A DNA stretch of 39,223 bases from a virus: IMG/VR virus record IMGVR_UViG_3300032173_000015, positions 1 to 39,223 of that record. One strand, 5' to 3'. The notes under the pieces were generated by a model. The model was not told where the DNA came from and ran no database searches. It worked only from the letters and a program-made list of their open reading frames with translations. The translations under genes and the position numbers were made by a program. This document shows positions 1 through 39,223 of the stretch, piece by piece. Numbering within the stretch: position 1 is the stretch's first letter; each line of letters begins with the position of its first letter.

Positions 1-236
1 AAGGCCAAAGAGCTCGCACCATTCGTACTGCCAAGAGTCACAACTTTTGCGGCACCTCCGGTTGCAATATTTACCGTTGCAGCAGAAGCATCGCTAGAAA
101 TAGAAAGTATACCCGTTCCAGAGTTTATCGTTAATGCGCCACCTGTTGCAGTCACATTAAGTGCTCCAGAGCCGCTCTGAAGCGTTGACGCACTCGTACT
201 ATTCGTTGATCCCAAAGTGAGGCCCTTCACGGCTCC
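1..236. repeat. Terminal repeat, left copy (236 bp)
   Basis: Bases 1-236 match 38988-39223 except at one position: A at 109 against G at 39096. The repeat lies inside one fibre gene and keeps its reading frame, which suggests assembly overlap of a circular or circularly permuted genome rather than a packaged terminal repeat. Confidence 0.95.
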
Positions 237-635
237 ACCAGTTCCTATAGAAAGAGTGGTTGCAGAAGCATCCGTAGAGATCCCAAGTGCTCCAGTGCCA
301 CTATTTATTGTCAATGTGCCATTTGCCGAAGTAACTGCAAGAGCTCCTGATCCAGATTGAAATGTAGATGCGCTTGCACCTGAAGTTGAGCCAACTATTG
401 TTGTATGCGCATTAGCAGTAGCACCAAAATTGGCGCCACCAGTTCCACAATCTACCGTTGTTACAGAAGCACCATTTGTTGAGCCTAAGCTAACTGTTTT
501 TACTGCGCCACCCGTTGCTAGGTTAACAGTAGTTGCGGAGGCATCTGAGCTTATATTTATTGCATTTGTGCCGCTATTAAGCGTGATAGCAGGACCCGTT
601 GATATTTTATTGTTCCAACTATTTTGTGTTGGCAT
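1..635 (-). CDS. Repeat-rich tail fibre with C1q-like tip, N-terminal part
   Basis: This is the 5' part of a fibre gene that runs off the start of the window and continues at 39223-38468 in the same frame. ATG at 635 is preceded by a good ribosome site (TTTAGGGAGATAATT). The protein begins MPTQNSWNNKISTG and then consists of roughly 50-residue degenerate repeats built on INSGTGxLxISxDASA, TGGAxKxxTLGSTN and SGSGALxVT, rich in Gly, Ser, Thr and Ala, as expected for beta-structured phage fibres. Joined across the window ends, removing the 236-base overlap, the gene is 1155 nt and codes for 384 residues. It follows the 646-1749 fibre by 10 nt in the same operon. The fibre role is inferred from composition, repeats and position; the receptor is unknown. 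Confidence 0.8.
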   Translation of the reverse strand, partial: MPTQNSWNNKISTGPAITLNSGTNAINISSDASATTVNLATGGAVKTVSLGSTNGASVTTVDCGTGGANFGATANAHTTIVGSTSGASASTFQSGSGALAVTSANGTLTINSGTGALGISTDASATTLSIGTGGAVKGLTLGSTNSTSASTLQSGSGALNVTATGGALTINSGTGILSISSDASAATVNIATGGAAKVVTLGSTNGASSLA

Positions 636-645
636 AATTATCTCC

Positions 646-1749
646 CTAAACTACTGTAATGTTGCCTATTGACGAAACTACGTTATAAACAGTGCTTGCT
701 CCAGCAACAACACAAACAAGTTCAACAGAATCTCTAATAGCTGTTGCCTCTAAGTAACCACCTACTCCGACCGTTGTTGATTGATCACCGAAGAATATTT
801 GCTGATTTGCATTTTGCGCTATTCTCCAGCCAACTGCTGTGTTTATTCCAGTTATTCTGATTTGATCACTAATTGCAGCAGTTCCTGGCAAAGTCATCGT
901 CAAAAGACCAGCCTTATTGGCTATAATACCAGTATTTACTGTTATTCCAGCATCTATAGTTACCACTGACCAAGTTATGCCACCACCACCTGCTGCTTGC
1001 CATGTAGGCAAAGCTGCCGCGCCATTTGAGGTAAGCACTTCTCCAGCATTTCCTACAGACGCAAGCGCTTGAACCGGATTTGTTGCCGCAGTACCACCAC
1101 AAATAACTGAATATGCTGTTAAAGTAGAAACACCTGTACCGCCATCTGCAACTGGTACATCTGTGCCAGATGCTCTGTAGATATAAGCACCACCAATAGT
1201 AACAGCAGAAGCTAAATCGAATGTTGGAGTTAGATTTGCTGTAAGCGTTCCAAATGTTGTATAACTTGCACCAGTGTTATTATAAGCCTTAAGTAAAAGA
1301 GTATCGCCAGCTGTTATACCAGTGCGTAATTCGCCACCATTGGCTGCCGTTACGCTTGTTATGCCGGTAAGTGCTGCATCAAGATTCAAAGTTACTGTAG
1401 ATCCAGCACCTGCTGACGCTATGTTTGTTCCGCCAGCTACTGTTAATGCGCCAGCTGCAGGAGTAGCTGTTCCAGCATCTGTTGGGAAAGAGGCTGCAAT
1501 TGCGGCCGCAGTGTCTATGTTTAAAGTGCCACCTCCGGGAGTTATTGTTATTGTACCCCCACTTGATGTCATGGAAGCAGCTATAGGGTCAAATGCACCA
1601 GTTTTTCCTATGAGTAGTTGACCGTCTGTCATTGTTATTGCATCTATTGCCGAAGTACCTGAGCCAACTAAAATCCCATGATCTGTTAATGTTATAGCGC
1701 CGGTTCCACCCTCAGCAACAGGAGCTGGACTAATTCTTTTATATGCCAT
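646..1749 (-). CDS. Modular tail fibre protein (367 aa)
   Basis: A 367-residue protein of low-complexity Gly/Thr/Ala/Val sequence typical of phage fibre or appendage proteins. Visible modules: an N-terminal GGTG...DHGILVGSGTSA...TDGQLLIGKTGAFDP block (residues about 14-60), a block beginning FPTDAGTATPAA (88-210), a second GGTG block with NAGEVLTSNGAAALPTW, and a globular C-terminal part (about 260-367). The first two blocks also occur in the neighbouring fibre at 1758-3611, in the opposite order. The start has a strong ribosome site (TTAGGAGAAAAT). It lies 8 nt after the 1758-3611 gene in one operon. Function is inferred from composition and neighbours; no enzyme motif is visible. Confidence 0.8.
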   Translation of the reverse strand: MAYKRISPAPVAEGGTGAITLTDHGILVGSGTSAIDAITMTDGQLLIGKTGAFDPIAASMTSSGGTITITPGGGTLNIDTAAAIAASFPTDAGTATPAAGALTVAGGTNIASAGAGSTVTLNLDAALTGITSVTAANGGELRTGITAGDTLLLKAYNNTGASYTTFGTLTANLTPTFDLASAVTIGGAYIYRASGTDVPVADGGTGVSTLTAYSVICGGTAATNPVQALASVGNAGEVLTSNGAAALPTWQAAGGGGITWSVVTIDAGITVNTGIIANKAGLLTMTLPGTAAISDQIRITGINTAVGWRIAQNANQQIFFGDQSTTVGVGGYLEATAIRDSVELVCVVAGASTVYNVVSSIGNITVV

Positions 1750-1757
1750 ATTTTCTC

Positions 1758-3611
1758 CTAATATATTTCAAAAGTTGAACCGTTACCGATAATATTTATC
1801 GATTCATACGCTGTATTCATAACAAATGTAGCAGCACCATCAATAAGAACTGCTCCAGTTACTGTTGTAACTGTGATATTTCTAGTAGCAGCGTCACCTA
1901 TTCTGTCTTTTATTGTATAAGACCTATTAGCAGTTGCTGCATCAGGCAGCTTTATTGTTATTGCCAAAGCAGACGTATCTACACTAAGATAATTATCTGT
2001 CGCAGTAGAAGTATAAGGCGTTACGGCAACGTTCGTATAATTCAATACACCAAGTCCCGATGAAGCTATAGTTATTGAGCCAGCACCATTTGTAACAGAA
2101 ATATTTGTACCAGGCGTCAAAGTTGTTGCTACTGGGTCAAATGCTCCTGTTTTACCTATTAGGAGTTGGCCGTCTGTTAATACTTGTGATGTTACTGCTG
2201 AAGTTCCATGACCCAAAAGTATACCATGATCTGCTAAAGTTGATGCACCAGTTCCGCCATCCGTTACTGGAACATCTGTGCCGCCTGCTCTATATATGTA
2301 AGCACCACCAATAGTTGTTCCGGTTGCTAGATCGAATGTTGGCACTAAATTTGCTGTAAGCGTAGCAAATGTATCATAACCAGAAGTTGTGTTGTTATAA
2401 GCTTTTAGAAGCAATGTATCGCCAGCGGTTATGCCTGTTTGGAATGAACAGCCATTTGCTCCTGTTATACTTGTAATACCTGTAAGAGCGGCATCTAAAT
2501 TAACTGTAACAGTTGAACCTGCGCCTGTTGTTCCTATGTTAGTACCACCCGCTACCGTCAAAGCATTAGCCGCAGGAGTTGCCGTTCCAGCATCTGTTGG
2601 AAATGACATTGCAACATCACCTGTAACACCAACAGTTATTGTATTTGCGCCACCTGTTACTGATACACCAGTTCCAGGAGTTATAACTGTCGTTCCAAGA
2701 TGATCACCTGAACATGAAACTACTCTTGTTACAGAACCAACATTAACACCGTTTATACCAGCTATGTAACAATTATTTTGCTGACCAGCTCCACCGCCAG
2801 ATACGCCAATTCTGATCAGATTGCTATCTCCAGCTGTTCCTATATTATTTACTAAAATATTACTATTATCGTTTATAGTTAAAGCACTTCCTGAATTGTA
2901 GCCTATGGCTGTATTATAAGATCCAGTTGTTATATTACCCAAAGCATCTACGCCAACTGCTACGTTTTGGCTACCTGTAGTTATAACATCTCCTGCATAA
3001 CCACCAACTGTAGTATTATTATTTCCTGTAGTTAAAGAAAGTAAGGCGCTTCTACCAATACCAGTATTTTCTAATGCTGTTGTTAGTACCAATCCACCAG
3101 AATTTAAACCCAAAAAGGTATTATCTGTACCCAAATTACTCATAAATGGGATTGTAGCCACATTTATAAAGCCTTGCGTTCCTGCGTTATTACTTACAGG
3201 AAGATTAATATTTCCAGCTGTAACGTTTAGATTCCCTGCAGATATTGTTTCGTTACCAGTTGTAATCGTTAATGCATCTCCCACCACAGGGGCAAGATCG
3301 CCTAAAGTTATTGTGTTATTAATTGCTATAGAGATAGTATCTAAAAGTCCTAAAGTATTAATACCGTGGACACCGTTAACATTTAATATGTGTGCTACTG
3401 GTACTGCTGTACCCACATCACAGTCATATTGATTGGCTACAGAATCATCTAAATCTATGACCAATGTATTGATTAACGGAAATCCAGTTACATCAACAAG
3501 TCCTGCTGTTCCAACCAGGTTTAAATTACCGTTATTATCTGGATCTATTGGACCACCAACATCTCCAGTCATTGTTTCTATACCAACAAAATATCTTCCC
3601 ATTTGGCTCAT
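1758..3611 (-). CDS. Tail fibre with YadA-head-like repeats (617 aa)
   Basis: A 617-residue fibre-type protein. Residues about 160-245 hold 14-16-residue repeats such as NTGIGRSAL, NTTVGGYAG, NVAVGVDAL and NTAIGYNSG, the left-handed beta-roll pattern of YadA-type trimeric adhesin heads. A segment NLIRIGVSGGGAGQQNN...YIAGINGV follows (264-290). Residues 337-459 (FPTDAGTATPAA block) and 452-495 (DHGILLGHGTSA / GQLLIGKTGAFDP block) are shared with the 646-1749 fibre. The C-terminal 100 residues (SYTIKDRIGDAA...) form a distinct tip domain. AGGAG lies seven bases before the ATG. A trimeric fibre role is inferred from the repeat type; the ligand is unknown. Confidence 0.8.
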   Translation of the reverse strand: MSQMGRYFVGIETMTGDVGGPIDPDNNGNLNLVGTAGLVDVTGFPLINTLVIDLDDSVANQYDCDVGTAVPVAHILNVNGVHGINTLGLLDTISIAINNTITLGDLAPVVGDALTITTGNETISAGNLNVTAGNINLPVSNNAGTQGFINVATIPFMSNLGTDNTFLGLNSGGLVLTTALENTGIGRSALLSLTTGNNNTTVGGYAGDVITTGSQNVAVGVDALGNITTGSYNTAIGYNSGSALTINDNSNILVNNIGTAGDSNLIRIGVSGGGAGQQNNCYIAGINGVNVGSVTRVVSCSGDHLGTTVITPGTGVSVTGGANTITVGVTGDVAMSFPTDAGTATPAANALTVAGGTNIGTTGAGSTVTVNLDAALTGITSITGANGCSFQTGITAGDTLLLKAYNNTTSGYDTFATLTANLVPTFDLATGTTIGGAYIYRAGGTDVPVTDGGTGASTLADHGILLGHGTSAVTSQVLTDGQLLIGKTGAFDPVATTLTPGTNISVTNGAGSITIASSGLGVLNYTNVAVTPYTSTATDNYLSVDTSALAITIKLPDAATANRSYTIKDRIGDAATRNITVTTVTGAVLIDGAATFVMNTAYESINIIGNGSTFEIY

Positions 3612-3620
3612 TTTAAGCTC

Positions 3621-3962
3621 CTAGTCGAGTGATCCATACATTACTGTTAAACAAACTTCACCTCTAGTTGGCGCTACAGTGTCCTGTTTAACATACAACC
3701 TGTCGCCTTCAGCAATGTATAAACCTTCTGAACTTGTTTTGTTTGCAGTTATATCTTCAACCCAGAACCCATTCTTAGGCAACTTAAAACAATCTTGAAT
3801 GCCATCCCATGAAAAAACCAGGGTTACATCGGTAAGATTTTGTACCAAAAACTGTCTAATTGGGTTATTAAGTGATGTCCCTACGCCCATATATGCTGCG
3901 CCGATAGTCGCAAAACCGCGCGTTCTAACCGGCTCAAATTTCATTCTTATAGATGAGTTCAT
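3621..3962 (-). CDS. Small structural-type protein, paralogue of the next gene (113 aa)
   Basis: A 113-residue protein starting MNSSIRMKFEPV, behind AAGGAGAGACA. The middle reads as beta strands (IRQFLVQNLTDVTLVFSWDG) and the end as ...RLYVKQ...EVCLTVMYG. The same plan (QNES..DLDLSYDGV ... VIYVRAAAGIGNVYLTGFY) is seen in the upstream neighbour at 3972-4307, so the two look like diverged tandem copies. Small beta proteins of this plan are commonly found beside phage fibre genes; I do not know their exact role. A decoration, adaptor or fibre-associated function is possible. It is co-oriented with the fibres, with 9-nt gaps on both sides. Confidence 0.75.
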   Translation of the reverse strand: MNSSIRMKFEPVRTRGFATIGAAYMGVGTSLNNPIRQFLVQNLTDVTLVFSWDGIQDCFKLPKNGFWVEDITANKTSSEGLYIAEGDRLYVKQDTVAPTRGEVCLTVMYGSLD

Positions 3963-3971
3963 TGTCTCTCC

Positions 3972-4307
3972 TTAATCTTGGTAGAATCCGGTTAAATAAA
4001 CATTTCCAATTCCAGCTGCGGCTCTGACGTATATTACTAGACCTTTTTGCCACAAGCATATATTGTTTGGTGGCTGAGAAAGCATTTGTGATGGTAAAAA
4101 CCCAATAACTCCCCCATTCCAAAGTATATCGTGTTGAGTTACGCCATCATAACTTAAATCAAGATCCCTATTTGATTCGTTTTGTAGTGTTATCATTGAA
4201 CAAGCCTGAGGCAAACCTGCCGGATTTATTGGCAAGTATGCACCGGCCAGAGTTGCCGTATCGAATGTAACCATTGGTATGGCTTTTATTCTATTGCCTA
4301 CTGACAT
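3972..4307 (-). CDS. Small structural-type protein (111 aa)
   Basis: A 111-residue protein starting MSVGNRIKAIPMVTFD, with the strong leader TTTAGGAGAAAATA before the ATG. Residues about 35-60 (SMITLQNESNRDLDLSYDGV) and the end (IYVRAAAGIGNVYLTGFY) match the plan of its neighbour at 3621-3962. It is the first gene after the terminator that closes the 4409-6757 fibre gene, so it probably depends on readthrough or on a promoter I cannot pinpoint. The family is recognised only as a small beta-rich phage protein near fibres; its function is unknown. Confidence 0.75.
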   Translation of the reverse strand: MSVGNRIKAIPMVTFDTATLAGAYLPINPAGLPQACSMITLQNESNRDLDLSYDGVTQHDILWNGGVIGFLPSQMLSQPPNNICLWQKGLVIYVRAAAGIGNVYLTGFYQD

Positions 4308-4345
4308 TATTTTCTCCTAAATGTAAAAACTTCGATTATATAAAA

Positions 4346-4377
4346 TATGGTACGATCTATATTTAAATCGTACCATA
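4346..4377 (-). terminator. Rho-independent terminator after the 782-aa fibre
   Basis: An 11-bp perfect inverted repeat, TATGGTACGAT (4346-4356) and ATCGTACCATA (4367-4377), with a 10-nt loop. Read on the minus strand it is followed by TTTTATATAATC. It lies 32 bases beyond the stop of the 4409-6757 gene, in a 101-base gap. Confidence 0.75.
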
Positions 4378-4408
4378 CTGAGTTGTTTAGTTTAAGTAAG
4401 TTATATAT

Positions 4409-6757
4409 TTATGCGCTAGCGGTGAAGTTGGCCCAAGTTGTTCCAGCGTCAGTATTTACATAGACGCGACTGGCAGCACCCGCAGGGTCTGATCTTAGCC
4501 ATAAAGAACCAATAGGAGCGGTTACAGCACCATTAGGATCTCCAGCACCAGCTAATACAGCTATTCCACCTGGAAGATATACACCACGGCCTGCAGTTGT
4601 GATACTTACGCCACTTGCAGCAACGACAGCTGTTCCAGCAGGAGCTTGAAGATTTAAAGCAGAACCAGCAGTTGTTGAACCAACTGTTGTTGTGTGAGCA
4701 TTTGCAGTTGTTGCAATTAACGCTCCAGCTGTTCCGCAATCAAGGTCAAGAGCTGATGCACCAGAGCCGTTACCAATAGTAATTGTTCGAACTGCTGCAC
4801 CTGTACCAATATTAATATTTTGAGCTACAGCGTCATTACCGATACTTATTACACCAGCAGATGAATTTAACTCAAGAACGCCAACAGTGTCTATTGTTGT
4901 AGCGCCTGCTGCACCTAAAACCATTGCGTCGGCCGAGTCCAAGATCAAGTCATTTGTTCCAGATTGGATTCTTGTCATAGAGGCGCCAATCATAGAACCA
5001 ATGGTTGTATCATGGGCAGTAGCATTTGCACCGAATTGCATAACGCCTGTTCCGCCATTAACTACAACACTTGTTGCGTCTGTAGCGTTACCAATTGTAA
5101 CTGTACGAGCTGCGGCGCCTGTACCAATATTAATGTTTTGGGCTACTGCATCGTTACCAATTCCAATTACACCAGCACTTGAATTAAGCTCTAATACACC
5201 AGCAGAATCAATAAGAACTGTGTCTGCTGAAGTTACTGTAAAGTCACCTGTTCCTGTAGTTACTATATCAACACCACCTGTTCCTGAATTTATATCTATT
5301 GCTGTAGCGCCTATTATGTTACCGATTGCAATTGTACGAGCGGCACCGCCTGTACCAATATTCATATTTTGGGCTACTGCGTCATTACCAATACTAATTA
5401 TGCCTGCTGATGAGTTTAATTCTAATACACCAGCAGCATCAATAAGAACTGTGTCTGCTGAAGTTACAACAACATCACCTGTTCCAGTTGTATTAACAGC
5501 TACGCCACCTGTTCCTGAGTTAAGTGTTACTGTGGAAGTTCCTGAGACGTTACCTATTGTAATATTACGTTGGGCCGCACCAGTACCTATATTCATATCT
5601 TGAGCGACAGCGTCGTTACCAATTCCAATTACGCCAGCGCTAGAATTGAGCTCTAAGACTCCAGCTGAATCAATAAGAACTGTGTCTGCTGAGGTTACAA
5701 CAACGTCACCAGCGCCAGTTGTATTGACAGCAAAGCCCGAAGTTCCTGTGTTGACCGTTACGCCTGTTGCACCCGTTACGTTACCGATTGTGATTGGAAT
5801 TGCATGTGCTGCTGTACCAACGTTTATTGAACCAGCGCCTGCTGTACCAGCATTTACAACGACGGAAGTTGCACCAGTATTGTTACCAACTGTAATAGTT
5901 TTTGCAAAAGCATCTGTACCAACGTTTATAGCACCTGTTCCTGAAGTAAGAGCTATAGCGCTATTTGTTGTTGCGCCTGTTATACCACCAGCACCTGTTA
6001 TTATAACTTGTCCTGCAGCATTTGAAGCCGTTAATGTAATTGCTGTTGCAGAAGCTTCTGTAGCTATGGCATGTATAGAACCACCAGTTGTTGTAACGTC
6101 AAGATCTTCTCCAGCGCCAACAACATTTATAGCAGAAGTAAGAACACCATCAAGTTGAAATCCACCAGAAGAAGCTAATATATTTACAGCAGCATTATTT
6201 GCTAAACCTGCCGACTCTATTCTTACGCCACCAACATCAGAAAGAACATAAACTGAATCTAAGCCCGTTCCTTGATCTGAACGAATGTCTATTGACTCGG
6301 CAACTCCCCCGTTTGCGTGTAAATATATAGCTGGAGAAGCATTAACAGTAGAAGCTATAGCTACAGCTGCTGCAGCTGTAATATCAAAATCACCTGTAAC
6401 AGTAGCATCGCCAACAACGTCTAAATTTCCATTTATTACAGTATTGCCACCAATAGCAACATCACCTTGCAAATCAGAATCAGCTACAACTGTAAGAGTA
6501 TCGCCAATTGCACCTGTTACGGTAACAGCAGCAAATACTCCAGCACCTGTTGCTTGAGCTTGCCAATTTGTTGCTCCAGCTGCTGTTGAAGTAGCTATAT
6601 AATAAGCATTTGTATTTTTATTTACCCACAAAGTACCAAGCTCAGCTAAGTCAGCTACTCCTGGGTTACGAGTGGATATTATTGGCTGAGGGGATAACTC
6701 CTGTAAGGCATTGGTTAAGCCATAAGCGACTTTCGGCCTTGATCTATCAATAGGCAT
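4409..6757 (-). CDS. Long repetitive fibre/appendage protein (782 aa)
   Basis: The largest protein of the window, 782 residues, almost entirely repetitive. The repeat unit contains TSADTVLIDSAGVLELNSSA, IGNDAVAQNMNIGTGAA, RTITIGN and NSGTGGVAVNTTGTGD; four copies are clear. The N-terminus (MPIDRSRPKVAYGLTNALQE, then LGTLWVNKNTNAYYIATS) is non-repetitive, resembles the start of the 36968-38122 fibre and may attach to the virion. The C-terminus (PIGSLWLRSDPAG...YVNTDAGTTWANF) is a second non-repetitive cap. The start is set by TTTAGGAGAAAAT. It is the first fibre gene of the cluster, transcribed away from the plus-strand cassette at 6898-8027. A long beta-helical fibre is inferred. Confidence 0.8.
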   Translation of the reverse strand: MPIDRSRPKVAYGLTNALQELSPQPIISTRNPGVADLAELGTLWVNKNTNAYYIATSTAAGATNWQAQATGAGVFAAVTVTGAIGDTLTVVADSDLQGDVAIGGNTVINGNLDVVGDATVTGDFDITAAAAVAIASTVNASPAIYLHANGGVAESIDIRSDQGTGLDSVYVLSDVGGVRIESAGLANNAAVNILASSGGFQLDGVLTSAINVVGAGEDLDVTTTGGSIHAIATEASATAITLTASNAAGQVIITGAGGITGATTNSAIALTSGTGAINVGTDAFAKTITVGNNTGATSVVVNAGTAGAGSINVGTAAHAIPITIGNVTGATGVTVNTGTSGFAVNTTGAGDVVVTSADTVLIDSAGVLELNSSAGVIGIGNDAVAQDMNIGTGAAQRNITIGNVSGTSTVTLNSGTGGVAVNTTGTGDVVVTSADTVLIDAAGVLELNSSAGIISIGNDAVAQNMNIGTGGAARTIAIGNIIGATAIDINSGTGGVDIVTTGTGDFTVTSADTVLIDSAGVLELNSSAGVIGIGNDAVAQNINIGTGAAARTVTIGNATDATSVVVNGGTGVMQFGANATAHDTTIGSMIGASMTRIQSGTNDLILDSADAMVLGAAGATTIDTVGVLELNSSAGVISIGNDAVAQNINIGTGAAVRTITIGNGSGASALDLDCGTAGALIATTANAHTTTVGSTTAGSALNLQAPAGTAVVAASGVSITTAGRGVYLPGGIAVLAGAGDPNGAVTAPIGSLWLRSDPAGAASRVYVNTDAGTTWANFTASA
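4800..5700 (-). repeat. Coding tandem repeats, 231-nt period
   Basis: Within the 782-aa fibre the equivalent motif GCTACxGCxTCxTTACC (plus-strand reading; gcgac in the last copy) starts at 4824, 5142, 5373 and 5604. The last two spacings are exactly 231 nt (77 codons); the first is 318 nt (106 codons). The copies differ mostly at synonymous or conservative positions. Confidence 0.85.
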
Positions 6758-6833
6758 ATTTTCTCCTAAAATGTTAAAAATTATTATCTTCTAGTAAATA
6801 GCTAAACACATACAAAAAAGAAAAAGAAATTGT

Positions 6834-6862
6834 TTGACTTTATTTTAATATTTTTATATATT
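6834..6862 (+). promoter_or_regulatory. Sigma70-type promoter of the plus-strand cassette
   Basis: TTGACT at 6834-6839, a 17-base spacer and TATATT at 6857-6862, in a very AT-rich stretch upstream of the small regulator gene at 6898. It faces away from the 4409-6757 fibre gene and is the only recognisable promoter for the 6898-8027 genes. Confidence 0.6.
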
Positions 6863-6897
6863 TATATATATGAAAACACTTGAAATAAAGGAAAAAC

Positions 6898-7062
6898 ATG
6901 GAAGAGAAAAAAGATAAGTATGGAGTAGGGTTGTATATAACAATACCTGAAGACGTAAAGATTCTTATAAAAACAAGCGCGAGCGTCAAGAATATAACAA
7001 TAAAAAAGTGGATTTTAAGGGCAATAATGAAGCAGATAGAGAAAGAAAAAACGTTCGATTAA
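6898..7062 (+). CDS. Ribbon-helix-helix-like small DNA-binding protein (54 aa)
   Basis: A short reading frame, ATG at 6898 to TAA at 7060-7062, behind AAAGGAAAAAC. The 54-residue product starts MEEKKDKYGVGLYITIPEDV. The pattern fits the ribbon-helix-helix (Arc/MetJ) fold: a short strand (residues 10-16, VGLYITI), helix A after the IPEDV turn (17-29) and helix B (34-50, ending in basic residues). Such proteins dimerise through the strand, which enters the major groove. It is the first gene of a four-gene plus-strand cassette with its own promoter, so it may autoregulate that cassette or act on host promoters. The fold is called from pattern only, without a profile search. Confidence 0.65.
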   Translation: MEEKKDKYGVGLYITIPEDVKILIKTSASVKNITIKKWILRAIMKQIEKEKTFD

Positions 7063-7083
7063 CCATTTTTTAAGGAGTTCCAT

Positions 7084-7383
7084 ATGAAAAAGACATTATT
7101 ATTATTACTTATAAGCGTAAATTGTTTTGGCTACAAAGGCTGGGCGCCCGCGTATCGTGAGGTACAGGTAAGAGACGAGAGAGATCACTACAATGAAAAA
7201 GAAAACAGGAGATTAAGGGAAGAGAACGAGAGGCTACAAAGAAGAAATGAAACAACTGAAAGAGTTGTTTATATAAGGCCAACCCCATCAGATAGATTCG
7301 AACTTTTAACTGAAGGCGATAAAATTACACTCAAATACGTTTTAGTTGGTATACTATTAGCATGGTTAATCTTCAGAAAATAG
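7084..7383 (+). CDS. Secreted coiled-coil protein with C-terminal membrane anchor (99 aa)
   Basis: A 99-residue protein. It has a signal peptide (MKKTLLLLLISVNCFG, plausible signal peptidase I cut after NCFG), then a charged heptad-rich coiled coil (about 30-63, RDERDHYNEKENRRLREENE), and a hydrophobic C-terminal segment (VLVGILLAWLIF, 86-97) ending in RK. A periplasmic coiled coil held by a C-terminal membrane span resembles spanin-type lysis proteins, although the N-terminal cysteine lacks a proper lipobox (Asn before Cys). The ribosome site is AAGGAG. It lies 21 nt after the ribbon-helix-helix gene and 11 nt before another secreted protein. A lysis role is inference. Confidence 0.65.
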   Translation: MKKTLLLLLISVNCFGYKGWAPAYREVQVRDERDHYNEKENRRLREENERLQRRNETTERVVYIRPTPSDRFELLTEGDKITLKYVLVGILLAWLIFRK

Positions 7384-7394
7384 TGAGGTGATCT

Positions 7395-7778
7395 ATGAAA
7401 AAGCTCGTCCTATTAATTCTTATACCTATGTCATGTTACGGCAATACGCCAATAAAAGAAGGCTTTCTCAGAAGAGTTCTTGTATGCCTATGCCCATGTT
7501 TCAAGAAAACACCTAAACATGAAATAAGATCTTCGATGAGAAGAGTTGCAAATAGTGACAATCTGAAGGGCATGATTGTTATGCCAAAAGAAGAAGATTT
7601 CATAATGAAAGTTGACAGAAGTAACCCAATCACAGAAGGCATGAAGAACTACATGGAAATAGAAAAGATGATGATACAGGGGATACAAGAGAAGATTGTG
7701 GAGACTGAAAAGAAGATAGAAAATAATATTGAAAGATTAAAAAACAGAGATACTCGAGTATCTCTGTTGAATGAATGA
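7395..7778 (+). CDS. Secreted protein with Cys cluster and coiled coil (127 aa)
   Basis: A 127-residue protein whose signal peptide (MKKLVLLILIPMSCYG) has the same Cys-aromatic-Gly ending as that of its upstream neighbour, suggesting related leaders. A cysteine cluster follows (VCLCPCF, about residues 31-37), then a basic stretch, and a C-terminal helical region (about 80-120, IQEKIVETEKKIENNIERL) likely to form a coiled coil. GTGAGGTGATCT precedes the ATG. The export signal means it acts in the envelope. No family recognised; it could pair with the 7084-7383 product or with the membrane protein that follows. Confidence 0.6.
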   Translation: MKKLVLLILIPMSCYGNTPIKEGFLRRVLVCLCPCFKKTPKHEIRSSMRRVANSDNLKGMIVMPKEEDFIMKVDRSNPITEGMKNYMEIEKMMIQGIQEKIVETEKKIENNIERLKNRDTRVSLLNE

Positions 7779-7793
7779 ATTGAAGGAAAACGA

Positions 7794-8027
7794 ATGGAAT
7801 TAGATAAAAAATCTGCTTTCGCAGTAATATTAATCTTATTTTTGATAGCCCAAGGGTACAATATCTTATCTTATCTCATATCAAGTATTCCAGGGTTTTT
7901 ATTAGCATTGCTTCTTATAGTTATGACTATAGTTAAATGGCTCATACCTATTGTACCATTTATTATTATTGGTCTGTTTTTACATGCAATAATTACAAGC
8001 GCAATAGTTAATAGTAGAAAAGATTAA
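7794..8027 (+). CDS. Small multi-span membrane protein, holin-like (77 aa)
   Basis: A 77-residue, mostly hydrophobic protein. Three membrane spans can be drawn (about 9-28, 31-48 and 50-70), with a charged N-terminus (MELDKKS) and C-terminus (NSRKD). Size and topology suit a small holin, but no holin family signature can be named. It is the last gene of the plus-strand cassette, 15 nt after the secreted protein. Its stop shares the palindrome TTAA (8024-8027) with the stop of the convergent ejection-protein gene, leaving no space for a separate terminator. Holin is a positional guess. Confidence 0.6.
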   Translation: MELDKKSAFAVILILFLIAQGYNILSYLISSIPGFLLALLLIVMTIVKWLIPIVPFIIIGLFLHAIITSAIVNSRKD

Positions 8028-9211
8028 CCCAAAGATTTTATCTTATAGGCGCCCTTTTCTTTTTCTGGACTAAATTTGTTAGCCTCTTCATCAAATATGT
8101 TCATGTTTTTAAGCGCTGTTGCGGCATTTCCAGCTGCGCTGGCCTTCATAACATTTGCGTAAGCCTGACGAGCTATGTTTGATTTACCTAGAAGACTAAA
8201 TAAGTTATATCCAGCAGCAGGTATAACTTTAGCAGCTCCCATCGAACCCAAAAACAAACTTCTAGTCAATGAATTAGACTTACTAAAATTAAAATTGGTT
8301 TTATTTTGAACAAACTTTCCAATTTTAGAAGATGCATTTAAGCCATTATCAACATCACTCCACGGTAAATAATATTTACCAAACTCAAGATTCTCTTTTT
8401 TAGCAAACTCATGATGAGCTTTTTTAAGGCCATCCCTTAAAGATTCAATAGTTTTTACAGATTTTTTTGGAAATTCGCCTGCTCTGAGTTTATCAGTAAG
8501 AACTTCTTCAAGGGCAACTGACTTCTTTATATTCAAATAATTAGGCCCAGACATTGAATTTTCAAGCCTCTCAACCTCGTCAAGAATAGCAGATTTCCAT
8601 GGAACTTTATGTTCATATCCATATTCTGCCACTTTTTTAGCTTTACTGATCAAGGGATCTAAAGAAGTTGTTCTATATTTTTCCATTGGACGTATTGTTT
8701 TATCGAAGCCCTCTTTTAAGATTTCTTGATTTTTTACTAATGCTTTTCTGGTTCCTGGTATACCAGCAAGAAGATTAAATCCAATTTTTGAGGCAACTTG
8801 ACCGCCTTTTCCAAAACCAACCTCTTTTGCCATTAAAGAGGCAACATTACCACCAACTGCCCTAACAACGGCTCCCTTAAAAGGCAACTTTCCCTTAATT
8901 GGCAACATAAAAGTAGCCAAATCTGATGCAACTTCATCAGAAAACTCTTCACCTTTACCTTTTGGTTCTAGATATTGACCAGTTAATGGCTTAGTTACTT
9001 TTTCTCTTATTTCACCAGAAGTTGGCAATGGTCTTGGCATATTTTCATTAAATTCTGGAACGACTCCTATATCAGATGCGAACTGCATAACATCGCCAGG
9101 TAGGCCAACAACCGATTCGGCGCCACGAGCAACTGATCTCGCAACGTGTCTAGCGCCCGCTCCAAGCCACGATTCTTCTGGCTCAGATATTTGTTTTATC
9201 TTGTATGCCAT
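8024..9211 (-). CDS. Putative DNA ejection/internal virion protein (395 aa)
   Basis: A 395-residue protein starting MAYKIKQISEPEESWLGAGA behind AAGGATAAAT. The N-terminal part carries an amphipathic stretch (RHVARSVARGAESVVGLPGD) and the rest is helical, Lys-rich, with hydrophobic patches (GSMGAAKVIPAAGYNLFSLL). It is the last of three genes after the tail hub, the place of the P22 ejection proteins gp7, gp20 and gp16. Such proteins leave the head and form a conduit for DNA through the cell envelope. Sequence similarity to P22 proteins is not evident to me; the assignment rests on position, size and composition. Confidence 0.6.
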   Translation of the reverse strand: MAYKIKQISEPEESWLGAGARHVARSVARGAESVVGLPGDVMQFASDIGVVPEFNENMPRPLPTSGEIREKVTKPLTGQYLEPKGKGEEFSDEVASDLATFMLPIKGKLPFKGAVVRAVGGNVASLMAKEVGFGKGGQVASKIGFNLLAGIPGTRKALVKNQEILKEGFDKTIRPMEKYRTTSLDPLISKAKKVAEYGYEHKVPWKSAILDEVERLENSMSGPNYLNIKKSVALEEVLTDKLRAGEFPKKSVKTIESLRDGLKKAHHEFAKKENLEFGKYYLPWSDVDNGLNASSKIGKFVQNKTNFNFSKSNSLTRSLFLGSMGAAKVIPAAGYNLFSLLGKSNIARQAYANVMKASAAGNAATALKNMNIFDEEANKFSPEKEKGAYKIKSLG

Positions 9212-9225
9212 ATTTATCCTTACAG

Positions 9226-10578
9226 TTAAGCTTTAACCCAATTCTTGCCATTCCACTTAATATCACCTTTTGGAGATTCTAAAACCATTCCAACAGAAGG
9301 ATTCTTTGGCAATTCGTTCAAAGTTTGTCCGACTTTAAATTCTTGATTATCTCCAAGCACAAATCTCTTAGAAATAGCATCTAATTCTGGGGCAATTCTT
9401 TCTTCAACTTTATGTTTCAAATTAATAGGAGGTACTCCGCCATTTTCTTCAATAATATCATTTGCAGCCTTTTCTCTAGCAAAAGTCCCTTCATTAAGCA
9501 TCTTCCAATTTCTTATAACGGCAGCACGTCCTTCTTTTGTTTGAGTTAAAGTTGGAACCGTGTTCATGAATACCTTTAAATCAGCGTTTGTTATTCTAGA
9601 ACCAAATATAGATTTAGCCCCTTTTACAAAATCTGAGCTAAGTTTCTTTAATTCTTGAGATTCTTTACTCATTAAAGCAGGAAAATCTAAATGTAATGTT
9701 TCTAAAACACTAGCAAGTGCAGGATTTTGAAGATTTCCAGTCTTATCTAATTCTTCTATTCTTTGAAGACGCATATTATTTTCGCGAGCTTCTTTTGCAT
9801 TTTTAGATAATTCATCAAGAAAAGGCTTATTTTTCTTATATCCCATTTCAATAGTCGCTATACTAGGCGCAGGTCTTTCTTGCTTCTCTTTTCCTGCAAC
9901 TGTTGATGTAACTGGAGCAACTTTAGGCTGAACTTGTGCTGGTTTCTGCATTTGTTGGAATTCTTGCACCGTTAAAGGCGCCGCCTTCTTTACAGGAGCA
10001 GCCATTCCAACTTTAGCAACATTTTGAGGCCCTTGTTGCGTTATTAACTCTGGAGTTAATTTCATACCTTGAGTTCCAGCAGGCATTTGCGCAGTTGGAG
10101 TACCAGCAAGTTGTTGCATTGTTGCCTGTTTTTGCGCAGCTGCTTGTACCGTAGGCTGGGCAGTTGGTCTATTTAAAGTAGGAGATGCCTGCGCAGATTG
10201 AACTGCTTTTTTGGCTATCTCTTGTACAGGCGCTTGTTGAAATGCTTGTGCTTGTGGTTGTGAATAAGTTTGTTGTGCTTGTTGCGCTTGAGGTTGACCC
10301 AAAAGATAACTTGCTTGCTCTTGATCGTAAGACGGCTGACCTGTTTGTTGTTGGCCTGCGCCTTGCTGACCCAAATATTTTAAAGCATATCCAAATTCTT
10401 GTGGATTAAGATGTGAAAGAGTCTTAGCTAAATCTGGACCAAAAACTGATGCTAATGACTTTTCTTTGTTTCTTCTATGAATTTGTTCTAGTTTGCCATG
10501 AGCAAGAGTTTCTAAACTTTCACCCAGAGATTTGCCAAAAGATTGCCCAAAAGTGGGCTCAAAAGGTATTATTTGCAT
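9226..10578 (-). CDS. Putative internal virion/ejection protein, Gln-rich (450 aa)
   Basis: A 450-residue protein with an exceptionally Gln/Ala/Pro-rich middle (about residues 70-230, for example QQQTGQPSYDQEQASYLLGQ and QPQAQQAQQTYSQPQAQAFQ), probably disordered. A helical charged C-terminal half follows (KNAKEARENNMRLQRIEELD onward) and a short beta-like end (GMVLESPKGDIKWNGKNWV). AAAGGAAGACT precedes the ATG. It sits between two other ejection-type genes downstream of the tail hub. Flexible internal proteins released with the DNA commonly have this composition. No specific family is recognised. Confidence 0.6.
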   Translation of the reverse strand: MQIIPFEPTFGQSFGKSLGESLETLAHGKLEQIHRRNKEKSLASVFGPDLAKTLSHLNPQEFGYALKYLGQQGAGQQQTGQPSYDQEQASYLLGQPQAQQAQQTYSQPQAQAFQQAPVQEIAKKAVQSAQASPTLNRPTAQPTVQAAAQKQATMQQLAGTPTAQMPAGTQGMKLTPELITQQGPQNVAKVGMAAPVKKAAPLTVQEFQQMQKPAQVQPKVAPVTSTVAGKEKQERPAPSIATIEMGYKKNKPFLDELSKNAKEARENNMRLQRIEELDKTGNLQNPALASVLETLHLDFPALMSKESQELKKLSSDFVKGAKSIFGSRITNADLKVFMNTVPTLTQTKEGRAAVIRNWKMLNEGTFAREKAANDIIEENGGVPPINLKHKVEERIAPELDAISKRFVLGDNQEFKVGQTLNELPKNPSVGMVLESPKGDIKWNGKNWVKA

Positions 10579-10587
10579 AGTCTTCCT

Positions 10588-11214
10588 TTACATTCCAAAC
10601 ATATATTTGCTAGCAAGTTGAGAACCAGTATTTTGTAAACTTTTTGCGGCTGTTTTCCATCCCGCTTCCATACCAGGCCTCCACATATTTTCCCATTTTG
10701 GAGTAAGACCTTGTCCCATCATTTGCCCAAGAGCACCCATATTCATACCTTTTTCCTGTAATCCATATTGTTCCTGAAGGGCAGCTAATGCTTCTTCTAA
10801 TCCAGCACCACCTTGGCTTAAAAGTTGAGGGAAAGCGCTTGATCTTTGAGAACCACCTGTTCCAAGAGATGAAAATCTTTCAGCAATAGATGGAATAGTT
10901 GTTTGTGTAAAATTGGTTCTTGCTTGTTGTGCTATTGGTGCAAAATTAAACTTTTGCCCAAGAAGTTCTTTTAATCCAGAATAGCCCTCTGAAGCCATTT
11001 TCTGCATTAATTCCATCTCTTGAGGGCTATATTGAGAAGCAGACATCATTCCACCAGGTGTATCTTTAAAAAATCCACCCTTGTTTGACGTTGCACCTCT
11101 TATTATCGGACCCTGGATTGCTCCACCAGCTACATTTGAACCAGAATTGGCGCGCGTAGCTTCCAAATCAGCTCTTAACTGTTTATTTTCGGCACGAAGT
11201 GATCTTTTTGACAT
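10588..11214 (-). CDS. Putative ejection protein (208 aa)
   Basis: A 208-residue protein beginning MSKRSLRAENKQLRADLEAT (a short coiled coil). A Gly/Ser-rich linker and a Gln/Met/Gly-rich helical part follow (QEMELMQKMASEGYSGLKEL, GMNMGALGQMMGQG). It has the strong leader TTTAGGAGAAAATT. Small Gly/Gln/Met-rich proteins at this place, after the tail hub, are usually internal virion proteins injected with the genome, like P22 gp7. It is the first of three such genes and is transcribed away from the plus-strand gene at 11294. No direct homology seen. Confidence 0.6.
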   Translation of the reverse strand: MSKRSLRAENKQLRADLEATRANSGSNVAGGAIQGPIIRGATSNKGGFFKDTPGGMMSASQYSPQEMELMQKMASEGYSGLKELLGQKFNFAPIAQQARTNFTQTTIPSIAERFSSLGTGGSQRSSAFPQLLSQGGAGLEEALAALQEQYGLQEKGMNMGALGQMMGQGLTPKWENMWRPGMEAGWKTAAKSLQNTGSQLASKYMFGM

Positions 11215-11230
11215 AATTTTCTCCTAAATG

Positions 11231-11261
11231 AATATAGTACTATATTGATAGTATCATGATA
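11231..11261. promoter_or_regulatory. Two adjacent palindromes between divergent genes
   Basis: The 79-base gap between the divergent genes at 11214 (minus) and 11294 (plus) contains AATATAGTACTATATT (11231-11246, perfect 16-bp palindrome) and TATCATGATA (11252-11261, perfect 10-bp palindrome), separated by five bases. They could be operators or part of divergent promoters; no clear -35/-10 pair is convincing. Confidence 0.45.
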
Positions 11262-11293
11262 TAACAAACAACTTAAAATAAGAAAGGAATTTA

Positions 11294-11812
11294 ATGGCTC
11301 AAAATGATACGGGTCTATTTTTACCCACTACTAATATTTGGGATGTGTTACCCGATGACGCAGATTTCATAACAGTTGATATCTTTAAAGAGTTACTTGT
11401 AAGATTACAGCAAAACATGGGTAATACTTCTAAGGCAGTGGACTTAAAAGATACTGGATATTACACACAAACAGAATTCGTTAATGGGCAATCTTTTTTC
11501 CCAGATCCAACTCTTGCTCCAGACGATGCTAATTATTTGACCTACAGGCAAGTTTACAGGAAGGCTATTGATTTTGGAACACTTCCAAATAATGGAACAA
11601 AAAGCGTTGCACACGGATTAGCTGTAACTAACGCATGGAGTTTTACGCGGATATATGCAACGGCGTCAAATCCAACAGGTTTACTTTATTTCCCAATACC
11701 AACCACAGGAACAACAATCACTGTAGACGCTACAAATGTAAATATAACTACAACTGCAAATATGACAGCTTATACCAAATGCTACTGCGTACTTGAATTC
11801 CTAAAACAATAG
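11294..11812 (+). CDS. Structural-type protein on the opposite strand (172 aa)
   Basis: A 172-residue protein, MAQNDTGLFLPTTNIWDVLP..., behind AGAAAGGAATTTA. The N-terminal 60 residues are helical (FKELLVRLQQNMGNTSKAVD). The C-terminal part holds the motif NNGTKSVAHGLAVTNAWSFT and then ...ITVDATNVNITT...YCVLEF, a small beta domain that I know from many phage appendage proteins (a hydrophobic-Pro/Ala-His-Gly start and an Asn-rich strand). Although surrounded by minus-strand virion genes, it stands alone on the plus strand with its own upstream region and terminator. Likely a virion accessory or host-contact protein; exact role unknown. Confidence 0.7.
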   Translation: MAQNDTGLFLPTTNIWDVLPDDADFITVDIFKELLVRLQQNMGNTSKAVDLKDTGYYTQTEFVNGQSFFPDPTLAPDDANYLTYRQVYRKAIDFGTLPNNGTKSVAHGLAVTNAWSFTRIYATASNPTGLLYFPIPTTGTTITVDATNVNITTTANMTAYTKCYCVLEFLKQ

Positions 11813-11826
11813 TGTATGTTTAAACT

Positions 11827-11885
11827 AGTTCCTTTCATAGCGGAACTCCTTTTAAAGAAGAGACCGGTGTTAAAGCCGGTCTTTT
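11827..11885. terminator. Tandem hairpins between convergent genes
   Basis: First hairpin: AGTTCC (11827-11832) and GGAACT (11842-11847), followed by CCTTTT. Second: AGACCGG (11861-11867) and CCGGTCT (11876-11882), with an 8-nt loop, followed on the plus strand by TTT. The pair lies between the stop of the plus gene (11812) and the stop of the tail hub gene (11906), so it probably ends plus transcription and may act in both directions. Confidence 0.75.
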
Positions 11886-11905
11886 GTGTGAAACAGTGTT
11901 TTATA

Positions 11906-14089
11906 TTACTGCAATCTTGAAGCAGTAGGAGTAGTATAGAAAGTCATAGCATGCATTTGAAAATCTTCAAAAGCAATTGTTGAGTTAGTTATCTGGGCAT
12001 CATTCATAGTTATCTGTAATTGAACCGATTCCCCTTCGGCCATAGGATATACCGGATGCCATAATTGTGTCATAAATTCTTCCATTGGAATAAACGAATA
12101 AGGAAACGTTTCCAATATTCCAACCATTCCAGGAAGAACATCTGGCTGAGCTTCTGTAGTAATATTATATCCAGAAGCAGAGCCAATAAAGCAATTAACT
12201 GTCACTTGGCCATTAACAGTAGAGTCTACATAGAAGTCTACTTTTGAGATATAAGCATTTCGGCCCTTATCGACATAAAAGTTATATTCTTTTGTAACAA
12301 TATCTATATTAGATACTCTGGCAACGGTACCTGCGCCAAGATAAGTTCCGGTTGAAGATGGTTCATATACTCTTATGGTGTTTTGGTCTATTGTAACAAC
12401 TTCATATATCTTGTCGTTAAGTTGAGGTATACCAACTACGTTTTGAATATATATGTATTGATCACCACTTAAGCTGTGATTGATTATTGTTAATTCCATC
12501 CAACCAACTATGACAGATGGGACTATATTAGTTATTTGCAGAACGCTAGCGTTCATGGCTTGATCGGGAGCAATTCTAAAAGTGAAACCCTCTTGATTTC
12601 CACAAAGCACTTCTTTGTATAGTAATTCATTTTGACCGCTGTTCCATGGAGCAAGACTTTCACCCCATGTACTTGTCCAAGACGCCCATGTTAAATTAGA
12701 TTGTGGTTGATAGTATCCAAAAGCTGTAATACCATCTTCAAATTGTGCCCATGTACCATTCAGGTAATTATATACCAGCATCATGTTTGGATAAGTCTTA
12801 GAAACTTGATCTGGAAAAGCCCAATAAGCAAGTTGCATAAAATAATCACGTATACCACAAACCCTATAGATACCCTCATTTTGATTTGATATTTGGAATA
12901 CTTCGTCTGGTATCTTTTGGTCTATACGATCTACGTTTGATCCATTACAAGCATGTATACCATTTGATCCAATTCCCAAAACAACTTTATCAAAAGGTAC
13001 CGCAGAAAAAGTAGATTCAGCACCAAGTTCAGAGTTAAGCCTTTGCCAAACAAATGGTAACACTTGGTTTTGAGTATATGATAATTCCCAGGTACTTTTC
13101 TCAAAATAAACAATAAGCCTATCTTTTACGAATCCACAACTTACTATTTGCTCTTTTGTTGGTGCATCAAGAAAACCGCCTTTGCCAGGGATATCTTCAC
13201 GCCATGCATTAACATCTGCAGATATAAGTGGTGTACCATTTTGAGAGAATCTGCATCTGTTTCCAAATTGTGACGTTGTAGCGCCTGTTTTTTCCCAAGT
13301 GTTTAAACAAATCAATCTATCTTTAAAAGCCACTATAATAACAGCTGACTCTAAAGTTGTACCACCAGTGTTTACTTGCGGTTTCATGGTTGTCCAAACA
13401 ATACTATTCCAATACTTTATACCGTCAGCTGGAGTCGAATTAACCACAAAAAGAATGTAATCTTGCGCGTCTACACCACGCCAATTTGTAGCCCAGAAAA
13501 AGCTAGAATCAGTTCCTGTCCATACGGCTGCGCCTATTCTTTGCCAACTTGAACCATTATATTGGTACGCAAACTGTTGGTCAAAAGCTATTGTTGGGTC
13601 ATTTGCAAGACTCACGTCTATATATTGAGTTATACCCATAACAGGTGTTGACGGATAGAAATAAACAATAGAGTTGGGATTAAAATTATTTCCCGTGATC
13701 GCTAGTGCGCCAGTAGCAGTATTATAAGTTGCATCAGAAATAGAAGTTGTATATGTATCGCCATTAACTTGATACGCAGTAAATACCCAATCATCAACAG
13801 AAAACATTTGGCCTGGTTTCCAAATAGTTCCTGGCATAATAGCATTAAAATTTCCCGTTATAGCAGCCGTTGTTCCAACATTAATTCTTAAACGAGTATA
13901 ATTTTGCTGATATTTTTGATCAACAAGAGTATTCATTACTAAAGAACCCGTTCTTTTTCGGACACGTCCACGGAAAACATAAGCATTAAGCAACTTACTG
14001 AAAGCATCTTCGGGCAATAACCAACTTCTTGTATCTCCCTGCTGACCTGAATTAATCGGTGCAATCATAAACCTATCAATATTTGCCAT
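11906..14089 (-). CDS. Tail hub / stabilisation protein, P22 gp10-like (727 aa)
   Basis: A 727-residue protein, MANIDRFMIAPINSGQQGDT, then PEDAFSKLLNAYVFRGRVRK, a beginning typical of short-tailed phage hub proteins: an N-terminal segment describing the product of the neck interface, followed by many Trp/Tyr/Asn-rich beta repeats (for example FFWATNWRGVDAQDYILFVV, KDRLICLNTWEK). P22 gp10 forms a beta-propeller-like hexamer that plugs the portal-gp4 complex and carries the tail needle and spikes; the size and place after the connector genes match that role. The ribosome site is AGGAAACTAAT. The assignment rests on length, position and general pattern. Confidence 0.7.
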   Translation of the reverse strand: MANIDRFMIAPINSGQQGDTRSWLLPEDAFSKLLNAYVFRGRVRKRTGSLVMNTLVDQKYQQNYTRLRINVGTTAAITGNFNAIMPGTIWKPGQMFSVDDWVFTAYQVNGDTYTTSISDATYNTATGALAITGNNFNPNSIVYFYPSTPVMGITQYIDVSLANDPTIAFDQQFAYQYNGSSWQRIGAAVWTGTDSSFFWATNWRGVDAQDYILFVVNSTPADGIKYWNSIVWTTMKPQVNTGGTTLESAVIIVAFKDRLICLNTWEKTGATTSQFGNRCRFSQNGTPLISADVNAWREDIPGKGGFLDAPTKEQIVSCGFVKDRLIVYFEKSTWELSYTQNQVLPFVWQRLNSELGAESTFSAVPFDKVVLGIGSNGIHACNGSNVDRIDQKIPDEVFQISNQNEGIYRVCGIRDYFMQLAYWAFPDQVSKTYPNMMLVYNYLNGTWAQFEDGITAFGYYQPQSNLTWASWTSTWGESLAPWNSGQNELLYKEVLCGNQEGFTFRIAPDQAMNASVLQITNIVPSVIVGWMELTIINHSLSGDQYIYIQNVVGIPQLNDKIYEVVTIDQNTIRVYEPSSTGTYLGAGTVARVSNIDIVTKEYNFYVDKGRNAYISKVDFYVDSTVNGQVTVNCFIGSASGYNITTEAQPDVLPGMVGILETFPYSFIPMEEFMTQLWHPVYPMAEGESVQLQITMNDAQITNSTIAFEDFQMHAMTFYTTPTASRLQ

Positions 14090-14090
14090 A

Positions 14091-14666
14091 TTAGTTTCCT
14101 ATGGTTAAGACCCTGATAGATCCAGCTCCAGAAGAGTTAACAGTAAATTGTGTATTGTTTGTTATACCAGTTAATTGCACAGTAAGTCCAGCCGTTGCAG
14201 GGGTTATATTTACACTAAATACGGTTGTTAAGGCAACAAGACCAGGTAATGCTGGCAAAGTTAGCGTTTGAGCGCCTCCAGCCACCGCTAAAGTATCCCA
14301 ACGCATTATTATTCCAGAAGGTAAATATGACCATCCAGATAACCCAGTAGCTGGTGCTGCTGAACTTAAGATAGATGCTGTCATTGGTATGTCAGTAGTG
14401 CCTGCAAATATTTGATTATGCGTATAAGTTTGATTTCTATTTGTTGCTGGATGCAAAAAGCTGAAAAAGCCACCATTCGCGCCTATGAGGGGCATTGGTG
14501 CTTGAGCTGGAAGAGTAACTTTTTTATGAAAACCTTGCCCTGCAAGATCAAAATTAACGTGATCTACTGTTACAAGTGTTTGTATGCCTGTAAAATTATT
14601 ATGTATTTGCGGTTGTGAGTCTGAAGGTCTGTCTGTTGCTAGAGGAATATTGCCATTATATGCCAT
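14091..14666 (-). CDS. Minor virion/tail protein (191 aa)
   Basis: A 191-residue protein beginning MAYNGNIPLATDRPSDSQPQ behind AAAGGATAATAAA. An N-terminal region describes an extended arm (QIHNNFTGIQTLVTVDHVNF, then KKVTLPAQAPMP). The C-terminal part is beta-rich (WSYLPSGIIMRWDT, VFSVNITPATAGLTVQLTGI). Proteins starting with the MAYNGNIP pattern are frequent among short-tailed metagenomic phages beside the tail hub; a tail fibre or needle-type role is plausible but not shown. It lies 1 nt before the hub gene, so the two are translationally linked. Confidence 0.7.
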   Translation of the reverse strand: MAYNGNIPLATDRPSDSQPQIHNNFTGIQTLVTVDHVNFDLAGQGFHKKVTLPAQAPMPLIGANGGFFSFLHPATNRNQTYTHNQIFAGTTDIPMTASILSSAAPATGLSGWSYLPSGIIMRWDTLAVAGGAQTLTLPALPGLVALTTVFSVNITPATAGLTVQLTGITNNTQFTVNSSGAGSIRVLTIGN

Positions 14667-14682
14667 TTTATTATCCTTTTAT

Positions 14683-15711
14683 TTAGAAGCCACCATTACT
14701 ATTTGGACCAAACGGGGTTGCTTGATTGTTATCTTCTGTATATATAGTTGCTACGCGTTGTGATGTTTGTTGTACTATTGTTCTGCGATTGATTAAGTTT
14801 TCTTGTTTTTTAAACTCAGGCATTATCATTTGCACAGATTCTAAGTCCATACGATCTTCAAATATCTTTTTAGCGCAACCATAAGATATATACTGCCACC
14901 ATTCTTCAAGTTCAGGAGATTGTCCAGCAGCCAATAATTCAAGTGGTCGGACATATACTTCCATGTTTACTTCGTATGGTTGATCCGGAACCGGTCTAAC
15001 TATGAAGGATCCATCAAAGAAACATACAGTTGTTGGCCTTGATGGTTGAACGGCTACATATTGGCAATTCACAACATCGCCTTGCGCAGGAGCAAATAAA
15101 AATGTTACAACAAACTGTCCAGTCACATAATTTATATAGTTATTTGGATCAAGAACCGTTGTAGATGTTGGCGCTCCTCCGGGAATATATAAATTACCCT
15201 GAGTTGCAGTTATCGGGAAATCTATCATAGATGCGCCATCACCATTCAGATCTATTGAATCAAACAGAACATTTCTTCTTACAATGCAATTGCCTGGATT
15301 TAGATTTGGTAAAGTTCCAGTAAATTGAGTATTAACACTATTACCTGAACCAATTTGCATTATAGCAGCAAGTTTTGGGTATAAAGCATAAAGCTTTTCC
15401 CTGGACTCCAAAAAAGAAGCCTGATATCCTGCGACATAAATTGGTGGGTGAACAGTAATATACTTCTGATTGAACTCATATAATGGACTAGCTGGACCAT
15501 AAACAGTTGGATCATACAAATCTTCAAAAGGTTCTACATAAAAAGAGAATGTAGATCTCAAGTTAAATAATCTTAAGTGTTCTGGAAAATCATATTGTAT
15601 AAATGTATTTATATACTCATTTAATTGAGCGTCAGTAAGTTGGGCAGGAGAGAGACTTCTAGTCAACCGCCTAACTTTATTCTGTATCGCAACAAGCGTA
15701 GAATTTGCCAT
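14683..15711 (-). CDS. Putative head-to-tail connector/adaptor (342 aa)
   Basis: A 342-residue protein. It starts MANSTLVAIQNKVRRLTRSL, then SPAQLTDAQLNEYINTFIQY, a helical beginning of the kind seen in gp4/gp6-type neck proteins, followed by a beta-rich insertion and a C-terminal helical part (EEWWQYISYGCAKKIFEDRM). In P22-like gene order the head-completion protein gp4 precedes gp10, as here with one small gene between. TTTAGGAGTTAATA sets the start. The neck role is inferred from position and the helix-beta-helix plan; no precise family match can be claimed. Confidence 0.6.
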   Translation of the reverse strand: MANSTLVAIQNKVRRLTRSLSPAQLTDAQLNEYINTFIQYDFPEHLRLFNLRSTFSFYVEPFEDLYDPTVYGPASPLYEFNQKYITVHPPIYVAGYQASFLESREKLYALYPKLAAIMQIGSGNSVNTQFTGTLPNLNPGNCIVRRNVLFDSIDLNGDGASMIDFPITATQGNLYIPGGAPTSTTVLDPNNYINYVTGQFVVTFLFAPAQGDVVNCQYVAVQPSRPTTVCFFDGSFIVRPVPDQPYEVNMEVYVRPLELLAAGQSPELEEWWQYISYGCAKKIFEDRMDLESVQMIMPEFKKQENLINRRTIVQQTSQRVATIYTEDNNQATPFGPNSNGGF

Positions 15712-15774
15712 TATTAACTCCTAAACATAGGTTATATTTCTTTAATAGTAACAATAGTAAAACTATCTTCCAAG

Positions 15775-16137
15775 TTAATATGGCAGTACGTTTCTAGTCG
15801 CATCATCTAGTTGCGAATTAACCTCTCCAACAGGAGTAACTTGAGGATATTGTAGATTCTCTGGAAAAGTGGCAGGAGTTGTCCAACCATCTAATTTACT
15901 AGAATCTATGCCAACATAAAACGTAGTTGGGTCAATTATGTCAGTTATTTCACCAACTTGCTGATTTAGTCCCTGAGGAGTAAAGCCAACAGGCATATTC
16001 AAACGAACAATCATACCAACATCATACTGGTGAGGAATAGTCGTTACAATTCTAGTTATGTTTCCAATAGAAACTAAAAGTCCAATTACTCGCATTGCAG
16101 GCTGAAAAACAGGGCTTGTTTGAGCTAAGATAGGCAT
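15775..16137 (-). CDS. Conserved-type virion protein, unknown role (120 aa)
   Basis: A 120-residue beta-rich protein: MPILAQTSPVFQPAMRVIGL, then ITRIVTTIPHQYDVGMIVRL and TDIIDPTTFYVGIDSSKLDG. A similar pattern (RHRYVVGQKVRVSIPAAYG, ending VVPVGEDTSQ) occurs in the 16670-17689 protein, whose residues 205-295 look related to most of this protein (both have a HxYxVGxxVR motif and a Q-V-x-P-V-G-E end). It may be a short relative of that protein's second half. TTTTAGGAGAGAAACA precedes the ATG. Probably a decoration or neck-associated protein; function not recognised. Confidence 0.7.
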   Translation of the reverse strand: MPILAQTSPVFQPAMRVIGLLVSIGNITRIVTTIPHQYDVGMIVRLNMPVGFTPQGLNQQVGEITDIIDPTTFYVGIDSSKLDGWTTPATFPENLQYPQVTPVGEVNSQLDDATRNVLPY

Positions 16138-16155
16138 TGTTTCTCTCCTAAAAAG

Positions 16156-16557
16156 TTAGATCTTTTCTATTCCCGTCATAGGTGAACCCACTGGAGCTAC
16201 TCCTTCAACATCAATAAATTCTAAACTTTGGAAACTGCAACGCCTGATTTTAGAAGATATCTTACAAACAGGTCTTCCAGCTTCATCGTCTTTGTAATCA
16301 TATGCAGGATACCAACAGTTTGTATTTAAGTGCTTAGCAACCCCCAATGGAATTGTACATATTTCTCCATCGGCCATAGAATACTTCTCAATTGGTTCGC
16401 CTTTATAAGCTCTGAAAACGAAATCCATGCGACCGCCTGGAACTTCATGGAATATAAACTTACCACGAACAGGGGTGCGATCCTTTTCTTTTTTAAATTT
16501 TAAGTTCTCTGGCATTGGTTTTGCTTCTGACGACTCTATTTTATTAATTTGGGCCAT
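16156..16557 (-). CDS. Hypothetical phage protein downstream of the capsid genes (133 aa)
   Basis: A 133-residue protein, MAQINKIESSEAKPMPENLK, then basic residues (KFKKEKDRTPVRGKFIFHEV) and a folded core (GGRMDFVFRAYKGEPIEKYS, CTIPLGVAKHLNTNCWYPAY). GAAAGGAAAACA gives a clear start. It is the first gene after the intergenic hairpins at 16593-16667, and 18 nt before the 15775-16137 gene. Such proteins recur between capsid and neck genes in related uncultured phages, but I know no assigned function; a capsid-surface or head-completion role is possible. Confidence 0.7.
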   Translation of the reverse strand: MAQINKIESSEAKPMPENLKFKKEKDRTPVRGKFIFHEVPGGRMDFVFRAYKGEPIEKYSMADGEICTIPLGVAKHLNTNCWYPAYDYKDDEAGRPVCKISSKIRRCSFQSLEFIDVEGVAPVGSPMTGIEKI

Positions 16558-16592
16558 TGTTTTCCTTTCTGTTTGTTGGTATATTTTTAATG

Positions 16593-16667
16593 ACTTTCGA
16601 GCTTAATACTCTCCGAAAGTTTGCTTCATCATTCGGGCAGGGTTTGTAGATAAATCCCTGCCTTTTT
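16593..16667. terminator. Two intergenic hairpins after the second capsid-region gene
   Basis: Hairpin 1: ACTTTCG (16593-16599) with CGAAAGT (16614-16620), 14-nt loop. Hairpin 2: GGCAGGG (16636-16642) with CCCTGCC (16656-16662), followed on the plus strand by TTTTTATTT. On the minus strand, hairpin 2 comes directly after the stop of 16670-17689 but lacks a T run, so it may protect the 3' end of the capsid mRNA or attenuate, rather than fully terminate. Confidence 0.55.
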
Positions 16668-16669
16668 AT

Positions 16670-17689
16670 TTAAACGTTAAATGATGTACCAGCTCTCCAG
16701 TAAATCACATCGTTGTTCATACCAGCAGGAGTATCAACAGTACCTCCAGCCAATAAGATTCCATATCTGCTATCGTCAAATGTTGCATCAGATAGAATAT
16801 CAGTTCCAGAAAACAAAGCTTGAGATGTGTCTTCACCAACTGGAACAACTTGAGCAAAATTCATTCCTACGGCTGCTACAGCGGTTAATGGGAATACAAA
16901 AGGAGCAAGTCCTGTTGTATCGATATCAACTGTTATAGTATTACCAGTAGATGCAGTTGCTGTATTTACAGCGACAATTGTTGCTATAGTAGGAGGCAAA
17001 GTCATTCCATATGCTGCTGGAATAGAAACTCTTACCTTTTGTCCAACTACATAACGGTGTCTTACGCTCAATCTAATAACAGCTTGTGCTGCTTGAGATA
17101 CGGCAGTAATAAAGCGTCTTGCTGGATAGAATGGAGCTCCGAAAGATCCATTATTTACTTTTTGCCAGTTACCGGTTGTAGCAGCAACCATTTGAGGCAT
17201 ATATTCTAAACTGAATGTTCCAGCTATTGGATTTCCAGGAACAGGCGTACTATAACCAATAGTAAAATCCATACCGCTGATTTGACGTCCGCCAACAACA
17301 TTGGTCAATCTAACAACATCGCCTGGAGTTAAACCATTCGCTGCTGTTGCTAAAGCCGATGTTACTACTGGTATTGCAGCGTTAGAAACCGCTGTAATGT
17401 CTGTATAAAGTGTTCCCATAGGAGTAATAGTTGTATCTAATGGTGTAAATCCACCGGTAGCAACAACAAACTCACCAGCAGCTCCTAAAACGCCTTTAGT
17501 TGTTTCAAAAGCAGAACCTGCAGGCATACCCGCTTGCCAATAGAATTTAACACCAACTGGAGCAATTTGAACAGCTAATGCTTGTGTATAGTTATATGTT
17601 TCAATCCAGGTTACGCCAGATCTAAGTTGAAGAAATTGGTTATTTTGGTTAGAAATAAAACTACCTTGTTGTATTATTGTATTATTCAT
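16670..17689 (-). CDS. Virion protein encoded with the major capsid protein (339 aa)
   Basis: A 339-residue beta-rich protein starting MNNTIIQQGSFISNQNNQFL, then LRSGVTWIETYNYTQALAVQ. It contains two related parts, including a C-terminal HRYVVGQKVRVSIPAAYGMT segment like that of the 120-aa protein at 15775-16137. AAAGGAGAATAC precedes the ATG, and only 10 nt separate it from the capsid gene, implying abundant coexpression. A decoration, head-fibre or second capsid-lattice protein is likely from position and beta composition; the precise role is unknown. Confidence 0.7.
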   Translation of the reverse strand: MNNTIIQQGSFISNQNNQFLQLRSGVTWIETYNYTQALAVQIAPVGVKFYWQAGMPAGSAFETTKGVLGAAGEFVVATGGFTPLDTTITPMGTLYTDITAVSNAAIPVVTSALATAANGLTPGDVVRLTNVVGGRQISGMDFTIGYSTPVPGNPIAGTFSLEYMPQMVAATTGNWQKVNNGSFGAPFYPARRFITAVSQAAQAVIRLSVRHRYVVGQKVRVSIPAAYGMTLPPTIATIVAVNTATASTGNTITVDIDTTGLAPFVFPLTAVAAVGMNFAQVVPVGEDTSQALFSGTDILSDATFDDSRYGILLAGGTVDTPAGMNNDVIYWRAGTSFNV

Positions 17690-17699
17690 GTATTCTCCT

Positions 17700-18644
17700 T
17701 TATAGCGTGCAACGCAAGTTTAGTACCCATAAATCGTTCAATATACGCGGCACTTCGGCGAACTTGTAGCCAACACTTGCATTTAATGCGAGTGGACCAT
17801 CATAAATAGGTGGCCTATAAATGAAAGATGCGCTATAACCATCTTGTTCGATACATGCATAAGCTTCCATGCCGACACAGAAGATATTATACACTGTTCT
17901 TCCAAGCATTGATCCTACAGGTTGTGTTGAACCAATAGATGAGATCAAGAATCTCAAGTTTCCAGCAGATCCCCACTCAGAACGCAATGCATTCATAGGA
18001 GATGGGTAGTCATTCTTTTGATGGAATCCGTTAATTCCGTCTAAACGGCTAGATAAATCTGTGTGACAAAGAGCAAAGTATGCATCCCTTATAGGAGCTG
18101 TACCAAACTTGTCGTCACCTTCGATGTTATCAAGAATTGTATAGGCGTTACTTCCCAAAAGTGAACGTACGATATCGTCGATATCTGCACGTGTTATTTC
18201 TGTTGGATTGTCGCCGTTTACACCAGCTACGCAGTTAATGAAAGCTGCGGTTCCTGCGAGCATGTCACGAGTGAGTTGATCCTCTGTTTGACGAAGAGAA
18301 ACTCCCAAACGCGCTGCTGCTTCATTTAAAACTGGATCCTGATTTTGAAGTGTGCATTGCTCGTTCAAAATCACATAAGTTCCGTAGAAAGAGATGCGTG
18401 CATCGATATCAACAGCAGTTAGCGTCTGCGCAGGTGGCGTTACACCGGTGTTTCCTAGTGGCACCATAGCTGTTTGTAATGGATTATATCTTCTCATGCG
18501 AAGTGTATTACCACCATTACGTGGCATTTTCTTCAACACTGCAGGTATCTTATGAATCATATTAGGCACTGGCACCGACAATAATTTATAAGAAAAACTT
18601 TGCTGCACTGGTGAAGGAAGTATTGTTGTAGTAGTTATTGGCAT
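17700..18644 (-). CDS. Major capsid protein, N4-gp56 family (314 aa)
   Basis: A 314-residue protein with the hallmark run of the N4-gp56 capsid family: NTLRMRRYNPLQTAMVPLG, then GVTPPAQTLTAVDIDARISF, GTYVILNEQCTLQNQDPVLN, EAAARLGVSLRQTEDQLTRD and MLAGTAAF (together about residues 46-135), and the later RDAYFALCHTDLSSRLDGIN stretch. It forms the icosahedral HK97-fold shell. TTTAAGGAAAAAA precedes the ATG. The gene follows the scaffold and the M15 peptidase gene, and is preceded by a 366-base leader with its own probable promoter and three hairpins, suggesting strong separate expression. Slightly shorter than many family members. Confidence 0.88.
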   Translation of the reverse strand: MPITTTTILPSPVQQSFSYKLLSVPVPNMIHKIPAVLKKMPRNGGNTLRMRRYNPLQTAMVPLGNTGVTPPAQTLTAVDIDARISFYGTYVILNEQCTLQNQDPVLNEAAARLGVSLRQTEDQLTRDMLAGTAAFINCVAGVNGDNPTEITRADIDDIVRSLLGSNAYTILDNIEGDDKFGTAPIRDAYFALCHTDLSSRLDGINGFHQKNDYPSPMNALRSEWGSAGNLRFLISSIGSTQPVGSMLGRTVYNIFCVGMEAYACIEQDGYSASFIYRPPIYDGPLALNASVGYKFAEVPRILNDLWVLNLRCTL

Positions 18645-18725
18645 TTTTTTCCTTAAAGATAATGTTAAATATACGACATTTCTTTAAGATTGGATGAGGT
18701 CTTAGAATTTACATCCAGAAGGAGA

Positions 18726-18800
18726 GGACTAATCTCCGTAAGTCCGACGAGAGGACGAATCTCGGTACGTCATAGGAGTTGACGAATCTCCGTACGTCAA
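18726..18800 (-). ncRNA. Three tandem hairpins in the capsid-gene leader
   Basis: On the plus strand the units are GGACT-AATCTCCGTA-AGTCC (18726-18745), GACG-AATCTCGGTA-CGTC (18754-18771) and TTGACG-AATCTCCGTA-CGTCAA (18779-18800). The 10-base loop is the same in all three apart from one C/G change, while stem bases vary and still pair. On the mRNA (minus) strand the loops read TACGGAGATT or TACCGAGATT. They fall just after a probable promoter and some 80 bases before the capsid start codon, so they would sit near the 5' end of the capsid transcript. Function unknown: mRNA stability, translational control or protein binding. Confidence 0.6.
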
Positions 18801-18804
18801 GATA

Positions 18805-18834
18805 AGTATAATACTTAAAATAGGGAAAATGCAA
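18805..18834 (-). promoter_or_regulatory. Probable capsid-operon promoter
   Basis: On the minus strand, TTGCAT (18834-18829), an 18-base spacer and TATACT (18810-18805); a second -10-like TATTAT overlaps it. Transcription would start near 18798, at the first of the three hairpins, giving a leader of about 150 bases before the capsid gene. Confidence 0.5.
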
Positions 18835-18837
18835 GTA

Positions 18838-18875
18838 GCCCGGGGTAAAAGGAGAGAAAGAAGAAACCCCCGGGC
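18838..18875. other. GC-rich stem-loop upstream of the capsid promoter
   Basis: GCCCGGGG (18838-18845) pairs with CCCCGGGC (18868-18875) around a purine-rich 22-base loop that reads TTTCTTCTTTCTCTCC on the minus strand. It is strikingly GC-rich for its AT-rich surroundings. There is no T run directly after it, so it is not a standard terminator. The rest of the 18645-19010 gap holds no credible gene. Confidence 0.45.
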
Positions 18876-18966
18876 GTAAGTAATAATCTACACTCTGTAC
18901 ATAATTATTAAATAATATTAATATGAGATTGTTCGTAGAATGGGTGAAATATCCCATATTAATTAT

Positions 18967-19004
18967 GGAACTTGGGAGTTGCTGCTCCTGAGTTCCTGTT
19001 TTTA
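18967..19004. terminator. Stem-loop after the endolysin gene
   Basis: GGAACT (18967-18972) pairs with AGTTCC (18991-18996), with an inner GGAG/CTCC stem. On the plus strand it is followed by TGTTTTTATTTT; on the minus strand it lies 15 bases after the endolysin stop but is followed only by ATAATTAATAT. It probably separates the scaffold-endolysin unit from the capsid unit, possibly incompletely. Confidence 0.5.
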
Positions 19005-19010
19005 TTTTAA

Positions 19011-19361
19011 TTAAACTCTCAAGTCTTGCATCTCAAAATGATTGCCGTCTGGGCGAGATTTAAAATCACCCCCGTGCCTGTTTGATGGATGCAATTTCTT
19101 CCAATACTCACCAAAAGGCCTATAATCTTCGCTATCTGGGAAGTATTTTCCATCTGCTGAAAACAAATTTATGTCTATAGCCAGTCTTTTACAATGGAGA
19201 CTGTTTAATATGCCTTTACCCTCTTTTGCATAAATTGCAGCTTGAGCTGGCGTTCTATAAACTTCACCAAGAGTACAAACATAACCAGATTGGAAGATAT
19301 GCTCAATTAATTTTGCCACATTACGGGCAAATATTGCCTGTTCTTGTGCTAATGATTTCAT
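19011..19361 (-). CDS. Endolysin, M15-family L-Ala-D-Glu/D-Ala-D-Ala peptidase (116 aa)
   Basis: A compact 116-residue zinc peptidase of the M15 family. Zinc ligands and active-site pattern are visible: SLHCKRLAIDINLF gives His56 and Asp63, and GGDFKSRPDGNHFEM gives His108 with Glu110, with the usual WKKL...GGDF context. An early VYRTPAQAAIYAKEGKG segment matches the family's R-T-x2-Q-A feature. T5- and A500-type endolysins with this fold cut peptide cross-links of peptidoglycan. There is no signal peptide, so release needs a holin or envelope helpers. It overlaps the scaffold stop by 1 nt and precedes the capsid gene, an unusual place for a lysis gene, so a virion-associated role is possible. 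Confidence 0.85.
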   Translation of the reverse strand: MKSLAQEQAIFARNVAKLIEHIFQSGYVCTLGEVYRTPAQAAIYAKEGKGILNSLHCKRLAIDINLFSADGKYFPDSEDYRPFGEYWKKLHPSNRHGGDFKSRPDGNHFEMQDLRV

Positions 19362-20323
19362 TACATATTCTTTCTTGCTTGCATCATTTCTCTACGTAAT
19401 TGCTCTTTAATTTCATCAGTAAATTCGCCATTAGCGAAAGCATTTGCCTTAGACAATGGACTATCACCTTGTTGTGGATTAACCGACGCCAGAGGTCTAG
19501 GCTTGGCTGTATTCTTAATAACTCTGGCGCGGTCATTTTGCAATACTGGGTCTGCATGAATCCCAAACTGTTTTATAAGCGTATAAGCTGAAACTGCCTT
19601 ACTATAAAGGTCGGTTGAAGCTGACAAAGTAGCAGCAATCTCTGGGTAATCTTCTCTAAGTTGTGCGATATTGTCTTGAGAAACAACTCTATCAAAATCT
19701 GGATATGTTGCTTTGATACGTGCTTCAGTTATCGATTCTGCAGACTGGGATTGGTAATTCTTAAGTTGTTGCTGCATTTGGTTCATTTTCTTATTCATCT
19801 GGCGAAGATATTTACCTTCGACAAGTGCATCATCTTCAATAAGTAAATCATCTTCTTCTGGTTGTTGCTCTTGTTGCTTTGGCATATTTTGTTGCATTTG
19901 TTGCATTTGCATCATACGTAGAAGTTCGTCTCGTTCTCTTTCTGCTTTCTTTTGAGCTTCTCTAAGTTCACGTATTCTTTTTGCAGCTGGAGCTTCTTGC
20001 CCACGTTTTGGTTGCGGGATCACTACGTCAATTTCATCTCCGTCATCGCCTTCTTCAGTTGCCTCCAAATTGTCCTCAACTGTGGACAGATTGTCTTCGT
20101 TTGAGTTATCCACAGATTGTGTACGACTCATCTCATTCAAGACATCTTGAGGCACCTCGTCGGGTACAGGGGCTGCGGCACTTTTTCCGGGGGATAGAGG
20201 AGCCGCCCATGGATCTGGAGCCGCAGCACTGATAGGAGGTTGCTCGTTTAATGGAGGCATATCAATATCTCGTTGTTGCCCACTTGAATAAAAATTTTTA
20301 CTAATTGGTTTACCCATTGCCAT
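19361..20323 (-). CDS. Scaffolding protein (320 aa)
   Basis: A 320-residue, highly charged protein. It has a Pro/Ala-rich start (MAMGKPISKNFYSSGQQRDI, then PPISAAAPDPWAAPLSPGKS), an acidic middle (EATEEGDDGDEIDVVI), a Gln/Met-rich coiled coil (MMQMQQMQQNMPKQQEQQ, about 140-200), and a C-terminal helical basic end (FTDEIKEQLRREMMQARKNM). Acidic coiled-coil proteins between portal and capsid genes are scaffolds that direct procapsid assembly; the basic C-terminal helix is the usual coat-binding part. Its ribosome site is GGAGACAAAATA, and it overlaps the 20323-20682 gene end to start. Confidence 0.78.
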   Translation of the reverse strand: MAMGKPISKNFYSSGQQRDIDMPPLNEQPPISAAAPDPWAAPLSPGKSAAAPVPDEVPQDVLNEMSRTQSVDNSNEDNLSTVEDNLEATEEGDDGDEIDVVIPQPKRGQEAPAAKRIRELREAQKKAERERDELLRMMQMQQMQQNMPKQQEQQPEEDDLLIEDDALVEGKYLRQMNKKMNQMQQQLKNYQSQSAESITEARIKATYPDFDRVVSQDNIAQLREDYPEIAATLSASTDLYSKAVSAYTLIKQFGIHADPVLQNDRARVIKNTAKPRPLASVNPQQGDSPLSKANAFANGEFTDEIKEQLRREMMQARKNM

Positions 20324-20682
20324 TATTTTGTCTCCTCAGATAATTTTTTATCGTCGTATTTATCCCAATCTTCAATTCTTTTTTGGCTATCCATCATGAT
20401 GTTTTCAATTTTCTCAAAGGATAACTGCAATGGATAAAGTATTTTATCATTCTCATCTGCTAAATAAAACCCTCTAGAATCTTCAGGGTATCTTGCAGCA
20501 TAAATCTCTAAAAGTTTTTTTAACTCTTCAAATCGTTTTATATACAATTCAATCAATTGATCTGAACTATAATAATTAGAAGCATCGTCTCCAAAATCTT
20601 TATCTACATCGTCCAAACGTTTTACCAAACCCAAAATTATTTCTTCTAAGCCTTTAAAGCGTACTTCGCCTCTTTTTGCCAT
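20323..20682 (-). CDS. Hypothetical helical protein (119 aa)
   Basis: A 119-residue charged helical protein, MAKRGEVRFKGLEEIILGLV, then KRLDDVDKDFGDDASNYYSS and a second helix (LIELYIKRFEELKKLLEIYA). The start has GGAAGGAAATTAGA. It is tightly packed between the 162-aa protein and the scaffold, sharing stop and start bases with the scaffold, so it belongs to the head assembly operon. No family recognised; perhaps a head-assembly accessory. Confidence 0.65.
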   Translation of the reverse strand: MAKRGEVRFKGLEEIILGLVKRLDDVDKDFGDDASNYYSSDQLIELYIKRFEELKKLLEIYAARYPEDSRGFYLADENDKILYPLQLSFEKIENIMMDSQKRIEDWDKYDDKKLSEETK

Positions 20683-20683
20683 T

Positions 20684-21172
20684 CTAATTTCCTTCCAGTA
20701 TTATTCCTGTTTTTAGGTTTTCACCATTAAGTTTTCTGCATAAAGTCATAAGTTCGCCATTATAGAAATTGAGTATAAACTCCAAAAGTAACTGCTCTTC
20801 TGGGACTATCTTGTCAGCGTTGCGCAAAAATACTTCGCATGTTTGTCTATCTGGAATAGTCCATAGATACTCTAAATTTCCTGAGCCATGATGATATTTG
20901 TACACCGATTGATCGTGATCTGGAGTTGGACAAGTTCCTCGTTCTGCAAAATAGTTGCGAAGAACATTCTCGAGTAGTTTCTCTTTTTTAGTTATAACTA
21001 CAACAAAAAAGTCATGTTGCATGGTTTTTAGACCACGGTCAACCGCTACCTTTAGGTTATCTATGTAATCTTTATGTACTTCGCGTTGGATTTCTATTGG
21101 ATCTCTGGTCTCTGGCGCTTTTTGTTGTAGCTCAAGAGCTATCGCACCGACTGTCTTCTTCTTTTTAGTCAT
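20684..21172 (-). CDS. Conserved phage protein of unknown function in the head module (162 aa)
   Basis: A 162-residue protein starting MTKKKKTVGAIALELQQKAP, with a core that I recognise from many phages with this head module: HDFFVVVITKKEKLLENVLR, NYFAERGTCPTPDHDQSVYK and YLWTIPDRQTCEVFLRNADK. The family has no established function that I know. AAAGGAGATAA precedes the ATG. It lies just after a tRNA-like gene and before the scaffold-associated genes; a role in assembly or host takeover cannot be distinguished. Confidence 0.8.
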   Translation of the reverse strand: MTKKKKTVGAIALELQQKAPETRDPIEIQREVHKDYIDNLKVAVDRGLKTMQHDFFVVVITKKEKLLENVLRNYFAERGTCPTPDHDQSVYKYHHGSGNLEYLWTIPDRQTCEVFLRNADKIVPEEQLLLEFILNFYNGELMTLCRKLNGENLKTGIILEGN

Positions 21173-21189
21173 TTATCTCCTTTATGGCC

Positions 21190-21261
21190 CGCAAGAATTG
21201 GGACTCGAACCCAAATCTGCCGTCCTAAGTGACAACCTTCTACCAATTGAACTATTCTTGC
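21190..21261 (-). tRNA. tRNA gene with a non-canonical anticodon arm
   Basis: On the minus strand: a perfect 7-bp acceptor stem (GCAAGAA/TTCTTGC), T8-A9, D arm GTTC-AATTGGTA-GAA, and a perfect T arm TTGGG-TTCGAGT-CCCAA. CCA is not encoded. The anticodon arm GTTGTC-ACTTAG-GACGGC folds as 6 bp with a 6-base loop, or 5 bp with an 8-base loop (CACTTAGG), not as 5 bp with 7 bases. A forced 7-base loop CTTAGGA would give anticodon UAG (Leu CUA), at the cost of an A-C mismatch and a 3-base variable loop. The amino acid is therefore uncertain. It lies in the gap before the 162-aa head gene. Confidence 0.7.
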
Positions 21262-21305
21262 GGCACCTCATGAATGAATCTTTTTTAAATATGCTACAGA
21301 TTTAT

Positions 21306-21381
21306 AAAATAGACAATAAAAAAGGCGTTGCTAACGGCTATGTGTACAAAATAGACACTAAAAAAGGCGTTGCTAACAGCT
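21306..21381. repeat. 34-base direct repeat, two copies
   Basis: Copies at 21306-21339 and 21348-21381 (period 42) differ at two positions. The core AAAAAAGGCGTTGCTAAC is the loop side and T run of the terminator; only the second copy has the pairing arm GCAACGCC. Confidence 0.85.
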
Positions 21382-21389
21382 GCAACGCC
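21360..21389 (-). terminator. Rho-independent terminator after the portal-to-basic-protein unit
   Basis: On the minus strand, GGCGTTGC (21389-21382), an 8-base loop and GCAACGCC (21373-21366) are followed by TTTTTT (21365-21360). It lies 23 bases after the stop at 21412 and before the tRNA. Confidence 0.85.
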
Positions 21390-21411
21390 AAATCGTATCC
21401 GCTTAAGATAG

Positions 21412-21615
21412 CTATTTTTTCTTTTTCTTCTTATCTTTCTTTTTCTCTAGCATCTCAGTAACTATTGACTCAGATGATTTACCTTTTTCCTTAAACTTCT
21501 TTGGTTTTTTCACTTTAAGTCCTTTTATAAGCGCTTTGTCTTCAGCAGCTTCTTTGTTAAAAGTTTTAATATCACCCTTAAGATGCTTAATCACTTTCTT
21601 TATCTTTTTAGCCAT
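21412..21615 (-). CDS. Lys-rich basic protein (67 aa)
   Basis: A very basic 67-residue protein, MAKKIKKVIKHLKGDIKTFN, ending EKKKDKKKKKK. I use ATG at 21615, with AAAGGG nine bases before it, rather than an upstream in-frame ATG at 21666 that lies within the preceding gene. The first part could form a helix; the tail is a lysine run. With the adjacent DUF6496-type protein it forms a pair of small, basic, possibly nucleic-acid-binding proteins after the portal. Function unknown. Confidence 0.65.
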   Translation of the reverse strand: MAKKIKKVIKHLKGDIKTFNKEAAEDKALIKGLKVKKPKKFKEKGKSSESIVTEMLEKKKDKKKKKK

Positions 21616-21616
21616 A

Positions 21617-21805
21617 CTATTTGCCCTTTTTACGCTTCTTTTTAGTCTTTGATTTGCCTGCCTCACTCAAAGCTATCGCAATTGCTTGTTTAGGGTTAGT
21701 AACTTCAGGACCTTTTTTAGATCCAGAGTGTAACTTTCCAGTCTTAAACTCATGCATAACTTTTTCAACTTTAGCAGTGCCTTTTTTCTTTTTTTTCTTT
21801 GCCAC
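21617..21805 (-). CDS. DUF6496-type small basic protein (62 aa)
   Basis: A 62-residue protein with the characteristic DUF6496 core: KVMHEFKTGKLHSGSKKGPE and VTNPKQAIAIALSEAGKS, flanked by lysine runs. Family members occur in phages and bacteria and are basic; their biochemical function is not established, though DNA binding is plausible. The frame starts with GTG at 21805 (TAGGA upstream); no ATG is available in frame. It is followed directly by the next basic protein. Confidence 0.8.
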   Translation of the reverse strand: MAKKKKKKGTAKVEKVMHEFKTGKLHSGSKKGPEVTNPKQAIAIALSEAGKSKTKKKRKKGK

Positions 21806-21827
21806 ATCAATCCTAGTTATTTGATTG

Positions 21828-22028
21828 TTAATCCTCGTTGCATTCGTTTCTAAAACGTTCTACCTGGAAACCAATAGGAAATTCTTTATACATTGGCTCC
21901 TGTGATAGATTTGCTACAGCTGTATAGTCCGCCCTAACCCTTTTACTGTCTCTTTGTTCTTGCCGACGTCGTGGCTCTACAGTCTCACGGAAGATCTCTT
22001 CCATGAATATGATCCCTGATTTCTTCAT
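21828..22028 (-). CDS. Small phage protein, paralogue of the 22232-22471 product (66 aa)
   Basis: A 66-residue protein starting MKKSGIIFMEEIFRETVEPR, behind GGGGATATTT. I prefer this ATG to a TTG four codons upstream. The C-terminal half RADYTAVANLSQEPMYKEFP matches TADRSAVANMPQSVKYHDWP in the gene two places upstream, so both probably belong to one small family often found after portal genes. Function unknown; a role in head assembly is suggested only by location. Confidence 0.7.
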   Translation of the reverse strand: MKKSGIIFMEEIFRETVEPRRRQEQRDSKRVRADYTAVANLSQEPMYKEFPIGFQVERFRNECNED

Positions 22029-22077
22029 AAATATCCCCAAATGTGAAATAGGGGGTTGCTTAGACCCCCTACCATGA

Positions 22078-22227
22078 TTACCTAGATCTTGTTGATCTCT
22101 GGCTATCTATTTGCTCATCTACCCTTTTTTGGGCAGCTGATTTCTTGTCTAGTTGATTGGCTGGCCTGCCAAGTATTGCCCAAGCAATCTTTTTGCCCTT
22201 GCCAGGCTGCCTGATCATTGCAGGCAT
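22078..22227 (-). CDS. Short hypothetical basic protein (49 aa)
   Basis: A 49-residue protein from ATG at 22227: MPAMIRQPGKGKKIAWAILG, then RPANQLDKKSAAQKRVDEQI. A longer version would begin with GTG at 22269 but lacks a ribosome site; TAAGG lies just before the chosen ATG, overlapping the stop of the upstream gene. Small, basic and without a recognised family. It sits between the two related RxDxxAVAN proteins. Confidence 0.5.
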   Translation of the reverse strand: MPAMIRQPGKGKKIAWAILGRPANQLDKKSAAQKRVDEQIDSQRSTRSR

Positions 22228-22231
22228 GACC

Positions 22232-22471
22232 TTAGTACTTGTTGTGCGAGCGATGTCTCTTTGCACCACTTACATCTTCATTCATCTGAGCATTAACGCC
22301 TGTTATTTGGTCATTTAACTCAGGAGAAGCTTCTCCAAGATACTTATCAGAAGTTGGCCAATCGTGGTACTTAACTGATTGTGGCATGTTTGCTACCGCT
22401 GATCTGTCAGCAGTAAGCATTCCGCCTTCTCTTGCTTCTGTTCTCTTCTCTTCGTAATATCTCTTTGCCAT
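22232..22471 (-). CDS. Small conserved-type phage protein after the portal (79 aa)
   Basis: A 79-residue protein from ATG at 22471 (GAAAGG upstream): MAKRYYEEKRTEAREGGMLT, then ADRSAVANMPQSVKYHDWPT. Proteins starting MAKRYYEE with the R-S-A-(V/I)-A-N-M-P-Q motif are common directly after portal genes of gut and environmental podovirus-like phages; no function has been assigned that I know. The paralogue at 21828-22028 shares the motif. Confidence 0.75.
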   Translation of the reverse strand: MAKRYYEEKRTEAREGGMLTADRSAVANMPQSVKYHDWPTSDKYLGEASPELNDQITGVNAQMNEDVSGAKRHRSHNKY

Positions 22472-22531
22472 GTTAGGCCTTTCGTAGAAACTACAGTCCA
22501 CCAATAAGGTGCTGTAAGGTTAAACCACTAT

Positions 22532-24643
22532 CTACAAGGCAGATACATTCTGCATCGTATTTGTTTGCATAGGTTGACTCATCTGTTGAGCTCCAGGCAT
22601 TTCCATCTTTGCACCTTGCTGTATTGTAGCTTGTTGCATAGTATCTTCACCTTTTTGCTCTTGACTTGAAGCCTTAACCATCTGAGATAGCGTGATTAAT
22701 TTCTCAAGATGCATTAAGTCCAAGCCTTCCATCTCTTTAAGAGCCTTAACCAAGTTGAGCAGTGCGGCTTCTTCGTCTCTGTGTGCGGCCGATTCTCGTT
22801 CTGTGGCCAAGGCTTGATTCTCTTGTATACGAGATATTCTTTCAAGACCAAGTCCAGTATCTGCTTTAGCTCTTGCTTGAAGAAGTTCTGTTTGAGCTTG
22901 AGCTTGCTGCATCTCTGTTTGCATTTGCATTTGCTGCATTTGCTGTTGCATTTGTTCTTGTTTTTGAGCATTCTCAATGATCTTCTTCTTGCCCTGCATA
23001 GTTGAAGCGTTAAGCAGATCTTCAGTAGATATTGGCACTCCAGCTTCACGTAACTGTAAAAGCTGTGCAAATTGCATTTGTCTTTGTGTAGTTGTATTAA
23101 GTCCCTCTTCAACAGCTGCGTCGTAACGGCCAAAAGACTTATTGTAGAACTGGTCAGTTGGCTCTTCTTCAATTATTCTCTTAACTTTTCCAGGAGTAAA
23201 GTTTTCTTGTATTATGTCTAAAATTAATTTCCCTAAGTGTCTTTGCGATCTATCCAATTGATCAAATAGGACTTGAAGTGTTGTAATACTTGCAGATTGT
23301 TTGAGCATGGTATCGTATCCAGAGCGTGAGTCACTTGCATTTAGACCGAGCAACTCTTCGTTAACACCAGATATCTCTAAAATTTCTTTACCTAGAAGTT
23401 CTGAAAGTTGGATCATGGATGGCGGTATTTGTGGAGCAACTATCTGTTGAACATCGGTCATCTGTGCTTCAGCTTTAAGAGCCAATCCTCGACCTTGACC
23501 TGAAAGGAAAACATCTTTTGGATTAACAAGCGAGTCTTCCTTGTAGATCCAGCCTGAATTGATTTGACTCTCAAGTATATCCAATTCGATGATCTTTCTA
23601 CGATTGAATAGATATTGCGCGTCCCGCAGGCCTCGTACCATCCCTTGGATTCTGTAAGGAAAATAAGGCATTTGAGGGTTAAAATACCCCAACACAGGAA
23701 CAAAAGGATAGCGGTCACCACTATAGCCAGGTCCGTCATACATCACCTTTCCTTGAATGACAATTGCTAACTTAACCGTCGGCACTTCTTGATCAACAAC
23801 TTCGATAGTCGGATAAGTCTTGAGAAATAACTTGAGCTTGTCATCGTCGTCAATACGCCATTCTTGAGTCTCACCAGTTTCCGTATCAACCAGCATCTTT
23901 TGCGTTCTATAATCTCTATAATAGAATTCATCATACGTAAGTAAGTTCTTATAACCGTAATTATAGCTCTCTGGCATGAACTGAAACTTGCCGTCACGGC
24001 CTGTCCCAGAGTCAATTCCCATGAGGGCGAGGATTTCTTCAGACTTGTCTGGTAATAGAGATATACACTCTCTTTTTGTGAGGAAGGATCGCTTCCATAA
24101 GGAGTTACAATCTGAAAGATCAGCCTTCCTGAAATAAGGATCAACAAGAAAACTATTATACGAACAGTTGTCGACTCTAATGTTTCCATTGACGGGATCA
24201 CTGCGATAATCTACCCATACGTGTAAAAAGTTTAAACCTGTGACTAGTGCACCTTGAAAAGACTCAGATATGGTCTCAAGAACGTTTTCCTGCGTGTTTA
24301 TCCACATCATTATCTTTGTAAACTGGTCTGCCGTCTCAGAATCACCATTCTCTATTGGTGTTACAACCGTAGACTTTCTGTTGCGTCTCTGGTGTCCTGA
24401 AACCATGTTAATCGTACGCTTTATACGATTAAAGTTAAAATTTCTACGCTTGTTAGCTGGTAAATTGCCATAGATGTCATTCCAAAGCGTTTGATCTCCT
24501 GCCTCAAAGCGTGTGTCGGTATCAGCTTCCCCCCAAAACGATTGATTGATCGTTATCGCCTCGGAATAGAAAGACTCCATACGCTGCAAGATCTCTTTAT
24601 CTGTTTCGTTATAATACTGCGGTGAAAGTTGGGGAAACAACAT
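22532..24643 (-). CDS. Portal protein, P22-like (703 aa)
   Basis: A 703-residue protein with features of the P22 portal family: an N-terminal helical part and conserved early region (FEAGDQTLWNDIYGNLPANK, then RRNFNFNRIKRTINMVSGHQ), the wing/stem region with GYFNPQMPYFPYRIQGMVRG and LRDAQYLFNRRKIIELDILE, and a Gln/Met-rich C-terminal coiled coil (about 560-625, KQEQMQQQMQQMQMQTEMQQ) like the P22 barrel. Its length is close to P22 gp1 (725). Twelve copies form the vertex through which DNA is packaged and ejected. The start is set by GAAAGGGATATAGA. It lies downstream of the terminase genes and upstream of head assembly genes. Confidence 0.85.
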   Translation of the reverse strand: MLFPQLSPQYYNETDKEILQRMESFYSEAITINQSFWGEADTDTRFEAGDQTLWNDIYGNLPANKRRNFNFNRIKRTINMVSGHQRRNRKSTVVTPIENGDSETADQFTKIMMWINTQENVLETISESFQGALVTGLNFLHVWVDYRSDPVNGNIRVDNCSYNSFLVDPYFRKADLSDCNSLWKRSFLTKRECISLLPDKSEEILALMGIDSGTGRDGKFQFMPESYNYGYKNLLTYDEFYYRDYRTQKMLVDTETGETQEWRIDDDDKLKLFLKTYPTIEVVDQEVPTVKLAIVIQGKVMYDGPGYSGDRYPFVPVLGYFNPQMPYFPYRIQGMVRGLRDAQYLFNRRKIIELDILESQINSGWIYKEDSLVNPKDVFLSGQGRGLALKAEAQMTDVQQIVAPQIPPSMIQLSELLGKEILEISGVNEELLGLNASDSRSGYDTMLKQSASITTLQVLFDQLDRSQRHLGKLILDIIQENFTPGKVKRIIEEEPTDQFYNKSFGRYDAAVEEGLNTTTQRQMQFAQLLQLREAGVPISTEDLLNASTMQGKKKIIENAQKQEQMQQQMQQMQMQTEMQQAQAQTELLQARAKADTGLGLERISRIQENQALATERESAAHRDEEAALLNLVKALKEMEGLDLMHLEKLITLSQMVKASSQEQKGEDTMQQATIQQGAKMEMPGAQQMSQPMQTNTMQNVSAL

Positions 24644-24710
24644 TCTATATCCCTTTCTAAAATTACTTAAAAGCAGCTATGCTTTTTATCTAATTCTAGA
24701 ATTGGCAACT

Positions 24711-25085
24711 CTATATATCAAGCTTATTATTTAGATCTTCAAACAATTTACGATCATCTTCATCTCTTCTGCCATTAATCTCATAAGCTCTTTGATCGAA
24801 TGCCCTCTTTTTCTTCGTCTTTAAAGGCACAGTATACTCACCCACAATCTTATCAGGCTCCCACACAAAACAGGGATTTTTCTTACAAGTCCAAGGATCT
24901 GGGCAATCAAATGCATGTGGCTTCATTGCTCTTGTTTGCATTTGTTGCTGTTGATCTTCAAAGTTTTTACGTGTTCGCTTGATAGATTCTTGAGTGCGTG
25001 GATCTTCTTTTACAGTAGGGGCAAACACGTGCTCACTTGAAATTGTATATCTGGTCTTTTTTTGTAGCCACTTAAGCAAATTCAT
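24711..25085 (-). CDS. Hypothetical protein with a Cys motif (124 aa)
   Basis: A 124-residue charged protein, MNLLKWLQKKTRYTISSEHV. In the middle a compact cysteine motif HAFDCPDPWTCKKNPCFVWE (about residues 57-76) could bind a metal or form a small loop. The C-terminal part is rich in Arg, Asp and Glu. It overlaps the upstream gene by 14 nt and lies directly before the portal. No family recognised; it may assist packaging or portal assembly. Confidence 0.65.
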   Translation of the reverse strand: MNLLKWLQKKTRYTISSEHVFAPTVKEDPRTQESIKRTRKNFEDQQQQMQTRAMKPHAFDCPDPWTCKKNPCFVWEPDKIVGEYTVPLKTKKKRAFDQRAYEINGRRDEDDRKLFEDLNNKLDI

Positions 25086-25626
25086 CTTTTTCTTTCTTCA
25101 TAAGCAATGCCATCTGCTCAGCTTCTGTCCATTCAGGTCGTTGCATATTAACTGGCACAGATTCAAGATTGATTGGTTTTTGTCGCTCAGCTTCTATCGC
25201 AATCTCTTTTATTATTTCATACTCTTCTGCGGCAATAGGCGATTGTACCTGTTCTGGAGTTTGCCTTAAAGCCATAAAACCTTTGATGCGGGACCAGGGA
25301 TCTTTGTGCTGACCTATCAACTCAATAGGCATAATTGCTTGAACATAAGAGACGTGTAAAGCCTCGCCAATTAAAACCTTTAAAAACTCCATTCTCTTTC
25401 GGCTATCACTAAAATCCTCAAAACCAAAAGTGTCTTTTTCTACCCATTCAACAACATATGACATATGCTGGTCTCTAAGTTGTTGATCAAGTTCGTCAGC
25501 TAATACTTTCAATATGTCATCAATATGCTGAAAGCAGGCTTCAAAGTTGCGTTCATCTGGCGTAAGTCCAAAGTGAGCACCGAGCTTATCTGCCTTTAAG
25601 GTTTGTAAATCTTTTCTTCTTTTCAT
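25072..25626 (-). CDS. Hypothetical helical protein between terminase and portal (184 aa)
   Basis: A 184-residue protein, MKRRKDLQTLKADKLGAHFG, mostly helical and acidic (FQHIDDILKVLADELDQQLR; RKRMEFLKVLIGEALHVSYV). AGAGGAATTTGA precedes its ATG, which overlaps the stop of the upstream gene (ATGA). Neighbouring overlaps point to translational coupling in the packaging operon. I cannot assign a family. Confidence 0.65.
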   Translation of the reverse strand: MKRRKDLQTLKADKLGAHFGLTPDERNFEACFQHIDDILKVLADELDQQLRDQHMSYVVEWVEKDTFGFEDFSDSRKRMEFLKVLIGEALHVSYVQAIMPIELIGQHKDPWSRIKGFMALRQTPEQVQSPIAAEEYEIIKEIAIEAERQKPINLESVPVNMQRPEWTEAEQMALLMKKEKDEFA

Positions 25627-26174
25627 TCAAATTCCTCTGCAGGTTTGCTGCCAGGTTTTACATCAATCTCGATATTTTCTATTACTATATACCACTGGCC
25701 ATAAAACGAGTCGTTGAACTTTTTTACAAGTAAATCAAATTCCTTATAAAAAGAATGCTCTATTTTCGTGCGGCTATTAAAATATTTCTTAAGCTTTAAG
25801 TCTTCTTCTTTTTTTATTTCTATTTCATTTGCTTCTATTTCAATGGGTTTTTCTATCCAATGCTTAACAGTATTCTTTACAATTTCTTCTTGAGTTTTTT
25901 GTTCTTGTTCTCTTGATGATAAAAATAATTTCTCTATGTTAAAAGAAACTTTATGGCTATCTATGTAATACTCGCCTTTATATTCTTCATTTATTCTTTT
26001 TATAACGCGATCTACTAATCTATCAACCATATCGAAAATATAATCCTGTTCTAAAAGACCAAGTCTGGTAACTTTGGTTTCAACTTTAGCAAAAAGAATT
26101 AACCCGGTATTTAATTCATTAAATCTATCTACTTCTTCGTTAAACTTTTTCCTTATTTCTTCTTCTATGTTCAT
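25623..26174 (-). CDS. Hypothetical charged protein (183 aa)
   Basis: A 183-residue protein rich in Glu, Lys and Ile, MNIEEEIRKKFNEEVDRFNE. Two similar segments are visible: DRVIKRINEEYKGEYYIDSH (about 73-92) and LVKKFNDSFYGQWYIVIENI (about 148-167), each with a helix followed by a G-x-(Y/W)-Y-I strand, so it may hold two copies of a small domain. A related plan (INEKYKDKYYIYACSC) occurs in the 28820-29095 product. GAAAGGAAATGA precedes the start. Function unknown. Confidence 0.65.
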   Translation of the reverse strand: MNIEEEIRKKFNEEVDRFNELNTGLILFAKVETKVTRLGLLEQDYIFDMVDRLVDRVIKRINEEYKGEYYIDSHKVSFNIEKLFLSSREQEQKTQEEIVKNTVKHWIEKPIEIEANEIEIKKEEDLKLKKYFNSRTKIEHSFYKEFDLLVKKFNDSFYGQWYIVIENIEIDVKPGSKPAEEFE

Positions 26175-26387
26175 TCATTTCCTTTCGTATAACTCATTCC
26201 AAAATTTGCATCTTTCTTCAACTTCCTTTTCTCTAAGCAATCTTTCTTTTTTAAAACGTTTCTCCCATAAATGAATATCGACAATGCAATAAGTTGAATA
26301 CGCCACAAAAATTACTATAACAAGCCAAGAAACCCAAGCAGGAATCAATTGCACAAGAATATAACCAGCAAGAATATTAGTTAACAT
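26175..26387 (-). CDS. Small membrane protein (70 aa)
   Basis: A 70-residue protein from ATG at 26387 (GAGG five bases upstream): MLTNILAGYILVQLIPAWVS, followed by WLVIVIFVAYSTYCIVDI, giving two adjacent membrane spans or one long one (about 3-43), then a basic, charged helix (EKRFKKERLLREKEVEERCK). It begins within the last codons of the large terminase gene. Small membrane proteins beside packaging genes are sometimes holins or superinfection factors; no evidence chooses between these. Confidence 0.6.
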   Translation of the reverse strand: MLTNILAGYILVQLIPAWVSWLVIVIFVAYSTYCIVDIHLWEKRFKKERLLREKEVEERCKFWNELYERK

Positions 26388-26394
26388 CTCTACC

Positions 26395-27759
26395 TCAATA
26401 ATGTGTTGGTTCATCGCTAAAAAATCCAGAACCCCTATTTGTTCCGTACATCGCTTCGTTATATCTTTTATCTATCTCCTCTGGAGAAGCACCATCTCTA
26501 ACTTTAGCCAAAGATACGCATAGATAGCGCATGCTGTCGGCATAATGGCTAGACCAGTTATGAAGAGGTTGTGTCTTATATACGCGTTTTTTTATATCAA
26601 ACTCCTGGCGATAATTCTCCAAAGCTTTGAGTAAATTCTTGCAGTTAATCTCATCAACCCATATTTTACTAAAAGCAGAACGAACTGACTCAATACCATC
26701 CATGATCGACATATCATTAGATATTGTAAATGTAACACCTAGTTGGCGCGCTTTTTCCCATCTAGTAATACCCGTACCAAGTTCGCGCACTTTTATATCG
26801 TGTGGTGCGATATGTTTGCCATATAAAAAAGGTTTAGACTCAAGTACTTTTATGTAGTGTTCAAGCCCCTCTTTTTGATTCTCATAGCAGTCTATTATAC
26901 GAACTGTTTGTCCAATAACCTGAAAAAAGATGATCGTTGTTGAATCCCTCATACCCAGATCCCACGCAGTATGAACTTTGAACCCGTTCTCCCATGGAAC
27001 TTGTCCAATCTGACCACTAAGTCTCATTCGATCTAGATACTTCGAATAATAAGATCCTTCAACACCCATCTCGAAGCTGCAATAATATTCTTGTTGTATT
27101 AAATCGTCACTCATGAGACCTTCGGCCTTCTCTTTCTCTATTTCATGAAGTGATATGTGATGAGTATCTTCAACAGAAAGTTTATAAGCAAACCAATCAT
27201 CAGAGTTCTGAGCTATGTTGTATAACTCCCATAAGTGATTCTTGCCCCGTGGAGTTGATATGAATAGCGCAGTTCCATCATTTGCAGTTAGAATTGGACG
27301 TAGATACTGATAGGCACGTGGATCTTGGAGAGCATACTCTGAAAATATACATAAAGAAGGGTTTGTTCCAACAAGGCCATCATAGTTATCAGAACCAACA
27401 ATCTGCAAAAGACTGCCATTAACAAAACGAATTTTCATCTCTTGGGAGTTCTTGGCTTCAATAAGTTCATCAGGGATAAAATCTAGAATACGTTTGCCGT
27501 CATTGGTGATGGAATCCCATAAGATCTTACGGCCTTGACTGTAAGTTGGAAATATATAATAGACAACACAAACGCGTTTGATGCATGTTCTAATTGCAAG
27601 TAGAAAAGCTGTCATGTCTTTACCAGCCCGTCTGGGTAATATTGCAACCACTCGACGGTAGCCTTCGTTCTCTATCGCATCAATGATTGGCTGCTGGTAT
27701 GATCTAAGTTGTAACCGGTCAAGTTTTATCTGTGTCTCTACTTTTACGTCCACGTTCAT
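26395..27759 (-). CDS. terL: Terminase large subunit (454 aa)
   Basis: The 454-residue packaging motor. The N-terminal ATPase is recognisable from an adenine-binding LRSYQ motif (18-22), the Walker A motif ILPRRAGKD (40-48) and a Walker B-like LCIFSEYA. The C-terminal nuclease shows acidic residues in HTAWDLGMRDSTTIIFF, in APHDIKVRELG and in HYADSMRYLC, as in RNase H-fold terminases (Terminase_6-type). It cuts concatemers and pumps DNA into the portal. Start at AGGAAACATG. Its beginning overlaps a small membrane-protein gene (27719-27874) by 41 bases in another frame. The predicted headful-type motor agrees with a circularly permuted map. Confidence 0.9.
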   Translation of the reverse strand: MNVDVKVETQIKLDRLQLRSYQQPIIDAIENEGYRRVVAILPRRAGKDMTAFLLAIRTCIKRVCVVYYIFPTYSQGRKILWDSITNDGKRILDFIPDELIEAKNSQEMKIRFVNGSLLQIVGSDNYDGLVGTNPSLCIFSEYALQDPRAYQYLRPILTANDGTALFISTPRGKNHLWELYNIAQNSDDWFAYKLSVEDTHHISLHEIEKEKAEGLMSDDLIQQEYYCSFEMGVEGSYYSKYLDRMRLSGQIGQVPWENGFKVHTAWDLGMRDSTTIIFFQVIGQTVRIIDCYENQKEGLEHYIKVLESKPFLYGKHIAPHDIKVRELGTGITRWEKARQLGVTFTISNDMSIMDGIESVRSAFSKIWVDEINCKNLLKALENYRQEFDIKKRVYKTQPLHNWSSHYADSMRYLCVSLAKVRDGASPEEIDKRYNEAMYGTNRGSGFFSDEPTHY

Positions 27760-27874
27760 GTTTCCTATGGTTGTCTTCTTTTTTCATTCCCCACCAAGTA
27801 AGTATTATTAGAACGATCATACAAATCGAGTTAATTAAGCCATTAAAGTCGTTGAGTATGTCGTTAACATCCAT
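27719..27874 (-). CDS. Small membrane protein overlapping terL (51 aa)
   Basis: A 51-residue frame: MDVNDILNDFNGLINSICMI, VLIILTWWGM and a basic tail (KKEDNHRKHERGRK). One membrane span (about 12-29) is likely. The ATG shares bases with the stop of the zinc-ribbon gene (TGATG) and AAGGGAA lies seven bases before it; the frame runs 41 bases into the terminase gene. The tight coupling and good ribosome site make it credible. Function unknown; small single-span proteins with a basic tail beside terminases can be holin-like. Confidence 0.6.
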   Translation of the reverse strand: MDVNDILNDFNGLINSICMIVLIILTWWGMKKEDNHRKHERGRKSRDTDKT

Positions 27875-28098
27875 CAAGTTCCCTTTTTATTCATCAATGC
27901 AAAGCATCGAGCACAATATGCCACCATCTTCTTGCCTCGTATCTCAACATAAGCAGTCTCTAAACTACCACATTTACTACAAACAATCTTTTTCCCATTT
28001 ATGATAGTTTCGCTTGTTGATTTAGTATACGTTTTTTGCATCAAAAATGGGCTTAAAGAGAAGAATAAGATCAAGGCAAATAGAATGTGTGCGATCAT
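27874..28098 (-). CDS. Membrane-anchored zinc-ribbon protein (74 aa)
   Basis: A 74-residue protein: N-terminal hydrophobic span (HILFALILFFSLSPFLM, about 4-20), then a zinc ribbon with two CxxC pairs, VCSKCGS and YCARCFA, about 20 residues apart. It could bind a nucleic acid or a partner protein near the membrane. The ribosome site is weak (CGAAAG, 8 bases upstream). It begins a short run of overlapping small genes ending in terL. Family not recognised. Confidence 0.65.
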   Translation of the reverse strand: MIAHILFALILFFSLSPFLMQKTYTKSTSETIINGKKIVCSKCGSLETAYVEIRGKKMVAYCARCFALMNKKGT

Positions 28099-28129
28099 GA
28101 AAAACTTTCGTTGGTAGACTCAAATTTCT

Positions 28130-28543
28130 TTAGTCATGTTTTGTCAGATTTTCTACTGTATCCAATGTAGGATCTTTGATAACGTCATTAGCAACTTTTA
28201 ACACACAAGTCTCGCAAGGACAGCCCTTGGAGACAAATCCCCTTTCTCTCGCAGTTTCGTGTTGTTTAATCACTTGTGTTATAAATGGTATTGATTTCTG
28301 GTCCATCAAAGATAAAGATATTGCATGTGCTGGGTGCAATATATCGTTTATTAAAGTCATTGTGGATACAATAGTATTTGCTTTATGGAGTCTTTCGTTA
28401 GTTTGATCGTTCTCTTTGATCTCTTCAGGAGTTAACTGTAATTTGGCTAACTCTTTCCCAAAAGAGTCTATGTATGAATAGCCCAAGTTAAGCATATTCT
28501 TTAATATCTCTCTGGTTTGTCGGGGGGTGTATTTAGTCTTCAT
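28130..28543 (-). CDS. Hypothetical helical protein, paralogue of next gene (137 aa)
   Basis: A 137-residue protein from ATG at 28543 (GGAAGGAAGACGA upstream), MKTKYTPRQTREILKNMLNL. Its helical core (GYSYIDSFGKELAKLQLTPE; ANTIVSTMTLINDILHPAHA) aligns in plan with the neighbouring 97-aa protein (GYGINFKLIDNITEGLTKAK; AIAAINIVLKPLEEISFLL), so the two seem to be diverged tandem copies. A Cys pair GCPCETCVL lies near the end. Function unknown. Confidence 0.65.
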   Translation of the reverse strand: MKTKYTPRQTREILKNMLNLGYSYIDSFGKELAKLQLTPEEIKENDQTNERLHKANTIVSTMTLINDILHPAHAISLSLMDQKSIPFITQVIKQHETARERGFVSKGCPCETCVLKVANDVIKDPTLDTVENLTKHD

Positions 28544-28833
28544 TCGTCTTCCTTCCAATAGGCTTCATTGAATTCCCAATTTTTCTTCATTTGCTCAGTA
28601 AATTTTGGTCTTAAAAGAAAAGAAATTTCTTCTAACGGCTTTAAAACAATATTAATCGCTGCAATTGCCTTGCAAATCTGGGACCTAATTTGCTTACGCT
28701 CTTCTTCTTTTGCCTTCGTCAATCCTTCTGTGATATTATCGATAAGTTTAAAATTAATACCATAACCTTGTTCAATAACTTGATCTATAATGTCTAACAA
28801 TTCTTCTCTTGTATAATCATCAAGATTCTTCAT
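28540..28833 (-). CDS. Hypothetical helical protein (97 aa)
   Basis: A 97-residue acidic helical protein, MKNLDDYTREELLDIIDQVI, with AAGAAGGAGTCAA before the ATG. The motif LLDIIDQVIEQGYGINFKLI and the later helix (IAAINIVLKPLEEISFLLRP) resemble those in the following gene. Stop and start of the two overlap (ATGA-type), which points to translational coupling. No family recognised. Confidence 0.65.
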   Translation of the reverse strand: MKNLDDYTREELLDIIDQVIEQGYGINFKLIDNITEGLTKAKEEERKQIRSQICKAIAAINIVLKPLEEISFLLRPKFTEQMKKNWEFNEAYWKEDE

Positions 28834-29095
28834 TTGACTCCTTCTTCTTAACTTTATCCACTCTTACGTCTATAGATTCTCCTCCGCAGCAACAAGAGCA
28901 AGCATAAATATAGTATTTATCTTTATATTTTTCATTTATTCCATCCAGTAATATTTGCCATAGATTATTTACTTCATCAACAATCTCATCTTCTTCTTTC
29001 TCTTGTTCTGTTCTGTTGTCAGGAAAGACTTCTGTAGATTCTCCAATATAAAAAACACCGTCTCTTTCTCCAAATACTAAACGTTTTTTATTCAT
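28820..29095 (-). CDS. Hypothetical protein with Cys-rich end (91 aa)
   Basis: A 91-residue protein from ATG at 29095 (AAGGAGGAGG immediately upstream), MNKKRLVFGERDGVFYIGES. Earlier in-frame starts lie inside the terminase small-subunit gene and lack ribosome sites. The second half (DEVNNLWQILLDGINEKYKD, then KYYIYACSCCCGGESIDVRV) holds an unusual C-x-C-C-C-G-G run that could bind metal or be redox-active. Starts and stops overlap with both neighbours. Function unknown. Confidence 0.65.
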   Translation of the reverse strand: MNKKRLVFGERDGVFYIGESTEVFPDNRTEQEKEEDEIVDEVNNLWQILLDGINEKYKDKYYIYACSCCCGGESIDVRVDKVKKKESNEES

Positions 29096-29630
29096 CCTCC
29101 TCCTTCTTCTTTTTAGGAACCAATCCAGTGCTTGGAATTTGGTCCATATGAACATGTATTTCTGTATTGCCAGGGTTTCCACTGGAGTCAGCTGCAATCT
29201 GCGCCTTACGGCGATCGTGGTATTCTTCTGCGGCTCTCCAATCTGGGTGGTATTGGTGTTGAACAAAGCTGACAAGAGAAGCATCGTATTTCTTTTCCAG
29301 GCCAAGTTTCATTCGCCTTTCGCCAATAATATCTAGCGCTTCAACTAATGCTGTTTGCAATTCGGGGTATAGTTTTACTAAACGTTCCCAGGTAGCTGGC
29401 CCCATACCGATAGAAAAGTGAAAAGGGGGTATTCTTATAGAATCTGGGTGTTTAGCGTACTTTATCAGAGCCTCTCCAGTCTTGGTAGCCCATTCTCTGG
29501 TAGTCTCTACGCGCATTCCTGTTTTGTTACTTCTGTATTCGTCCCATATCTGCGTGCATTTGGGATCTGGGTTTTTTGGACTGTAACCATCAAGAATGCT
29601 AGGCTTAGTAATTTTAGATATCTTCTTCAT
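29088..29630 (-). CDS. Putative terminase small subunit (180 aa)
   Basis: A 180-residue protein, MKKISKITKPSILDGYSPKN, with a helical core GPATWERLVKLYPELQTALV, then EALDIIGERRMKLGLEKKYD and ASLVSFVQHQYHPDWRAAEE, a plan that small terminase subunits use (DNA-binding helices followed by an N-A-S-x3-F-x-L-K-like motif and a W-R segment), and an end GNTEIHVHMDQIPSTGLVPK. I take ATG at 29630, which is closer to a purine-rich stretch than the upstream ATG at 29699. It should recognise pac DNA and stimulate the large subunit encoded downstream. Assignment by pattern and position. Confidence 0.65.
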   Translation of the reverse strand: MKKISKITKPSILDGYSPKNPDPKCTQIWDEYRSNKTGMRVETTREWATKTGEALIKYAKHPDSIRIPPFHFSIGMGPATWERLVKLYPELQTALVEALDIIGERRMKLGLEKKYDASLVSFVQHQYHPDWRAAEEYHDRRKAQIAADSSGNPGNTEIHVHMDQIPSTGLVPKKKKEEDE

Positions 29631-29740
29631 TTCTTCTTCTTTGTATACCCCGCAAAGAGTACTGATTAAGATCGTTATGATTGTAGTCGCGTACCCCATA
29701 GGGGCGGTTAATACAATGTTTTAATCACAATGCGGGGAAG

Positions 29741-30142
29741 TTATTTAAGTTCGCTAATTGTAAATTCGGTGCGTGCGTCTTTGCTGTATTTCTTGGTACT
29801 AATTATAACTGAAATGAGTGAATCATCAACCCAAATTACATGATTTCCTATGTCGCATAAAAACTTAATTAGATTATCATTATCGCACTTATAGAAATGA
29901 TAATCACCTTCATGAACATGTTTTATGCGTGTTTTGGGGATTTCCATAAAGAACGTAACTTCTAATTTGAGGGGGGTGCTGGCAAATAATGGCTCGATGC
30001 CATGTTGTGATCTGAGATGTATACCAGCGATTAACTTTATCTTCTTTTGGTTATCAAATACTCTGCCTTTGGCGAATCGTGCTCGTGCTAATGGGACACA
30101 TGGGCCGGGGATAACATAAGATCTTGAACGTAAAACTTTCAT
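29741..30142 (-). CDS. rusA: RusA-family Holliday junction resolvase (133 aa)
   Basis: A 133-residue protein with the RusA signature: a PLARARFAKGRVFD segment near the start, KLEVTFFMEIP, then the acidic centre YKCDNDNLIKFLCDIGNHVI and WVDDSLISVI, where Asp87, Asp89 and Asp106/107 correspond to metal-binding aspartates of RusA. The end matches too (KDARTEFTI). RusA dimers cut four-way junctions, removing branches from recombining or replicating phage DNA before packaging. It stands directly upstream of the terminase genes; CGGAG precedes its ATG. Confidence 0.85.
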   Translation of the reverse strand: MKVLRSRSYVIPGPCVPLARARFAKGRVFDNQKKIKLIAGIHLRSQHGIEPLFASTPLKLEVTFFMEIPKTRIKHVHEGDYHFYKCDNDNLIKFLCDIGNHVIWVDDSLISVIISTKKYSKDARTEFTISELK

Positions 30143-30176
30143 TCGTAAACTCCGTGGGTTAAACCCCCAAATGGAT

Positions 30177-30188
30177 ACACTTACGAAT
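30177..30188 (-). promoter_or_regulatory. Shared 12-mer upstream of rusA
   Basis: ATTCGTAAGTGT on the minus strand, 35 bases before the rusA start, is identical to plus-strand 33000-33011, just after the early promoter. It may be an operator or a common leader element. Confidence 0.35.
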
Positions 30189-30273
30189 GTAAAAGAAATT
30201 CAAAGAATAGTCATCTTAATTCTATCCCACCGTGACCTCACAGCGAACTAACACATTTGCTAAATTCGCTAAC

Positions 30274-30307
30274 AAAAAGTTAGGCCTAATTAGGGCCGAC
30301 TTTTTTT
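30274..30307. terminator. Bidirectional-type terminator between rusA and the upstream genes
   Basis: AGTTAGGCC and GGCCGACT pair around TAATTAG with one bulged base. The stem is flanked by AAAAA on the left and TTTTTTT on the right, so it has a T run in both directions. On the minus strand it starts at the stop of the 30306-30491 gene. The rest of the 30143-30305 gap holds the rusA leader and no gene. Confidence 0.7.
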
Positions 30308-30491
30308 ATTTCAGAGATAGTACCACAGCTTTTTTGCTTTTGATAAGCGATTTTTTTGAAGTTTTTTGGGGGGCCGACTCGGCCCGACCTTCTACATCTA
30401 TTTCATGAAGCAGCGTAAAAAACTCAGTCATTATCGTTAGATCTTTTTCAGAGAAACCCTCTTTTTCTAGTATTTCTTTTCTTTCTTTCAT
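30306..30491 (-). CDS. Hypothetical small protein (61 aa)
   Basis: A 61-residue protein from ATG at 30491, which overlaps the stop of the upstream gene (ATGA): MKERKEILEKEGFSEKDLTI, then MTEFFTLLHEIDVEGRAESA and a Lys/Ser-rich end. AAGGACGACC precedes it. It resembles short regulator-like helical proteins but has no visible motif that would name it. Confidence 0.6.
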   Translation of the reverse strand: MKERKEILEKEGFSEKDLTIMTEFFTLLHEIDVEGRAESAPQKTSKKSLIKSKKAVVLSLK

Positions 30492-30817
30492 TGGTCGTCC
30501 TTGCGAATAGAAGCCCACATATAATCTTCAGAAGATTTAGTAAAACTTAAGCCTTCTGCAGTTTCTTCGCCTAAAAGTTTGACAATAACTCCTAAACTCA
30601 TAGCAGCTAAACCATTACCTTTTGTATCTTTTTGAACCCACTTTGCTGCAATTTCGCACTCGCTTACGAGCTCGTAATTTTTATCAAAATCAGCATAATA
30701 TTGTGTTCTAGCGAGTAAATCTAGCATGGCTTGTCGTTCTTTTTTAGTAAAATTTTCTGTGGCTTCCTGAAGTATCTTTTCAGGTGATTTGTAATTTGGG
30801 TTATCTAACAACGTCAT
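30488..30817 (-). CDS. Hypothetical helical protein (109 aa)
   Basis: A 109-residue protein, MTLLDNPNYKSPEKILQEAT, with a helical middle (FTKKERQAMLDLLARTQYYA) and a C-terminal part GNGLAAMSLGVIVKLLGEET. Its ATG overlaps the stop of the small zinc-binding gene and its stop overlaps the next start, so four genes from the Rep-like protein are coupled. No family recognised. Confidence 0.65.
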   Translation of the reverse strand: MTLLDNPNYKSPEKILQEATENFTKKERQAMLDLLARTQYYADFDKNYELVSECEIAAKWVQKDTKGNGLAAMSLGVIVKLLGEETAEGLSFTKSSEDYMWASIRKDDQ

Positions 30818-30963
30818 CGTTTGAAACCAGGAATTAGTTTAGCCTTTCCAACAAGATGCTGCTGACAAAAAGGACGTTTTATTAATCCCCTAACCGAACA
30901 TGTTGCAACCGCAGGCCTTTCGCAACCCTTACAAGAACATCTAATTATTTTTTCTTCATTCAT
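30814..30963 (-). CDS. Small zinc-binding protein (49 aa)
   Basis: A 49-residue frame: MNEEKIIRCSCKGCERPAVA, then TCSVRGLIKRPFCQQHLVGK. Cysteines at 9, 11, 14, 22 and 33 and His36 form a plausible zinc site (C-x-C-x2-C ... C ... C-x2-H). ATG at 30963 lies behind AAGGAAAATGA, and the TGA stop overlaps the start of the next gene by four bases. Coupled, compact zinc proteins of this type are common in phage early regions; the target is unknown. Confidence 0.65.
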   Translation of the reverse strand: MNEEKIIRCSCKGCERPAVATCSVRGLIKRPFCQQHLVGKAKLIPGFKR

Positions 30964-30972
30964 TCATTTTCC

Positions 30973-32013
30973 TTAAAAAGGTAAGTTGTCTTGAGTTTGA
31001 TTATCGTGTTTTTCTAAATATGTTTGCTTAGCCCAATAGATTCTTCTTTTTTCATCTGCAATGCGTTTGTTCTCTTCCCACTCTTCGTCTTTGCGTCTAG
31101 AAATCTCTCCGCATCTCTCAGCTTCTGGATTGTACGGTCGCTCTACCAGTTTCGACTTGTTTTTATATGTCACTTTTTCCCCCTTTAAGTTTTCTTCCCC
31201 TTCTTTGTATACAAATTGAGCTTCTGCAGGCATAGCGTAAGCCTCTTTTAAAAACGCATAACGTTTATCGTTTAGCGGTATTCTTTTTTCAAAACTGTAC
31301 TTGGTGGCTGTTTTAAAGAAGAATGCAAAAGGATTTTTGATGCCTTCAGCATTCTTCAAAATATCCAATGCATAAAATATTACCTCATCTTCAAATAATC
31401 TCAAGCGAATCTTGCCCCACGGCGTAAGATTCAATTCATCTACGGCTCTGTTTGTTGCAGGCGTAGAAACTATCTCGCTCATTTTACTTCCTTCTTTACT
31501 AGCTGTATTTTTTTGACCTGACCCGAACTGACCGCCTACTTTATTACAGTCAGTCGGTTTTTGTTTAAATAAATTTTCTTTAAGAGAAAGATTAACTAGT
31601 GTGACTTTTTGTTCTTGTTTGATTGGAAGCCAATCGCTACAGAGATATTTCACATTGAAAAACCTGAAAGACTTAAAGAAGTTGGATAGCTTTTTACACA
31701 GTTCTTTAGTGAATATTGTTGATACCAAATATTGGCAAGTGTAACCTGGTTTTTTGTGTTCTTGCGGGATGATTGTTATAAGACCAAGATTCTCTAATTC
31801 CTGCAAAGCTCTATTGGCAATTTCCCTGCTTGCATAGCCAACTTTTTTAGCAATAAAATCTTGTGACATGTAAACTTTTGGGTATCTAAAAAACATATCC
31901 AATAGAAGATCTAATACTCTAACTCGTCTTCTTGATAGTTTAATTAAAATATTATGAATATTTTCTTGACTTGTTGGGGATTTGTGAGATACTTGTACCG
32001 TATTTGAAATCAT
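30973..32013 (-). CDS. Replication initiator-like winged-helix protein (346 aa)
   Basis: A 346-residue protein. The N-terminal part contains a winged helix (about 30-95): RVLDLLLDMFFRYPKVYMSQ, DFIAKKVGYASREIANRALQ and ELENLGLITIIPQEHKK, as in phage and plasmid replication proteins and DnaD-like loaders. A helical C-terminal domain follows (LFEDEVIFYALDILKNAEGI, then NPFAFFFKTATKYSFEKRIP), and a charged tail. It probably binds the origin and recruits replisome parts. The ribosome site is weak (GGGTAAACAAA), and a 190-base structured gap precedes it, so translational control is possible. No primase or helicase motif is visible. Confidence 0.65.
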   Translation of the reverse strand: MISNTVQVSHKSPTSQENIHNILIKLSRRRVRVLDLLLDMFFRYPKVYMSQDFIAKKVGYASREIANRALQELENLGLITIIPQEHKKPGYTCQYLVSTIFTKELCKKLSNFFKSFRFFNVKYLCSDWLPIKQEQKVTLVNLSLKENLFKQKPTDCNKVGGQFGSGQKNTASKEGSKMSEIVSTPATNRAVDELNLTPWGKIRLRLFEDEVIFYALDILKNAEGIKNPFAFFFKTATKYSFEKRIPLNDKRYAFLKEAYAMPAEAQFVYKEGEENLKGEKVTYKNKSKLVERPYNPEAERCGEISRRKDEEWEENKRIADEKRRIYWAKQTYLEKHDNQTQDNLPF

Positions 32014-32073
32014 TTTGTTTACCCGGGAAGGTTGCAGGTTGAATAAAATACTAAAAGATCTTTCAGAAACTTA

Positions 32074-32171
32074 ACTTTCGTCATGGGAGTAATAAGGGGG
32101 AACGAAAGATTTAAAATTTATCACTTTTAATTAAGTGGTTTCTAGATTGGCTCGGGGCAACCCGGGCTTTT
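32074..32171 (+). ncRNA. Structured leader or antisense RNA candidate
   Basis: Three successive hairpins in the 190-base gap before the Rep-like gene: CTTTCGT/ACGAAAG (32075-32081 and 32102-32108, 20-base loop), ATCACTT/AAGTGGT (32120-32126 and 32133-32139), and GCTCGGG-GCAA-CCCGGGC (32150-32167) followed by TTTT on the plus strand. The last is a textbook terminator with a GCAA tetraloop, yet no plus-strand gene precedes it. I see no convincing plus promoter. Either a short antisense RNA ends here or the hairpins shape the Rep-like mRNA leader. Confidence 0.45.
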
Positions 32172-32203
32172 CTAATTTCTAAAGCAATTCAATATAGCTA
32201 ACT

Positions 32204-32533
32204 TTACAGATCTTTTAATAATTCGTCTATCTCTTTTTCGAGTTCCTCTATTTCTTCAAAATCAAAATTTGATCGGCTAAGAGCTATATTGAATCCTTTA
32301 TAAGAATATAAATCACACAGACGAGCTACTAATCGTTTGATCTTATCAGGCTTGCTTTCTTTTGGTTCTTCGTTTTCTTGAAGTATCAAATTAATAATAA
32401 CCATATTAATCTCAATATTAAAAATATGAGCATCTTTCCAATCAATACAACCTATTTCTTTATCTTTATTCACTAACTTTCTCAAATAATCATCCAGTCT
32501 TTTTCTAAGCGCTTTTAATTCTTCTTTATTCAT
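32204..32533 (-). CDS. Hypothetical acidic helical protein (109 aa)
   Basis: A 109-residue helical protein, MNKEELKALRKRLDDYLRKL, then a hydrophobic middle (IFNIEINMVIINLILQENEE) and an acidic end (DFEEIEELEKEIDELLKDL). GGCAGACAG precedes the ATG, which overlaps the end of the membrane-protein gene by 8 nt. No family recognised. It belongs to the regulator operon at the early switch. Confidence 0.65.
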   Translation of the reverse strand: MNKEELKALRKRLDDYLRKLVNKDKEIGCIDWKDAHIFNIEINMVIINLILQENEEPKESKPDKIKRLVARLCDLYSYKGFNIALSRSNFDFEEIEELEKEIDELLKDL

Positions 32534-32684
32534 CTGTCTGCCTTTCGAAAATTTTACCTACCTCATATAATAACTTACGATATTTTCTCGCCATCCATCT
32601 ATCCATTAATATCCATGAGACGATGTTTATCACTATGCTGGGGACAAACAAAGACGCCAAAATTAATATTACTTCAAATTCCAT
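32526..32684 (-). CDS. Small single-span membrane protein (52 aa)
   Basis: A 52-residue frame: MEFEVILILASLFVPSIVIN, then IVSWILMDRWMARKYRKLLY. One membrane span (about 4-27) is followed by a basic-aromatic helix. Its start lies within the end of the regulator gene (11-base overlap) and its stop within the start of the next gene, so it is coupled to both. Function unknown; superinfection exclusion or a signalling membrane peptide would fit the location, without proof. Confidence 0.6.
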   Translation of the reverse strand: MEFEVILILASLFVPSIVINIVSWILMDRWMARKYRKLLYEVGKIFERQTDE

Positions 32685-32889
32685 TACAGTCCCTTTCTCT
32701 TTGCTTAATAAATCTCTCTATCTTAGCCAATGTAACAAACTGGGGTCTTCCAACCCCCTCAATAAACATCTTCAAACACTGGGCATTTATTCCTATCTCC
32801 CTTGATGTTGCCTTTTCACCCAATAAATCTCTTACCCTTATTTTCTGCAATCTATCTTGCAAATCCTTTATTTTCTCTATTTCAGACAT
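32674..32889 (-). CDS. Helix-turn-helix regulator at the early switch (71 aa)
   Basis: A 71-residue protein, MSEIEKIKDLQDRLQKIRVR, then a helix-turn-helix (about 27-58, EKATSREIGINAQCLKMFIE and GVGRPQFVTLAKIERFI) of the small lambda-repressor/XRE-like type. It is the first gene of the minus-strand operon and faces the plus-strand early operon across a 152-base gap with divergent promoters, the classical setting of a Cro- or repressor-like switch protein. GGGAGACATT precedes the ATG. Too small to be a full CI-type repressor with a dimerisation domain. Confidence 0.7.
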   Translation of the reverse strand: MSEIEKIKDLQDRLQKIRVRDLLGEKATSREIGINAQCLKMFIEGVGRPQFVTLAKIERFIKQRERDCNGI

Positions 32890-32923
32890 AATGTCTCCCG
32901 TTTTAAAGTTTAATCTTACTTAT

Positions 32924-32951
32924 ATATTAGCATATTTTTATACTTTTACAA
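32924..32951 (-). promoter_or_regulatory. Promoter of the regulator operon
   Basis: On the minus strand, TTGTAA (32951-32946), a 16-base spacer and TAATAT (32929-32924), 34 bases before the regulator start. It is back to back with the early plus promoter. Confidence 0.55.
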
Positions 32952-32968
32952 TCTTTTTAATATATTTC

Positions 32969-32997
32969 TTGCTTTTTCATAATTTTCATGTTATTCT
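32969..32997 (+). promoter_or_regulatory. Early plus-strand promoter
   Basis: TTGCTT (32969-32974), a 17-base spacer and TATTCT (32992-32997), with an overlapping TATATT. The 12-mer ATTCGTAAGTGT follows at 33000. It would start the 33042-36389 operon and is probably controlled by the helix-turn-helix protein. Confidence 0.55.
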
Positions 32998-33041
32998 ATA
33001 TTCGTAAGTGTTTAAAAATCTACAAACGATAAGGAAACGAT

Positions 33042-33308
33042 ATGAATAAAGAAACTACTAGAGAAATGTATGCAAGAAGATACAGAGAGAGGCTAGAAAG
33101 AAGACAAATAGAGGCACCAAAAGAAATAGCTGCTTGGATAAAAGGACTTCCAGAAACAACTGAGGATGATAAGCATTTGCTTGAAGAATATAATATCCGA
33201 GAAGCAAAAAAATCATTACATTACACCATAAAAGAAATAGAAGAATTAGAAAGCAGAAAAGAAAGACTAGAAAAAGAGATAAGCGAATTTGAGGGCAAAG
33301 GAGAATAA
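33042..33308 (+). CDS. Coiled-coil protein, first early gene (88 aa)
   Basis: An 88-residue charged helical protein: MNKETTREMYARRYRERLER, then a C-terminal coiled coil (about 55-85, YTIKEIEELESRKERLEKEI). AAGGAAACGAT precedes the ATG. As the first gene behind the early promoter it may be made immediately after infection. No family recognised; the function could be regulatory. Confidence 0.7.
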   Translation: MNKETTREMYARRYRERLERRQIEAPKEIAAWIKGLPETTEDDKHLLEEYNIREAKKSLHYTIKEIEELESRKERLEKEISEFEGKGE

Positions 33309-33309
33309 C

Positions 33310-33516
33310 ATGGACTTAAAAGAAAGACTTGCCATGATAGATCGCATCTTAAAAAGCACACAGTTCACCCCAGAAGAACGAGAAAATCTATTATGGGAAA
33401 GAGATTGCTGCAAAAGAGCTATTGAGAATCAAAACGATACAGAGTATGTTAAGAGAACAGCAAAATATAAAGCCGAGATGATTGAAGAAGAAATTAACGA
33501 TAAGCTGGGAAGATAA
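33310..33516 (+). CDS. Small helical protein sharing its C-terminus with a second gene (68 aa)
   Basis: A 68-residue protein from ATG at 33310 (AAAGGAGAATAAC upstream): MDLKERLAMIDRILKSTQFT, then PEERENLLWERDCCKRAIEN. The last 14 residues AEMIEEEINDKLGR reappear with one substitution at the end of the 34115-34357 product, and the matching DNA (33469-33523) is about 89% identical to 34310-34364, marking a duplicated segment. One base separates its stop from the zinc-finger gene. Confidence 0.7.
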   Translation: MDLKERLAMIDRILKSTQFTPEERENLLWERDCCKRAIENQNDTEYVKRTAKYKAEMIEEEINDKLGR

Positions 33517-33517
33517 G

Positions 33518-33787
33518 ATGACTTTACTCTCGTTGCTAAAGAAATACAAAGGTATGCAAGTAAAAAAAGATATTGTAAAAGACTATTATTGCGCAATTTG
33601 CCCATATTGTAGATCTATTGAAACAACTGATGGATGGACTTTAGCTACTTTTAAAATATGCGCAAAAAAAGATGAAGACCAAACTTACAAATGTTTTAAA
33701 TGCAAAAAAACTGGAAACCTGCAAACATTCGTAAATGATCTAAAATTCAACTTTAATACTGGGAAAATAGTCATAGAAAATGAATAA
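33518..33787 (+). CDS. Stand-alone CHC2-type zinc finger protein (89 aa)
   Basis: An 89-residue protein, MTLLSLLKKYKGMQVKKDIV, with cysteines placed as in the primase CHC2 zinc domain: YCAICPYCRS (Cys25, 28, 31) and YKCFKCKKTGNLQTFVNDLK (Cys59, 62), the latter nearly matching the primase F-H-C-F-G-C-G-x-G-G-D-x2-x-F-V pattern. The TOPRIM catalytic domain is absent, so it cannot be a complete primase; it may bind single-stranded DNA or supply a zinc module to a host or phage primase. The start uses GGGAAGATAAG. A decayed second copy lies at 34359-34455. Confidence 0.75.
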   Translation: MTLLSLLKKYKGMQVKKDIVKDYYCAICPYCRSIETTDGWTLATFKICAKKDEDQTYKCFKCKKTGNLQTFVNDLKFNFNTGKIVIENE

Positions 33788-34118
33788 AATTCTAAGCCAT
33801 TGTAAATTTAGATATCCCAAAGGTAGCAAAGAATATTCTTTGTATACACGATGGTACAACATGATGGCTAAATGTTATCATAAAAACAATGCTAGATATT
33901 CTAAATTTGGCGCAATTGGAATTGAAGTATGCGATGAATGGAAGGATTTTAAAAACTTCTTTGAATATTTTAAAGATTATGACGTTCAATATTTACTAAT
34001 AAAAAGAATTGATACCAAGAAAAATTTTTGCCCAGAAAACTGCGTAGTTGCAGATAAAAAGAATGTACCATTAATATTTGAAGAAAAAATATATATAAAT
34101 TATAAAGGTAAAAAATGA
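33780..34118 (+). CDS. HNH-like phage protein (112 aa)
   Basis: A 112-residue protein with the widely distributed phage pattern LYTRWYNMMAKCYHKNNARY, then SKFGAIGIEVCDEWKDFKNF and IKRIDTKKNFCPENCVVADK. In larger relatives this D-R-I-x-N-x-G-N-Y-x-P-E-N-C-R-W core belongs to HNH/AP2-type DNA-binding or homing-endonuclease-like proteins. The usual catalytic HNH histidines are not obvious here, so it may only bind DNA. It overlaps the zinc-finger gene by 8 nt and lies between two copies of a duplicated segment, as a mobile gene might. Confidence 0.7.
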   Translation: MNKILSHCKFRYPKGSKEYSLYTRWYNMMAKCYHKNNARYSKFGAIGIEVCDEWKDFKNFFEYFKDYDVQYLLIKRIDTKKNFCPENCVVADKKNVPLIFEEKIYINYKGKK

Positions 34119-34357
34119 GAATCAGGTCAAAAGTCATAAAAAATAAAGACGGTTCAATAGAAATACCTATAGCAAAAGTAGAAGGCGGCTTAAAATTAAG
34201 GCCTTTAAATGAAATTAAATATATAGCGTATAAATTAGACAAAAACGGAAAAAATATTCGTGATGAAAAGGGAAACTATGTTATTGATAGTGAAACGTAT
34301 TTTTTTCCAAAAGCTGAGATGGTTGAAGAAGAAATAAACGATAAGTTGGGAAGATAA
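34115..34357 (+). CDS. Hypothetical small protein with duplicated C-terminus (80 aa)
   Basis: An 80-residue protein: MRIRSKVIKNKDGSIEIPIA, then a beta-like middle (LNEIKYIAYKLDKNGKNIRD) and the C-terminal AEMVEEEINDKLGR that repeats the end of the 33310-33516 product. AAAGGTAAAAA precedes the ATG. The join between a unique N-terminal part and a duplicated end suggests a recombination-made fusion. Function unknown. Confidence 0.65.
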   Translation: MRIRSKVIKNKDGSIEIPIAKVEGGLKLRPLNEIKYIAYKLDKNGKNIRDEKGNYVIDSETYFFPKAEMVEEEINDKLGR

Positions 34358-34358
34358 A

Positions 34359-34455
34359 ATGACACTAGTTCAACACTTATAAATGCTTTAATAAAAAATG
34401 CAACCAAAGCGGAGATTTAGAAAAATTTATTAAAGAAATATGGAACAGAAAATAG
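34359..34455 (+). pseudogene. Decayed second copy of the CHC2 zinc-finger gene
   Basis: After the duplicated segment an ATG at 34359 starts MTLVQHL and stops at once, mirroring MTLLSLL of the zinc-finger gene. In the next frame the DNA continues TYKCFNKKCNQSGDLEKFIK up to a TAG at 34453-34455, matching TYKCFKCKKTGNLQTFVNDL of the intact gene. About 130-140 bases, including the first Cys cluster, are missing and the frame is shifted. It is therefore a remnant with an internal deletion. Confidence 0.7.
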
Positions 34456-34464
34456 GGAAATAAA

Positions 34465-34893
34465 ATGTTTAATAAAAACAAATTGCCAGAATTAGAATCA
34501 TATCAAATAGAAAGAATAGATAAAGATTATTTAGACTTGATGAAATCGTTCAATAAATTTAACAATGAAAAATTTTATGACGAAAACATAATATTGCTTG
34601 TACAACGAACAGAAAAAGTTTTTAAATGGATGTTTGATATGATATACGAAAATCACCTAACTAAACAAGATAAATTTGCTCAACAAAGATTAAAAGAACA
34701 GTTAACAAGATTTTGTGGATGCTTATTATCTAACGTAGAAGAATTATTCTGCAAGTTTTCTGTAGAATTAACAGATAGAGAGAAAGAAATAATCAACGAT
34801 CTTATTAGAATAAGATCTATATGCTTAACAGATGAAGAAAAAGTTTGGATGCATGAAAAAATGAAAGAAATATACGGCGATCAAAAAAATTAG
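34465..34893 (+). CDS. Hypothetical helical protein (142 aa)
   Basis: A 142-residue Lys/Glu-rich helical protein, MFNKNKLPELESYQIERIDK, then FKWMFDMIYENHLTKQDKFA and CGCLLSNVEELFCKFSVELT. GGGAAATAAA precedes its ATG. It is part of the early operon between the pseudogene and the Erf-associated genes. No motif suggests a function. Confidence 0.65.
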   Translation: MFNKNKLPELESYQIERIDKDYLDLMKSFNKFNNEKFYDENIILLVQRTEKVFKWMFDMIYENHLTKQDKFAQQRLKEQLTRFCGCLLSNVEELFCKFSVELTDREKEIINDLIRIRSICLTDEEKVWMHEKMKEIYGDQKN

Positions 34894-34901
34894 GAAACAA
34901 A

Positions 34902-35426
34902 ATGAGTCTACCATACGATATCCATGATTGTGTTCAATGCAATATTTGCTTTGAATGCTATTCAACAGGAGAAAGAGCCAGAAATTGTGAAAAAATATGC
35001 AAAGAAAGACTAAAGGAATTAAATCGAATGAATGAAATAAAAAATCCTTTATTAAAGGAATTAGAGACAAACGCAAAAGAGTTTTTAGAGTATCTTGATA
35101 ATAACTCTGAAAGAATACGAGAAATAGAAGAAACATTAAAAAAATTAAAACTATTTATTACTTTTTGGCACTCTATAAAAATTATAGGAAATTATCATAC
35201 GAGACTTTCTTGGGAATCAGATGAAAAAAATAACAATTCATATAGAATATTCTTAACAGAAATAACATTTGATTCAAATGAAAATGTGGAAATTGCATAC
35301 AAAAAACCATTACTTGAATCATCGATGAGAAAAAGAATTGACGCATCTAAATATTTGAACGAATTTATAGTTGCTATGACGTCATTTATCAAAGATTATA
35401 AAAACAAGGAACTTAATGGAAATTAA
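34902..35426 (+). CDS. Hypothetical protein with N-terminal Cys cluster, before Erf (174 aa)
   Basis: A 174-residue protein beginning MSLPYDIHDCVQCNICFECY, with six cysteines in the first 33 residues (C10, 13, 16, 19, 29, 33) that could bind zinc. A coiled-coil middle follows (KELETNAKEFLEYLDNNSER) and a C-terminal domain (SYRIFLTEITFDSNENVEIA). It overlaps the erf gene by 11 bases, so the two are coupled and it may act with Erf in recombination or DNA protection. Family not recognised. Confidence 0.65.
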   Translation: MSLPYDIHDCVQCNICFECYSTGERARNCEKICKERLKELNRMNEIKNPLLKELETNAKEFLEYLDNNSERIREIEETLKKLKLFITFWHSIKIIGNYHTRLSWESDEKNNNSYRIFLTEITFDSNENVEIAYKKPLLESSMRKRIDASKYLNEFIVAMTSFIKDYKNKELNGN

Positions 35427-36159
35427 AGAGATGCTCGAAATTCAGTCACAATTCAAAGAACTCAAATTAGCGATAGAGGAAGTTCTTAAATCTAAAATCG
35501 TTCAACCTGAGGCAAATAGAAGCGTTGAAATCAAAGATCTAGCTACTTCTCTGGCCAAAGCTCAAAGTGAATTTGAAAATGCTGAAACAAATAAAAGTAA
35601 TCCGTATTTCAAAAGTGCTTATGCAGATTTATCTAGTATTGTTTCCGCTGCAAGGCCAAGTCTTACCAAAAATGGTTTAAGCGTTACCCAACAAATCATC
35701 CATCAAGATGACGGTCAGTTAATTTTATACACAACTTTGTGGCATGTTTCTGGGCAATGGATACAATCCAAGTTAAGAATTGTTCCAGTAAAAAATGACG
35801 TGCAGTCTGTATCTTCAGCCGTTACATACCAAAAAAGAATGTGTTATGCTGCACTTATTGGTGTTACAGTTGGTGATAACGATGACGATGGAGAAGCAGC
35901 CGTTGCCACAACTAGAGATACTTTCGCAAAAGGTGTAGCATTAAATACGAAATATAATCCAAAAGAGAATACAATAGAAGTTATAACAGTCGAGCAACGA
36001 CAAGAGGCAGAGTACGAGCTAGCCGAATATCCAGATATCTGTGAAATGGTTTTAGATGGTTTGAAGATCCAGAGCTTGGCAGATATGCCAAAAGCTAAAT
36101 TCCAAGTCTCTATGAACAGAATTAGAGCTATAAAGAATGAAAGAAACGGTAATAAGTAA
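35416..36159 (+). CDS. erf: Erf-family single-strand annealing protein (247 aa)
   Basis: A 247-residue protein with the Erf signature: KSNPYFKSAYADLSSIVSAA (about 61-80), then GLSVTQQIIHQDDGQLILYT, TTLWHVSGQWIQSKLRI and SSAVTYQKRMCYAALIGVTV, ending in the acidic GDNDDDGEAA. Erf proteins form rings on single-stranded DNA and anneal complementary strands, supporting circularisation and recombination of phage genomes. AAGGAACTTA precedes the ATG. With RusA encoded on the other strand, it provides a small recombination system. Confidence 0.88.
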   Translation: MEIKEMLEIQSQFKELKLAIEEVLKSKIVQPEANRSVEIKDLATSLAKAQSEFENAETNKSNPYFKSAYADLSSIVSAARPSLTKNGLSVTQQIIHQDDGQLILYTTLWHVSGQWIQSKLRIVPVKNDVQSVSSAVTYQKRMCYAALIGVTVGDNDDDGEAAVATTRDTFAKGVALNTKYNPKENTIEVITVEQRQEAEYELAEYPDICEMVLDGLKIQSLADMPKAKFQVSMNRIRAIKNERNGNK

Positions 36160-36182
36160 ACTATAAACAAGAAAGGTTAATA

Positions 36183-36389
36183 GTGGAAGAAAAAGAAGTT
36201 TTAATACGGCACGGAGAGCCCAACGAATACGACATGGCTGATTACGGTGCAGAGATACAGATAATCGGTAAGACTGACTACACGGTTTACCGACAAACCA
36301 GTAAAGACAGTGAAAAGCCAAAATGGGAGTTGGTTGGTACATACCCAATAGAAGAAGAGAATTACGTAGAAAAGAAGATTTCCCAATAA
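36183..36389 (+). CDS. Hypothetical small acidic protein (68 aa)
   Basis: A 68-residue protein from GTG at 36183 with AAAGGTTAATA upstream: MEEKEVLIRHGEPNEYDMAD, then YGAEIQIIGKTDYTVYRQTS. Mostly beta, acidic, and last in the early operon. No family recognised. The gene ends 3 bases before the AGCCCC stem-loop that separates the convergent operons. Confidence 0.65.
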   Translation: MEEKEVLIRHGEPNEYDMADYGAEIQIIGKTDYTVYRQTSKDSEKPKWELVGTYPIEEENYVEKKISQ

Positions 36390-36392
36390 ATG

Positions 36393-36412
36393 AGCCCCAG
36401 TTGTCCGGGGCT
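36393..36412. terminator. Short GC-rich stem-loop between convergent operons
   Basis: AGCCCC (36393-36398) pairs with GGGGCT (36407-36412) around 8 bases. Minus transcription reads CATTTATTGGG after it, a weak T run; plus transcription meets an A run. It likely helps stop minus transcription of the 36443-36679 gene. Confidence 0.45.
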
Positions 36413-36442
36413 ACCATTAAAAAAAGAAGAACACTGCTAACG

Positions 36443-36679
36443 CTACAGGGTTTTATCCTTGGCTGTAGCTTCTCCTGCTGATTTATCGTTTTCAGCAGGA
36501 GTTTTATTTTCTTCACTTCCAGGACTAAGATCTATTGTTAGACCAGTCTGATCCTTGATAACTTCTTCACAAACCTCTTCTACTGGATTATCTTGCCTCA
36601 TTTTAAGCATATAAACCGAAGCTAGTCCAACAAATAAAGATCCAGCTACTATTAATGCTTTTATCCAAACAGTCACCAT
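36443..36679 (-). CDS. Small membrane-anchored phage protein (78 aa)
   Basis: A 78-residue protein with an N-terminal membrane span (about 5-24, WIKALIVAGSLFVGLASVYM), then KMRQDNPVEEVCEEVIKDQT and GLTIDLSPGSEENKTPAEN. The Q-D-N-x2-E-E-x3-E-x-V-I-K-x-Q-T-G-x-x-I-D-L-S-P motif is one I know from many small phage and plasmid proteins, without a settled function. GAAAGGGCACG precedes the ATG. It is the last gene of the late fibre operon on the circular map. Confidence 0.75.
   Translation of the reverse strand: MVTVWIKALIVAGSLFVGLASVYMLKMRQDNPVEEVCEEVIKDQTGLTIDLSPGSEENKTPAENDKSAGEATAKDKTL
36473..36512 (+). terminator. Terminator of the early plus operon, inside a convergent gene
   Basis: CTCCTGCTG (36473-36481) and CAGCAGGAG (36494-36502) form a perfect 9-bp stem with a 12-base loop, followed by TTTTATTTTC on the plus strand. 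It lies in the coding sequence of the 36443-36679 minus gene, about 85 bases past the last early stop. Confidence 0.7.
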
Positions 36680-36688
36680 CGTGCCCTT

Positions 36689-36889
36689 TCATCGTACTCT
36701 TGTTATCTCGCCTCTTGAGTTTGTCTCAAATGCGATATCACTAAGATCTCTTGAATAATGTATCTCTGGTTTAACTTCTTTTGGAGCACATACTTTGTAT
36801 GCAACCCAGAAGACTGGTAGCGCTATAACTGTCATAATTACAGCCCGCCATATCATTAACATTCCTGATTTTTGTTTATAGTTCTTCAT
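36689..36889 (-). CDS. Small membrane protein (66 aa)
   Basis: A 66-residue protein from ATG at 36889: MKNYKQKSGMLMIWRAVIMT, then VIALPVFWVAYKVCAPKEVK. One membrane span (about 10-33) precedes a soluble C-terminal part (RDLSDIAFETNSRGEITRVR). The ribosome site is poor (AAAAAAG only); an alternative TTG lies four codons upstream. Nine bases separate it from the next membrane protein. Function unknown. Confidence 0.55.
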   Translation of the reverse strand: MKNYKQKSGMLMIWRAVIMTVIALPVFWVAYKVCAPKEVKPEIHYSRDLSDIAFETNSRGEITRVR

Positions 36890-36967
36890 CTTTTTTAACA
36901 ATTGTCTCTATAATTATTTCATTTAACCAATTATTAGCAGTGTATCATACAATTCAAAATATTTATA

Positions 36968-38122
36968 TTATAAACTTGCTAAAAGCGCCCCAGCAAAAGC
37001 TGTTTGTGTGCCACCACCAACACCCATTGTTTTTGCTGCTCCAGCGCCATATGTAGCATTAACAGTATAATAAACAGTGTCTCCTGCATTCAATCTTATA
37101 ATATAAGTATCTTCATTCATATGATGCCCGGCATCATCCGCTACCCATCCCAGATTAGACCTAAGTATAGCCCCACCAGGAACATAGGCAGCACCAGGAC
37201 ATTCAAGATAAGTATCGCCAAAATTCACTGTTCCTAATGCGCTACCGCTAAATAAGGTAACAGAAGCTGTAAACATGTATATACCATTGACTGGAGCTGT
37301 GAATAAATTCGTTCCAGTGTTATAGCATGCACCAATATTAAAAATAACTGTATCAAATAGAATCTTATAATGCGTATCATCTCCCGTAACATTATTAACT
37401 AAACCAGCTAGATATACTGAAAACGAATAATCTCTAGCTCCTAAAGGTACTACGGGAATCGCTGGAACAGTAATAGTCACAGTATTTCCTGCGCCAGTAG
37501 TCACTGCGCTTCCAGCTCCAAGAACATTTAATACATTAGCAGCAGGCACCGCATTGCCTGCATTTGTTGTATATGTAGTTAATGCTGATGCTCCTGCACC
37601 ATCTATGGTTACAGTGCTACCAAAACCAGTTGTTGTGATACCATTAACGCCATGTATATAAATCTGTCCGGCACCAGCTGGCAAGACGTCAACAAAATCA
37701 TCTGAGATTAACTTCTCTACAAAAGTTCCACCACCAGATGAATCAAATTCTAATCGATTCGCTCCAGGGTTTCCAGTAATCGTAAGATTTCCAATATTGG
37801 AAGTCAGTTGTATATTCTGATTAACATCACCATGAACATGGGCACCAATATCACCAGAAAGCGACATTAATCCACCAATAAATGGAACCCATGATGCAAC
37901 GTTACCAGCAACGCTTGTAAGCATGTACACATCACCGTTTCCAGGAAATACCGGTGGAGTTAATAATCTTCCAGAGCTATCTATCCAGATATCACCAACA
38001 CAGAATGACAAGTAATCGTTTACAGTTGGCCTTCTGGGGTGCATTACTAAATTTGGAGGAGTGCTCGGCCTCACGCCCCTGTAGGCGAGAGTATTTGCTC
38101 CTGTAAGACCTCTATCAGACAT
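36968..38122 (-). CDS. Tail fibre with C1q-like C-terminal domain (384 aa)
   Basis: A 384-residue fibre-type protein. The N-terminus (MSDRGLTGANTLAYRGVRPS, then LSFCVGDIWIDSSGRLLTPP) resembles the start of the 4409-6757 fibre and may attach to the virion. A Gly/Thr-rich shaft follows (about 95-230, including GNAVPAANVLNVLGAGSAVT). The last 150 residues (ARDYSFSVYLAGLVNNVTGD, NLFTAPVNGIYMFTASVTLF, ... LNAGDTVYYTVNA) have the C1q/TNF-like jelly-roll pattern, in which F-x-A-P-V-x-G-x-Y-x-F is the key motif. Such trimeric tips bind receptors. CAAGGAGAATAAT precedes the ATG. Confidence 0.82.
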   Translation of the reverse strand: MSDRGLTGANTLAYRGVRPSTPPNLVMHPRRPTVNDYLSFCVGDIWIDSSGRLLTPPVFPGNGDVYMLTSVAGNVASWVPFIGGLMSLSGDIGAHVHGDVNQNIQLTSNIGNLTITGNPGANRLEFDSSGGGTFVEKLISDDFVDVLPAGAGQIYIHGVNGITTTGFGSTVTIDGAGASALTTYTTNAGNAVPAANVLNVLGAGSAVTTGAGNTVTITVPAIPVVPLGARDYSFSVYLAGLVNNVTGDDTHYKILFDTVIFNIGACYNTGTNLFTAPVNGIYMFTASVTLFSGSALGTVNFGDTYLECPGAAYVPGGAILRSNLGWVADDAGHHMNEDTYIIRLNAGDTVYYTVNATYGAGAAKTMGVGGGTQTAFAGALLASL

Positions 38123-38123
38123 A

Positions 38124-38456
38124 TTATTCTCCTTGAAGCGCAGCTATTCTTGCTTCTTCTGCTGCTTTAGCTTCTAAATCTCTTGTCTTGCGACATTTAT
38201 AACACGGCTGAGCGAATACTAATTGTGCGTATGCATCTGGGTCTGTTGGAACTGAAGCTACGCCTAAAGATGGTAGTTTTGGATCCCATTCTTGCTTGAG
38301 ACGCCTAAAGCATTGCTCGTATTTGTGAGTTAAAATATATTCCAAGCGACGCTTCATATCGGCATCAAATTCATCTGAATGTATATCGTTTTTAATTACA
38401 GATTTTTGTGTTTCTGTAAGTGTAAATAATTCTTGATCGTTTACTGAAATTTTCAT
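38124..38456 (-). CDS. Fibre-cluster protein of unknown function (110 aa)
   Basis: A 110-residue protein from ATG at 38456 (AAAGGGAAAAT upstream): MKISVNDQELFTLTETQKSV, then IKNDIHSDEFDADMKRRLEY and CFRRLKQEWDPKLPSLGVAS. I recognise this plan (an N-D-I-x2-D-x-F-x-A-D-M-K-R-R-L motif and a K-Y-E-Q-C-F-x-R-L-K-x-E-W region) from many phages, always near fibres, but no function is established. It lies between the two C1q-tipped fibres and may be a fibre assembly helper. Confidence 0.75.
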   Translation of the reverse strand: MKISVNDQELFTLTETQKSVIKNDIHSDEFDADMKRRLEYILTHKYEQCFRRLKQEWDPKLPSLGVASVPTDPDAYAQLVFAQPCYKCRKTRDLEAKAAEEARIAALQGE

Positions 38457-38467
38457 ATTTTCCCTTT

Positions 38468-39223
38468 CTAACAAACTAAATTACCATATACGTATGTAAC
38501 ACATGACGCATCTCCATCTACTTCAACTGTATCAGCCGCCTCACCAGCAGCATAAACTCGATATGTGCATGTATCAGCCGCATCCATGTCAGCAAGAGTA
38601 AATTCAGCTATATTCTGAGCATTAGCGCTAGCTGCTCTAGCATAAAAAACAAAGTATGTTCGATTTGACGTCACAATTCTAGCTTGAAACGTACTAGCAA
38701 TTGTACAGCCAAACATGTTACAAAAAAAACCAAGGTTATATCGACCTGTGACAGGAGCCGTAAAGGTACCATTAGTATTGAAGTCACCACCTTGATCAAA
38801 CACCTCTGTTAATGCTACATTTGTTCCAAGCGTATATATAGTTCCAGCTCCAGTCACATTATTGTCGTCAGAAGCAAGATATGCTAAAAATGCAGACTGC
38901 AACGGATAAGTACATTCTCCAGTATCCAATGCAGACATCACAGTTCCAGTTGCAGAAGCCAATGTAAAGTCAGCTGTTCCTGTTTTTAAGGCCAAAGAGC
39001 TCGCACCATTCGTACTGCCAAGAGTCACAACTTTTGCGGCACCTCCGGTTGCAATATTTACCGTTGCAGCAGAAGCATCGCTAGAAATAGAAAGTGTACC
39101 CGTTCCAGAGTTTATCGTTAATGCGCCACCTGTTGCAGTCACATTAAGTGCTCCAGAGCCGCTCTGAAGCGTTGACGCACTCGTACTATTCGTTGATCCC
39201 AAAGTGAGGCCCTTCACGGCTCC
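38468..39223 (-). CDS. Repeat-rich tail fibre with C1q-like tip, C-terminal part
   Basis: The 3' part of the fibre gene whose start is at 635. The reading frame is open through 39223 and joins 1-635 after removal of the 236-base overlap. Shaft repeats (KGLTLGSTNSTSASTLQSGS and similar) are followed from about residue 245 of the joined protein by a C1q-like tip: PLQSAFLAYLASDDNNVTGA, then FNTNGTFTAPVTGRYNLGFF, ... TYRVYAAGEAADTVEVDGDA. Three Cys lie in this tip (FCNMFGC and near the end). It is the second C1q-tipped fibre of the phage; both are 384 residues long. Confidence 0.8.
   Translation of the reverse strand, partial: GAVKGLTLGSTNSTSASTLQSGSGALNVTATGGALTINSGTGTLSISSDASAATVNIATGGAAKVVTLGSTNGASSLALKTGTADFTLASATGTVMSALDTGECTYPLQSAFLAYLASDDNNVTGAGTIYTLGTNVALTEVFDQGGDFNTNGTFTAPVTGRYNLGFFCNMFGCTIASTFQARIVTSNRTYFVFYARAASANAQNIAEFTLADMDAADTCTYRVYAAGEAADTVEVDGDASCVTYVYGNLVC
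38988..39223. repeat. Terminal repeat, right copy (236 bp)
   Basis: Matches bases 1-236 except for G at 39096 against A at 109. The change swaps Thr for Ile in the fibre shaft (GTGTLSI against GTGILSI). Confidence 0.95.

Follow-up and report, generated by a model that had tools for sequence, protein, structure and literature searches.

Which role is played by four short genes that face against the virion genes surrounding them in the late region of a phage genome? The question is raised by IMG/VR record IMGVR_UViG_3300032173_000015, of which positions 1-39,223 were analysed; the window, as used below, is this whole virus record of 39,223 nt. It encodes a P22-like portal (Pfam P22_portal, 7.9e-77), and a terminase, a major head protein and an ERF recombinase were also recognised. 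Its late region lies mostly on the minus strand and includes a tRNA-Leu gene. When sequenced genomes were searched with the portal, one weak match was returned and no host was found. The features discussed here are listed in Table 1.

Table 1. Positions in the window of the cassette, its control elements and the other genes mentioned in the text
Feature	Position	Strand	Remarks
Tail-fibre gene	4409-6757	-	Divergent from the RHH gene; N-terminal domain conserved in relatives; body repetitive
Sigma-70-type promoter match	6834-6862	+	TTGACT-17-TATATT; 10/12 consensus bases
Imperfect AT-rich palindrome	6851-6876		Candidate RHH operator; overlaps the -10 box; best inverted repeat of the region, weak alone
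RHH	6898-7062	+	54 aa; Arc/Mnt-like, putative autoregulator (AF2, Foldseek, hhalign, PHROG)
S1	7084-7383	+	99 aa; signal-peptide-like start, charged coiled-coil-like stretch, C-terminal hydrophobic span
S2	7395-7778	+	127 aa; signal-peptide-like start, long C-terminal helix
26-bp perfect palindrome and adjoining minus-strand T-run	7743-7768	-	Predicted terminator of the late operon, inside the end of the S2 frame
Three-span membrane protein	7794-8027	+	77 aa; conserved last position of the cassette
Virion gene convergent with the cassette	8024-9211	-	In the place of the last P22 ejection gene, by position only
172-aa gene	11294-11812	+	Conserved; either orientation among relatives
Tail gene	11906-14089		Anchor and query in the family comparison
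Major head gene	17700-18644		Highly conserved
M15 endolysin	19011-19361		In the late operon, 11 kb from the cassette
tRNA-Leu gene	21189-21262	-	In the late region
52-aa protein	27719-27877	-	One hydrophobic span, basic tail; overlaps the terminase gene; alternative holin candidate
Tail-fibre-like protein	36968-38122	-	C1q domain (Pfam 1.1e-10)

A plus-strand cassette within the minus-strand late genes

The four plus-strand ORFs of the cassette are separated by intergenic gaps of only 11-21 nt, and each is preceded by a Shine-Dalgarno-like sequence (AAAGGA, AAGGAG, GAGGTGAT and AAGGA, in this order). Codon log-odds, obtained with the phage's own core genes as training set, were positive for all four (0.175, 0.155, 0.145 and 0.054) and negative (-0.11 to -0.24) for the four antisense ORFs tested. 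By codon usage, the genes predicted to oppose the surrounding late genes score as coding, and the cassette is real, beyond what chance would give. At its far end, the stop of the 77-aa gene overlaps by 4 nt the stop of the convergent minus-strand virion gene, for which few relatives were found (3 loci).

A promoter had been predicted in front of the first ORF, and the sigma-70-type match found there departs from the consensus at two bases. In this AT-rich DNA, matches of such quality turn up about as often as expected by chance (10 found, 10.3 expected). Among the relatives described below, 17 of 44 loci have TTGAC at a distance of 30-110 nt in front of the RHH start, compared with 2.5 +/- 1.6 in shuffles. 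Since a single match is common by chance, it is this enrichment in the family that gives weight to the promoter of the window. On the opposite strand, the palindrome at the end of the S2 frame scores as a terminator for minus-strand transcripts (-14.3 kcal/mol, z -5.4), and late-direction terminators were present in 18/47 slots versus 6/94 shuffles. With this predicted terminator in place, late transcription would probably end within the slot. A simple scan of the gap between the RHH and tail-fibre genes saw no consensus promoter in the tail-fibre direction.

The view of the cassette as a self-contained antiparallel unit, and one that is probably self-regulated, is supported.

The first gene encodes an Arc/Mnt-like ribbon-helix-helix protein

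The first product had been assigned to the ribbon-helix-helix (RHH) proteins, and this was borne out by structure prediction. The AF2 model, built from the RHH family alignment (pLDDT 89), has a strand-helix-helix fold like that of Arc, and its best PDB matches in Foldseek are structures of P22 Arc. In hhalign the RHH was matched to P22 Mnt with 5.8e-5 and to Arc with 1.2e-3 (each a single comparison), and its PHROG match is an Arc-like repressor (4e-4). By profile and modelled fold, the window RHH is therefore Arc/Mnt-like. The statement that none of the four products belongs to a nameable family does not hold for this one; it does hold for S1, S2 and the 77-aa protein, for which no homologue was detected.

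Arc is the nearest solved fold and has nearly the same length (53 versus 54 aa), with ~19% identity; unlike the gene of the window RHH, arc lies on the other strand, ahead of ant. The strand contact residues of the window RHH are G, Y and T, and differ from those of Arc (Q, N and R).

The candidate operator of the window is AT-rich and weak. Analogous palindromes are present upstream of the RHH genes of relatives, where inverted repeats score above shuffles. By inspection, the residues of the RHH strand fall into triplet classes that go with particular palindromes: R-A/S-D with TGTACA, R-I-D with TGTATA, R-N-E/Q with TGATAA and Q-A-D with CTAACATGTTAG. In a permutation test run with the -35 box masked, equal strand triplets corresponded to similar promoter sequences (0/1000 permutations), and the correspondence persisted when RHH identity outside the strand was limited to 33% or less (9/1000). 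Shared ancestry could contribute to this co-variation and, given the restricted test, is unlikely to be its whole cause. Because the DNA-contact residues of the RHH co-vary with its own promoter sequence, autoregulation is well supported on comparative sequence grounds. The family further offers naturally occurring RHH-operator pairs in which shifts in DNA specificity can be studied.

Two putatively exported proteins and a small membrane protein

S1 begins MKKTLLLLLISVNCFGY and S2 begins MKKLVLLILIPMSCYGN. These starts are signal-peptide-like and the leader ends match (C-F/Y-G), as had been noticed from the sequence; neither protein fits a lipobox when examined by eye. The AF2 model of S2, made without an alignment, contains a helix at 78-126, the remainder being of low confidence. 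Hydropathy places three hydrophobic spans in the 77-aa ORF, in keeping with the multi-span membrane protein that had been proposed. These features point to export of S1 and S2 and to membrane insertion of the 77-aa protein. Profile searches with S1 gave no family match, no relatives of S1 or S2 were found, and for the 77-aa protein no homologue was detected beyond a marginal TM-helix match. Viral contigs were also searched directly for homologues of these three proteins and of the downstream gene, and nothing useful was returned.

A constant frame with changing cargo in related phages

Relatives were gathered with the portal, the tail gene and the N-terminal part of the tail fibre as queries, that is, without use of the RHH or of the cassette, and were then surveyed with HMMs of the tail-fibre N-terminal domain and of the RHH. 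The tail gene was taken as anchor because the RHH and tail-fibre N-terminal alignments are too divergent for pattern scans. The late gene order of the window is common to 14 near-full-length relatives.

In each of the 60 loci that show the slot (54/54 when redundancy is removed), the RHH gene is antiparallel to the tail-fibre gene and divergent from it; no locus with a visible slot was without the pair. Seven entries scored as having no pair are halves of split genomes; they carry secondary tail-fibre domains, and the main one is found in the respective other half. From RHH start to tail-fibre start the distance is mostly 80-150 bp, and usually ~120 bp. At the other end of the slot, where its genes meet the preceding virion gene tail-to-tail, the last gene encodes a tiny TM protein in 34/47 slots; dinucleotide shuffles gave 1.9 +/- 1.4, and the opposite strand 6/47. 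No terminal TM ORF was detected in 13/47 slots, and the RHH is kept even there. Several terminal TM genes stop exactly 4 nt into the convergent gene, like that of the window. Related TM families recur across phages, and phages with similar virion genes next to the slot tend to have the same TM type (1/2000 permutations), an association that may be plain linkage. In related pairs of terminal TM genes, fewer changes are seen at codon position 2 (0.26) than at position 3 (0.45), which gives modest support to the terminal TM genes being real.

Between the RHH and the last gene the cargo is variable, and consists of HNH endonucleases, zinc-binding, HTH or exported proteins, or of almost nothing. 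One cargo gene of ~96 aa, with the motif GNIDYSxIPEL...WKL, recurs in several slots that otherwise differ (L170, L186, L089, L105 and G013). The comparison of gene content in related phages, suggested as a check by the original prediction, thus revealed a conserved frame in which the RHH comes first and a tiny membrane protein comes last, with unrelated genes in between. In the window as in its relatives, this variable gene set lies in the late region just before the tail-fibre gene.

Other parts of these genomes vary as well. The 172-aa gene shares the strand of the tail gene in 55 loci and opposes it in 23, the latter being the arrangement of the window, where no inverted repeat flanking this gene was found. 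In relative G002, GroEL-like and GroES-like proteins are encoded between the endolysin and major head genes (contig positions 10290-12186, L093). The major head gene is split, with intervening sequence, in relatives G001, G003, G004, G005, G008, G009 and G014. Some of the interruptions carry homing-endonuclease-like ORFs, and the interrupted head genes of these seven relatives suggest introns.

Function of the cassette

The explanation that we favour, and to which we give about an even chance, is that the cassette is this family's version of the P22-like ant moron/immI slot, that is, an independently expressed operon, autoregulated by its RHH, with exchangeable cargo and SieA-like exclusion. 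Host RNA polymerase would start plus-strand transcription early, at the promoter in front of the RHH gene; an Arc/Mnt-like RHH dimer would then bind the palindrome overlapping its own promoter and limit expression, a step supported by the co-variation. The opposing late transcript would be halted within the slot by the predicted terminator. The genes after the RHH would be exchangeable cargo, the last of them usually a tiny inner-membrane protein. In the window this membrane protein, with the exported S1 and S2, may alter the envelope of the infected cell, and the altered envelope may keep a second, related phage from delivering its DNA, as P22 SieA does. The RHH may also influence late transcription reaching the tail-fibre gene, as the P22 literature would lead one to expect. 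Envelope exclusion of rival phages in the manner of SieA is, by this analogy, what we infer to be the most likely function, and the slot makes it simple to find unannotated membrane proteins of phages, dozens of them, that may prevent infection by rivals.

SieA acts in a prophage setting, and a prophage role is uncertain for the cassette, because no tyrosine integrase (PF00589) was found in the window or in its 36 relatives (37 genomes; controls 14/14 positive), in a search covering the tyrosine type only. The original prediction had considered a lysogenic-conversion-type cargo; a moron or cargo in the wider sense fits the locus, and for the same reason strict lysogenic conversion is open to doubt.

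Alternatively, what is conserved could be the RHH as a regulator of tail-fibre or late expression, with a mixed cargo of host-takeover or anti-defence genes, membrane proteins included, that have no single role in common. The RHH is universal and the cargo is not, several slots holding the RHH and little else, and late-direction terminators lie inside the slot; the HNH nucleases, HTH and zinc proteins would suit a mixed cargo. However, that small TM genes are enriched at a single, fixed place argues for a shared role, and no clear tail-fibre-direction promoter was seen in the simple scan, so that we regard this explanation as rather unlikely.

SieA-like exclusion could also be taken further, to a scenario that we hold tentatively and consider unlikely as a whole. 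Here an uncultured and apparently non-integrating podovirus lineage would possess, throughout, a universal, autorepressed exclusion slot, in which fast-diversifying mini membrane proteins, made early after entry and matched to the genes at the ejection position, sort relatives into mutual-exclusion types; S1, S2 and the 77-aa protein would form a new three-part envelope exclusion system. If this were true, exclusion types among the relatives would resemble the sorting of prophages by immunity.

The cassette had also been proposed as a self-regulated lysis module, with the 77-aa protein as holin and S1 and S2 as spanin-like or envelope-disrupting partners. The three-span topology does resemble that of a class I holin, the two exported proteins have helical stretches, and an M15_4 endolysin was recognised in only 8/37 genomes, so many relatives are without recognised lysis genes. 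The window, however, has its recognisable M15 endolysin in the late operon, and M15 genes related to it were found in about 25 loci of relatives. The cassette opposes this operon and has a host-type, putatively autoregulated promoter. No lipobox was seen by eye in S1 or S2, no cargo gene matched any lysis family, and other small TM candidates exist, such as the 52-aa protein encoded beside the terminase. A holin next to an endolysin and/or spanins is not what the cassette presents. Because the endolysin sits elsewhere and the cassette is opposed to the late operon, a lysis module is improbable and was set aside. A toxin-antitoxin or addiction unit, with the RHH as antitoxin and a small membrane or exported protein as toxin, is highly improbable: family RHHs match antitoxin-type Pfam models (HicB 17, ParD 11 and CopG 4 of 52 members), but the RHH stops right after its second helix with no obvious toxin-neutralising tail, the gene adjoining it is not conserved as in a type II system, several slots hold an RHH with little or no cargo, and no toxin family was matched in the cargo.

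Comparison with the P22-like ant moron and with SieA

The parallel with P22 does not figure in the original prediction. In P22 the gene order is 16> <sieA <orf59a <mnt, arc> ant> 9>. Sixteen P22-like genomes underlie the description of the ant moron as a variable insertion; Villafane et al. (PMC2629481) use the term for a variable region with no role in morphogenesis or lysis that possibly affects the tailspike level, and the same P22-like region was reported to be very variable (PMC8022706). The slot of the window has the same place and order: a variable antiparallel gene set just before the tailspike or tail-fibre gene, an RHH (Mnt in P22) first and divergent from it, and a 3-TM gene (sieA in P22) last, tail-to-tail with gene 16 in P22. 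The genes preceding the slot have the place and number of P22 genes 7-20-16, with profile matches absent: gp16, gp20 and gp7 gave none to the convergent virion gene or to neighbouring genes, and homology of the neighbouring genes to gp7, gp20, gp16, gp10, gp4 and gp26 was looked for and not found.

The window thus differs from P22 in having neighbours not recognisably homologous to gp7/gp20/gp16, and also in being without arc, ant, sar, a sieA homologue and a tyrosine integrase. No ORFs for arc or ant occur in 6757-8027, and the locus is not immI proper; phage L and ST64T are likewise without arc and ant (PMC8022706 and the ST64T genome). The RHH is universal in the family of the window (54/54), whereas it is sporadic in the P22-like ant moron. 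ST64T and ST160 have a Mnt-like RHH alone, divergent from tailspike gene 9 with a 135-bp gap, and phage L likewise has a mnt-only ant moron. In ST160, an unannotated ORF with a hydrophobic span and a coiled coil is convergent with gene 16; this ORF (L214:4319-4864, minus strand) ends 18 nt from gene 16, in the sieA position. By contrast with the window, ST64T, ST160 and phage L are temperate phages of Salmonella with int and c2, and their cargo is unrelated. Mnt also has a C-terminal extension (82-83 aa, compared to 54 aa for the window RHH).

SieA, which sits in the inner membrane with three TM spans, prevents gp16/gp20 from delivering DNA (PMC10883804). Like SieA, the membrane protein of the window has three predicted spans (by hydropathy) and is encoded by the last slot gene, beside the ejection-gene position; it differs in length (77 aa, versus 162-164 aa for SieA), SieA has its own promoter, and no sequence similarity between the two proteins was found.

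Taken together, the layout of the cassette matches that of the P22-like ant moron/immI slot, without arc, ant, sieA homology or a tyrosine integrase. That this P22 geometry recurs in over 50 distant phages from metagenomes, the RHH being constant and the far end usually occupied by a small membrane protein, suggests that the architecture is functional.
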